Source: Acidobacteriaceae bacterium
Lineage (GTDB): Bacteria > Acidobacteriota > Terriglobia > Terriglobales > Acidobacteriaceae
DNA length: 45,656 bases
NCBI GenBank assembly: GCA_003138975.1
Contig: PLHQ01000154.1
Location: 26,473 to 72,128 of the forward strand
Direction: 5' to 3'
Under the pieces are notes generated by a model. It saw only the letters and a program-made list of their open reading frames with translations, was not told the origin of the DNA and did not search any database. This document shows positions 1 through 45,656 of this stretch, piece by piece. The position numbers and the translations under genes were made by a program. Each line of letters opens with the position of its first letter. Positions within the stretch are counted from its first letter, which is position 1.

Positions 1-219
1 ACGGTTTTGGATGCTTGCGAAATCTGCGGCGCGGTCGGCTTCTACAAGTCTGGGAACGGAGTGGTTTGCAAGAACTGCGCTGCACCCATTAATCCGCAGT
101 CAGTAGGGACGGCGGGTGGCTGCAATCCGATTCCGCTAAAGGCGACGCAGACCGCCGACTCCGTGATTATTCAGGAGGCGGACATCGCGGCGGGTAGCCA
201 CGTGTTCGAGAAACAGTAA
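1..219 (+). CDS. DUF2318-type Cys-rich (Fe-S) protein, C-terminal fragment
   Basis: The gene is cut by the window edge; the frame is open from base 1, so the TTG at 7 is not its start. The visible 72 residues carry a CEIC pair, a CKNC pair and a closing GGCNPIPL motif. This is the signature of the C-terminal domain of DUF2318 membrane proteins, which are thought to bind an Fe-S cluster or metal. In Campylobacter (Cj1658-Cj1665) and enterobacterial fet loci, this family sits with an FTR1 iron permease, a P19 protein, two FtsX-like permeases and an ABC ATPase. The same order follows here: the next permease starts 3 bp after this stop. The assignment to iron handling rests on that context. FTR1 and P19 genes would lie off the left edge and cannot be seen. 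Confidence 0.8.
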   Translation, partial: TVLDACEICGAVGFYKSGNGVVCKNCAAPINPQSVGTAGGCNPIPLKATQTADSVIIQEADIAAGSHVFEKQ

Positions 220-222
220 GGG

Positions 223-1488
223 ATGTTCGTCCGCCTCGTCTACGAATCCTTCCGGCGCCAGAAGCGGCGCAAATTACTGGCCGGCGCGGCCATTACCCTG
301 GGCGTGACAGTCGCCACAGCGATGATTGCGGTCGCCACTGATATTGGCGACAAGATGAGTCGTGAGCTGCGCACGATTGGCGCCAACCTGCTGATCACTC
401 CGCAAGAAGATACGCTGGACGTAGAAATTGGTGGCGTCAACCTGAAGCCGCCGAGCGATGGCGCTTTCCTGAATGAAGCCGACCTGCCCAAAATCAAGGG
501 GACTTTCTGGCACAACAACATCACCGGATTTGCGCCGGTGCTGCCGGTGAATGCGACACTGCAGCGGGACGGCAAGACAGAAAATCTAACCCTGCTGGGC
601 ACGTACTTCGCGAAGGAAGTATCGTTTGGTAAAGAAGAGTTCACGACCGGCGTGCGATCGACTCACCCGTGGTGGAAGGTTTCCGGCGCGTGGCCCGATG
701 ACAGCTCGCGCGATGTTTTGCTGGGAGAGCGGCTGGCGGCGCGACTTTCAGCGAAGACCGGTGACGAGCTCGTGCTCTCCGGCCGACGGTTACGCGTAAG
801 TGGAATCCTTTCCACTGGCAGTGCGGAAGATGATGAGGTGGTGGGGCCAATCGCGCTGGCGCAGGAGATTCTTGGCAGACCGGGCGCCGTTCGCCGGGTC
901 TATGTGAGTGCGCTGACAAAGCCGGAAGACGCTCTGGGGCGGCGTGATCCAAAGAGCATGTCTGGGCCCGTGTATGACCGGTGGTACTGCTCGCCGTATC
1001 CGCAATCGATTGCTTACCAGTTGCAGGAGGCCATTCCTCACTCGCACGCAGAACAGATCCGGCAGGTCGCGCAGAACGAAGGAGCGGTGCTCACGCGCAT
1101 CGAAGGCCTTATCTATCTAGTCACGCTAGCCGCGCTGTTTGCTTCGGCGCTGGCGGTTTCCGCCGCGATGGCTACCGCTATTTTCGAGCGGCGCGCGGAA
1201 GTGGGTCTGATGAAGGCTCTGGGGGCGGGGCGGATGGCGGTTGCGTCCATATTCTTTGCGGAAGCAACGCTGCTCGCCTTGATCGGCGGACTCGTGGGCT
1301 TTGTCGTGGGTGGAATGCTCGCTCATCAGATCGGCCACTCGATCTTCAATTCGGAGATTTCGATTCCGGCTGTGCTTTTGCCAGTGATTTTGGCGATCGC
1401 GGTGATCGTAACGTTTGCGGGAAGCGCCGCCGCCATTCGTAAAGCGGTTGGACTCGATCCTGTGTTTGCGCTGCGAGGTGAACTGTGA
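223..1488 (+). CDS. ABC transporter permease, FtsX/MacB type (first of pair)
   Basis: This is a 421-residue inner-membrane permease. It has the usual MacB/FtsX plan: one N-terminal membrane helix (about 16-40), a large periplasmic domain (about 45-285), then three C-terminal helices (about 290-325, 337-366, 382-406) and a short tail ending in FALRGEL. The RAEVGLMKALGA loop between the last helices is the typical FtsX coupling element. The gene follows the DUF2318 stop by 3 bp and overlaps the next permease by 4 bp (GTGA), so the genes are translationally coupled. The order DUF2318-permease-permease-ATPase matches the Campylobacter Cj1660-Cj1663 iron cluster. That suggests work on periplasmic iron or redox delivery rather than on drugs or lipoproteins, but the substrate is not shown by the sequence. 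Confidence 0.85.
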   Translation: MFVRLVYESFRRQKRRKLLAGAAITLGVTVATAMIAVATDIGDKMSRELRTIGANLLITPQEDTLDVEIGGVNLKPPSDGAFLNEADLPKIKGTFWHNNITGFAPVLPVNATLQRDGKTENLTLLGTYFAKEVSFGKEEFTTGVRSTHPWWKVSGAWPDDSSRDVLLGERLAARLSAKTGDELVLSGRRLRVSGILSTGSAEDDEVVGPIALAQEILGRPGAVRRVYVSALTKPEDALGRRDPKSMSGPVYDRWYCSPYPQSIAYQLQEAIPHSHAEQIRQVAQNEGAVLTRIEGLIYLVTLAALFASALAVSAAMATAIFERRAEVGLMKALGAGRMAVASIFFAEATLLALIGGLVGFVVGGMLAHQIGHSIFNSEISIPAVLLPVILAIAVIVTFAGSAAAIRKAVGLDPVFALRGEL

Positions 1489-2657
1489 GCGGGAGCGTCT
1501 TTCATTCGTCGGGGCCGCATTCCGAGCAGGACGTTGCAGTCAGCCGCGCGAAATCTCCGCATACGTCCATGTTTGTCCGGATGCTCGTCCGGGCGGCGGT
1601 GCTTCGTCGCGGACGAGTCGCCTCCGCGTTGTTTGCCATGGTGGTGGCTGCAGCGGTGGCCACGGCTATGCTGAATCTCTATGTGGATGTGCAGGCCAAA
1701 CTGCGGCGCGAGTTCCGCAACTACGGCGCGAACATCATCCTAATTGGAAAAGATGGCGTTTCCCTTCCCGCTAACGCTCTGGCACAGGCGGAAACTGTGC
1801 TCGCTGGCCGTGGGGTGTTGGCGCCTTTTGCGCTGGTGGTGGCGCGAACCGGCGATGGTCAACCGATTGTTGTGGCGGGAGCGGATTTCGATCGAGTTCG
1901 GCAACTCGACCGCTGGTGGTCGGTGAGCAACTGGCCTTGGGCTCCGCAGCAGGCGCTGGTTGGAGTGCGGGCGCTTTCCGTGGCCTCGCCGAGAAATCAG
2001 CCGTTCGATCTTGAGTTTCAGGGACACACCATTCGCCTTACGTCCGCGGGAACGGTGCAGACGGGAGCGGCCGAGGATAGTCGAATTTATCTTTCTTTGC
2101 CTGAGTTTGTTTCGTGGACTGGAGTTCAACCTTCCACCATCGAGGTCGCGGCCACGGGTTCGCCGGAAGAGATTGCGGCGATCATGGACCAGCTTGAGCA
2201 GGCGATCCCGACAGCCGATGTGCGCCCGGTGCGGCAAATTATGGAAGGCGAAGCCCGCGTCCTGGGCAAGACGCGCGCTACGCTGCTGGCGGCCGCTGCG
2301 CTCATTATTTTGACCGCAGCGTTGTGTGTGCTCTCCACGCTGATGGGATGGGTCTTCGACCGACGCCGCGACTTCGCCATTATGAAAGCGCTGGGGGCCT
2401 CCGACCGGCTGCTGAATGGCTTCTTCGCCGCGGAAGCGGCCGCTTTGGGAGCGACCGGCGCGATAATCGGATTTGTTCTCGGGATTGGCATTGCGGCGTG
2501 GATTGGGCGGGTTAACTTCCATGCTGCCGTGGTGCCACGTTTCACTGTTCTGCCTTTTGTTCTGGCTGGTAGCATGGTGGTAACGCTGATTTCGGCGATC
2601 CTGCCGATTTCGCTGCTGCGGCGGGTGGAGCCGGCGGTCATCCTGAGGGGAGAGTGA
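1485..2657 (+). CDS. ABC transporter permease, FtsX/MacB type (second of pair)
   Basis: This 390-residue paralogue of the preceding permease has one N-terminal helix, a periplasmic domain, and three C-terminal helices around 265-300, 310-340 and 350-380. It has the matching DFAIMKALGASDRLL coupling loop and ends in AVILRGE. The GTG start at 1485 is supported by a GAGGTG ribosome site inside the end of the upstream gene and by the 4-bp overlap. An alternative is the ATG at 1569, which would give MFVRMLVRAAVL, very like the N-terminus of the first permease. The two permeases probably form a heterodimer served by the ATPase whose ATG follows this stop by one base. Confidence 0.85.
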   Translation: MSGSVFHSSGPHSEQDVAVSRAKSPHTSMFVRMLVRAAVLRRGRVASALFAMVVAAAVATAMLNLYVDVQAKLRREFRNYGANIILIGKDGVSLPANALAQAETVLAGRGVLAPFALVVARTGDGQPIVVAGADFDRVRQLDRWWSVSNWPWAPQQALVGVRALSVASPRNQPFDLEFQGHTIRLTSAGTVQTGAAEDSRIYLSLPEFVSWTGVQPSTIEVAATGSPEEIAAIMDQLEQAIPTADVRPVRQIMEGEARVLGKTRATLLAAAALIILTAALCVLSTLMGWVFDRRRDFAIMKALGASDRLLNGFFAAEAAALGATGAIIGFVLGIGIAAWIGRVNFHAAVVPRFTVLPFVLAGSMVVTLISAILPISLLRRVEPAVILRGE

Positions 2658-2658
2658 A

Positions 2659-3918
2659 ATGATCGAGATCAAAGACGTAACCAAGCTCTACCCGGCGAAG
2701 GCTGCGGGAAACGAGAATGGGAACGGGAAAGAGAATCAGAACGGCGCCATTCACGCGCTCGACCATATTTCGCTGCATGTCGCGCAGGGCGAATGGCTGT
2801 CGATCATGGGGCCGTCTGGATCGGGCAAATCGACGCTGGTGAATTTGATTGGGTGCCTGGACCGGCTGACATCAGGCGAGATCTGGCTGGACGGGCAGAA
2901 TGTTGCCGGGATCTCTGGCAGTGAGTTGAACCGGGTGAGGGCGGAGAAGATTGGATTTATTTTCCAGCAGTTTCATCTGATTCCGTTTCTTACGGCGGTA
3001 GAGAACGTCATGCTGGCGCAGTACTTCCACAGCATGACGGATGAAAGAGAGGCGATTGAAGCGCTGACTCGGGTCGGGTTGGGTGACCGGTCGCATCATT
3101 TGCCTTCACAGCTTTCTGGCGGCGAGCAGCAGCGGGTCTGCATTGCAAGGGCCTTGATCAATGATCCGAAGATTATTTTGGCCGACGAGCCCACAGGAAA
3201 TCTTGACGCGGTGAACGAAGAGCTCGTTCTGCGGCTGCTGCGCGAGTTTCACCAGCAAGGGCGGACGATCGTGATGGTTACGCACGATCCTGTGGTTGCA
3301 CGGCTCGCCGACCGGCGAATTGAGTTCCATCACGGCAAGATTGCTTCGCAGGAAGTTTTTGCGATGGCTGATGAAGAGCAGTTTGACGAGGTGCTGGAAG
3401 AGCTGTGGGTGCTGGCCGAGCACGGCGAGATTGCCGAGGTGGAGCGTATGGAGGTCCACGGCGCGCTGCCGGTCAGCCTTGCAATTGAGAAGATGATGCA
3501 GATGGGGCTAGTCGTTTCCGCGCCGCATCCGCCGCTGGCCCACGGGCACAAGCCTTTCGTGAATCCGTGTCACGATGCGCTCAAACCTGTGTCCGCATCC
3601 CTAGGCGATGGCACGCTGATCGTGGAACTCACGGCGCGGGGCCGAGAGCGGGCGGGCAGCATCATCCGCCGTCACCGACTGGCCGAGCGGCTGTTCACGG
3701 ATAGCCTTGCGATGGACAGCGAATCCGAAATTGAGCAACAGGCCTGCAAGTTCGAGCACATTCTCTCACCGGAAGCGACTGACAAGATTTGCACGTTCCT
3801 CGGACATCCGCGGACTTGCCCGCATGGAGCACCGATCCCGCCGGGATTGTGCTGCGGCAGAAGTTCTGAATTTGCCGGAGCCACGATTGCGAGTAGCACT
3901 GCGCATAAGCAGGCCTAG
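2659..3918 (+). CDS. ABC transporter ATPase fused to a DtxR/IdeR-like metal-sensor domain
   Basis: This is a 419-residue single frame with a GAGGGGAGAG ribosome site. Residues 1-232 are a MacB/LolD-class ATPase: Walker A GPSGSGKST (51-59), Q-loop near 103, signature LSGGEQQR (152-159), Walker B IILADEP (172-178) and H-loop His209. A low-complexity Asn/Gly/Glu stretch (17-29) is inserted near the N-terminus. Residues about 238-399 match the DtxR/IdeR/MntR repressor family: a winged-helix segment (241-286), RRHRLAERL (337-345), ACKFEH (362-367), SPE (370-372) and CPHGAPIP (387-394). By alignment to DtxR, His339, Glu343, Cys363, Glu366 and His367 fall on metal ligands His79, Glu83, Cys102, Glu105 and His106. 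Glu359 replaces His98 and Glu244 replaces Met10. The wing holds an extra segment with His290, His295, His297, Cys304 and His305. Both halves are clear. Whether the sensor half binds DNA or only gates the ATPase is unknown. Confidence 0.88.
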   Translation: MIEIKDVTKLYPAKAAGNENGNGKENQNGAIHALDHISLHVAQGEWLSIMGPSGSGKSTLVNLIGCLDRLTSGEIWLDGQNVAGISGSELNRVRAEKIGFIFQQFHLIPFLTAVENVMLAQYFHSMTDEREAIEALTRVGLGDRSHHLPSQLSGGEQQRVCIARALINDPKIILADEPTGNLDAVNEELVLRLLREFHQQGRTIVMVTHDPVVARLADRRIEFHHGKIASQEVFAMADEEQFDEVLEELWVLAEHGEIAEVERMEVHGALPVSLAIEKMMQMGLVVSAPHPPLAHGHKPFVNPCHDALKPVSASLGDGTLIVELTARGRERAGSIIRRHRLAERLFTDSLAMDSESEIEQQACKFEHILSPEATDKICTFLGHPRTCPHGAPIPPGLCCGRSSEFAGATIASSTAHKQA

Positions 3919-3995
3919 CTGCATCTGCGGAACAAGCCTGGTCATCGGCTCCGGTCGCTTCGCGCTGTTATGATCAAAGTGCGATTCCTCTGACT

Positions 3996-4823
3996 ATGAC
4001 GGCGCGCAGACCCACCATTGGCGTATTCGACTCCGGCTTTGGGGGCCTGACTGTCCTTAAAGCGTTACTTGAAGTCATTCCTGGCGCCGACTACATTTAC
4101 TTTGGCGATACGGCGCGGCTTCCCTACGGCTCCAAATCCGTCGAAACGGTCGCCCGCTACGCTGTGGAGGCTGCCCACTACCTGGAGGATCAGGGGGCGG
4201 GGGTACTCGTGATCGCGTGCAATACGGCGACGGCGCTGGCGCTCGATCGCATCACCGCGGCGGCTCACGTTCCCGTCGTGGGGGTCGTGGAGCCGGGCGC
4301 CGAGGCTGCGGCTTCGGTCAGCAAGAATAAGAAAGTCGTTGTCATCGGAACTGAAGCCACTGTCAGCAGCCACGCCTATCGGAAAGCGCTTGAGGGCCGC
4401 GGCTTGGATGCGAGGGAGAAGGCTTGTCCGCTGCTGGTGCCTCTAGTCGAAGAGGGATGGGTCGATCACCCTGTCACCGAAGAGGTTGCTCATATTTACC
4501 TGGGGGAGGCCTTTGGAGACGGCTTCCACGACGCGGACGCCTTGGTTCTCGGCTGCACTCACTATCCGCTGCTCAAGCCGCTGCTGCATCGCGTGGCGCC
4601 CCCGCATGTAAGGATTGTGGACTCTGCCGAATCTACCGCTCGCGTGGTCGCTACCCGATTGCAAAAGCTCTTGCCACCCACACCGGCAGCCCAGGTGGAA
4701 CGGCGGTCGCTGCCGCGACTGAAGTTCTTTGCCACCGATTCGGTGGAGAAATTCCGGCGTTTGGGCGAGCGTTTTCTGGGACACTCTATCGAAGACGTGC
4801 GGCATGTGGACCTGAAGGAATAG
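3996..4823 (+). CDS. murI: Glutamate racemase
   Basis: The enzyme interconverts L- and D-glutamate in the cytoplasm, supplying D-Glu for peptidoglycan. The product is 275 residues, normal for MurI. The N-terminal VFDSGFGGLTV carries the conserved Asp12-Ser13. The two catalytic cysteines are Cys75 (ACNTATA) and Cys187 (GCTHYPLL, followed by His189). A TATGAT -10-like hexamer at 3969-3974 lies 22 bp before the ATG, so the gene may have its own promoter separate from the transporter operon, which ends 77 bp upstream. No strong ribosome site is visible. Confidence 0.96.
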   Translation: MTARRPTIGVFDSGFGGLTVLKALLEVIPGADYIYFGDTARLPYGSKSVETVARYAVEAAHYLEDQGAGVLVIACNTATALALDRITAAAHVPVVGVVEPGAEAAASVSKNKKVVVIGTEATVSSHAYRKALEGRGLDAREKACPLLVPLVEEGWVDHPVTEEVAHIYLGEAFGDGFHDADALVLGCTHYPLLKPLLHRVAPPHVRIVDSAESTARVVATRLQKLLPPTPAAQVERRSLPRLKFFATDSVEKFRRLGERFLGHSIEDVRHVDLKE

Positions 4824-4934
4824 GGCCACAGGAAGACTGGCATTGAGCGCAAGGTTCGGATAGCGCCCGCCGGGCTCTCACAATTACTGTGTCCAAGCAG
4901 TCCTTCAATCACTCAAATCAGGAAGCTAGACAGA

Positions 4935-5624
4935 ATGCATCCGCTCGACAATGTTATCTGGCATGCGCTGACCACGCGGCAGGTGGAGTTTGCCGAATCG
5001 TTCGATCAGGCCCGCAGGTTTATGCCGGAGGTTAGTCCTCTCGCGGGTTTCCGAGAGGCCTCGCCGGAAGGTTATGAATCACTCGGTGCACTGCTGGCAG
5101 CGCAGGGAACGATCGCACTATTCCTGGATTCCCCATATCAGGATCGGGTTCGATGGACCCACGTCGCAAGTGCTCCCCTGTTGCAGATGGTTTGGGAAAA
5201 CGGCGATGCCTCGCACAGTTCGCAAATTGCGTTAGAGCCGGAACTCGTCGAACTCACTGCCGTGCACTCGCCGGAGATGATCGAGCTGACGGCACTCACC
5301 AAGCCTGGACCGTTCAACGAACGTACTCACGAACTGGGAAAATACCTGGGGATTTATCGCGAGGGAAAACTTGTAGCCATGGCTGGCGAGCGGCTGAAAG
5401 TTCCCGGCTATACGGAAGTGAGCGCGGTCTGCACGCATCCAGAGGATACAGGGCATGGCTATGCTCGAGTCCTGATGGCAGAGGTGATGCAGCGCATCCG
5501 GGAGCGCAGGGAAATTCCGTTCTTACATGTTAGGGAAGACAACGCGCGCGCGATCAAGCTGTACGAGAGGCTCGGATTCCGGAAGCGCGTGCTGGTGCAC
5601 CTGGCTGTGATCAGGAAAGAATAG
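4935..5624 (+). CDS. GNAT-family N-acetyltransferase (FR47-like)
   Basis: This is a 229-residue cytoplasmic protein. The C-terminal half is a GNAT acyl-CoA-binding fold: motif A around residues 160-180 reads VCTHPEDTGHGYA, with the pyrophosphate loop TGHGYA, followed by an amphipathic helix and the NARAIKLYERLGF motif B. The N-terminal 100 residues resemble the FR47-like subgroup, which has a degenerate first GNAT-like half. The acceptor substrate cannot be told from sequence. The gene stands alone, 111 bp after murI, with a weak AGGAAG site 12 bp before the ATG, and is convergent with the tonB-type gene. Confidence 0.85.
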   Translation: MHPLDNVIWHALTTRQVEFAESFDQARRFMPEVSPLAGFREASPEGYESLGALLAAQGTIALFLDSPYQDRVRWTHVASAPLLQMVWENGDASHSSQIALEPELVELTAVHSPEMIELTALTKPGPFNERTHELGKYLGIYREGKLVAMAGERLKVPGYTEVSAVCTHPEDTGHGYARVLMAEVMQRIRERREIPFLHVREDNARAIKLYERLGFRKRVLVHLAVIRKE

Positions 5625-5633
5625 GGTTAACTG

Positions 5634-5650
5634 AGAACCAAGAACCAACC
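5634..5650. repeat. Heptamer tandem repeat in convergent intergenic gap
   Basis: AGAACCA occurs twice in tandem (5634-5640, 5641-5647), followed by a partial copy ACC. It fills the 29-bp gap between two convergent genes. A second 7-bp-period repeat of different sequence lies at 43178-43196. Confidence 0.6.
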
Positions 5651-5653
5651 GTC

Positions 5654-6643
5654 TCAGTACAGGTGGAAGTCGACTTCGACTGCCATTTCGACCTTGACGG
5701 GATGGCCATCTTTCAGTCCTGGTTCGAAGCGCCAGGTGCGGACGGTCTCGAGAGCTTTTTCGTCCAATCCCATGCCGAGCGAGTTCACCACTCTGAGATT
5801 GATGGGGCGACCGTCGGTATCAACCACGATCATCAGCGTACACGTGCCTTGATACTTGGCTTTACGAGCTTCTTCAGAGAACTCCGGCTCGGGAGAATAA
5901 ATGGGGCGCGGCGGAGTTACTCCGCGACCGGGACGAAAAACACCACCCCCAATGCCGCCGCCCTCGCCGGGTCCCACACCTGGGCCTGAGCCTGACCCGA
6001 CACCACCCCCGTTGCCAGAACCGATGCCGCTGCCGTAGCCGGTGCCATTCGACGGGATAATGGCTGAGGATTTGGGGTCGCCAAGGTTTGGCAAGTTGTT
6101 CATGGCCACCTTGATGTCCGGGGGGACGACGACCGTCGGCTCAACCGCCAGCTTGGGGTTGAAATTTCGTATGACCGCTGTCGGTGGCGTGATCTGCTGC
6201 ATGGAAAACTTCGGCAAACGACCCTTGGAGGCTTGCAGCACGTCGCGGTCGCCACCGCCGCCTCCGCCGCCGGCTTGCGTCTTCGCGGGCTTCAGCGAGT
6301 AATCACCGGGATCGATCAACTGGGTGGTGCTCTGCTGTTTGGCCTCGACCTTGGTCACGATGCGCCGTCCCATGATGGTGCCGCCTATGATCAGTGCGAT
6401 GACGACAACGTGAGCGGCCGTGGAACCGAGGGCCCCGTTCTTCTTGTAGTTGTAGAAGCCCCAGATATCTTTGACCGGGATGGGCTTCGATTCCAATTTC
6501 AGGGGCGGAAGCTTCTTGGGAAAAAAGAACTCGTCCAAGCCGCGAAACAGAGATTTCCACAGCGGCTCGAAGGTGTCGGGAGCCAGCAGGAGGTGAAGTT
6601 CAGGCTCTTTGCTGGGCGTCGGATTGACTTCTACTGATGACAT
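5654..6643 (-). CDS. TonB-family energy transducer with Gly-rich linker
   Basis: This is a 329-residue inner-membrane protein. It has an N-terminal cytoplasmic segment (1-70), one membrane helix (about 72-91), a periplasmic linker and a C-terminal TonB domain (about 245-329) with YQGTCTLMIVVDTDG and WRFEPGLKDGHPV. The helix contains Ser74-x3-His78, matching the SxxxH motif through which TonB uses the ExbBD proton gradient. The linker is unusual: instead of Glu-Pro/Lys-Pro repeats it has two Gly tracts (GGGGGGG near 124 and a Gly/Ser stretch near 200-240). ATG is preceded by GGGGAA. No exbB, exbD or receptor gene is nearby, so its outer-membrane partner is unknown. Confidence 0.88.
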   Translation of the reverse strand: MSSVEVNPTPSKEPELHLLLAPDTFEPLWKSLFRGLDEFFFPKKLPPLKLESKPIPVKDIWGFYNYKKNGALGSTAAHVVVIALIIGGTIMGRRIVTKVEAKQQSTTQLIDPGDYSLKPAKTQAGGGGGGGDRDVLQASKGRLPKFSMQQITPPTAVIRNFNPKLAVEPTVVVPPDIKVAMNNLPNLGDPKSSAIIPSNGTGYGSGIGSGNGGGVGSGSGPGVGPGEGGGIGGGVFRPGRGVTPPRPIYSPEPEFSEEARKAKYQGTCTLMIVVDTDGRPINLRVVNSLGMGLDEKALETVRTWRFEPGLKDGHPVKVEMAVEVDFHLY

Positions 6644-6942
6644 GTTCCCCGATTCGGCGTTCTAGGATCGGACAGGAAATGGATAAACCCCAGCCCGACG
6701 CCATGCTTAAGACAGATGAGCGGTCTTTCCAACAAGTTGCCTCTTATGCGTCGCTAATTTCGTGAATTGCTTTGATCGTAACTGTGGCTACTGGATCACC
6801 CGTCCATCTTGGCTGTTTATAAAATTGTACCTCTTCTGGTCTCCGTTTACGAAGTGTATTTCGAGTGCTTGTGGTGCACGTCGCCTCTTGGTATCGCGCT
6901 GGTAAATAGTTGTTCCCGATCCTTAGCCCACTTTCGCCCACA
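6644..6942. other. Intergenic region, AT-richer, no gene recognised
   Basis: This gap lies between the divergent tonB-type gene and ileS. The part from about 6740 to 6910 is visibly less GC-rich than the rest of the window. It contains an unrecognised 79-codon minus-strand reading frame (6983-6744) with no family resemblance and no ribosome site. It could be a remnant or chance. The ileS promoter starts at 6943. Confidence 0.5.
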
Positions 6943-6971
6943 TGGACGTTCGCAGCACGGCTCCCTATAAT
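6943..6971 (+). promoter_or_regulatory. Sigma70-type promoter for ileS
   Basis: A -35 TGGACG (6943-6948), a 17-bp spacer and a consensus -10 TATAAT (6966-6971) are present. Transcription would start near 6978, leaving a leader of about 28 nt that contains the GGGAG ribosome site at 6990-6994. This rules out start codons upstream of it. Confidence 0.75.
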
Positions 6972-7005
6972 AAACAGATTCAATCATTTGGGAGAAGCCA
7001 ACCGA

Positions 7006-9849
7006 GTGCCGCTCGAACTGAAAGAGACTCTCAATCTGCCCAAAACCGCCTTCCCGATGAAGGCTAACCTGCCTCAGAATGAGCCCAAAATGCTGGCGCG
7101 CTGGGAGCAGGCGAGAATCTACGAGCGCATCCGGGAAGCCCGCAAGGGTTCACCCACTTACATTCTGCACGATGGGCCGCCCTACACGAGCGGACCTATC
7201 CATATGGGTACAGCGCTGAATAAGTGCCTGAAGGATTTCATCGTCAAGTCAAAGACCATGGCGGGCTTTGATGCGCCCTACGTGCCGGGGTGGGATTGTC
7301 ATGGTCTCCCAATTGAGATCAAAGTCGATAAGGAACTGGGCGGTAAGAAACTGCAGATGCGTCCCATGGACGTGCGGGGAGAGTGCCGGAAGTATGCCCA
7401 GAAATTCCTTGACCTGCAGCGGCAGCAATTCAAGCGCATTGGCGTGTTCGGGCGCTTTGACCGCCCGTATGCCACCATGAATCCGCAGTATGAGTCGGTG
7501 GTGCTCTCGACGTTTTTTTCGTTTTACGAGAATGGATTCGTCTACAAAGGCCTACGTGCGGTTTATTGGTGCATGCACGATGAGACCGCTCTGGCCGAGG
7601 CGGAAGTCGAGTACGAGAATCACACCAGTTCCACTGTGTGGGTGAAGTACGGATTGCTCGACGATCCAGCAAAGATCGATGCGGCTCTGGCGGGAAAGAA
7701 GGTTTCAACGATCATCTGGACTACTACGCCGTGGACTTTGCCTGCGTCCATGGCGGTGGCTTTCCATCCGCATGAAGAATATGTTGCTTTAGAATCCGGC
7801 GGCGAAGTTTACATTGTGGCAGCGAAGCTGGCGAAGGATGTCGCCGAGAAGTGCAACATCCCGGATCCGCGCGAGCTTGCCTATTTCCCCGGAAGCAAGA
7901 TGGAGCGACTGAACTTTCAGCATCCATTTCTGGATCGCAAAATCCTCGGCGTGCTCGCCGACTACGTCACCATGGATACGGGAACCGGCGTGGTCCATAC
8001 GGCGCCTTCTCACGGCGCGGAGGACTTTGTTACTGGCGTAAAGTACGGGCTCGACGCCACCAGCAACGTGGACGAAAAAGGGATCCTGCGCAATGGGCTA
8101 GCAGAATACAACGGTAAGCGCGTATGGGAGGCGAATCAGCCGATCATCGATCTGCTCAAGAGCCGCGGCGCTCTGCTACATACGGAAAAGACCGAGCATT
8201 CCTACCCGCACTGCTGGCGCTGCCATAATCCGGTCATTTTTCGCGCCACCGAGCAGTGGTTCATCTCGATGGAAACGCCGATGCCGGGTGGAAAATCGAA
8301 GGATGACACGTTGCGCAGCCGAACACTGGAAGAGATCAAGCATGTGAAATGGGATCCGGCCTGGGGCGAAGAGCGGCTCTCGAACATGATCGCTACGCGT
8401 CCGGACTGGTGCATTTCACGGCAGCGGGTGTGGGGCGTTCCCATCGCGGTGTTTCTTTGCGAGAGCTGCCGCAAGCCGCTCAATGATCAGGCTGTCAATC
8501 GCAAGGTGGTTGAGTTGTTCGCCCGGGCTGGCGCTGACGCTTGGTTTACTTCCGAGTCCGACACGATTCTTCCCGCGGCTACGAAGTGTCCGCACTGTGG
8601 AAGCACCAGATTCGAAAAGGAAACCGACATCTTTGACGTGTGGCTGGAATCCGGGGCCAGCTATCTCGCGTTGATCGCCGATGAACCGACATATCCCTGG
8701 CCGTCCGACCTCTATCTGGAAGGCGGGGACCAATACCGTGGCTGGTTTCAGTCGTCACTTCTGTGCGCGATGGGCACGCACGGGACGCCCCCGTACAAAG
8801 GCGTAGTCACGCCGGGATGGACGCTCGATGACAAAGGTCAGGCCATGTCGAAGTCTCGGGGCAACGACGTGGATCCGGTGGATATCTCGGATCGGCTCGG
8901 TGCGGAAGTGGTGAGGCTTTGGGTCGCGTCGGTTGATTTCCGGGAAGACGTGGTTGGATCCGAACAGCTGATGCTGCGCATCGCGGAAAACTATCGCAAG
9001 ATTCGAAACACGTTTCGTTACATCCTGGGGAATCTTGGAGACTTCGATCCGCAGACTGACGCTGTTCCCTTCGAGAACATGGAAGCTCTTGACCAGTACA
9101 TGCTGTGCCAGACGCTGGCTTTCGCCTCCGATGTGAAAGACTCGTACGCCGAGTTCGCGTTCCACAAGATTTATCACCGCTTAAATCATTTCTGCATCGT
9201 CGACCTGAGTGCGTTCTACTTTGATGTGCTCAAAGACCGCCTTTACATCTCCGCGCCAAAGTCGCAAGCCCGGCGCAGCGCGCAGGCCGCGATTTGGCAC
9301 ATCGGCGAAGCGTTGGTGCGATTGCTCGCCCCTATCATGAGCTTCACCTCGGAAGAGGTCTGGAGCTATTTGCCGAAGGCTGTGGGACGCGACGAAAGCG
9401 TGCATCTCGCCTTGTTTCCTTCGGCAGCGGACATTCTGGGCGATCCGAGCCATGCCACCAAGCGCTGCGAAGAGAAGGCTGGCGAAGATTGGACTACCCT
9501 TCGTTCCGTGCGCGACGAGGTTCTGAAGGCGCTTGAAGAAGCTCGAAACAACAAACTGATCGGCACCGGCCTTGAAGCTCAAATCAACGTTGCTGCCTCC
9601 AACCCGGTCTATTCGGTGTTGTCTCGTCACGTCGACCAACTGCGCTATCTGTTCATTGTTTCTGCGGTAACGCTTAGCCAGGCTTCCGGCAATGGCACAG
9701 GAGGCGTGCACGTTGAAGTGAAGAAAGCGGACGGGCTAAAGTGCGAGCGTTGTTGGAATTACTCAATCCATGTGGGCGAGGATAAGAGGTATCCGACGGT
9801 GTGCGAGCGCTGCAGTGCCGTTCTGAAAGAAATCGGAGAATCCCGCTAG
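7006..9849 (+). CDS. ileS: Isoleucyl-tRNA synthetase
   Basis: A class I synthetase charging tRNA-Ile, with CP1 editing domain. The frame is open from 6910, but the promoter at 6943-6971 and the family N-terminus (xxELKETLNLPKTAFPM) point to the GTG at 7006, preceded by GGGAG. That gives 947 residues, normal for bacterial IleS. Visible signatures: the HIGH-type motif HMGT (about 66-69) after GPPYTSGPI, the editing-domain TTTPWTLP segment, WFQSSLL, and the KMSKS-type AMSKS (about 613-617). The C-terminus holds a CERCW...CERC zinc knuckle, typical of the bacterial (not eukaryote-like, mupirocin-resistant) subtype. There is no T-box or other long leader. Downstream genes have their own -10 element, so ileS is probably monocistronic. 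Confidence 0.97.
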   Translation: MPLELKETLNLPKTAFPMKANLPQNEPKMLARWEQARIYERIREARKGSPTYILHDGPPYTSGPIHMGTALNKCLKDFIVKSKTMAGFDAPYVPGWDCHGLPIEIKVDKELGGKKLQMRPMDVRGECRKYAQKFLDLQRQQFKRIGVFGRFDRPYATMNPQYESVVLSTFFSFYENGFVYKGLRAVYWCMHDETALAEAEVEYENHTSSTVWVKYGLLDDPAKIDAALAGKKVSTIIWTTTPWTLPASMAVAFHPHEEYVALESGGEVYIVAAKLAKDVAEKCNIPDPRELAYFPGSKMERLNFQHPFLDRKILGVLADYVTMDTGTGVVHTAPSHGAEDFVTGVKYGLDATSNVDEKGILRNGLAEYNGKRVWEANQPIIDLLKSRGALLHTEKTEHSYPHCWRCHNPVIFRATEQWFISMETPMPGGKSKDDTLRSRTLEEIKHVKWDPAWGEERLSNMIATRPDWCISRQRVWGVPIAVFLCESCRKPLNDQAVNRKVVELFARAGADAWFTSESDTILPAATKCPHCGSTRFEKETDIFDVWLESGASYLALIADEPTYPWPSDLYLEGGDQYRGWFQSSLLCAMGTHGTPPYKGVVTPGWTLDDKGQAMSKSRGNDVDPVDISDRLGAEVVRLWVASVDFREDVVGSEQLMLRIAENYRKIRNTFRYILGNLGDFDPQTDAVPFENMEALDQYMLCQTLAFASDVKDSYAEFAFHKIYHRLNHFCIVDLSAFYFDVLKDRLYISAPKSQARRSAQAAIWHIGEALVRLLAPIMSFTSEEVWSYLPKAVGRDESVHLALFPSAADILGDPSHATKRCEEKAGEDWTTLRSVRDEVLKALEEARNNKLIGTGLEAQINVAASNPVYSVLSRHVDQLRYLFIVSAVTLSQASGNGTGGVHVEVKKADGLKCERCWNYSIHVGEDKRYPTVCERCSAVLKEIGESR

Positions 9850-9986
9850 TCGGCTTTTCTGAACGGCGGGCTAAGATTGCTTGTCAGGACCGCATACCTG
9901 TCCGGATCACACTGCCTGCGAATTGGCGAGAAGCTGAGTAAACGTTGTAACCCTCATGTTGGTTCCGTGCATCATTAGGAGGGCTG

Positions 9987-9992
9987 TATAAT
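9987..9992 (+). promoter_or_regulatory. -10 element of the coxB-like/cytochrome c pair
   Basis: A consensus TATAAT lies 20 bp before the GTG start of the CuA protein. No good -35 is visible at 16-18 bp. AGGAGGG at 9977-9983 lies upstream of this element, so it cannot serve as the ribosome site of a transcript starting here. Confidence 0.5.
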
Positions 9993-10012
9993 TTGCCCGG
10001 ATCGAGCGACCT

Positions 10013-10537
10013 GTGAATTGGCGAAAGCTGCGAACCTTCTTGCTCACCGTGCTGGTTCTGTGCCTCATACCAGCCACGCGCTACTACCAGATTGATGCTC
10101 CGCTGTTGCATTTCTTGAAAGGCTCGCGCGATGTTGATCCACTGTCGCTGCACTTGGCGGGAGAGTTCGTAGAGAACAATCTTGGCACCGAGCAAGGTGC
10201 CGATGGCTCGGTGACGGTGCGCATGATCGCACAGCAATATTTGTTTGTTCCACACTGCATTCTGGTTCCCGCCGGAGTTCCGGTTCATCTTCGCATTACC
10301 AGCGCTGACGTTGTCCACGCCCTTGCTTTCAATGGCACGGACTACAACGTAAAGGTGCTGCCGGGCACGATCAGCGAGGCTCAACTTCAGTTTTCCAGTC
10401 CGGGCGAATTCAAGACGGTGTGCCGCGAGTTTTGTGGAGCGGGACATTACGCCATGCGATCCGAGTTGAAAGTTGTGCCGCGAGACCAGTTCCCTGTTTT
10501 ACGGTCGGGAGAGAGGGGGAACTGTGCGGCGCAATAG
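10013..10537 (+). CDS. Orphan cytochrome c oxidase subunit II-like CuA protein
   Basis: This is a 174-residue membrane-anchored cupredoxin facing the periplasm. One N-terminal helix (about 7-22) is followed by a cupredoxin domain with the complete CuA ligand set: His102, then Cys137, Glu139, Cys141, His145 and Met148 in CREFCGAGHYAM. The protein is much shorter than mitochondrial-type CoxB (two helices) and is closer to the one-helix subunit II of ba3-type oxidases. No subunit I or III gene is adjacent. The start is GTG. The 3' end overlaps the start of the diheme cytochrome by 14 bp, so the two are coupled. It probably passes electrons between cytochrome c and a terminal oxidase encoded elsewhere, which is an inference. 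Confidence 0.85.
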   Translation: MNWRKLRTFLLTVLVLCLIPATRYYQIDAPLLHFLKGSRDVDPLSLHLAGEFVENNLGTEQGADGSVTVRMIAQQYLFVPHCILVPAGVPVHLRITSADVVHALAFNGTDYNVKVLPGTISEAQLQFSSPGEFKTVCREFCGAGHYAMRSELKVVPRDQFPVLRSGERGNCAAQ

Positions 10538-11270
10538 CGGACGCTCCTCAGTCTGGAATTTCCTGCGAGTCACTGCTGTTGTTTTTGCGGCGAGTTCACT
10601 TCTCCTTGTGGCAAGTGACAACGCACCGGAGCGGGTGCCATCCTACGTGTCATGGTCGCAGGAGACGTTGGCCGCGGCCTCGGCTGGGGATGCCTTTCGC
10701 GGAATGCTTCTCGCCAAGCGTTGCGATCACTGCCATGGCTCGGAGGGTTTTAGCGCCACGGGTTCAACTCCCAACCTCGCCGACATGGACGAGCTGGCGA
10801 TCTGGAAAGAGCTCGAAGATTTTCGAAGTCACAAACGAATATCGCGAGCCATGGAACCCATTGCGGAATCGCTTTCGTCGCGGGACGTGGCTGATGTCGT
10901 CGCTTATTACTCGAAGCTGCCCGTGTATACCGACCCACAGGACAACCGCAATTTTCCTGGATCGCGCCCCGGTCCAGGTCATGCGGCGATCGCATCGCAT
11001 CTGGTTGCGTTTGGAGACGGTGAGCGTGGCATTCCGCCTTGCCAAAGCTGCCATGGTCCGGTTGCCTATCGTCCGGGGGTGCCGTCCCTCATGACGCAAA
11101 ACTCTGAGTATGTTCTGAGCCAGCTCGAAGCATTCGCGAATCGGAGTCGTGCCAACGACATCAACATGCCGATGCGTACGATCTCGACGCTACTCACTGA
11201 AGATGAAAGGCATGCGCTTGCGGAGTATTACGGTTCGGGCCTCGGGCTTCAGCCGGGAAGCTCTAGATAA
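10524..11270 (+). CDS. Periplasmic diheme c-type cytochrome
   Basis: An upstream in-frame ATG-less extension to 10473 exists, but GTG 10524 is preceded by a near-perfect GAGAGGGGGA ribosome site and gives a proper signal peptide (a basic start, then LRVTAVVFAASSLLLVA). The mature protein has two class I cytochrome c domains: CDHCH at about 67-71 and CQSCH at about 173-177, each followed by a plausible axial Met (about 110; about 215 or 217 in NMPM). Each domain has the usual C-terminal helix (VADVVAYYSKL; ERHALAEYYGSG). It overlaps the CuA protein by 14 bp, so it is the obvious redox partner. It ends 23 bp from the convergent korB. Confidence 0.9.
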   Translation: MRRNSGRSSVWNFLRVTAVVFAASSLLLVASDNAPERVPSYVSWSQETLAAASAGDAFRGMLLAKRCDHCHGSEGFSATGSTPNLADMDELAIWKELEDFRSHKRISRAMEPIAESLSSRDVADVVAYYSKLPVYTDPQDNRNFPGSRPGPGHAAIASHLVAFGDGERGIPPCQSCHGPVAYRPGVPSLMTQNSEYVLSQLEAFANRSRANDINMPMRTISTLLTEDERHALAEYYGSGLGLQPGSSR

Positions 11271-11293
11271 TACGATAATACGTGCGGGAAGTT

Positions 11294-12334
11294 TTAGCGC
11301 AATTCCTCCATCGCCGCATCGAGCGCTGCCTTGCCCGGGCGTGTCATCGATTCCGGCAGCGTGGCCAGGGGCTGATCGACTACATTCAGCATATCGAGGA
11401 AGCTGGGAGCTTTGGTGTTCACGTAGAAAATTCCAGTCAGAACTTCGCCTTTGTCGTGCGCCTCATTCAGGCGCGTCATGGCTGCGATCCTGTCGGTCGG
11501 ATCGTAATCTTCTTCCAGCTTGCGCAGTTGCAGGTGGGAACCATCGTGCATGGTGACGCTGACGGTGGTGCCGGGATCGTATTCCACATCGATTTCCTCG
11601 AAGTGAGGCACGAAGCTCATCTCCTGCAAGGCCTCGTCGTGATCCTTCACGTATTTGTAGGATTTGGTCGAGCCTTCGTGATCGTTGAAGGTCACGCAGG
11701 GCGAGACCACATCGAGCATCACCGTGCCATGGTGAGCAATGGCGGCTTTCAACATGGTGCTCAACTGGCGCTTGTCGCCGGAGAACGAGCGGCCGACGAA
11801 CGTTGCACCCAGTTCGATGGCCAAGCCGCAGGTATCAATTGGAGGAAGATCGTTGATCACGCCAGACTTCAGCTTAGAGCCGAGATCGGCAGTCGCCGAG
11901 AACTGGCCTTTGGTGAGGCCGTACACGCCGTTGTCTTCGATGATGTAAATCATGGGAAGGTTGCGGCGCATGAGGTGAACGAACTGGCCGATGCCGATCG
12001 AAGCGGTGTCGCCATCGCCGCTAACGCCCAGCGCAATCAGATCGCGATTGGCGAGCATGGCGCCGGTTGCTACCGACGGCATCCGTCCGTGGACGGAGTT
12101 GAAGCTGTGGGAGCGGTTCATGAAATAAGCGGGACTTTTGGAGGAGCATCCAATCCCGCTCAGCTTCGCGACGCGCTCGGGCTGCACGCCCATGTCATAC
12201 ATGGCCTCGATGATGCGTTCGGAAATGGCGTTGTGGCCGCAGCCGGCGCACAGCGTAGTCTTGCCGCCCTTGTAGTCCAGAACACTCAGGCCGATACGGT
12301 TGGTTTTCGGTTCTGCGGCAGGCGTGGTCGCCAT
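11294..12334 (-). CDS. korB: 2-oxoacid:ferredoxin oxidoreductase, beta subunit
   Basis: This is the thiamine-diphosphate subunit of a 2-oxoglutarate (or broader 2-oxoacid) ferredoxin oxidoreductase. It is 346 residues. Signatures are CAGCGH (Cys29, Cys32), Cys63 in GIGCSSK and a further Cys in VSPCVTF that together fit a [4Fe-4S] site, and the ThDP-binding GDG (106-108) ending in NGVYGLTKGQ. Substrate choice between 2-oxoglutarate and other acids is not certain. Its ATG directly follows the korA stop with no gap, so the subunits are made together. Such enzymes replace or supplement 2-oxoglutarate dehydrogenase and yield reduced ferredoxin. Confidence 0.92.
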   Translation of the reverse strand: MATTPAAEPKTNRIGLSVLDYKGGKTTLCAGCGHNAISERIIEAMYDMGVQPERVAKLSGIGCSSKSPAYFMNRSHSFNSVHGRMPSVATGAMLANRDLIALGVSGDGDTASIGIGQFVHLMRRNLPMIYIIEDNGVYGLTKGQFSATADLGSKLKSGVINDLPPIDTCGLAIELGATFVGRSFSGDKRQLSTMLKAAIAHHGTVMLDVVSPCVTFNDHEGSTKSYKYVKDHDEALQEMSFVPHFEEIDVEYDPGTTVSVTMHDGSHLQLRKLEEDYDPTDRIAAMTRLNEAHDKGEVLTGIFYVNTKAPSFLDMLNVVDQPLATLPESMTRPGKAALDAAMEELR

Positions 12335-14173
12335 TTACTTGCCCTCCATCGTGCTTAGTTCGTCGGTGACGGAGCGCGCATCAAGCGGCAGTCCGTCGAG
12401 ATGGCTGATGCTGCGCAGGCGCGTAGTCAGCTCCGGTTTCAGGTCCAGTTTGAGCAGGCTCAGCATTTGCGCGTCGCGGTTCTGCTCGACGACATAGACG
12501 CGATCGTGCTGCTCAATGAATTCGTGCACTTCGCGGGTAAAGGGATAGGCCCGCAGGCGCAGATAGTCGGTTTCGATGGCGTACTCGCTGCGCAACTGGT
12601 CGCGGCTTTCGGTTACGCCCCAGTGGGAAGTTCCATAGGCGATGATTCCAATCTTCGCGTTTGTGCCCTTGAGGATTTCTGGCCGGGGCACGAAAGAGCG
12701 AGAGGTCTCGAATTTGCGGTTGAGCCGCTCCATGTTGTTCTCGTAATCGTCGGGCCGCTCGCTGTAGTTGGACTTGTCGTTATGACCGCTGCCGCGCGTG
12801 AAGTAGGCGGCCGCGGGATGGTCGGTTCCCGGCAGAGTGCGATATCCCACGCCGTCGCCATCCAAATCTTTGTAGCGGGCAAAGCCGCCCAACTTTGTGA
12901 GATCCTCTTTGTCCAGCACCTTGCCGCGCTTGATTGGCGTCGTCGGATATTCGAAGGGATCGGACATCCAGTTGTTCATGCCGAGATCCAGATCGGACAT
13001 GACGAACACTAGCGTCTGGAATTGTTCAGCCAGATTGAAAGCCTCGGAAGCCATGCTGAAGCACTCGGCGACCGAGCATGGAATCAGCATGATGTGCTTG
13101 GTATCACCGTGAGAAAGAAAGGCCGTCGAAAGAATGTCGCCTTGAGAAGTGCGCGTAGGCAACCCGGTCGATGGGCCAACGCGCTGAATGTCCCAGATCA
13201 CGCCTGGGATTTCTGCGTAATAGGCCAAGCCAGAAAATTCCGACATCAATGAAATGCCCGGACCCGCGGTCGCGGTCATGCTGCGCGCACCGGCCCATCC
13301 GGCGCCGATCACCATGCCGATCGCGGCTAATTCATCTTCTGCCTGGACGATGGCAAAGGTCGCCTTGCCATCGGGCCCGATGCGGTAGTCCTTCATGTAC
13401 TCGATCATCGTCTCCACCAGAGAGGAGGAAGGCGTGATCGGATACCACGTGACTACCGTACATCCGGCAAACACGCTGCCGAGCGCCGCGGCGGAGTTGC
13501 CGTCGATGATGATCTTGCCCGCGGTCTTGTCCATACGCTCGATGCAGAACACTCCGCGTTTCTGTAGGCTGGCTTTCGCGTAATCGAATCCCGCCTGGGC
13601 CGCGGCCAGATTCAAGTTGGCGGCTTTCACCTTTTTCGCAAACTGCTTGCGGATGGCTTTCTCGACTTCACCCATCTCGATTTCGAGCAGTTGTGCGACC
13701 ACGCCCACGTACACCATGTTCTTGACGAGCTTGCGCAGCTTCGCCTCGGGGCATACCGTGGCTACTATTTTGTCGTAGGGAACGGAATAGAAAATCAGAT
13801 CGTCGCGGAGTTTGTTCAGCGCCAGTGGTTCGTCGTAAAGAACGGAAGCGTCCGGAGCCAATGACATCACATCGTCCTGCGCAGTTTCGGCATTCATGGC
13901 AACCAGGAAATCAATTTCCTTCTTGCGGCCAATGTAACCGTCTTTATTGGCGCGAATGGTATACCAGGTCGGCAGACCGGCGATGTTCGAGGGAAACAGA
14001 TTCTTGCCTGAAATCGGCACGCCCATCTGGAAGATTGCACGCAATAAAACCGTATTTGAACTCTGCGAGCCTGAGCCATTCACGGTAGCGACCTGAATGC
14101 TCATGTCATTAACGATGCGCTTGCGCCCCAATTGCCCGCCTGCTCCCTGGGGCACGACATCCGTAGTGGCCAT
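12335..14173 (-). CDS. korA: 2-oxoacid:ferredoxin oxidoreductase, gamma-alpha fusion subunit
   Basis: This is a 612-residue subunit. The N-terminal about 200 residues form the gamma domain (GVPISGKNLFPSNIAGLPTWYTIRANKDGYIGRK) and about 220-612 the alpha (pyrimidine-binding) domain, with VTWYPITPSSSL, TATAGPGISLMSEF and GPSTGLPTRTSQGD. This gamma-alpha fusion is the usual arrangement in two-subunit KorAB enzymes. ATG is preceded by AAGGAAGG. The leader contains two possible -10 hexamers and a perfect hairpin, listed separately. It is followed without gap by korB. Confidence 0.93.
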   Translation of the reverse strand: MATTDVVPQGAGGQLGRKRIVNDMSIQVATVNGSGSQSSNTVLLRAIFQMGVPISGKNLFPSNIAGLPTWYTIRANKDGYIGRKKEIDFLVAMNAETAQDDVMSLAPDASVLYDEPLALNKLRDDLIFYSVPYDKIVATVCPEAKLRKLVKNMVYVGVVAQLLEIEMGEVEKAIRKQFAKKVKAANLNLAAAQAGFDYAKASLQKRGVFCIERMDKTAGKIIIDGNSAAALGSVFAGCTVVTWYPITPSSSLVETMIEYMKDYRIGPDGKATFAIVQAEDELAAIGMVIGAGWAGARSMTATAGPGISLMSEFSGLAYYAEIPGVIWDIQRVGPSTGLPTRTSQGDILSTAFLSHGDTKHIMLIPCSVAECFSMASEAFNLAEQFQTLVFVMSDLDLGMNNWMSDPFEYPTTPIKRGKVLDKEDLTKLGGFARYKDLDGDGVGYRTLPGTDHPAAAYFTRGSGHNDKSNYSERPDDYENNMERLNRKFETSRSFVPRPEILKGTNAKIGIIAYGTSHWGVTESRDQLRSEYAIETDYLRLRAYPFTREVHEFIEQHDRVYVVEQNRDAQMLSLLKLDLKPELTTRLRSISHLDGLPLDARSVTDELSTMEGK

Positions 14174-14197
14174 CCCGACACCTTCCTTATCGATAGG

Positions 14198-14215
14198 GGG
14201 CGGAATGATCCGCCC
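14198..14215. promoter_or_regulatory. Hairpin/operator-like inverted repeat in the korA leader
   Basis: GGGCGGA-ATGA-TCCGCCC is a perfect 7-bp stem with a 4-nt loop. It lies between the putative -10 elements and the AAGGAAGG ribosome site of korA. As DNA it could be an operator; as RNA it would be a stable GC-rich stem just upstream of the ribosome site. Confidence 0.5.
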
Positions 14216-14241
14216 GAATTCTAACTTGAAGGAAACAAATA

Positions 14242-14247
14242 ATTATA
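14242..14247 (-). promoter_or_regulatory. -10 element upstream of korA
   Basis: On the minus strand this reads TATAAT, 68 bp before the korA ATG. A second hexamer, TAGAAT, lies at 14218-14223. No convincing -35 is seen for either. Confidence 0.45.
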
Positions 14248-14337
14248 CGGCGACGGCGCTCCCGGGGCACGCCTAATCGCCGGTCTGCAGCCTGGAGGAA
14301 CCCGCTTGGAAACCAGAAAGAAAAGATTGCTCCGGAC

Positions 14338-15297
14338 TCAAGACTCGGCTTTGAAAAACTGGGCAATGTTGCGGAACTTATTATATCGTGACACGATCAA
14401 GTCAGAAGGGGGAATTTTCTTGAGTTCGGAGAAGTGTTTCTGCAGGCTGACGTCGAGCAGGTTGGCAGCGGCTTCATGATCCCGGTGAGCACCGCCTTCG
14501 GGTTCAGGAACGATATCGTCGATGCAGCCCAATTCGCTGAGATCGGTAGCCGTGATGCGCATGGCTTCGGCGGCCAACTCTTTCTTCGTAGCATCTCGCC
14601 ACATGATGGCGGCGCAGCCCTCGGGAGAGATCACCGAGTAGATTGAGTTCTCCATCATCAGGACGCGGTCGGCCACGGCGATAGCCAACGCTCCGCCGCT
14701 GCCGCCAACTCCGATCACGGTCGCGATGATAGGAACTTCCAGGCTCGCCATCTGGCGCAGGTTGTGTGCGATGGCCTCGGCTTGTCCCCGTTCTTCGGCA
14801 TGAATTCCCGGGTAGGCGCCGTCAGTATCCACCAGGGTAAAAATTGGCCTGTGGAATTTCTCCGCGATCTGCATCACGCGGAGCGCTTTACGGTAACCCT
14901 CTGGATGCGGCGTACCGAAGTTGCGGTACACACGCTGCTTCATGTCCCGGCCCTTTTGAGTGCCGACGACCAGGATTTCATCGCCGTGAAAGCGAGCCAT
15001 GCCACAGACAATTGCCGCATCGTCGCCGAAGGTGCGGTCGCCGTGAATTTCGCTCCAGTCGGTGAACAAGCGCTCGATATAGTCGAGAGTCTGCGGACGC
15101 TGCGGATGCCGGGCCAGTTCCGTTTTTTGCCAGGCTGTCTGCGACGCCTTCATCTCTTCCCTCAGGCTACGGACGCGTTCTTGAAGCTGTGCCAACTGGC
15201 GGTGAGTTTCGTCGCTCTGTCCCGCGCTGGCTTCGATTACCGCAACCTGACGCTCGATCTGATCCAATTCCTGCTGCGCTTTATCGTTTGCTTCCAT
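14338..15297 (-). CDS. accA: Acetyl-CoA carboxylase carboxyltransferase subunit alpha
   Basis: A 319-residue cytoplasmic protein of the crotonase-like carboxyltransferase family. With AccD it moves the carboxyl group from biotin to acetyl-CoA to make malonyl-CoA. The N-terminal about 60 residues are a coiled coil, as in other AccA proteins. The core carries TLDYIERLFTDWSEIHGDRTFGDD, GTQKGRD, and the oxyanion-hole region IGVGGSGGALAIAVAD followed by YSVISPEGCAAIMWRD. The start follows the dnaE stop by 5 bp, so dnaE-accA is an operon, a pairing also seen in other bacteria. accD is not in this window. Confidence 0.96.
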   Translation of the reverse strand: MEANDKAQQELDQIERQVAVIEASAGQSDETHRQLAQLQERVRSLREEMKASQTAWQKTELARHPQRPQTLDYIERLFTDWSEIHGDRTFGDDAAIVCGMARFHGDEILVVGTQKGRDMKQRVYRNFGTPHPEGYRKALRVMQIAEKFHRPIFTLVDTDGAYPGIHAEERGQAEAIAHNLRQMASLEVPIIATVIGVGGSGGALAIAVADRVLMMENSIYSVISPEGCAAIMWRDATKKELAAEAMRITATDLSELGCIDDIVPEPEGGAHRDHEAAANLLDVSLQKHFSELKKIPPSDLIVSRYNKFRNIAQFFKAES

Positions 15298-15302
15298 GTT
15301 TT

Positions 15303-18300
15303 TCAGCTGATGACCCGGACACTACCGCGCCCGCACAATTGTTCGACCCTCGCGATGAAGTTGCGATCTGGGAGGACATTATAACCTTCCGCTTCCATGA
15401 CCACCATGAAATCGCCGGCGCGTTCCACATCGAATAATACTCGCGCCTCGCCTTTGCGCTCCTGAAATAACACGTGAAGGTCGTCCACCGTGGACTCAGC
15501 CGCGGTTTCGAGCGGGACGCGAATGCGAAGGGCGCGCGGCAAGGGAATCTTGGCTTCCTCCAGCGGCATAATTTCCGCGGCAGTTATTTTAGGATTTGCT
15601 CCCTCTTCAATTCTTACTCCCGCCCTCACCAGCACTGGGACTTCGAGCTTCACTTTGTCGCCTAGCCGTTTGTAGGCTTCGGGGAAGACAATCATATCGA
15701 TCGAGCCTGACATGTCCTCGAGCGTGGATTGGGCGTAGAAATCTCCGCGCTTCGACTTGAGAACGCGTACGTTGCCGATGATGCCAGCCGTGGCAATGGT
15801 CTCATCCTTACCAGTGGATTTTGTCATCGCGCCGATTTCTACGATGCTCAGAGCCTGCAAGTCTTGCAGCTTGCCTTTGTATTTCTCCAGGGGATGGCCG
15901 CTGATGAAAAATCCCAAGATCTCTTTCTCGGACGCAAGGCGCGCCTGCTCATCCCAGTCGGGGATGTTGGGAAGTTTGTCGTTGTGCGCCTCGGACTCTT
16001 CCTGCTGGAAGACTCCGAACAAGCCGTGTTGACCTGACTCCGCGTCTCGCTGGACTTTCTGGGCGCGATCCATGGCGCGGTCGAGCACGGCCATCAACTG
16101 CGCGCGGCGACCTAGAGAATCCATTGCACCGCTTTTGATTAATGATTCCAGTACGCGCTTGTTGAGCAGACGAAGATCGACGTTTTCGCAGAATTCGTAA
16201 GTCGATTTGAAGCGGCCGAGTTTTTTCCGTGCTGCGACTATCGATTCAATCGCATTGCCCCCGACGTTCTTCACGGCGGCCAGGCCGAAGCGAATGGCTT
16301 CTCCATGGGGCGTGAAGTTTGCGTCTGAGACGTTTATATCCGGCGCTTCGACAGAAATACCCATCTCGCGGCATTCGTTGATGTACTTCACGACGTCATC
16401 GGTGCTGCCGGTGACAGAAGTCAGCAGAGCCGCCATGAATTCGACGGGATAATGCGTCTTCAAATACGCGGTGTGATAGGCCAGCAACGCGTACGCAGCG
16501 GAGTGCGACTTGTTGAAGCCGTATCCGGCGAACTGCGCCATGAGGTCGAATATTTTTTCGATCTTCTTCGGCGGGAATTTGCGCTGGGCAGCGCCTTCCA
16601 CGAACCGCTCGCGCTGCTGCGCCATCTCCTCGGCTTTTTTCTTGCCCATGGCGCGCCGCAGCAGATCGGCTTCGCCCAGGGAATAGCCGGCCAGGCGGTT
16701 GGCGATCTGCATCACCTGCTCCTGATACACGATGACGCCCAGCGTCTCCTGGAGGATCTCTTTCAGCTCTGGGAGTTCGTACTCGACTTTCTTGCGGCCG
16801 TGCTTGCGGTCGACGAAATCGTCGATCATTCCACCCTGGATCGGACCGGGGCGATAGAGCGCATTCAGGGCCGTCAGATCCTCGATCGAATTCGGTTGGT
16901 ACTTGCGCAACACATCCCGCATGCCGTGCGATTCAAACTGGAAGACGCCAGAGGTTAAACCTTTGTGAAAGACTTTTTCATAAGTTTCCACATCGTCCAA
17001 GGGAACCGTTTCGAGAGCGATGGGGGTTCCGCGCGTCTGTAGGATGAGTCTCAGCGCGTCGGTAAGAATCGTCAGCGTGGTCAGGCCGAGAAAATCCATC
17101 TTCAGCAGGCCCATCTTTTCGATGGCCACCATGTCGAAGGCGGTAACGATTTCATCGTTCTTCGTCTTGTGCAGCGGAACCAGTTCTGTAAGAGGTCTCG
17201 GGGAAATTACTACGCCCGCGGCATGAACGCCGGAGTTGCGCACCATGCCTTCCAGCTTTTTCGCCGTCTCCATCAACTCGCGAATCTGTCCATCTTTTTC
17301 CATCGCCTCACGCAGTTGCGGGGAATCTTCGATGGCCTGATCGAGGGTGATGTTGAGCTGTGTGGGGACCATCTTGGCGATGCGATCGACATCGGCGTAA
17401 GGGATGTCCATGGCACGGCCGACATCCTTGATGGCGGCCTTGGCGGCCATGGTGCCGAAGGTGATGATCTGCGCGACATTGTCGCGGCCGTATTTCTGCG
17501 TCACGTAGTTGATCACTTCGCCGCGGCGATTCATGCAGAAATCGATATCGATATCGGGCATGGACACGCGCTCGGGATTCAGGAAGCGCTCGAACAGCAA
17601 CTCGTGCTGCAGAGGATCAATATCGGTGATGCCGAGCGCGTAGGAAACCAGCGACCCGGCCGCCGATCCGCGACCCGGCCCTACTGGAATCTCATGCTCT
17701 TTGGCATAGCGGATGAAGTCCCAGACGATCAGGAAATATCCGGGGAACTTCATCTGCTGGATAATCGCGAGTTCGCGCTCGAGACGCTGTTCGTAATCCA
17801 AGATCGAGTGCTTGAGTTTGCCTTGGTCGTACAGCGGTCGAAGCGCTGCCAAGCGACGCGCGAAGCCTTCGCGGGAAACGTGCTCAAAATAGCTGTCGAT
17901 GGTGTAGCCCGGGGGAACGTCGAATTGCGGGAACGGCGTGGCTACTTTTTCCAGGCGCAGGCTGCAGCGCTCAGCGATGTCTAGCGTGCGCGTCAAAACC
18001 TCGGGCGAGTCTTTGAAGACGCGATACATTTCGTCGTGGTTCTTGACGAAGAACTGCGTGCCGTCGAACTTCATCCGCGCTGTATCATGAATTGACTTGC
18101 CGGTCTGGATGCACAGCATGACGTCCTGTGCGTGAGCATCGTCCTCGCACAGGTAGTGGCTATCGTTGGTCGCGACCAGCGGCAATCCGAGATCTTTCTC
18201 CAACTGGAACAGGCCAGGACGAATCTTGTGTTCCATGGCTAAGCCCTGATCCTGAATCTCGAGATAGAAATTGTCCTTGCCGAAAATGTCGCGGTAGGTT

Positions 18301-18785
18301 CCGGCTGCGGCGAGCGCGGTATCATATTTCCCTTCCGTCAACCGCTCTGCGACTTCACCTTTAAGACATCCTGAAAGACCGATCAGTCCGCGGGAATGCT
18401 CGGCCAGAAAACTCTTGCTCACTCTGGGCTTGTAGTAAAAGCCGTGCAGAGAGGCCTCCGACGTAATCTTCACCAGATTGCGGTAACCCTCTTCGTTCTG
18501 AGCCAGCACCAGCAGATGGTTGTACGTGTCGCCCTCGGGCGGCGTGCGCTCGATGTTGTGATCGTCTTTCTTACAGATGTAGAGTTCGCAGCCGATGATG
18601 GGCTTGACGCCATACTTATTCGCGGTAGTGACGAATTCGACGGCTCCGAAAATATTTCCGTGGTCGGTCATGGCCACGGCGGGCATGCCGAGCTTCTGCA
18701 CGCGGTCGCAGAGCCGCTCAATGTTGCAAGCGCCATCGAGCAGGGAGTAATCGGTATGCAAGTGCAGATGAACGAATTGGGACAT
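15303..18785 (-). CDS. dnaE: DNA polymerase III subunit alpha
   Basis: The replicative DNA polymerase, about 1160 residues. From the N-terminus: a PHP domain starting FVHLHLHTDYSLLDGA and containing FYYKPRVS, the polymerase core with the catalytic acidic motif PDIDIDF, the fingers/tau region with GYGFNKSHSAAYA, a helix-hairpin-helix segment, and a C-terminal OB fold (ATAGIIGNVRVLKSKRGDFYAQSTLED). The ATG at 18785 is preferred over the TTG at 18794, which would add three residues. A good promoter lies 30-57 bp upstream and a perfect DnaA box just beyond it. Co-transcribed with accA. Confidence 0.97.
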   Translation of the reverse strand: MSQFVHLHLHTDYSLLDGACNIERLCDRVQKLGMPAVAMTDHGNIFGAVEFVTTANKYGVKPIIGCELYICKKDDHNIERTPPEGDTYNHLLVLAQNEEGYRNLVKITSEASLHGFYYKPRVSKSFLAEHSRGLIGLSGCLKGEVAERLTEGKYDTALAAAGTYRDIFGKDNFYLEIQDQGLAMEHKIRPGLFQLEKDLGLPLVATNDSHYLCEDDAHAQDVMLCIQTGKSIHDTARMKFDGTQFFVKNHDEMYRVFKDSPEVLTRTLDIAERCSLRLEKVATPFPQFDVPPGYTIDSYFEHVSREGFARRLAALRPLYDQGKLKHSILDYEQRLERELAIIQQMKFPGYFLIVWDFIRYAKEHEIPVGPGRGSAAGSLVSYALGITDIDPLQHELLFERFLNPERVSMPDIDIDFCMNRRGEVINYVTQKYGRDNVAQIITFGTMAAKAAIKDVGRAMDIPYADVDRIAKMVPTQLNITLDQAIEDSPQLREAMEKDGQIRELMETAKKLEGMVRNSGVHAAGVVISPRPLTELVPLHKTKNDEIVTAFDMVAIEKMGLLKMDFLGLTTLTILTDALRLILQTRGTPIALETVPLDDVETYEKVFHKGLTSGVFQFESHGMRDVLRKYQPNSIEDLTALNALYRPGPIQGGMIDDFVDRKHGRKKVEYELPELKEILQETLGVIVYQEQVMQIANRLAGYSLGEADLLRRAMGKKKAEEMAQQRERFVEGAAQRKFPPKKIEKIFDLMAQFAGYGFNKSHSAAYALLAYHTAYLKTHYPVEFMAALLTSVTGSTDDVVKYINECREMGISVEAPDINVSDANFTPHGEAIRFGLAAVKNVGGNAIESIVAARKKLGRFKSTYEFCENVDLRLLNKRVLESLIKSGAMDSLGRRAQLMAVLDRAMDRAQKVQRDAESGQHGLFGVFQQEESEAHNDKLPNIPDWDEQARLASEKEILGFFISGHPLEKYKGKLQDLQALSIVEIGAMTKSTGKDETIATAGIIGNVRVLKSKRGDFYAQSTLEDMSGSIDMIVFPEAYKRLGDKVKLEVPVLVRAGVRIEEGANPKITAAEIMPLEEAKIPLPRALRIRVPLETAAESTVDDLHVLFQERKGEARVLFDVERAGDFMVVMEAEGYNVLPDRNFIARVEQLCGRGSVRVIS

Positions 18786-18814
18786 AGGGCTCAATGTGAT
18801 TTTACGTTGGCGTC

Positions 18815-18842
18815 ATTCTAACGGGAAACACGCTCGTGTAAG
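18815..18842 (-). promoter_or_regulatory. Promoter of dnaE-accA
   Basis: On the minus strand there is a -35 CTTACA (18842-18837), a 16-bp spacer and a -10 TAGAAT (18820-18815). The leader to the ATG at 18785 would be about 23 nt. Confidence 0.6.
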
Positions 18843-18849
18843 CGGAGAG

Positions 18850-18858
18850 TTATCCACA
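18850..18858 (+). promoter_or_regulatory. DnaA box upstream of dnaE promoter
   Basis: TTATCCACA is an exact match to the consensus high-affinity DnaA box. It lies 7 bp upstream of the dnaE -35, in the opposite orientation to transcription. Confidence 0.6.
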
Positions 18859-18892
18859 GAGCAGATATCTGGCAAGGACTTAGTTTAAGAAT

Positions 18893-19642
18893 CTATTGAC
18901 CTTCATTTGCGCCGGGCACGCGGAAGTCCACGCCGCGATCTTCGTTTGCCTTAGTTGTGGCGGGAAGATCGAGGTCAGAAAGTGGAATCTTTTCGGTATG
19001 CTGCGGCGCAAAGTTCCACAGCGTCTGGCCCACGATGGCGTAATTCTCCACTTCCTGCTTGCGCTGATCGCGGAACACCAGCACGGTTGCTGGAGCGGCT
19101 ACCGTGCGCTCGGCTTCGCGCGGCAGCGGAGGCGCCGACCGCGCATACACATCATGATCACCTTGCCGGGGCATCTGTTGTTCATCGAGGCTCTGCGCGT
19201 TCATCTCGTTCGCCAGGCCGATTTGGTTCTGCTGGTCCTGGTCATAAGAGGAATCAGAACCCCACCACCAGTAGGGATCGATTCCGCCGCCAAGGTACGG
19301 ATACCCGTAACCCCAGCCGCAGCCGTATCCGTAGCAATTATTTCGCAGACCGTAGGTGCGGAGTCGCAGACCGGGAGAGTGATTGAAGTTTCGGGAGGTC
19401 AAGCCGCGGGCAGATGATGGTGTAGCAAAAGATCGTCCTCGCGCGTACGAACGCGGGGCGAAGCTTGAACCTGCGCGCGCGCCAGCAAAAGCGTGTCCGC
19501 CGGCCGCATAACCGCCAAAACTACCGTGTGCGGAAAATCCGCCGTGCCCTCCAGCTGATGCGTGGCCGCCGCCGCGCTGCGCTTCGAGCTGCCCAGACGC
19601 CGTCAAAACCAGGAAAACCGCAATGGCTGCCAGGCGCCCCAT
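18893..19642 (-). CDS. Secreted Gly/Ser/Tyr-rich protein of unknown function
   Basis: The frame is open from 19876, but the upstream part is an Arg/Pro-rich stretch antisense to the tail of the neighbouring nucleotidyltransferase. The ATG at 19642 gives a clean signal peptide (MGRLAAIAVFLVLTASGQLEAQ, cleavage about 22) and a 249-residue product. The mature N-terminus is Gly/Ala/His-rich and then Arg/Ser-rich. The middle is aromatic and Gly-rich (YGYGCGWGYGYPYLGGG, then YWWWGSD). The C-terminal 90 residues look globular (VLVFRDQRKQEVENYAIVGQTLWNF). The TATAAT 6 bp before the ATG suggests a leaderless mRNA. I do not recognise the family. Export to periplasm or surface is the only safe inference. 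Confidence 0.7.
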   Translation of the reverse strand: MGRLAAIAVFLVLTASGQLEAQRGGGHASAGGHGGFSAHGSFGGYAAGGHAFAGARAGSSFAPRSYARGRSFATPSSARGLTSRNFNHSPGLRLRTYGLRNNCYGYGCGWGYGYPYLGGGIDPYWWWGSDSSYDQDQQNQIGLANEMNAQSLDEQQMPRQGDHDVYARSAPPLPREAERTVAAPATVLVFRDQRKQEVENYAIVGQTLWNFAPQHTEKIPLSDLDLPATTKANEDRGVDFRVPGANEGQ

Positions 19643-19648
19643 AGGCTT

Positions 19649-19654
19649 ATTATA
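19649..19654 (-). promoter_or_regulatory. -10 element, probable leaderless transcript
   Basis: On the minus strand TATAAT is followed by 6 nt and then ATG. The expected transcription start falls on the A of the start codon. No -35 or ribosome site is visible. Confidence 0.5.
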
Positions 19655-19700
19655 TGCCTGATTCAGGCTGCGGGATTCAGGAATTGCACGCTTGCGAAAT

Positions 19701-21302
19701 CTAGTGCTTCTTGGCCTTCTTCGAGGGCGATTTCTTCTTCGCTGCCTTCTTGGCCGTGGCCTTCTTTGGCGGATGTTTCGCAGAGGCCAACTTGCGCGCG
19801 GGTTTGGCAGGCTTCCCTGCGGCTTTGGCCGGCTTTGCCTTTGGCTTCCCACTTGGTTCGGGTTTCGCCTTGGCAATCACCGCGATAACTGGCGCGGCAG
19901 CGGCTGCCGCCGCTTTCTTCCCTTTACCCTTCACTGGCTTGCCGGTTGCCTCGGCAACCGGGGTAGGCGCCGTAGCGGCCGCTTTGGGTCCACGTCCGCG
20001 CCTGGGTAGCGGAGGTGGAGGCGGTGGCGGAGGCGCGAATGGTTTGAGGAACTTCAAAGTCTCTGTCCGCGAACGCAACTTTCCGTCGAGCAACAGCATG
20101 AATACATCACGCGCAATCTTGGGATAGTCCGGCAACTGTGGCGTAATCAGGAGTTCCGTCATCTCCGGCAGCGGAATGCGCTTCTGCACGTCGCGCCACT
20201 TGGTGAAGAAGTTCTTGATTTTCTGCGCCACGGCCTGCTGCCGCGCGGTCACGGCGAGAAACAGAATCATCTCGGGACGCGCCGAAGAAAGCAGATTCCA
20301 CGTCCGCGAAGGGATTGCCGCTTCCTTCCCCATCAATCGTTTCGCTAAGTCTTTAGCGTGATCCTCAATGTCCCGCCACGCCTCGACTAAATCCTTACGG
20401 GGAATCTGGCGCCGCAGATCAGAGACATCTTTATCCGACAGGTGCGCCGTCAGGAAATGCATCACCGCTGCCGAGGGATCGACTGTGTAGCCAAGGTCAA
20501 CAATCTGCTGCCGCGTCTTCATCAACTGGCTAAGCCCGGTTGTATCCACCTTGGCTGTAGTCCAGTGCGGCTGCAGGACTTTTAGAAACTCTTCTTTCTC
20601 GAGAGCGCGCACCACGCTTAGCGGATCGTCTTCATGCGCCAATTGAGCAATCTCGTGTCCTATCGCGCTGCGAGAGATGTGCTCAATATATTTGTTCTCC
20701 TTGGCCGAGTCGTAACGCTGCTGGGTGCGTTCCTCGAGCGGCCAGTGGAAACGAGCGCTGAACCGTGTCGCCCGGATCAACCGCGAGGGATCCTCCACGA
20801 AGGAATAGTTGTGCAGGACCCGCAGGACCTTGGCCTCAATGTCGGCGACGCCGTTGAACGGATCGAGCAGCAGCCCGCGCGAGCCTTCATTCAGCGACAG
20901 CGCCATGGCGTTTACGGTGAAATCGCGGCGGCGTAGATCTTCCTGAATGCTGGCGGGAGCCACGACCGGTGGCTTACCAACCTTTTCATAGTGTTCGGAG
21001 CGGGCCATGCCCACTTCGGCCCGTACGTTGCCCGGCAACACCAGAAATAGAGTGCGGACATCTTCTTCATGGCCGGCGATTTGTGCGCCCGCGCGTTCGA
21101 AATCCTTCTGAAGTTTTAAAGGATTGCCCTGGACGGTGAAATCGAGGTCGCGGATGGTGAAGCCGCTGATGATGTCGCGGATCGCACCACCGGTAAGGTA
21201 GAGTGTGATTCCCGCCGCACGGGCTACGTCTTGCACGAGGTTGACGCCTTTAAGCTGATCCGGCGTCAACCGGATTTCCATGGTGTAAATGTAATCAGCC
21301 AT
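19701..21302 (-). CDS. tRNA CCA nucleotidyltransferase / poly(A) polymerase family protein with histone-H1-like tail
   Basis: This is a class II nucleotidyltransferase of 533 residues. The head domain shows LTGGAIRD (37-43), the metal-binding Asp52-x-Asp54 in RDLDFTV, then DLRRRDFTVNAMA and the neck motif EDPSRLIRATRFSARF. Enzymes of this family add CCA or A tails to RNA 3' ends; sequence alone does not separate the two. The end is unusual. From about residue 422 there is an eight-Pro run, then Arg/Gly, then about 100 residues of Lys/Ala/Pro repeats (AKKAAKKKSPSKKAKKH at the end), like histone H1 C-terminal tails. ATG 21302 is taken; ATG 21281 is possible. Promoter elements lie at 21461-21490. 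Confidence 0.9.
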   Translation of the reverse strand: MADYIYTMEIRLTPDQLKGVNLVQDVARAAGITLYLTGGAIRDIISGFTIRDLDFTVQGNPLKLQKDFERAGAQIAGHEEDVRTLFLVLPGNVRAEVGMARSEHYEKVGKPPVVAPASIQEDLRRRDFTVNAMALSLNEGSRGLLLDPFNGVADIEAKVLRVLHNYSFVEDPSRLIRATRFSARFHWPLEERTQQRYDSAKENKYIEHISRSAIGHEIAQLAHEDDPLSVVRALEKEEFLKVLQPHWTTAKVDTTGLSQLMKTRQQIVDLGYTVDPSAAVMHFLTAHLSDKDVSDLRRQIPRKDLVEAWRDIEDHAKDLAKRLMGKEAAIPSRTWNLLSSARPEMILFLAVTARQQAVAQKIKNFFTKWRDVQKRIPLPEMTELLITPQLPDYPKIARDVFMLLLDGKLRSRTETLKFLKPFAPPPPPPPPLPRRGRGPKAAATAPTPVAEATGKPVKGKGKKAAAAAAAPVIAVIAKAKPEPSGKPKAKPAKAAGKPAKPARKLASAKHPPKKATAKKAAKKKSPSKKAKKH

Positions 21303-21376
21303 TCGTATTCAAGCAATCCAGGTCAAACGGCCACCGAGTCGGCTTTCCTGCGCCCTTGAGCCAGCTTGGATTGATG

Positions 21377-21398
21377 TTTCCACAGGATTTCCACAGGA
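21377..21398. repeat. Tandem 11-bp direct repeat TTTCCACAGGA
   Basis: There are two exact adjacent copies (21377-21387, 21388-21398). They lie downstream of the -10 and within the leader of the nucleotidyltransferase transcript. One-turn spacing places both copies on the same helix face, as expected for a protein site. The core resembles, but does not match, a DnaA box. Confidence 0.6.
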
Positions 21399-21460
21399 CG
21401 AATCGGCCCAACCCCGGCAAATCCACTCCCGACCCAACACAAGCCATTCAATACAAGAGA

Positions 21461-21490
21461 CTTATACAGACTTGAGTCACACCGAGGCAA
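21461..21490 (-). promoter_or_regulatory. Putative promoter of the nucleotidyltransferase gene
   Basis: On the minus strand a -35 TTGCCT (21490-21485), an 18-bp spacer and a -10 TATAAG (21466-21461) are present. The leader would be about 150 nt and would contain the 11-bp tandem repeat. Confidence 0.4.
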
Positions 21491-21705
21491 CTTAAAGGAA
21501 TAACACAACGTTTACGATTTGGCTACTGCCAACGTGGATTCCCGTGATTTGCTGCGAAATAGTGCGAGAATGACGCTTGGCTTTCGGGCTTCAGCAATCG
21601 GGCTTCGGCTAACCCGGAATTGTTTTTTAGGGGGTGCCAGAGGACGCGGAACTTGGCGGGACGTTTCTTGCCGCAGCCCTTAGTCCGATAGCCGACGGCC
21701 GACCC

Positions 21706-22185
21706 ATGCCCTCGACCCACAAAAAAGTGATCGTCCGTAAGATGGACCGGGATTCGGTCTCCGGATATGTCTCGCCTGCGCAATTTGTCAATGATGGCAA
21801 ACTTGAATTGCTGAATACCGCCGGCAACGTGGTCGCGATGGACCTGCACGAGATCAAGGGAGTCTACTTCGTGCGCGAGTTTGGCGACTCCGAGTCGCTC
21901 ACGCGCAAGACCTTCACTTCCCGTCCCCGCTCCGAAGGCTTGTGGGTGCGTCTACGCTTCAAGGACAACGAAATCCTCGAAGGACTCATGCCGGCCGACC
22001 TCACTCAGACTACACCAGAAGGTTTTCTCATCAGTCCGCCGGACCAGCGCTCGAACACGCAGCGCATCTTCGTTCCACGTACCGCGCTGGAGTCGCTGAC
22101 GGTGCTCGCAGTCATAGGAGCCACGCGTCGTCCGCGCCGCGGCGCTGCCGGAGATCAGCGCCAAGTGCCCATGTTCGAGGAGTAA
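21706..22185 (+). CDS. Conserved unknown protein, small beta-rich, cytoplasmic
   Basis: The open frame extends to GTG 21634, but MPSTHKKVIVRKMDRDSVSGYVSP from the ATG at 21706 is the better N-terminus, giving 159 residues. There is no signal peptide or membrane helix. The protein alternates short beta-strand-like segments (GKLELLNTAGNVVAMDLHEIKGVYFVREF; LWVRLRFKDNEILEGLMP; GFLISPPDQRSNTQRIFVPR) and ends in a basic, Arg-rich tail. The layout resembles small proteins of unknown function common in Acidobacteria. I cannot name the family with confidence. No ribosome site is evident. It is not obviously part of an operon. Confidence 0.75.
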   Translation: MPSTHKKVIVRKMDRDSVSGYVSPAQFVNDGKLELLNTAGNVVAMDLHEIKGVYFVREFGDSESLTRKTFTSRPRSEGLWVRLRFKDNEILEGLMPADLTQTTPEGFLISPPDQRSNTQRIFVPRTALESLTVLAVIGATRRPRRGAAGDQRQVPMFEE

Positions 22186-22443
22186 AGGGCGTCTCCCACC
22201 GCCTAAGGCTCAGGACGATCTAATCCCGCTTGCTAGTCCTTGCTACGCGAATGTCCCGAAAGGCCGCCGCTGAAGCGGGGTGAGGACGCGGAAATGCAGT
22301 TGCAATCCGGAGAAAGTTGGGATAAAAAGGCTGGTCCCGCTCGAAAAGAAAGCTGTCGCGTGGCGAGATGGATTGGGCCACTTCCTTCCTCCTACCCCCG
22401 TCCGTTCTCCGCGGGCGTAGCTATGTCTCAAGGTGCTGAAGTC

Positions 22444-23941
22444 ATGAGAGCTTTCTGCCGTCTCTCCGCGCGTGTGGTATTCGCCATAATTCCGGTATTT
22501 CTGGCAACTAACCTTCCATTGGCATTGTTCGCGCAGGAGGCGAGCGTGGCGCCACGTCCGCTGATCACGCAACCTGTCGATGAAGCACAGGTCACGGTGC
22601 TGAAAGGAAATACGCATCGTTTGGCGCGGCCGGAGTTCGACTTGGGAAGTGCGCCCGCCACGCTACCCATGCAGCGGATGCTCTTGGTGTTGAAGCGGAG
22701 CCCGGAGCAGGAATCCGCGCTGAGGAAACTCCTCGACGATCAGCAGGATAAAGCCTCGCCGAACTATCACAAGTGGCTGACGCCTGAGCAATTCGGCCAG
22801 CAGTTCGGACCAACCCACAGCGACATGCAAACGATCACTGCGTGGTTGCAGTCTCATGGATTTCCGGTTGGCACGACCAAAGGGCGTACTGTGCTTGAGT
22901 TTTCGGGGTCGGCCAGCCAGGTGAAAGAGGCGTTTCATACCGCCATTCACAAGTACGTGGTGAACGGAGAACAGCACTGGGCGAATTCCAGTGATCCGTC
23001 GATCCCGACGGCGTTGACGCCGGCAGTGGCAGGTGTGCTGACGCTGCATAATTTCGTAAAGAAGCCGCAACTGCATATTTTTCAACACCGCGTCATTCAC
23101 TGGCGGACCGTTTGGCAGCTTCGTCTACCTGCGTGCGGACGTGGCTGGAGCGTCCGGTCATGGTAGGCCAACCGGAACAGTCACATTCACTGACACTTTC
23201 GGAGCGATTCCCGGCGGCAATCAGTTCGCCTTGAACGGCGGGGATCAACTGAACAACGGGAGCAACACGGCCACTCCGAACGGTATTAGCACCTTTGACG
23301 CCGGAACACATACGATCTCTGCCAGCTACAGCGGCGATGCCAGCTTTAACGGTACGGCTGTCGCCGGCAGTAGCAGTTCCCCTCCGATCACATTCACGAT
23401 TCAGCCTGGCTTTTTTGCGGCCGTGAACTCCAGACAGGTGACGATCACGGCCCGGGGGTCATCGGGCTCGACCGCGGTGAGCGTATCTTCGTCTACTGGA
23501 TTCAGCGGCACGATTAGTCTCGCCTGCTCCGGACTTCCCGCAGGTGCGACTTGCGTATTTAGCCCCTCGTCGATCAAGGCCACTGGTACACTCAGCACCA
23601 CGAGTTCCACAATCACTGTGACTATGACCGCCGCGGCTGCCGCGAGCATGCTAGGGGCGCCGCGACACATTCTTCCTGCTCACTGGGTGCCGGAGCTCGG
23701 TTTGCTCGTCTCTGTAGCTCTGATAGGCGGGCCGAGGCGGCGACGCACACGAGTAATGTCTTGGTGGCTGATGCTCTTGCTCGTCGTTGTAATACCTGGG
23801 TGCGGCGGCGGAAGCTCGAACTCAACTCCTCCTGCTCCGCCACCGGTAGTCAGCACTCCGACCGGGAGCTATAACGTGGTCGTCACAGCAACCAGCGGCT
23901 CGGCGACTTCCAGCACGGGTTTCGCGCTCGTCGTGCAATAG
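22444..23941 (+). pseudogene. Remnant of a pro-kumamolisin (S53)/Ig-like secreted protein, catalytic domain lost
   Basis: Two frames together give the two ends of one large protein. From ATG 22444 (AAGGTG ribosome site) there is a signal peptide ending near LFAQ, then a complete S53 activation domain (QRMLLVLKRSPEQESALRKLL, SPNYHKWLTPEQFGQQFGPT, ALTPAVAGVLTLHNF). Near 23060-23100 this frame runs into nonsense-like sequence and stops at 23166. The +1 frame, open from 23060, immediately continues as a bacterial Ig-like domain (RPTGTVTFTDTFG...TISASYSGDASFNGTA), a second beta domain, a membrane-like stretch, GCGGGSS and a final TGSYNVVVTATSGSATSS repeat. The peptidase domain with its SGTS serine is absent. 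An internal deletion with frameshift explains this best. Confidence 0.8.
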
Positions 23942-24041
23942 CGATTGCGAGATTGCCATGCGGATGCTGCCTGATGAGGACGATTGAACGAGACAGATCG
24001 CCCTCTGGTGTACGATTTACTCGCGGCATACTCCATTGACC

Positions 24042-25046
24042 ATGAAACTTGCAGAGATTGCGTCTGCCCTCGACGCGCGGCTCGAGAACGGTTTGCCTGA
24101 TACCGAGATTACCGGGCTCAACGGCATTGAGCAGGCGGGGCCGGGCGAACTGACGTTCGTCTCTAATCCTAAGTACGGAGCGGCGGCGCGCTCGACGAAA
24201 GCTTCCGCTGTGATTGTGGCCGAGGACTTTCCTGCGGTTCCAACGGCGATGCTGCGGGCCAAAGATCCTTATCTCGCCTTCGCCCGCGCGCTTGAGCTCT
24301 TTCATCAACCGCTGCGCTATGCGCCGGGAGTGCACCCGACGGCGGCGGTGCATTCCTCGGCGAAGATCGGACGTGATGCGCACCTCGGACCTTACGTGGT
24401 GGTCGACGAGAATGTCGAGATCGGCGACAACGCGGTGCTGCTCGCGCATGTGGTCATCTATCGCGGAGTGAAGATTGGAAAAAAATTTGTTGCGCACGCG
24501 CATGCTGTGGTGCGAGAAAATTGCCGCATCGGCAACAACGTTCTGTTGCAGAACGGCGTCGTGATCGGGTCGGACGGCTTTGGCTTCGCCAAGGCTCACG
24601 ATGCACGCTGGCACAAGATTCCGCAGCCGGCTCCAGTCGTGATCGACGATGACGTGGAGATTCAGGCGAATTCTTGCATCGATCGGGCCAGCGTTGGAGA
24701 AACGCGCATCCGGCGCGGAGTCAAGATTGATAACCTGGTTCAGGTCGGCCACGGGTCGCAGGTCGGCGAAGATGCGTTGCTCTGTTCCCAGGTGGGTCTT
24801 GCGGGTTCGACGGAAATTGGCAATCGCGTGATTCTGACGGGACAGGTTGGAGTGGTTGGGCATTGTAAAGTTGGCGATGATGCCATCGTTACGCCGCAGA
24901 GTGGCGTGGCTAGTGATATTCCGGCTGGCGCGCTGGTCAGCGGCGCTCCTGCCGTCGATCACAAGTTGTGGCTGAAGTATTCTGCGCTGCTGTCAAGGCT
25001 GCCGGAGATGGCGCGAGCGCTGCGGGCAAAAAGTCGGAAGGAATAG
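24042..25046 (+). CDS. lpxD: UDP-3-O-acylglucosamine N-acyltransferase
   Basis: The third step of lipid A synthesis: acyl-ACP-dependent N-acylation of UDP-3-O-acyl-glucosamine in the cytoplasm. The ATG at 24042 is preferred over TTG 24036. The product is 334 residues, normal for LpxD. The N-terminal uridine-binding domain includes LTFVSNPKY. From about 100 onward there are left-handed beta-helix hexapeptide repeats (IGDNAVLLAHVVIYRGVKIG...). The catalytic His lies in NLVQVGHGSQVG. A TACGAT hexamer at 24011-24016 could be a -10. Other lipid A genes are not in this window. Its presence shows that the organism makes LPS. Confidence 0.95.
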   Translation: MKLAEIASALDARLENGLPDTEITGLNGIEQAGPGELTFVSNPKYGAAARSTKASAVIVAEDFPAVPTAMLRAKDPYLAFARALELFHQPLRYAPGVHPTAAVHSSAKIGRDAHLGPYVVVDENVEIGDNAVLLAHVVIYRGVKIGKKFVAHAHAVVRENCRIGNNVLLQNGVVIGSDGFGFAKAHDARWHKIPQPAPVVIDDDVEIQANSCIDRASVGETRIRRGVKIDNLVQVGHGSQVGEDALLCSQVGLAGSTEIGNRVILTGQVGVVGHCKVGDDAIVTPQSGVASDIPAGALVSGAPAVDHKLWLKYSALLSRLPEMARALRAKSRKE

Positions 25047-25086
25047 CGGTACTTGCTGACTGGTTATATCCGATGACATCGCCCTA

Positions 25087-25833
25087 TTATTTTTCGTGAG
25101 ACGATGTGAGCTTCGCGGCGGTTGCGGCTTCCCGGCACTCCTCCGGAAGTCCGCTATCGATCGCCGACCGCACTTTCTCCATCAAACATTGCCGGCTGCC
25201 GAAATCCTGGGGCTCAATTGGGGGATGAAAATTCACCGTGACCACGCCCGGCTTGATTGCGAACCTTCCCTTCGGCATCACATAACGCGTGCCGGTGATG
25301 GTTACAGGGACTACGGGTACTCCACATTCCATCGCGAGATAGAAAGGTCCCTTCTTGAACGGGAGGAGCTTGCCGTCGAAGGAGCGCTTACCTTCCACGT
25401 AGATCGTCATGTTGAGGCCCTGCTGCACGACCTGCTTGGCAGCCTGCACGGACTCAATGCCGGCGTCACGATTGCCGCGGTCGACGGGCACGAATGATCC
25501 CATTCGCATTGCCCGGCCCAGAATCGGATAGCTGAGCAATTCCTTCTTAACCATTACCGAAGTGCGCTTCGGAATCAGCGGGGTGATAATCGGAGGATCC
25601 AGATTCGAAACATGGTTCGACATGAAGATATAAGTGCGCGCCGGGTCCAGTTTGTCGAGTCCGACGGTTTTTACGCGGACCCCGGTAAAGCGTACGCCAT
25701 TCCACGCGCCAATCATAAACATGCGATACAGCAGGCGAATGTCGCCCGTGATAAACGTCCAGGGGAATCCAATCAGCGCCGCCACGGGCGCGGCGAGTCC
25801 CCAGAAGACGAGCATCGTGATGGTGCGGATCAT
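25087..25833 (-). CDS. plsC: 1-acyl-sn-glycerol-3-phosphate acyltransferase
   Basis: This is a 248-residue membrane-associated acyltransferase that makes phosphatidic acid from lysophosphatidic acid. There is an N-terminal hydrophobic segment (about 6-28). The catalytic NHxxxxD motif is NHVSNLDP (His74, Asp79). Next come FVPVDRGN, the glycerolphosphate-binding EGKRSFDGKLLPFKKG, and VPVVPVTITGT. It is the last gene of the long minus-strand run, 30 bp after the M61 peptidase stop, and is convergent with lpxD. Confidence 0.9.
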   Translation of the reverse strand: MIRTITMLVFWGLAAPVAALIGFPWTFITGDIRLLYRMFMIGAWNGVRFTGVRVKTVGLDKLDPARTYIFMSNHVSNLDPPIITPLIPKRTSVMVKKELLSYPILGRAMRMGSFVPVDRGNRDAGIESVQAAKQVVQQGLNMTIYVEGKRSFDGKLLPFKKGPFYLAMECGVPVVPVTITGTRYVMPKGRFAIKPGVVTVNFHPPIEPQDFGSRQCLMEKVRSAIDSGLPEECREAATAAKLTSSHEK

Positions 25834-25863
25834 GAGTCGATGTGCCTCGGCGCGAACGTGCTG

Positions 25864-27690
25864 TTAGTGTGGGGATGGCGCGGGCAGAGTCTGCGCCTCG
25901 CCCTTCAACCACGCAGTCCGGCGCGCGCGCTGTTCCACGCTAATGTTTTCGAAATCTTTGAGTTCGTAGGTGATCTCTTCGCGACCGCCCACTTTCCATT
26001 TTAATTCGCGCTCCGCACCTCCTCGGTTGCGCACTCGGACCGTGATCGTGTCTCCCGCAGCGAGCCCAGTCACCTCCTCTGAAGATTCCTGTCCCGCTAT
26101 CTTGCCGTTGATTTCGAGAATTGTGTCTCCTGCTCGCAGGCCGGCTCGCTCGGCCTCGCCGCCCGCAGTCACGGATTCCACTATCATGGGACCATCGAAA
26201 TTTCGCGAGGCCACAAAGCCGGCATCCGCCGCCGTATTTTTTCCCTCTACCAAATGCAATCCCACGCCCCGGAAGAAATCGTTCCAGGGAATTTCCTCGG
26301 TACCCGCGACGTACTTAGCGAAGAACCAGCCTAAGTCCGCATGGCTTACCGCTTCCGCAGCTTCGCGGACGCCGTCGGAATCGGGGAAAAACCGTCCCTT
26401 CTTCGCGTAGTTTTGATTCATCCACTGAAAGACTTCGCGAAGAGAAGCCTGTCCGTGGCTGGCTTCGCGCATAGTCAAATCCAACATGATCCCAAGCAGT
26501 TCGCCTTTGTTGTAATACGAGATGCTGCGCTCCGGCCGGCGGTAATAGGCGTTGCCCTCCAGCCATGCATCAAGGCTTGAGTCTTCAGCCGACTGCGTCA
26601 GGTGCGCCGGGCGCCGCTCGAGTTCTGCGATCCCTGACGATAACTGCCTTTCGAATTGGCTCTCATCAAGCAGGCCGCTGCGCAACTGGATGATGTCCGC
26701 GGCCGTGCTGGTGCAACCTTCGCTGAACCAGAGCGCGCGTGTGTAATTTTCTTTTGTGTAATCCACCGGCTCGAGCGTTTGAGGACGAATGCGCTTTACA
26801 TTCCACAGGTGAAAAAACTCATGCGTCGTCACAGAAGCCAGCACTTCTGGAGAGCGCGATAGCACATCTGCATTCACATCAATTGCGGTTGAGTACGAAT
26901 GCTCCATGCCTCCACCCGCTGGCCCCCGCGGAAAATGATAGAGAAACATATAGATATCGAAAGGACGGTCGGCCATCCAACTTGTCGCCGCTGCGACGAT
27001 TTTGTGCAGCATGGCGTCGATTTTTTCCACATCGTAATCGCTGGGTTCGGCATCAACCACCACACGATAATGTCCGCCGTCCTGGTCGAAATCTGATTCT
27101 TGAAACCTTCCCATCTCGACTGGCGAATCGACAAGCCGGTCATAATTCTCGGCGCTGAATCCGCCGTTCGGCGAGGGCGTCAGTGACGTGGCAACGTGCC
27201 ATCCCTCAGGGAGCTGCGTGAAACGCACCACCATCGGCTCGCTTCGAGCGGCCACGGGATACAGCAGAATCTGCGCCAGATTGAAGAAGGCATGATGAGG
27301 GGTGAGTTGTGCGCCGAATGGGCCGAAGGAATCGACGTAGATCTCATACTCGACAACCGCACCACCTTCTGCGCCGGAGATCTGCCACCGGCTTTTGTCC
27401 AGTGCGTGCACGGTGAGCGGTCGTCCACCGCGATCTTTCGCGCGCACCCAGTTCAGGTATTGCGCGAAGTCACGTACCTGATACAGCGCATTCCATACAG
27501 GAAGCTGCAACTCCCGCTGCGATGATCCTTCCGGTAGCTGGATTTGTACTTCCACCAGATGCTGCTCGGGGTGGACGAGAGAGATTGTGTAGTCGGTTAC
27601 GGCATATGAGGGCGCCAGAGCCGTCGCCAGGATCAGCGCGAGGCGAAGAAGGTACCGCTCCGCGCCCCGCCTCGAATCGGAATTGATCAT
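25864..27690 (-). CDS. M61-family (glycyl aminopeptidase-like) metallopeptidase with PDZ domain
   Basis: This is a 608-residue exported protein with an N-terminal hydrophobic segment (LLRLALILATALAPSYA). An N-terminal beta domain is followed by a gluzincin core with GMEHSYST (261-268) and zinc-binding HEFFH (290-294), then the helical part with NKGELLGIMLDLTMRE, and a C-terminal PDZ domain (about 495-560) containing AERAGLRAGDTILEINGK. This is the standard M61 layout. Family members cleave N-terminal Gly or Ala; the natural substrate is unknown. The ATG overlaps the mpl stop by 4 bp, so it is coupled to the murein-recycling genes. Confidence 0.9.
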   Translation of the reverse strand: MINSDSRRGAERYLLRLALILATALAPSYAVTDYTISLVHPEQHLVEVQIQLPEGSSQRELQLPVWNALYQVRDFAQYLNWVRAKDRGGRPLTVHALDKSRWQISGAEGGAVVEYEIYVDSFGPFGAQLTPHHAFFNLAQILLYPVAARSEPMVVRFTQLPEGWHVATSLTPSPNGGFSAENYDRLVDSPVEMGRFQESDFDQDGGHYRVVVDAEPSDYDVEKIDAMLHKIVAAATSWMADRPFDIYMFLYHFPRGPAGGGMEHSYSTAIDVNADVLSRSPEVLASVTTHEFFHLWNVKRIRPQTLEPVDYTKENYTRALWFSEGCTSTAADIIQLRSGLLDESQFERQLSSGIAELERRPAHLTQSAEDSSLDAWLEGNAYYRRPERSISYYNKGELLGIMLDLTMREASHGQASLREVFQWMNQNYAKKGRFFPDSDGVREAAEAVSHADLGWFFAKYVAGTEEIPWNDFFRGVGLHLVEGKNTAADAGFVASRNFDGPMIVESVTAGGEAERAGLRAGDTILEINGKIAGQESSEEVTGLAAGDTITVRVRNRGGAERELKWKVGGREEITYELKDFENISVEQRARRTAWLKGEAQTLPAPSPH

Positions 27691-29162
27691 CGTCTTCCTG
27701 CCGCATTCGCCGAATTACTGGTGGCGCCTTCTCCCGCCAGTGCTTTCAATCGCGCCGGCAATTTTTCATAGATTCCGCCGAATCCGCCGTTGGAAAGAAT
27801 CGCGACCACGTCGCCGCTACGCATCTCCGGGGCTATCTTCGCGACGATTTCATCTGCATTGGTGATCAACCGAGCATGCCTACCATGTTTCCGAATGTCC
27901 GCCGCTAGTTCGGGCAACTCCAATCGTTCGTTTTCCGGTATCGCCTCCGAACGGAAGACGGCCGCGACGACCACTTCGTCGGCGACGGCTAAGCTATGCG
28001 CAAGATTACTCTGCAGCACGCGCCGCCGCAGCGTGTTCGACCGCGGCTCCAAAATCGCCCATAGTCGCGCACCCGCATAACGCGCTCGTAATGCTTTCAG
28101 CGTTCCCGCAATCGCCGTGGGATGATGCGCGAAATCATCGATGATAGTAATACCGTTCACCTGCGCCTTCACTTCCAGCCGCCGCTTCACGCTCTTGAAT
28201 GTTTTCAGCGCCGCCGCAATCTCGTTTTTCGAGATGCCGTAGGCCACAGCCATTGCCGCGGCAGCCGTTGCGTTCCACACGTTGTATTCGCCGGCCAGCG
28301 GGAATTCAAAATCCGCCCACGGGCGATCTTCGTGCAACACCGTCCAAAACGTTTTCTCCGCCTCCAATTTCAGATTCGTGATTTTCCAATTCGCGCTCGC
28401 ACCCGACCCATAGCGCTCCACCGGGCTAAACGACTTGCTCAGGCAGCGTTCCAGGCTGGGGCTCTCGGCCGTTTCGCCCGCCTTTCCATCGAAAGCGATA
28501 ATCCGGCCCCGCCGCGGGATTAGATTCACCAAGCGCTTGAACGCAGTTTCGACGGCGTCGAGATCTTTGTAGATATCTGCATGATCAAACTCCACCGACG
28601 TCAGAATCACGGCATCTGGGAAGTAGTGCAAGAATTTCGGTCCCTTGTCGAAGAACGCCGTGTCGTATTCGTCTCCTTCTAGGATGAAATGCTTTCCCTG
28701 TCCCACATGAAAGCTGGAGCCAAAGTTTTCGGCGATGCCACCAATCAGAAACGACGGCTGCATTCCTGCTGTATGAAAGATCCACGCCAGCATGGAGGTA
28801 GTCGTCGTTTTCCCATGCGTGCCCGCCACTACCAGAACTTCCTTGCCGCGCAAGAATTCGTCATGCAGTAATTGTGGCAGCGAACAAAATGGGATGCGCC
28901 GGTCGAGGATATGCTCCAATTCAACATTGCCCCGCGAAATCGCGTTGCCTACAACCACCAAATCGGGCACAGGCTCCAGATTCCGCGCGTCAAACGGCTG
29001 AGCCACCTGAATTCCGAGTTCGGCGAGAAAATCGGACATCGGTGGATACGCCGCAGCGTCCGATCCGGTAACGTGAAATCCACGCTGCTTCAGCATTCCT
29101 GCCAGCGACGCCATCGCCGTCCCGCAGATACCGATCAGATGAATGTGCTTGTTTTTGTTCAT
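27687..29162 (-). CDS. mpl: UDP-N-acetylmuramate:L-alanyl-gamma-D-glutamyl-meso-diaminopimelate ligase
   Basis: A Mur ligase that attaches recycled murein tripeptide to UDP-MurNAc. The open frame runs up to 29393, through the LD-carboxypeptidase gene, but the family N-terminus (HIHLIGICGTAMASLAGMLKQRG) starts at ATG 29162, giving 491 residues. Signatures: the N-terminal Rossmann GxCGTAM, the ATP P-loop GTHGKTTTTSML, EGDEYDTAFFDKGPKFLHY, and DDFAHHPTAI, typical of Mpl rather than MurC. It lies 14 bp after the LD-carboxypeptidase stop. Together they form a murein tripeptide salvage pair: one makes tripeptide, the other reuses it. Confidence 0.92.
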   Translation of the reverse strand: MNKNKHIHLIGICGTAMASLAGMLKQRGFHVTGSDAAAYPPMSDFLAELGIQVAQPFDARNLEPVPDLVVVGNAISRGNVELEHILDRRIPFCSLPQLLHDEFLRGKEVLVVAGTHGKTTTTSMLAWIFHTAGMQPSFLIGGIAENFGSSFHVGQGKHFILEGDEYDTAFFDKGPKFLHYFPDAVILTSVEFDHADIYKDLDAVETAFKRLVNLIPRRGRIIAFDGKAGETAESPSLERCLSKSFSPVERYGSGASANWKITNLKLEAEKTFWTVLHEDRPWADFEFPLAGEYNVWNATAAAAMAVAYGISKNEIAAALKTFKSVKRRLEVKAQVNGITIIDDFAHHPTAIAGTLKALRARYAGARLWAILEPRSNTLRRRVLQSNLAHSLAVADEVVVAAVFRSEAIPENERLELPELAADIRKHGRHARLITNADEIVAKIAPEMRSGDVVAILSNGGFGGIYEKLPARLKALAGEGATSNSANAAGRR

Positions 29163-29176
29163 GCTTTTCTGCGCAC

Positions 29177-30139
29177 CTAACTTTTCTCCGCTGCCACCGC
29201 TGCTTCCAGAAGCTTTAAACGTACCTGTCCATTGCGCACTGTCAATCCCGCCCGCACGCCGATCGGGAGCGTCATATTCCCTGCCGTCACATGTCCTGAC
29301 CGCACTCCGTAGGCAACTGGAACTCCCAACTTCCCCACGATACGCAATACGACTTCTTCCAGCGTGTAACCCTGATTTCCGGGTTGCAAGCAATCTCGCA
29401 TCTCGCCGAAGACAATGCCGCGCACACCTTTAAACTTTCCCGCCAGTTTCAGCTGCATCAGCATGCGGTCGATCTGGTAAGGCTTCGCCGCCACATCCTC
29501 GAGAAAAAGGATTGAACCCGCCGTCTTGATCTCGTAGCGAGTGCCGAGCGAAGCTGCCAGAATCGAGAGGCACCCGCCGTAAAGAATACCTTCAGCTGCA
29601 CCCTCCACCAATCCACTCACGCCGGAACCAGCTCCCAGATTGAGTTCCCAAGGGGCTGAACCTGTAAGTGCTGCGTGCCAGGAAGCGACGTCGACGCCAT
29701 CGTCATGCGCCCAATCTTTCGCTATCATCGGCCCGTGGAAGGTCACCAATCCAGTCGCATCGGAGAAGTGAGTGAGCAGCGTCGTTAGATCGCTATAGCC
29801 GACAAAAATCTTCGGATGCGCCTTGATCTTTTCCAGGTCCAAGACTTCCAGCAAATAGTTGGCGCCGTAGCCGCCGCGCGCGCAAACAATGGCTTTCACA
29901 TCTTCGCGAACAAACATTGCTTCAAGTTCGCGCGCCCGGCGTTCCACCGATCCCGCGAAGTAGAGATCTTGATCAAGGATCGAGTCCAAATAAATTGGCC
30001 GGTAGCCCGCTCGCCGCAGAGCCTCGCATCCCGCCTCCAGATCGCCGCACTTTACATTGCTGGCTGGCGCCACGATGCCGACCGTATCTCCCGGCAGGAG
30101 GGCGGGCGGCTTTACTAACGGAGTTCTCGAGGAAGACAT
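29177..30139 (-). CDS. LD-carboxypeptidase (peptidase family S66)
   Basis: This is a 320-residue protein with no clear signal peptide, so probably cytoplasmic. Family members remove the terminal D-Ala from murein tetrapeptide to give tripeptide during recycling. The start MSSSRTPLVKPPALLPGDTVGIVAPAS carries the S66 N-terminal motif. The nucleophile is Ser116 in VGYSDLTTLL. The Glu region is FLEDVAAKPYQIDRML and the His lies in SGHVTAGNMTLPIG. The product is the substrate of the neighbouring Mpl, which supports the LdcA role. Confidence 0.9.
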   Translation of the reverse strand: MSSSRTPLVKPPALLPGDTVGIVAPASNVKCGDLEAGCEALRRAGYRPIYLDSILDQDLYFAGSVERRARELEAMFVREDVKAIVCARGGYGANYLLEVLDLEKIKAHPKIFVGYSDLTTLLTHFSDATGLVTFHGPMIAKDWAHDDGVDVASWHAALTGSAPWELNLGAGSGVSGLVEGAAEGILYGGCLSILAASLGTRYEIKTAGSILFLEDVAAKPYQIDRMLMQLKLAGKFKGVRGIVFGEMRDCLQPGNQGYTLEEVVLRIVGKLGVPVAYGVRSGHVTAGNMTLPIGVRAGLTVRNGQVRLKLLEAAVAAEKS

Positions 30140-30221
30140 GCAGTCAGCAGCCTGTATCGAACCAAAACGTCCGCTACTCAGGAGAAACGAATCCGTGCGT
30201 TTTCTCTACAACGTCAGCAGA

Positions 30222-31037
30222 TCAGTTCAGAAAGAATTCGCCGCGGCAGACCAATCGCGCCGTTCCACGAAGAAACATCTCGTTTCGTTCCTGGCGCACC
30301 GTCTGCGTACCTCCGGGAGCGTGCACGCGAACCGAAGATTCCGTTTTGCCCTCCGCCATTGCCGCCACAGCAGATGCGCACGATCCCGTTCCCGAGGATT
30401 GCGTCTCTCCCACTCCGCGCTCGAAAAAGCGTACTGTCACGTCGTGCTTTCCATCGACCACAACCATCTCAACATTCACGCCCTGTTTGAACTCCGGACT
30501 GCGCTGAATTTCTGCAGCCCTCACCTGCCAGTTCTTGGCAACCTCCGGCACAAACACTACATAATGCGGATTCCCCATCGAAACTGGAATTCCGCGCACT
30601 TCCTCGGTGGCAAGCTTCACTGTCAGTTCCGCTCCCACCTCGGCCTCGCCCATCTCAATCTCAAACTCATACTCGGATTCGCTCCGCCCGGTAAGCGTGC
30701 AAGTCTTCAACCCTGCGCCGGTTTGGATTGTAATTCTCTCTTTCTGTTGCGATGCACAAATGTATGCCGCCACGCACCTCGTACCGTTCCCGGAAATCTC
30801 TGCCGCGGAACCGTCGGCATTGATCAGGCGAATCTCCAAATCTGCCGATGGATGCGGAGACATCCACTCCACTCCATCTGCCCCTACGCCCTCATGCCGA
30901 TTGCAGATTCGACGTGTCAACGCTGCAATGTCCGCAGGCGCCAGATCGCCTTCGAGGATCATAGAATCGATCAGCAGGAAATCATTGCCACACGCGCTTG
31001 CTTTCACAAACGGAATCACCACGGGCGACGAGTTCAC
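30222..31037 (-). CDS. dapF: Diaminopimelate epimerase homologue with Ser at both catalytic Cys positions
   Basis: This is a 271-residue protein with the two-domain DapF fold signatures: GNDFLLID (17-24), NADGSAAEISGNGTRCVA (73-90), MGNPHYVVFV (154-163) and ERGVGETQSSGTGSC (206-220). DapF turns LL- into meso-diaminopimelate for lysine and murein. In characterised DapF the base/acid pair are the Cys of CGNG (Cys73) and the Cys of ACGTG (Cys217). Here both are Ser (Ser82, Ser215), as the codons TCC and TCG confirm. Other active-site residues (Asn, Asp, Gly-Asn pair, Glu-Arg) are kept. Context (murein recycling genes) fits DapF, but catalytic competence is open. The ATG overlaps the MgtC-like stop by 4 bp. 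Confidence 0.82.
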   Translation of the reverse strand: MNSSPVVIPFVKASACGNDFLLIDSMILEGDLAPADIAALTRRICNRHEGVGADGVEWMSPHPSADLEIRLINADGSAAEISGNGTRCVAAYICASQQKERITIQTGAGLKTCTLTGRSESEYEFEIEMGEAEVGAELTVKLATEEVRGIPVSMGNPHYVVFVPEVAKNWQVRAAEIQRSPEFKQGVNVEMVVVDGKHDVTVRFFERGVGETQSSGTGSCASAVAAMAEGKTESSVRVHAPGGTQTVRQERNEMFLRGTARLVCRGEFFLN

Positions 31038-31741
31038 TCCAATTCCACCGGGCCCAGTGACGTCGCACTCCCCAGGACAGAAGAGGCCTGCAGTTCGCGC
31101 AGCAACTCTTTCTGGTCACGATTGCACCCGGATACATCAAACTGCAAGCGGACATGCTGGCCTGTATTGCCACTCAGAACATTTTGCATCATGCGATGTC
31201 GACCCTCCAGAATACGGTTGACCTCCTGCGTGATCTCTTCCACGCTACCGCCCGTCACTTCGTAGCTGGTTAACAGCGTCTTCAGGTTAAACGTCAGTTC
31301 CAGGTGACCCAGGGAAAACAGCGCGGCCAGAACCAAGCCCGTGGCAAAAATTGCCGTAAGGTAAAGGCCCCCGCCCGTGGCCATTCCGACCGACGCCACC
31401 ACGAACAAAGTTGATGCCGTGGTCAGGCCGGTCGTCAGCCCGCGGGTATGGATAATCGATCCCGCGCCGATGAACCCTATGCCGGGAATAATCTGCGCTG
31501 AAATTCGGGTGTGGTCGCCGAGGTATTTCACCGCCAGTGCATCCGAAAGAATTGTGAACAGCGCTGCGCCAAAACAGATGAACATATTCGTGCGCAGTCC
31601 CGCCGGCCGGTGCCTCAATTCCCGCTCAAGGCCGATGACACCGCCCAGTACCGCCGCCAGCACCAGCCTCGCCAAGGAAGTGGCGACAATGCCGCTCGCC
31701 ATCTCTCGGTATAGCAAGTCGACAATGCGTTGCCAGTTCAT
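31034..31741 (-). CDS. MgtC/SapB-family membrane protein
   Basis: This is a 235-residue integral membrane protein. ATG 31741 is chosen because MNWQRIVDLLYREMASGIV leads straight into the first family segment; the frame extends 20 codons further upstream. It has about five membrane helices with the hallmark VIGLERELRHRPAGLRTNMFICFGAALF, then GIGFIGAGSIIHTRGLTTGLTTAST, and a C-terminal ACT-like cytoplasmic domain (VTGGSVEEITQEVNRIL...). Family members affect magnesium homeostasis, ATP level or acid survival; no transport activity is established for the group. It overlaps dapF by 4 bp. Confidence 0.88.
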   Translation of the reverse strand: MNWQRIVDLLYREMASGIVATSLARLVLAAVLGGVIGLERELRHRPAGLRTNMFICFGAALFTILSDALAVKYLGDHTRISAQIIPGIGFIGAGSIIHTRGLTTGLTTASTLFVVASVGMATGGGLYLTAIFATGLVLAALFSLGHLELTFNLKTLLTSYEVTGGSVEEITQEVNRILEGRHRMMQNVLSGNTGQHVRLQFDVSGCNRDQKELLRELQASSVLGSATSLGPVELE

Positions 31742-31834
31742 GGATGTGACTCTCTGTCCGGGAAAGGTTTGCGATGGCCGGATTTTATCACCGGAGCCCA
31801 CCGCTCCTGGCGAGTGTAGCGTTAACCTGCGTGA

Positions 31835-33523
31835 TTACCGGGTGCTGCCTTGAGCCTGCCCCTGCAGTCGTCCTTGAAAGATCGCTGCCGGCGGCTGTCC
31901 AGTTGTGTGGATCTCGACCAATGTCGCCAGATGACTGTCTCGTGCGGCCGTCCACACTGGATCGCCCTGGAAGGCGATCACGTAGTCCGCATACGCAACT
32001 GGATCGGCCAGCGCACGCTCCCACAACCCCTCGGGATCGAGCGGGCGCTTCCATACCCGATGATTGCCTTCGTTGATAGTCCGCCGCAACGGAATCCCAA
32101 CCTGCTCCAGCGCGCCAACGTGCTCGCCCAGAAACATCAGCAGTGTGGAATTCGGCGGCAGTTTCTTGATCCACTCCCCGATTTGCCGGTCGAGCGCCAC
32201 GCGCCCTTTCATGTTGAGATCAGCTTCGCGATAGCAGATCGGATGGGCACGCCAGATCGCGGCATAACTCGACACCGCTAGCAGCAAGATTCCTAATATC
32301 GTGGCAGCACCCGCCCAGCGGCGCCACGAAGCCTGGAAGCGCGGAAGCTTCGTTGCAGATTGAACTAGAAAAGAGACTCCCATCGGCACGAGCACCGCAA
32401 AAGCAGGGAGCAGCTGCAGTCCGTAACGCAAGTTGTATTGTGAAAACGGCCACCACGTCGGCACAAAAATCGGCACGCTCCCATACGCCACAGACAGTGC
32501 GTAGAAAGGCAGTGGAGTCCATAGCAGCAACGTGACTCGCCCGCGTCCGCTAGACCACGCCACGAAACTACCCAGCAGAGCCAATACCAGCCATAACCGT
32601 CCTTGCCAGCTCGACTCAGCCAAATTCAGTTCGGCCGCTTTTAGGAAATACGACCCTGCCGCCAACAGATTCCCCTTCGCCGGATTTACCGTCGCGGTCT
32701 TGTGCTCGATCGCTTTCGCCGAATAGGGGCCATTCGCAAACTCCAGCGGATTACGATAGACCGCTGCGTTGTACGCCAGCCAAAGAACAGGACCTGCAGC
32801 GGCGATCAAAATAAACTTGGTCAAGACAATCGGCGATCGGCCCGAGGATCCGGGTGCCTCGTCTTCGCGCACTTTGCGAGAGAGGGAGCCGGCGGCCACG
32901 ACTGCGATGCCCATTACGACCGCCAGAAACCATCCGTCATAGCGCGTCAAACACGCCGCCGCCAAACACAGCCCGCACTTCGTAAGCGCCTTTGGATTTC
33001 CCCGCGTAAATTCTGCGAAGTGGGCTACGGTCCAGATCAAGAAAGCCAGATATAGCGACTCGCCCATCGAGGTCGCCTGCATGTAAATCAAATTCGGATT
33101 CGCGACATACAAAATCGCTGCCGCCCATGCACCCATCTGCGCCGCATAGTCTCCTTCGCCGTCGCGGCCCAGTGACGTGCGCACCAAGCGGAATATTCCC
33201 AGCACACCGAACACAAACGCTGCCATCGACGGAATCGAGCCACCCGAGCCGCTTTGCCACATTTGCTTCGATACGATGAAGGGCAGGATCAGCAGGTGCG
33301 GCAGCGGCAGCCACACGGTTCCTAATTGCAGTAGTCCAGGAGTTCTCGAATCGAACACGCGGCGCGCAATGTTGATGTGAGCCACGGCGTCGCCGTAGAG
33401 CAGCACATCTCCACCCCGATAGTAGAAGAGAAACGAAAATACCGAGATGAAGATCGCCAGCCACATCAGCCGCACGATCTCGACTTCGGAATGCGCCTTT
33501 GGCGGCGAAGATTGCGGCTTCAT
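31835..33523 (-). CDS. GT39/PMT-type membrane glycosyltransferase
   Basis: This is a 562-residue protein with about 11 hydrophobic segments. The first large periplasmic loop carries LLYGDAVAHINIARR, resembling the acidic catalytic loop of polyprenyl-phosphate-sugar transferases (PMT/ArnT class), and a later NLIYMQATSMGESLY follows that pattern. The C-terminal about 100 residues are soluble. The donor is probably a lipid-linked sugar; acceptor (protein, lipid or glycan) unknown. The ATG overlaps the upstream kinase stop by 4 bp. A 93-bp gap separates it from the MgtC-like gene. Confidence 0.75.
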   Translation of the reverse strand: MKPQSSPPKAHSEVEIVRLMWLAIFISVFSFLFYYRGGDVLLYGDAVAHINIARRVFDSRTPGLLQLGTVWLPLPHLLILPFIVSKQMWQSGSGGSIPSMAAFVFGVLGIFRLVRTSLGRDGEGDYAAQMGAWAAAILYVANPNLIYMQATSMGESLYLAFLIWTVAHFAEFTRGNPKALTKCGLCLAAACLTRYDGWFLAVVMGIAVVAAGSLSRKVREDEAPGSSGRSPIVLTKFILIAAAGPVLWLAYNAAVYRNPLEFANGPYSAKAIEHKTATVNPAKGNLLAAGSYFLKAAELNLAESSWQGRLWLVLALLGSFVAWSSGRGRVTLLLWTPLPFYALSVAYGSVPIFVPTWWPFSQYNLRYGLQLLPAFAVLVPMGVSFLVQSATKLPRFQASWRRWAGAATILGILLLAVSSYAAIWRAHPICYREADLNMKGRVALDRQIGEWIKKLPPNSTLLMFLGEHVGALEQVGIPLRRTINEGNHRVWKRPLDPEGLWERALADPVAYADYVIAFQGDPVWTAARDSHLATLVEIHTTGQPPAAIFQGRLQGQAQGSTR

Positions 33524-34443
33524 TCGAGGTGGGTGAGTTCGCGGAAAATCTGAAAGCGAGCGTCGATTTCCTCGCGAGTCAGTGATTGCAACCGCTCCGT
33601 GCCAAAACTCTCTACGGCGAAAGATCCCATCACTCCCCCGTAGAAGAGTGCCCGCTTCAGCACTTCGCGATTCAACTCTGGTTGGGACGCCACGTAGCCC
33701 ATGAATCCGCCGGCAAACGAATCGCCGGCCCCCGTGGGATCCTTCACCTCATCGAGCGGCAGCGTTGGAGCACGAAATGGATGGCGCCCAATCCCAAAGG
33801 CCCCCTCGCGAAAGAAAATCGTCGCGCCATATTCGCCGTGCTTGATCACCAGCGCTTGCGGCCCCATGGCCAGCACCTTCTGTGCGGCCCGCGGCAGGTT
33901 CTTTTCCTCCGCCAGCATCTTTGTCTCGGTATCGTTGATCAGCAATACATTGACCAACTTCAATGTCTCTGCCAGCTCCTTGCGCGCACCCTGAATCCAG
34001 TAATTCATGGTGTCGCATCCGGTAAGCCGCACGGCGTTCATCTTTCGCCGAACGTTGGCCTGCAACGTGGGTTGAATGTTCGCCAAGAAAAGAAACTCCG
34101 TATCCTCGTACTCTTTCGGAATCCGAGGATGGAATTGTTCAAAGACATTCAGATCAGTGAAATTCGTCTTGGCCTCGTTGAGGTTCTCGGCATACGACCC
34201 GCCCCAGCGAAAAGTCTTGCCTGCGGCGCGTTCGATGCCGCGAGTATCGACGCCACGCTTCTTCAGGACGTTTTCATGCTCCGTGGCAAAGTCCTCGCCT
34301 ACCACCGCGACCATGCGCACCTGGGTGAAGTAGCTGGCGGCCAGCGAAAAATAAGTCGCCGCCCCGCCGAGAATGCCCTTCACGCTGCCAGAAGGGGACG
34401 TGATGTCATCAAATGCGACTGATCCCACCACGACAATACTCAT
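33520..34443 (-). CDS. PfkB-family (ribokinase-like) sugar or nucleoside kinase
   Basis: This is a 307-residue cytoplasmic kinase. It has the N-terminal ILGGAATYFSLAASYF glycine motif, VLLINDTETKML in the middle, and the C-terminal anion-hole/catalytic motif DPTGAGDSFAGGFMGY with its base Asp. The substrate is not defined by sequence. Its place between methylthioadenosine phosphorylase (40 bp upstream) and a glycosyltransferase (4-bp overlap) suggests a role with ribose-type products of nucleoside salvage, which is an inference. Confidence 0.88.
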   Translation of the reverse strand: MSIVVVGSVAFDDITSPSGSVKGILGGAATYFSLAASYFTQVRMVAVVGEDFATEHENVLKKRGVDTRGIERAAGKTFRWGGSYAENLNEAKTNFTDLNVFEQFHPRIPKEYEDTEFLFLANIQPTLQANVRRKMNAVRLTGCDTMNYWIQGARKELAETLKLVNVLLINDTETKMLAEEKNLPRAAQKVLAMGPQALVIKHGEYGATIFFREGAFGIGRHPFRAPTLPLDEVKDPTGAGDSFAGGFMGYVASQPELNREVLKRALFYGGVMGSFAVESFGTERLQSLTREEIDARFQIFRELTHLE

Positions 34444-34483
34444 TCGCGAATCCTGACTTCCATTTTCGCTAAGATCACAGTTG

Positions 34484-35353
34484 CTACTTCCCTTTCAAAT
34501 ATTTCCCCAGGATCAGCTTCAACTTCTTCCGCGTCGCTGCCGGAATTATCTTTTGATCCGTCAAAATCGCGTGAGCTAATGCTGACCCGCACTTGCACAA
34601 CCGCTCTTGCGGCATCGCCGCTACCGTTTCGCGCACAACTTTGGTCGCATTCTCCCCATTCTTTACCAGCACCGCGACGATCTGATCTACCGTCACCGAA
34701 TCGTGATGTGGATGCCAGCAATCGTAATCCGTCACCATCGCCACCGTGACGTAGCAAATCTCAGCTTCGCGCGCCAGCTTCGCCTCCTGCAGGTTGGTCA
34801 TGCCAATTACATCCATGCCCAGTCCGCGATACACATTTGATTCGGCCTTGGTAGAAAACTGAGGCCCTTCCATGCACAAGTAAGTTCCACCATGTCTGCC
34901 AGTCACACCGACTCTTTCACACGCCGCCTCGACCACGGCCGCGAGTTGCCCGCATACCGGATCGGCAAAACCGATGTGCGCCACCACTCCACCGCCGAAA
35001 AAAGTATCCACGCGGTGCCGCGTGCGATCGAAGAACTGGTCAGGGATCACAAAATCCAGCGGCTTGTGCTCTTCCTTCAGTGATCCCACGGCGGAAATCG
35101 AAACGATCCTCTCGACTCCCAACTGCTTGAACCCGTGAATATTCGCACGGAAATTCAGTTCGCTCGGAAGAATACGGTGCCCGCGCCCGTGCCGCGCTAA
35201 GAAAGCAACCTTGCGCCCTTCCAGCAAGCCGCAAACGTAGCCGTCGGAAGGCGCGCCGAACGGCGTCTTCACCCGCACTTCCTCCACTCTGCCGAGCCCC
35301 GGCATCGAATACAGACCGCTCCCGCCGATAATTCCAATTTCCGCTTGTGGCAC
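34484..35353 (-). CDS. mtnP: S-methyl-5'-thioadenosine phosphorylase
   Basis: This is a 289-residue class II purine nucleoside phosphorylase family enzyme that splits methylthioadenosine into adenine and methylthioribose-1-phosphate in methionine and polyamine salvage. It starts with GTG after GGAGG. Signatures: [57 protein letters not shown], and [40 protein letters not shown], where the Met-Thr-Asn segment fits MTA rather than guanosine-type substrates. A TATAAT lies at 35412-35417. It heads the nine-gene run that ends with plsC. Confidence 0.92.
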
Positions 35354-35411
35354 CTAACCTCCAAAAGTCCGCGCCGACAGAATTCTTCCGCGCGCGCAAG
35401 CCAAACCCGTG

Positions 35412-35417
35412 ATTATA
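35412..35417 (-). promoter_or_regulatory. -10 element for the mtnP-to-plsC run
   Basis: On the minus strand this reads TATAAT, about 58 bp before the mtnP GTG. It is preceded directly by TG, but no good -35 is seen. Confidence 0.5.
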
Positions 35418-35528
35418 CAAGACCTGCTGCGTGCCTCTGGGTCCTCGGTGGTTAAGGTTTTTTCATGCGCGACTTATTTGCCGTGTGAGTTCTAAACCCG
35501 CGTCTCTGTCTGCCGACCCATTACCCGT

Positions 35529-35534
35529 TACAAT
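35529..35534 (+). promoter_or_regulatory. -10 element, probable leaderless transcript
   Basis: TACAAT is followed by 6 nt and then the ATG at 35541. The expected transcription start is the A of the start codon. No ribosome site or good -35 is visible. Confidence 0.5.
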
Positions 35535-35540
35535 CTCGCT

Positions 35541-36815
35541 ATGCGATTGTCAACCGCTCTCATCGCGCTAGTCTTCCTGGCAGTCTCAGCTGTAGCTCAA
35601 GACGCAGGCAAGCCACAGCCGGAGCCTAAATCCGTCACCGTTCCCGTTACGCTCGACCACAACCGCGTCGTCATTGACGTCTACCTCCCCTTATCCGATG
35701 GGTCGACCAAGCGCGTCCGCGGCTGGGTCGACACCGGCGACCCAGAACTACAAATGTCGCAGCGTATGGCCAAACTGATGGGCCTTGCCATCACGTGTGA
35801 CGCGAACACCTGCTCCGCCCCATCACCTCGCGAGATCATGATCGGAGCCATGAAAATCTCTCTCGCTGCACTGAAGGAAGTAAGAATTCCTCTCAAGCCA
35901 GGGAGCGCTGCTTCCGTCATGGTCCCCGGTATGAGCGCCGAGATCAAAATCCCATCGTCCGTCCTGCGCAACTATGATGTACTCATCAACTTCCCTGACC
36001 GCGAGTTCAGCATCGGCTTGCCCGGCAGCCTCAATTTCAAGGGAGTGAAGAGCAAGATGCTGGTCAACGCAAGCGGTTTCATCCAGATTCCTAGCAAGAT
36101 TGCAAACAAGAACTACAGCTTGGGCCTCGATGTTGGTTCTTCCATCAGTTTTCTTTCGGAAGAGTTATTCGACAAGCTCGCAGCCGCCCACACAGAGTGG
36201 CCGCGCATGACCGGTGCTGTCGGCCCGGCCAACATGGGAGAACTGGGTGACGATGAACCCAAGTGGAAGCTGGTGCGCGTGGACCGCTTGCAATACGGAC
36301 CGCTCTATCTCACCGATGTAGCCGTGGCTAACTTCCCTAAGACTTTTAGTGCCTTCTTCGAAAAGGACGCCGGCAGCGCCATCGCCGGCCTGCTCGGTTC
36401 GAACGCGCTGATGAACTACCGCATCGGCCTCGACTATGCACACTCCACGGCCTATTTCGATATCGGCAACACATTCAAGTTTCCTGAGTTTGACGTCGTG
36501 GGCCTCATTCTTCGCCCCGAGGACGACACTCGATTCACCATCCTCGGCGTCGCCGATTTCGAGGGCAGGCCGTCGGTCCCCTCAGGCGACGACGGCATAC
36601 AACCCGGTGACCATCTCGTCGCCGTCGATGGCATTCCAGTGCCTGACTCCACCTTGGGACAAGTCTGGTCGTTGCTTGAAGGCTCTCCCGGGCAGGAACG
36701 CAAGCTGACCATCGAGCGCGAGGGAAAACAGTTCAACGTCGTCGCCAAGGTGCAGCATTTCTTGGGGAAGACGGAAGACGGTCAAGCGAAGGAAAAGTCG
36801 GCTAAGAAGCACTGA
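35541..36815 (+). CDS. Secreted retropepsin-like aspartyl protease with PDZ domain
   Basis: This is a 424-residue exported protein. The signal peptide is MRLSTALIALVFLAVSAVAQ. The first pepsin-like half has the DTG motif at 64-66 (GWVDTGDPE); a second lobe has LDVGSS (196-201), a DTG variant with Val. A PDZ domain (about 315-405) contains IQPGDHLVAVDGIPV and the C-terminus is Lys-rich. This combination is widespread in Acidobacteria and Bacteroidetes; substrates are unknown. Whether Asp197-Val-Gly is catalytically equivalent to DTG is not certain. It is convergent with the next gene; a leaderless promoter element lies at its start. Confidence 0.8.
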   Translation: MRLSTALIALVFLAVSAVAQDAGKPQPEPKSVTVPVTLDHNRVVIDVYLPLSDGSTKRVRGWVDTGDPELQMSQRMAKLMGLAITCDANTCSAPSPREIMIGAMKISLAALKEVRIPLKPGSAASVMVPGMSAEIKIPSSVLRNYDVLINFPDREFSIGLPGSLNFKGVKSKMLVNASGFIQIPSKIANKNYSLGLDVGSSISFLSEELFDKLAAAHTEWPRMTGAVGPANMGELGDDEPKWKLVRVDRLQYGPLYLTDVAVANFPKTFSAFFEKDAGSAIAGLLGSNALMNYRIGLDYAHSTAYFDIGNTFKFPEFDVVGLILRPEDDTRFTILGVADFEGRPSVPSGDDGIQPGDHLVAVDGIPVPDSTLGQVWSLLEGSPGQERKLTIEREGKQFNVVAKVQHFLGKTEDGQAKEKSAKKH

Positions 36816-36842
36816 CTTTATTCGCAATCGGCAATTGACACC

Positions 36843-38387
36843 TCACTTCTTGAACACTTCTTTTTCCAGCGCCTCGGTCGTAGCTGCGTCCAAGCTCTCG
36901 CTCACGAGCACAGTATCGCCCCGCTCCTCGATGACCACGGTGCCTTCTTCCGTGGTCCAAGCGTGTCGTCCCTGCAGAAGGTCGATCTTATACTTGGGAT
37001 GCTGCGCCGCCGCTTGGCCGGAAGAAGTCTTCCCTACTTCTTCGGCCTTCCTGTATCTCTTGGCCAGCGACTGCGCATAAATCTCCGCGAACTCAGCCGC
37101 CTTCTCGGCGTCCGACCAGCGCGACACATACATCAGACCCAACGGTGCTGCCGCATCGCCCTTCGGACGCGCAGCATAGTAATACCCACCACGCCACTCC
37201 GGATACAGTCGCTCTGACAGTTTCTTTCCTGCGTATTGCTCGATCAACACGGCAACATCGAACTCGCCCATCGCTCCAATATCGAACTTCGCGTAATCCT
37301 TGAAGTCATGCTTGAACTCCACCACGGGCATGGGTGCAATCTGCTCGTGTGACAAGTAAGTTTCCGGCTGCATGATCTGCCGCGTGGTGTGCGGAGGATT
37401 TGCGAGCACTCCGGCAAACGCCTTTTCTCTGCCGCCCTTCTCCAGCAGCTTCATCTCGAACTTCAGCCCGTAGCTGTAAGGGAACGTAAGCGATTCCCGC
37501 AGGAAGATGGGAGCGTCTTTGAACACGGTCGAATCATCGGTGCCATTTTCCATCTGCGATTCCATCGAATCCACCAGGTCTGGGGAGTCGAGAATCGACC
37601 GACCGACCGGCGCCAGTTCATACTGCAGCATCACGGTCTCGGCCTGTCCTTCGACTACGGCCTCTCGCGAGTCATCCATTTCATCATTCTCAATGTCGGC
37701 AGACGTGGGATCTTTCCTGATCTCGCCCAAATCTTTCTCGCCCCGCTTCATCCACTTGTCGAGGCCGACCGCCTGATCCTGCAGCGCGTGCGTCAACTCA
37801 TGCGCCATCACCGGTTCCTGCTCTTCCATTGGAACCCAGTCCAGCAGATTCACTGTCTTCGTTTTGGGATCGTAATAACCTGCTACCTGCTCGCGCAGCA
37901 GCGCCACCAGCAGCTTCTCCAAGTCGAAGTCGCGGGGCAGCAGCCCAAACTTTTTCAGCACCAGCTCTGACCGCTGCAATCGCTTCACGTCTTGGTCCTT
38001 CATGTGCTTGGTCAAGTACGCCTCCACTTCATCGCGGCTGGTCAGCCGGCGCTTGACCTGCTTCTTGATCGGCAGGCCGGTCTGTTTGCTATCGAACGCC
38101 AGGATCTCATCGACAGAGTGGAAAAGCTCCTCCGCCTCTCGTGCCGTGATCTTGACCTCCGGCTTTTGTGTGGAAGGTGCTGGTGTGGACGCGGGAGACT
38201 CGCCTGCAGGCTTTTGATCCTGTGTGGGACGGACACTTTTGTCCGTCTGATTTTGATCTTGGTTTTGCTGTTGCGGTGCCGCCTGATCCTGTGCCTGCGC
38301 CCCAGCTATAGCGCTCATCCCCAGTAGCATCACAACGGCGAAAAGCGGCCTCAGGACCTTCTCGCACGCCAGCTTAACGGTATCCAT
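36843..38387 (-). CDS. Secreted HExxH putative metallopeptidase, family not recognised
   Basis: This is a 514-residue protein with a signal peptide (VLRPLFAVVMLLGMSAIAGAQAQ) and a low-complexity Gln/Asp/Pro linker (33-78). The central domain carries VMAHELTHALQDQ (zinc ligands His196 and His200, base Glu197), followed about 46 residues later by REAVVEGQAETVML, where Glu246 or Glu250 may be the third ligand, as in gluzincins. The C-terminal half (GEFDVAVLIEQYAGKKLSERLYPEWRGG, later GTVVIEERGDTVLVSESLD) looks like a separate alpha/beta domain. The specific family cannot be named from sequence alone. The start lies 48 bp from a divergent methyltransferase gene. Confidence 0.75.
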   Translation of the reverse strand: MDTVKLACEKVLRPLFAVVMLLGMSAIAGAQAQDQAAPQQQNQDQNQTDKSVRPTQDQKPAGESPASTPAPSTQKPEVKITAREAEELFHSVDEILAFDSKQTGLPIKKQVKRRLTSRDEVEAYLTKHMKDQDVKRLQRSELVLKKFGLLPRDFDLEKLLVALLREQVAGYYDPKTKTVNLLDWVPMEEQEPVMAHELTHALQDQAVGLDKWMKRGEKDLGEIRKDPTSADIENDEMDDSREAVVEGQAETVMLQYELAPVGRSILDSPDLVDSMESQMENGTDDSTVFKDAPIFLRESLTFPYSYGLKFEMKLLEKGGREKAFAGVLANPPHTTRQIMQPETYLSHEQIAPMPVVEFKHDFKDYAKFDIGAMGEFDVAVLIEQYAGKKLSERLYPEWRGGYYYAARPKGDAAAPLGLMYVSRWSDAEKAAEFAEIYAQSLAKRYRKAEEVGKTSSGQAAAQHPKYKIDLLQGRHAWTTEEGTVVIEERGDTVLVSESLDAATTEALEKEVFKK

Positions 38388-38412
38388 TAGGAACGAGTCT
38401 ACCCTGTTCCCC

Positions 38413-38418
38413 TATACT
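38413..38418 (+). promoter_or_regulatory. -10 element of methyltransferase gene in a 48-bp divergent region
   Basis: TATACT lies 17 bp before the ATG at 38436, with AAGGAC as a possible ribosome site. On the other strand a TTGAAG/TAGACT pair overlaps it, so the two divergent promoters probably compete. Confidence 0.45.
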
Positions 38419-38435
38419 TCCTTCAAGGACAAACC

Positions 38436-39107
38436 ATGCCTACGAATGCTCCCGTTAACCTGTGGACTTCCAGTGGTCACGCCAGCGACTACCTGGGCCG
38501 TGCTGATTCCATTCCTCACCGCACCGAAGGCGAATCGACGCTTCTCGAATTCATTCCCGCGAAGGCGCGCCGCATCCTCGATCTCGGCACCGGCGACGGC
38601 CGACTGCTCGCCTTGGTCAAGTCAGAGTTAGCCAAACGAGATCTCATTCGGAACGACCAAGCCAACGTGGAAGCCGTTGCAATCGACTTTTCGCCCGCTA
38701 TGCTCGAGATCGCTGGCAAGCGCTTCGCCGGAGAGTCCTCCGTCAGCATCGTCACCCACAATCTTGACCATCCTCTACCCACGCTAGGCAAGTTCGACGC
38801 GGTCGTTTCCAGCTTCGCGATTCATCATCTGCTGCACGAGCGCAAACTCGCGCTTTATGCCGAGATCCACGCCCTGCTCAATCCCGGCGGTGTTTTCTGC
38901 AATCTGGAGCATATAGCCTCGCCGACGCCACGGTTGCATGAAGAGTTCCTGCACAGCATCGGCTACTCGCTCGAAACAGAAGATCCGTCCAACAAGTTGC
39001 TGGATCTTGAAACGCAGTTGCGATGGCTGCGAGAGATTGGATTTGTGGATGTGGATTGTCACTGGAAGTGGCGGGAGTTGGCGCTGCTGGTAGGCAGAAG
39101 GGCCTAA
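38436..39107 (+). CDS. Class I SAM-dependent methyltransferase
   Basis: This is a 223-residue cytoplasmic Rossmann-fold methyltransferase. Motif I is ILDLGTGDGRLL (about 46-57), the acidic motif II region is VEAVAIDFSPAMLEIA, then the NLDHPLPTLGKFDAVVSSFAIHHL motif and LNPGGVFCNLEH. It resembles the UbiE/TrmB-like small-molecule group; the acceptor is unknown. It is a single gene, divergent from the HExxH protein and convergent with the isopropylmalate-dehydrogenase-family gene across a 188-bp gap containing a palindromic repeat. Confidence 0.9.
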   Translation: MPTNAPVNLWTSSGHASDYLGRADSIPHRTEGESTLLEFIPAKARRILDLGTGDGRLLALVKSELAKRDLIRNDQANVEAVAIDFSPAMLEIAGKRFAGESSVSIVTHNLDHPLPTLGKFDAVVSSFAIHHLLHERKLALYAEIHALLNPGGVFCNLEHIASPTPRLHEEFLHSIGYSLETEDPSNKLLDLETQLRWLREIGFVDVDCHWKWRELALLVGRRA

Positions 39108-39223
39108 GACACTTTGGCGCTCGACTCAGTTCATGTTCATGCGTGGGCGGCACACTCCTCAACAACGCGGCTGCACTGGGAGAATGAGCCGACGCGTAAG
39201 TGCCAGTTCGAGCAAGTACAGGG

Positions 39224-39280
39224 GTCCTTCGACTGCGCGCGCCGATTCGCGAATGCGAATCGACTCGCTTCGCTCAGGAC
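39224..39280. repeat. Palindromic REP-like intergenic element
   Basis: An outer GTCCT...AGGAC pair (39224-39228 / 39276-39280) encloses a perfect inner hairpin, GATTCGC-GAAT-GCGAATC (39244-39261). The flanks CTTCGACTGCGCGC and GACTCGCTTCGCTCAGGAC are of the type seen in dispersed palindromes of many soil bacteria. It sits between two convergent genes, where it could also end transcription from both sides. Only one copy is evident in this window. Confidence 0.6.
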
Positions 39281-39295
39281 GACAGAGCGTAATGG

Positions 39296-40378
39296 TCATC
39301 CATGGCTGACTTTCTCCGCCACCCACTCTCCCGCTTCCCGGGTCCCCATCGTTCCGCCGATGTCCTGGGTGGTTTTCTTCTGCCGCACGGCGTCCAGCAC
39401 AGCGGCCTGAATCTTCTCGGCTTCGCGCGTCAATCCCAGATGCCCCAGCATCATCGCCGCAGTCAGAATCGCACCAAACGGATTCGCCACGTTTTTCCCA
39501 GCGATCAGCGGGGCGGAGCCGTGGACTGGCTCGAACATCGACGTTTTCCCGGGGTGAATATTTCCGCTGGCCGCCATGCCCAGGCCACCCTGCAGGCCGG
39601 CGGCGAGGTCGGTGATGATGTCGCCGAACATGTTATTGGTCACGATCACGTCGAAGGGCCGCGGATCGCCCACCATCTGCATGCACAGTGCGTCCACGTA
39701 CATGTGCTGCGCCGTGATTTGCGGATGCTCGCCGCTCACTTCCTTGAACACGCGCTGCCACAAGCCTCCGGCGTGCGTCATGGCATTCGACTTGTCGCAC
39801 ATGAGCACGCGCCCGCGCGGCGAGCCGTCGCGTTTGGTGTGCTGTTCGCAATACTCAAACGCATAACGAATAATCCGCTCGACGCCCTTGCGCGTGTTGA
39901 TGTCTTCCTGAAGCGCAATCTCATCGGGCGTACCCTGCTTGAAGACTCCGCCCGCATCGGTATAGACGCCTTCCGTGTTTTCGCGGATCACGACGAAATC
40001 CACATCCTTCGGTTCCACGCCTTTTAAAGGACACAGCGCCGCATCGAGCAGTTGCACTGGCCGCACGTTGGCGTAGAGATCCATCTTGCAGCGCATGCCG
40101 AGCAGGATTTCTTTGGCATGGATGTTGGTCTTGACGCGGGGATCGCCGAAGGCGCCGGCAAACACTGCATCGAAGTCACGCCCCAGCATGGCGAAGCCGT
40201 CTGGAGGGACGGTCATTCCGTCGCGGAGATAGCGATCGGCGCCCCAGTCGAATTCGCTCATCTCTACGTAGGCTCCCGATGCCCGAATCACTTTGAGGGC
40301 TTGCGGAATTACTTCTTGGCCGATTCCGTCTCCGGGGATGACGGCGATACGCTTCTTGGAGGGGTGTTGCGGGTCCAC
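39296..40378 (-). CDS. Isocitrate/isopropylmalate dehydrogenase-family enzyme (LeuB/tartrate/D-malate dehydrogenase group)
   Basis: An NAD(P)-dependent decarboxylating dehydrogenase. The family N-terminus ([16 protein letters not shown]) favours the GTG at 40378 (360 residues); ATG 40435 would add 19 unlikely residues. Neither has a clear ribosome site. Signatures: [16 protein letters not shown], the [12 protein letters not shown] helix, the metal/substrate block [41 protein letters not shown], and [20 protein letters not shown]. The RENTEG...[13 protein letters not shown] segment looks more like tartrate/D-malate dehydrogenases than canonical LeuB, but the C-terminal part is LeuB-like. No other leu genes are adjacent. 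Confidence 0.85.
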
Positions 40379-40496
40379 GGCAGAAAACTTAACACAAGTC
40401 ACTCCGAATGAGTAGTTTGCCACATGCGTTCCCACGCAACTGTGGTTCTCAGGGGCGGGCGCTCAGCCAATCGGGATGAATCACGAAGCCGTTCGC

Positions 40497-40502
40497 TATA
40501 AT
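40497..40502 (+). promoter_or_regulatory. -10 element close to the YgfZ-type gene start
   Basis: A consensus TATAAT ends 9 nt before the ATG at 40512. A transcript would have at most 2-3 leader nucleotides. It also makes the upstream in-frame ATG at 40476 unlikely. Confidence 0.5.
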
Positions 40503-40511
40503 CAATATTCC

Positions 40512-41639
40512 ATGTTTCGCACTCCACTCCAAGAGGCACTGCGGGCGCAAACGGCGAATAACGCGCAGTCTACACGCGTGGGCGAGTACCGCGGAGCCGA
40601 AACGGCGGCAGGTTTTTCCGATCCGCAGGTGGAATTCGATGCGCTTCGGAATGGCTGTGGAATTTATGACCTCGGTTTCCGCGCCAGGATTTCACTTGCT
40701 GGCAGCGATCGCGTGCGCTGGATGAACGGCATGGTTACGAACAACATTCGCGATCTTGCCGCAGGACGGGGCGTGTATGCTTTCCTGCTGAATCCGCAGG
40801 GTCGCATCCTCGGCGATATGCTGGTTTACAACGAGGGCGAGACGCTTGCGGTGGAGACCGATCGCAGCCAGGTGGAGAAGATCCTCGCAACTTTCGATCA
40901 TTACATCATCATGGACGACGTCGAAGTAACGAATATCAGCGAGACCTGGACGGCGGTGGGCGTGGCGGGGCCTAAGTCACGCGCCGTCATGAATGGTGCG
41001 GGAATTCACGTTCCAGAAGTGCAGCCGTTGCAGGTGATTACCGCACGATGTAACTGCGAATGCGATTGCGTGCAGTGCAACGTGGTGCGCGACGAGGATG
41101 CGCAGTATGAGTCCTACGAAATCTGGCTCGCTCCCAAGGATGTTCACAATACCTGGCAGGCCCTCGTTTCCGCTGGAGCAACTCCGGTGGGCAGCGAAGC
41201 GCTGGAAGTGCAGCGAATCGTCAGTGGCATTCCGCTCTACGGCGTAGACATTCGCGAGCGCGACCTGCCGCAGGAAACCGAGCAGATGCGTGCACTCAAC
41301 TTCAACAAGGGCTGCTACGTGGGACAGGAAATTGTTGAGCGAATTCGCTCCCGTGGCAACGTGCATCGCAAATTTACCGGCTTTGTGGTGGAAGGCTCGG
41401 CCGACATCGCGACGGATGCCAAAATCGTTTTCGGCGAGAAAGAAGTGGGCGAAATCACCAGCATTGCTCTTATTGGCTTGCCATGGGGCCAACGCACGGT
41501 TGCGCTGGGATACATTCGACGCGAGGCGGGGGTGCCCGGGCGCGAGGTCATGATTGGCGGGGTCAAAGCGACCGTGGCCCAGTTGCCGCTGGAAGGCGTT
41601 GCTATGGGACAGGCGCAGGAATCGTTGCTGCAACATTAA
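40512..41639 (+). CDS. YgfZ/GcvT-type folate-binding protein
   Basis: This is a 375-residue cytoplasmic protein. ATG 40512 (MFRTPLQEAL) is chosen over 40476 because a TATAAT lies between them. The protein shows the GcvT-like fold (FDALRNGCGIYDLGFRARISLAGSDRVRWMNGMVTNNI...GRGVYAFLLNPQGRILGDM) and the YgfZ signature KGCYVGQEIVERI with its conserved Cys. YgfZ proteins bind tetrahydrofolate and help maintain certain Fe-S enzymes. The lack of other glycine-cleavage genes nearby supports YgfZ rather than aminomethyltransferase. A Cys-rich insertion CNCECDCVQCNVV (about 182-194) is unusual for the family. Confidence 0.88.
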   Translation: MFRTPLQEALRAQTANNAQSTRVGEYRGAETAAGFSDPQVEFDALRNGCGIYDLGFRARISLAGSDRVRWMNGMVTNNIRDLAAGRGVYAFLLNPQGRILGDMLVYNEGETLAVETDRSQVEKILATFDHYIIMDDVEVTNISETWTAVGVAGPKSRAVMNGAGIHVPEVQPLQVITARCNCECDCVQCNVVRDEDAQYESYEIWLAPKDVHNTWQALVSAGATPVGSEALEVQRIVSGIPLYGVDIRERDLPQETEQMRALNFNKGCYVGQEIVERIRSRGNVHRKFTGFVVEGSADIATDAKIVFGEKEVGEITSIALIGLPWGQRTVALGYIRREAGVPGREVMIGGVKATVAQLPLEGVAMGQAQESLLQH

Positions 41640-41733
41640 GAAGAGTTTTGAACGCGGAGATCGTCGAGTTCACGCGGAGGACGCGAAGAAGAGTTTCTTC
41701 ACAATTTTGACGACGCAGACAAGGACACACGCT

Positions 41734-42312
41734 ATGGCTGAGAAGAGACAAGAATCAGGTTTCACAATCACCGACCGGCGCTTGTTCACCGAGGACGGAG
41801 AGTTGCGGCAGGATGTTCGCGAAGAACCAGAAGTGCCCAAGGCCGCGGTTCCTGTAGCCACGGTTCCCGAAACGCCACCCGCTGGCATCGACACACCCGC
41901 AGGGCCAGAGGTGCCTCCGATGCCGACTGCGGCCGAGCAACAGGCGCAAGCAGATGCGTACCGAAAGTCATCCGACGCTCTGGACTCGCGCGTGGAACTC
42001 AGTGGACACAATGCCAAAGAACTCGAGATGACCTTCGAGCGCTTTCTGGCCTCGCTTTACATGACCGCGATGCTGCAGTTGGGATTGATGCACCAGCAGG
42101 GTGAGCAGCCTCGCATGGACATCATCGGAGCGCGCCAGACCATCGATACGCTGGCGCTGCTGGCGGAAAAAACCAAGGGCAATCTAACTTCCACGGAAGA
42201 AAACTTTCTGCAGAACAGCCTCTACGAGGTACGCATGGCCTACGTGGAAGTGACCAATGCGCTGTCGCGTCCGCCACAGCCCGGAGTTGCCACGGGAACT
42301 AGTGGGCGGTGA
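41734..42312 (+). CDS. DUF1844-domain protein
   Basis: This is a 192-residue cytoplasmic protein. Translation is taken from ATG 41734 (MAEKRQESGFTITDRRLF); the frame also runs upstream into the previous gene. The N-terminal half is Pro/Glu/Val-rich and probably disordered. The C-terminal half is the helical DUF1844 domain (ELEMTFERFLASLYMTAMLQLGLM...DIIGARQTIDTLALLAEKTKGNLTSTEENFLQNSLYEVRMAYVEV). Function unknown; the domain is common in Acidobacteria and some Deltaproteobacteria. It lies 48 bp upstream of the PhnP-like hydrolase, so they may be co-transcribed. Confidence 0.85.
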   Translation: MAEKRQESGFTITDRRLFTEDGELRQDVREEPEVPKAAVPVATVPETPPAGIDTPAGPEVPPMPTAAEQQAQADAYRKSSDALDSRVELSGHNAKELEMTFERFLASLYMTAMLQLGLMHQQGEQPRMDIIGARQTIDTLALLAEKTKGNLTSTEENFLQNSLYEVRMAYVEVTNALSRPPQPGVATGTSGR

Positions 42313-42360
42313 TCGCAACGGCATGATGGCTCCCACCAGTTGCAGCAGGAAAGTGGAGGC

Positions 42361-43134
42361 ATGAAGGCTACGCTCACCGTGCTGGGCAGCGGCACGTCCA
42401 TGGGCGTGCCCACGCTGGGCTGCGACTGCGTGGTATGTCACTCCAGCGACCCGCATGATCGGCGTACCCGTCCTTCCATCATGCTGGAATATGCGGGCAA
42501 AGTTGTGCTCGTTGATACCACTCCTGATTTTTATGCTCAGGCTATCCGCGAGCGCATCACGCGCGTGGACGCGGTTTTTTATACGCACGCTCACGCTGAC
42601 CATATCCTGGGCATCGACGATTTGCGCCCGCTGAGTTATTCCCACAAGCCGGCGAGGCTACCGCTCTATGCACGTCCGGATGCGGCCGCTTTCCTGCGTA
42701 GAATGTTTAGCTACATTTTTGACGCTGACTACAAATACGGCGGCCTGCCACTGCTCGAACTGCGGCCGATCGATGGTCCGGTGGAAGTTTTTGGTGCACA
42801 CTTCGAACCGGTGCGCTTGATTCACGGCGAGGCGGAGATTTACGGATTTCGATTTGGAAACGCAGCCTATCTTACGGACCACAGTGAAATTCCCGAGGCA
42901 TCGTTTCGTCAGCTCGAGGGATTGGACATTCTTTTTCTGGATGCGCTGCGGCACAAGCCGCATCCCACGCATTCAACGGTAGAGAATTCGCTGCGCATCG
43001 TGGATCGGGTGAAGGCGAAGCGAGCATTCTTCACGCACATTTGCCACGATCTGGCGCATGAAGCGACCAACGCAACCTTGCCGCCTCATGTCCGGCTGTC
43101 GTATGACGGGATGAAATTGGAGTTTGAAATTTAA
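42361..43134 (+). CDS. Metallo-beta-lactamase fold hydrolase, PhnP-like
   Basis: This is a 257-residue cytoplasmic enzyme with start ATG 42361 after GTGGAGGC. It opens with LTVLGSGTSMGVPTLGCDCVVC, whose Cys21/Cys23/Cys26 match the structural zinc site of PhnP, and has the catalytic metal motif THAHADH (75-81), then TDHSEIP and FFTHICHDLAHE. PhnP cleaves ribosyl-1,2-cyclic phosphates; relatives include tRNase Z-type and general phosphodiesterases. No phn genes are nearby, so the physiological substrate is not clear. Confidence 0.88.
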   Translation: MKATLTVLGSGTSMGVPTLGCDCVVCHSSDPHDRRTRPSIMLEYAGKVVLVDTTPDFYAQAIRERITRVDAVFYTHAHADHILGIDDLRPLSYSHKPARLPLYARPDAAAFLRRMFSYIFDADYKYGGLPLLELRPIDGPVEVFGAHFEPVRLIHGEAEIYGFRFGNAAYLTDHSEIPEASFRQLEGLDILFLDALRHKPHPTHSTVENSLRIVDRVKAKRAFFTHICHDLAHEATNATLPPHVRLSYDGMKLEFEI

Positions 43135-43138
43135 AGTT

Positions 43139-43196
43139 CAGTGGTCAGCGAACTCTTGCGGAGCGCTGCCTTCTGGCCACTGACCACTGACCACTG
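43139..43196. repeat. Inverted repeat plus 7-bp tandem repeat abutting ribF
   Basis: CAGTGGTCAG (43139-43148) is repeated inverted as CTGACCACTG (43180-43189), a perfect 10-bp stem with a 31-nt loop. The right arm is part of a 7-bp tandem repeat (CACTGAC, CACTGAC, CACTG; 43178-43196). The repeat ends 2 bp before the ribF ATG and occupies the place where a ribosome site would be. Confidence 0.7.
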
Positions 43197-43198
43197 CT

Positions 43199-44152
43199 AT
43201 GCAAGTTTTTCACAAACTCGATGACGTTCCAGCCGAATTTGGCCCGTCGCTGGTGAGCGTGGGCAACTTTGACGGCGTGCACCGGGCGCACGCTCACGTG
43301 TTGGGTGAGATTGTACGGCGGGCGCGGATCGGCGGAGCCAACGCCGTCGCGGTCACGTTTGAGCCGCATCCGGCGCGCATTCTGCGGCCTGACTCCGGAT
43401 TGAAGCTACTTACTCCAGCACCGGAGAAATTGCGTTTGCTTGAAGGGACGGGCATTGACGCCGTCTTGATGTTGCCCTTCGGGCGCGATCTTTCGCTGAT
43501 GACACCGCGACAGTTTGTCGAGCGGATTCTGAAAAAGAAACTACATGCGCGCGAGGTGCATGAAGGTTACAACTTCCACTTCGGGCACAAGGCCGCCGGG
43601 GATGTGAATCTGCTAGCTCAATTCGGGCAGGAGATGGGCTTTGAAGTGAAGGCCTACCCCGAGCAGAAGCTCCGCGGCGAGCCGGTTTCGAGCAGTCACA
43701 TTCGTAGGCTGCTGAGCGAAGGACGGGTAAGCCGGGCTCGGCATCTGCTGGCGCGCCCATTCTGTATTCTGGCCACGCCGGGGCGCGGGCGCGGTTATGG
43801 CTCGAAGTACACCGTGCCCACCATCAACCTGGCGCGCTACGAAGAGCTCGTGCCTGAGGACGGCGTCTATATCACGTGGACGCGCGTGGGGACCGAGCGG
43901 TTTGATTCCGTGACGAATGTGGGCAATCGTCCGACGTTTGGTGCAGATTCGTTTGCCGTTGAGACGCACCTGCTGAACTTTCATCCATTCGAACTGACGC
44001 CGGAGAGCGAAGTCGAAATCTGCTTCCTCGATCGGCTGCGTGATGAGATCAAGTTTCCGTCCGTGGAGGCGTTGCGCGAGCAGATCGCGAGGGATGTAAA
44101 GAAGGCTAGAAGATACTTTCATTTACTTCGACTCGGAGCCTCTGGTCACTGA
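43199..44152 (+). CDS. ribF: Bifunctional riboflavin kinase / FAD synthetase
   Basis: Makes FMN and FAD from riboflavin in the cytoplasm. It is 317 residues, normal for RibF. The N-terminal nucleotidyltransferase domain has VSVGNFDGVHRAHAHV and VTFEPHPARIL; the SSSHIRRLLSEGRVSRARHLLARPF linker follows. The C-terminal riboflavin kinase domain has GRGYGSKYTVPTINL, PEDGVYITWT and NVGNRPTFG with the catalytic ELTPESEVEICFLDRLRDEIKFPS. No ribosome site is visible: a hairpin with 7-bp tandem repeats lies immediately upstream. Confidence 0.95.
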   Translation: MQVFHKLDDVPAEFGPSLVSVGNFDGVHRAHAHVLGEIVRRARIGGANAVAVTFEPHPARILRPDSGLKLLTPAPEKLRLLEGTGIDAVLMLPFGRDLSLMTPRQFVERILKKKLHAREVHEGYNFHFGHKAAGDVNLLAQFGQEMGFEVKAYPEQKLRGEPVSSSHIRRLLSEGRVSRARHLLARPFCILATPGRGRGYGSKYTVPTINLARYEELVPEDGVYITWTRVGTERFDSVTNVGNRPTFGADSFAVETHLLNFHPFELTPESEVEICFLDRLRDEIKFPSVEALREQIARDVKKARRYFHLLRLGASGH

Positions 44153-44195
44153 CATTTCCACGATGCACGTCTTCCTAGCTTCAAGGCGGTAAACC

Positions 44196-44966
44196 ATGAG
44201 CCCTGATAAGACCGGACGCCTTGTAATTCTCAGCGGGCCCTCCTGTGTCGGAAAAAGTCCGCTCTACAAGTCCCTTGGCAAGTTCTACCCTGAGCTGCAC
44301 GCCAAGCTTCAGAAACTGGTGCTCTTCAACAGCCGCGCTCCGCGTCCCGGCGAACTTGACGGAGTGGACTATCACTTCCGGACGCGGGCTCAGGTCGATG
44401 CGTTGCGGGCGGACCATCGATACGCCGTACTGGAGGCGCGGGATGACTTACAAGCATTGGGTATCGAGGAACTCGAGTCTTTACTGCGACGAGGCGATGT
44501 CTTCTTCGAGGGGAATCCATATGTCGGGAGGGCACTGCAGATGCACCCTCGCCTTGCGGAGGTGAAGCGACTCAGCATTTTTCTCTCGCCGCTTTCGAAG
44601 GACGAAATCGCTTACTTGAAGACTCCGGAGCGCAATGTGGCGCTTAATGAACTTCTCACCGATATCATGCGGCGCAAGCTCTTGCGGCGGACTCGGCGAC
44701 AAAAAGGGGACCTTTCGGCTAAGGACCTGGAAAATGTGGAGACTCGAGCCTCGAGTGCCTATCGCGAACTGCGGGAGGCGTGGCACTTTCAATATGTAAT
44801 TCCGAATCACGACGGCGAAGATAGTGATCACTGGGAGGCTTTTTATTACTTGATTGGAGATGCCCGCAAAACACTCGATGCTTTCGTCGCCTTGCTCAAG
44901 GGCTCCATTCCACCTGGGGTGGAGCAATGGGAAGAGGACCTCTTGCCACCGATGCACCTGATCTAG
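44196..44966 (+). CDS. Guanylate kinase-like protein, atypical
   Basis: This is a 256-residue P-loop protein, about 50 residues longer than usual guanylate kinase. Walker A is GPSCVGKS (14-21). The GMP-binding block SRAPRPGELDGVDYHF (46-61) keeps the Arg pair and Glu of Gmk. The lid-like region (about 155-190) and the FQYVIPNHD segment also fit the Gmk fold. It departs at the base-recognition strand: the usual FLE...GxxYGT reads YAVLEARDDLQALGIEEL, lacking the Tyr-Gly-Thr. So the acceptor may not be GMP, or it may act as a signalling or scaffold homologue. It is downstream of ribF by 43 bp; an AAGGCGG sequence precedes the ATG. Confidence 0.75.
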   Translation: MSPDKTGRLVILSGPSCVGKSPLYKSLGKFYPELHAKLQKLVLFNSRAPRPGELDGVDYHFRTRAQVDALRADHRYAVLEARDDLQALGIEELESLLRRGDVFFEGNPYVGRALQMHPRLAEVKRLSIFLSPLSKDEIAYLKTPERNVALNELLTDIMRRKLLRRTRRQKGDLSAKDLENVETRASSAYRELREAWHFQYVIPNHDGEDSDHWEAFYYLIGDARKTLDAFVALLKGSIPPGVEQWEEDLLPPMHLI

Positions 44967-45007
44967 GACGGGCGGTCGCCGGAACAACTGGCCAGCACAG
45001 ATCCAAA

Positions 45008-45451
45008 CTAATGCGGCAGGTAACCAGATTCCATGGGCAGTTTTCCGTCGACGCGCACCACGTTGATGGTGTTGTCGACGGAGCGGACATCCACGAGGCC
45101 GATGGCGCCGGGCGTGGATTGCACAATCTTGAGGACGTCGGCGTCGGAGTCCACCATCTGGATGGTGTCCTTGTGAGCGGCGATCAGCGCCTTCAGTTCG
45201 CCGGGACTCATCTTGATCAGGCGCTGCAAGGTTTCGGTTTCGCCGGCGGAGTCCTTGTGCAGAACCAGGACAATCGCTTTACCGTCCGGCCACTTCTTGA
45301 CCTCCGAGCGGAAAATCCTCGACAGATGGACGGATGTGACGTTTCCAACGTTGTTGTCCTTATCGACCACGACCGCCATGTGGTGGGCAAAACAAGGAGT
45401 GAGGAACGTCAAGAGAAAAGCAAGAAGTGCAGCGAGCCGCTGAAATCTCAT
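45008..45451 (-). CDS. Small periplasmic PstS-like substrate-binding protein
   Basis: This is a 147-residue exported protein. ATG 45451 gives a clean signal peptide (MRFQRLAALLAFLLTFLTPCFA); GTG 45463 would add four residues. The mature part resembles half of a phosphate-type periplasmic binding protein: VVVDKDNNVGNVTSVHLSRIFRSEVKKWPDGKAIVLVLH, then SAGETETLQRLI, and GAIGLVDVRSV near the end. At this size it is one lobe only, like the short PBP-like proteins common next to cytochrome or sensor genes. No transporter genes are adjacent. Ligand unknown. Confidence 0.75.
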   Translation of the reverse strand: MRFQRLAALLAFLLTFLTPCFAHHMAVVVDKDNNVGNVTSVHLSRIFRSEVKKWPDGKAIVLVLHKDSAGETETLQRLIKMSPGELKALIAAHKDTIQMVDSDADVLKIVQSTPGAIGLVDVRSVDNTINVVRVDGKLPMESGYLPH

Positions 45452-45463
45452 AGGCACGTCCAC

Positions 45464-45656
45464 ATCGAACTGTAATGACGAAGCACACGATGAGGCTAAC
45501 CGAGAATCGCGGCCCGCGAAGTAAAAACATTGTCAAAACGAATGAGGTATCCAGGAAGGAAACATTCAGGTCAGGAATAGAAGCCTTTACCACAGAGCAG
45601 CACAGGGAACTTGGTGCGAGCCCGGAGATGGGACGACGATCGAATGCACGACTAGT
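45464..45656. other. Non-coding right edge
   Basis: The last 190 bp show no gene or RNA that I recognise. Sequence CACAGAGCAGCACAGGGAAC is of the short dispersed type common between genes in such genomes. Confidence 0.4.

Follow-up and report, generated by a model that had tools for sequence, protein, structure and literature searches.

A DtxR-type domain joined to the ATPase of a Fet-like iron-uptake system in Acidobacteriota, a probable iron sensor on the transporter

We analyzed a stretch of 45,656 nucleotides from an Acidobacteriaceae bacterium (contig PLHQ01000154.1 of assembly GCA_003138975.1), which we will term the window. At its start, the gene order is FTR1-DUF2318, permease 1, permease 2, and an ABC ATPase that continues into a DtxR-type domain, followed by murI. 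These genes and the parts of the fusion protein are as follows.

1..219, + strand: 3' end of an FTR1-DUF2318 (FetM-FetA-like) gene (PF10080, 6.7e-22; motif)
223..1488, + strand: permease 1, FetB-like, MacB_PCD and FtsX (Pfam; 40% identity to an E. coli plasmid permease)
1485..2657, + strand: permease 2, FetC-like, FtsX (Pfam; 30% identity to its counterpart, the second permease on the E. coli plasmid)
2659..3918, + strand: ABC ATPase-DtxR fusion (FetD-DtxR), 419 amino acids (profile matches, structural model, E. coli homologue)
2659..3357, + strand: ATPase part of the fusion, residues 1-233, with its last strand at 227-233 (identity to the E. coli plasmid ATPase; model)
3358..3630, + strand: winged-helix part, residues 234-324 (model; structural match)
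3631..3855, + strand: DtxR metal-binding/dimerisation part, residues 325-399 (PF02742, 3.2e-26; structural match)

The FTR1-DUF2318 gene begins before the window, at G000:C159:25496 (L011:7497), and its portion before an assembly gap matches FTR1 (PF03239, 1.8e-37). (The gap consists of two bases, NN, at G000:C159:26471-26472, or L011:8472-8473, inside this gene and directly before window base 1.) In relatives, FTR1 and DUF2318 form a single uninterrupted gene. FTR1 has two REXXE motifs, and the DUF2318/FtrD-like domain carries CxxC-x13-CxxC-x14-C. The true start of permease 2 is uncertain, with the ATG at 1569 being possible.

On the E. coli plasmid, the counterpart of permease 1 sits downstream of the genes for FTR1, P19, and an Fe-S protein, and the full order there is FTR1, P19 ("iron transporter"), the Fe-S protein, both permeases, the ATPase, and then a TlpA-type and a hypothetical protein. 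Judging from these homologies, the window operon is a FetMP-FetABCDEF-type iron-uptake system, and its FTR1, DUF2318, and FtsX permeases supply the link to iron that had been only a guess in the first-pass annotation. It differs from FetMP-FetABCDEF in that FTR1-DUF2318 is one gene, in that no match to P19 (FetP, PF10634) was found in the genome (98.6% complete), and in that no FetE/FetF thioredoxin gene lies between the fusion and murI. FetD proteins (1654 of C. jejuni and WP_000117262.1 of the E. coli plasmid) have the same neighbors, namely FTR1, DUF2318, and two FtsX permeases, but the E. coli plasmid FetD stops after the ATPase (231 amino acids), whereas the window protein adds a DtxR sensor. 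In C. jejuni, each of fetA to fetD is reported to be required for normal growth in low iron (PMC10783030).

The best reading of the fusion is that it is the FetD ATPase of a FetMP-FetABCDEF-type system with a C-terminal DtxR-type regulatory domain. Residues 29-232 share 60% identity with the ATPase of the E. coli plasmid, and the structural neighbors of the ATPase part include MacB, MJ0796, and MetN. For the C-terminal half, both the PF02742 match and a structural match of the predicted model point to the two-domain DtxR fold (a winged helix plus a metal-binding/dimerisation domain). In the model there is no linker between the halves: strand 227-233 is followed directly by helix 1 (234-254). 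The full-length model has a pTM of only 0.61, so the arrangement of the domains is unsure, and the tail after about residue 400 is of low confidence. The DNA-binding domain of DtxR (PF01325) had no match in the fusion at E values up to 0.1, although a separate DtxR-type protein from the same genome matches it at 2.1e-11. Many but not all members of the DtxR/IdeR family have a third, SH3-like/FeoA domain; the fusion had no match to it (PF04023).

Joined halves could reflect an error of assembly or frame. We scanned named genomes with a single peptide pattern (IRRHRLAER) and kept the best 80 loci, of which 78 have the ATPase and DtxR matches in a single ORF (73 of these are complete) and the remaining two (L148 and L176) are cut at contig ends. 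With the same one-ORF architecture in 78 of the best 80 named loci, we rejected an artifact. Several proposals of the first-pass annotation held up: that the two halves share one frame and that the second half is DtxR-like, with a winged helix and a dimerisation region. In the profile check that it suggested, PF02742 matches (in the part at residues 325-399) and PF01325 does not.

The residues at the places of the DtxR metal ligands, and four extra cysteines, are:

3388..3390, + strand: E244, which corresponds to DtxR Met10 (placed by its offset from the 10-to-3 structural match in helix 1)
3673..3687, + strand: H339 and E343, which correspond to DtxR His79 and Glu83 (alignments)
3745..3759, + strand: C363, E366, and H367, which correspond to DtxR Cys102, Glu105, and His106 (alignments)
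3790..3855, + strand: C378, C387, C398, and C399, in CxxLxHPxxCPHGxxIPxGxCC (alignments)

The fusion keeps three of the four residues of the DtxR primary metal site (Met10, Cys102, Glu105, and His106), with Met10 replaced by Glu, which agrees with the earlier remark that most metal ligands are retained. To assess conservation, we used three sets. The alignments A2 and A3 contain 63 sequences from the scan and the window's (5 of the 78 fusions were skipped and 10 of the remaining 73 were removed by hand; L149, which belongs to the 73, is in neither alignment); in them, the IRRHRLAER stretch is invariant by construction, while a 34-row set and a set of 16 fusions anchored on DUF2318 are free of this bias. 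In A3 (64 rows), C363, E366, H367, and all four extra cysteines are invariant, position 244 is E in 59 rows and H in 5, and position 359, which corresponds to DtxR His98, is E in 57. In the 34-row set, the four cysteines are present in 34/34, C363 in 32/34 (missing from L102 and L103), E366 in 34/34, and H367 in 33/34 (missing from L103). In the DUF2318-anchored set, all seven residues are kept in 15/16. (The exception, L259:5725-6738, is a degenerate fusion that keeps CPHG but has lost the primary metal residues and the CC pair, with a CC elsewhere.) The His79 place is Gln in 5 of these 16 and Lys in L259, and the Met10 place, generally Glu, is His, Asp, or Asn in some fusions. Given these replacements and the losses of C363 and H367, the classical DtxR site is not universal in the fusions, and the counts from the three sets make CxxLxHPxxCPHGxxIPxGxCC the most constant feature of the sensor. 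A His/Cys-rich insert in the wing (window 3526-3606, residues 290-316) is possibly a further metal site; within the 34-row set it is present in 13 Acidobacteriaceae fusions (L011 and L073-L084), partial in L085, and absent from the other 20.

We propose, with a probability of roughly 60%, that the DtxR domain is an iron sensor on the ATPase that gives feedback inhibition by iron and is not a repressor. Other readings must be weighed against this one. The near-invariant four-cysteine site and the His-rich wing insert of the Acidobacteriaceae fusions would also suit an acceptor or chaperone that passes on the iron delivered by FTR1, with no gating of the ATPase. We consider this unlikely: the DtxR dimerisation fold and most of the primary-site residues are kept, and in the model helix 1 is continuous from the ATPase, which suits coupling rather than storage.

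The first-pass annotation also raised the possibility that the fused protein is a membrane-tethered, DNA-binding, iron-dependent repressor of its own operon. The predicted winged helix does have the DtxR topology, but its sequence appears relaxed. Where the dimerisation domains are 0.5-0.6 or 0.6-0.7 identical, the winged helices are 0.23 or 0.29 identical in 48 fusions and 0.40 or 0.46 identical in 28 separate DtxR proteins from this phylum, and the mean net charge of the winged helix is −7.0 in the fusions (n = 48) versus −0.4 in the separate proteins (n = 28); because the rows within each set are related, these figures are contrasts and not independent trials. (The separate proteins are the best PF02742 matches and not a random sample; 28 of 31 were used, as MntR_own, L027, and L037 failed the segment rule, and the 48 fusions do not include L259 or L263. 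A run with a narrower rule dropped 3 fusions and 9 separate proteins, and the trend was unchanged.) In a hand alignment on helix 3, the window protein has G, L, P, and L where IdeR has S37, P39, T40, and Q43, residues that contact DNA. HMMER disagrees with this register, as its alignment to IdeR pairs the recognition helix with the wing insert, but a profile alignment of 32 insert-free fusions and the 28 separate proteins agrees with the hand alignment. These four columns vary across the fusions in A3. Compared to DtxR and IdeR, the fusion is not a separate protein, lacks the SH3-like domain, has four extra cysteines, has Glu in place of both Met10 and His98, and, in the hand register, has changed recognition-helix residues. 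By these comparisons, its winged helix was apparently not kept for DNA binding.

The promoter also argues against self-repression. In near relatives, it contains the palindrome TTGAAATTGAAATTCATTTTCAA, which we take to resemble the Fur box consensus. (A CRP/FNR-like site, GTGTGAT-N4-ATCAC, lies above this palindrome upstream of FTR1 in near relatives.) The window's own genome has an exact copy of the Fur-box-like site before the operon and one other copy at up to 3 mismatches, and the reversed control has no copy in the genome at up to 3 mismatches. The second site (G000:C63:8537-8559, or L271:3538-3560) lies where an OprB-family porin ORF begins. The genome has four long Fur matches. With up to 3 mismatches, the result is mixed: the site is present in 13 of 34 fused loci in our first set and in 38 of 59 in the scan set (genomes overlap between the sets), in 2 of 19 in a wider-phylum group, and in none of 8 unfused loci (8-12 mismatches, with shuffles at about 11); we derived the consensus from near relatives, and in most of the distant fusions it cannot be recognized. 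The drift on the DNA-binding side and the Fur-box-like promoter therefore suggest that transcription of the operon is probably controlled by another regulator. Fur most likely sets its expression, and the C. jejuni operon is reported to sit downstream of a Fur box (PMC6083913).

Overall, self-repression is improbable: a winged-helix topology is predicted, but the helix is acidic and relaxed, its DNA-contact positions are replaced in the hand alignment, and a Fur-like palindrome is conserved at the promoter of near relatives. The preference of the first-pass annotation for post-translational gating over DNA binding fits the same evidence better. Upstream of FTR1 in three unfused operons of one genus (L224, L227, and L230, at about −117 to −128) there is a different palindrome (ATGAGGACTAAATTGGTCGTCAA-like), and because unfused operons share it, loss of the sensor may accompany a change of regulator.

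Some relatives of the sensor are not joined to an ABC ATPase, and another group of DtxR domains is joined to a different part of a transporter:

L104:8755-9501, L107:3758-4405, and L193:4833-5492: separate DtxR-FeoA proteins with a CPHG..GxCC motif, directly downstream of feoB
L108:7936-9225, L109:7945-9237, and L110:7903-9219: fusions of an ABC-3 metal permease with DtxR (PF00950 and PF02742), beside ATPase genes

The DtxR-FeoA proteins share both CxxLxHPxxCPHGxxIPxGxCC and the acidic winged helix with the fusion (charge −8.0, n = 3, on a cruder segment), but they are separate proteins with a FeoA domain in place of the ATPase and feoB as the neighbor. In all three loci that we examined for this arrangement (L104, L107, and plasmid pPRO1 of Pelobacter propionicus, WP_011733790.1), the gene is directly behind feoB, and these proteins are possibly partners of FeoB rather than repressors. 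The ABC-3 fusions, which come from other Acidobacteriota, likewise combine part of an ABC transporter with a C-terminal DtxR domain, but there the domain is joined to the membrane permease, has DPHG and no CC pair, and belongs with a different transporter family. The window's own genome has just one other PF02742 protein. Its gene neighbors a transporter that we take from the sequence to be NRAMP-like, and a Glu stands where DtxR has Cys102; from its sequence, we read this protein as the manganese type.

The extra cysteines suggest another alternative, that they hold an iron-sulfur cluster and that the domain senses redox state or oxygen instead of free Fe(II). The cysteine quartet is complete in 34/34 fusions and is retained even in L102 and L103, which lack C363. 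However, the type and site of the cluster are guesses, and we know of no DtxR domain that bears a cluster; we think this quite unlikely. There is a precedent in FeoC, described as an Fe-S protein that affects the stability of FeoB (PMC10710835).

The search for the same architecture across genomes, also suggested at the outset, found the fusion to be widespread among soil Acidobacteriota. Among 35 regions chosen from class-level matches, 33 carry the fusion within this operon (L073-L103, L105, and L106), and the other two are the separate proteins of L104 and L107. All but one of the titles of the best 80 scan loci name Acidobacteriota. (L149:5437-6999 is a fusion in a contig titled Xanthobacteraceae, which is probably chimeric; its front half resembles another ATPase and there is no permease match beside it.) A plasmid search gave 82 records, and the 20 of them that were listed are annotated as separate regulators.

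As a sample anchored on the transporter, we took 297 genomes drawn over the phylum, 53 of which have DUF2318, and read 46 of these: 40 new ones and six already included as L011, L074, L077, L078, L079, and L081. (The other 7 all belong to the genus of L224-L230, and in G015 one of two DUF2318 places was read.) The fusion is present in 21 of the 46 and in degenerate form in one (L259); 9 have the permeases and the ATPase alone (L224-L230, L241, and L243), 6 show a different arrangement in which DUF2318 comes with a permease and an unfused ATPase, 4 break off before the ATPase, and 5 have no ATPase match. (In the unfused L229:6002-9568, the ATPase gene is 4 kb from the permeases, with two opposite-strand genes between. 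The DUF2318 gene of L243 has no FTR1 match.) Because these nine loci lack the DtxR half, as does the E. coli plasmid operon, the transporter can do without the sensor. The first-pass annotation had missed these lineages, along with the FTR1-DUF2318 gene at the window start, the four-cysteine site, and the FeoB-linked relatives of the sensor.

In a quick tree of the permeases and the ATPase (57 rows, with the sensor left out and L259 dropped), the unfused genus is the sister of the fused Acidobacteriaceae within a mostly fused tree, with three state changes. An old fusion with later loss suits this tree, but the branches are long and the tree alone cannot separate gain from loss. That the domain is a structural remnant with no regulatory role is very improbable: it is missing from one Acidobacteriaceae genus and two other genomes and is degenerate in L259, but many families keep it, and its ligand residues are near-invariant while its winged helix drifts.

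To return to the iron sensor, how might it work? DtxR domains pair and hinge upon metal binding. Two fused ATPases would sit under the pair of permeases 1 and 2, and would face each other because FetB and FetC probably pair as a heterodimer, as inferred elsewhere (PMC10783030). In a cell with plenty of iron in its cytosol, Fe(II), or iron in the four-cysteine site, would occupy the sensor and alter both how the two sensors pair and how the dimerisation domain hinges on helix 1. As the sensor is mounted on helix 1, which in the model is joined to the ATPase, such a change could reach the ATPase. Both ATPase domains would then be held idle, which amounts to feedback inhibition by the imported metal, while expression would be controlled separately, most likely by Fur. 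In this scheme we infer the binding of metal, dimerisation within the complex, the direction of the effect, the geometry of the partners, and the role of Fur as the regulator.

There is precedent for uptake systems whose ATPase ends in a regulatory domain. In MetN and ModC, C-terminal domains paired by ligand act on the ATPase, and a review names methionine (MetNI) and molybdate or tungstate (ModABC) as the founding examples of feedback by the substrate in ABC importers (PMC10710835). MetN is also a structural neighbor of the ATPase part. However, the regulatory domains of MetN and ModC differ in fold from DtxR, and the permeases of the fusion are of the MacB/FtsX kind. Also, "substrate" feedback would apply only indirectly, because in the account that we draw on the cargo of FetBCD is not established even in C. 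jejuni (PMC10783030).

The Fet transporter, the fold of the DtxR sensor, and ABC ATPases with C-terminal feedback domains are already known. What may be new is a DtxR domain as the C-terminal domain of an ATPase, with its DNA-binding side apparently let go; our searches of open-access PMC papers turned up no description of an ABC ATPase-DtxR fusion. More tentatively, the four-cysteine (CC-type) DtxR domain may have left DNA to become a general iron-sensing module and a direct, post-translational brake on two unrelated iron pumps, in the Fet ATPase fusion of Acidobacteriota and in the separate, FeoA-bearing FeoB partner of Acidobacteriota and Desulfuromonadia, perhaps with an iron-sulfur cluster. 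The fusion also offers a handle on the role of FetBCD, because lineages that have the sensor can be set directly against sister lineages that lack it. If the sensor does act on the ATPase, then these bacteria could stop iron uptake at once, with no wait for repression.
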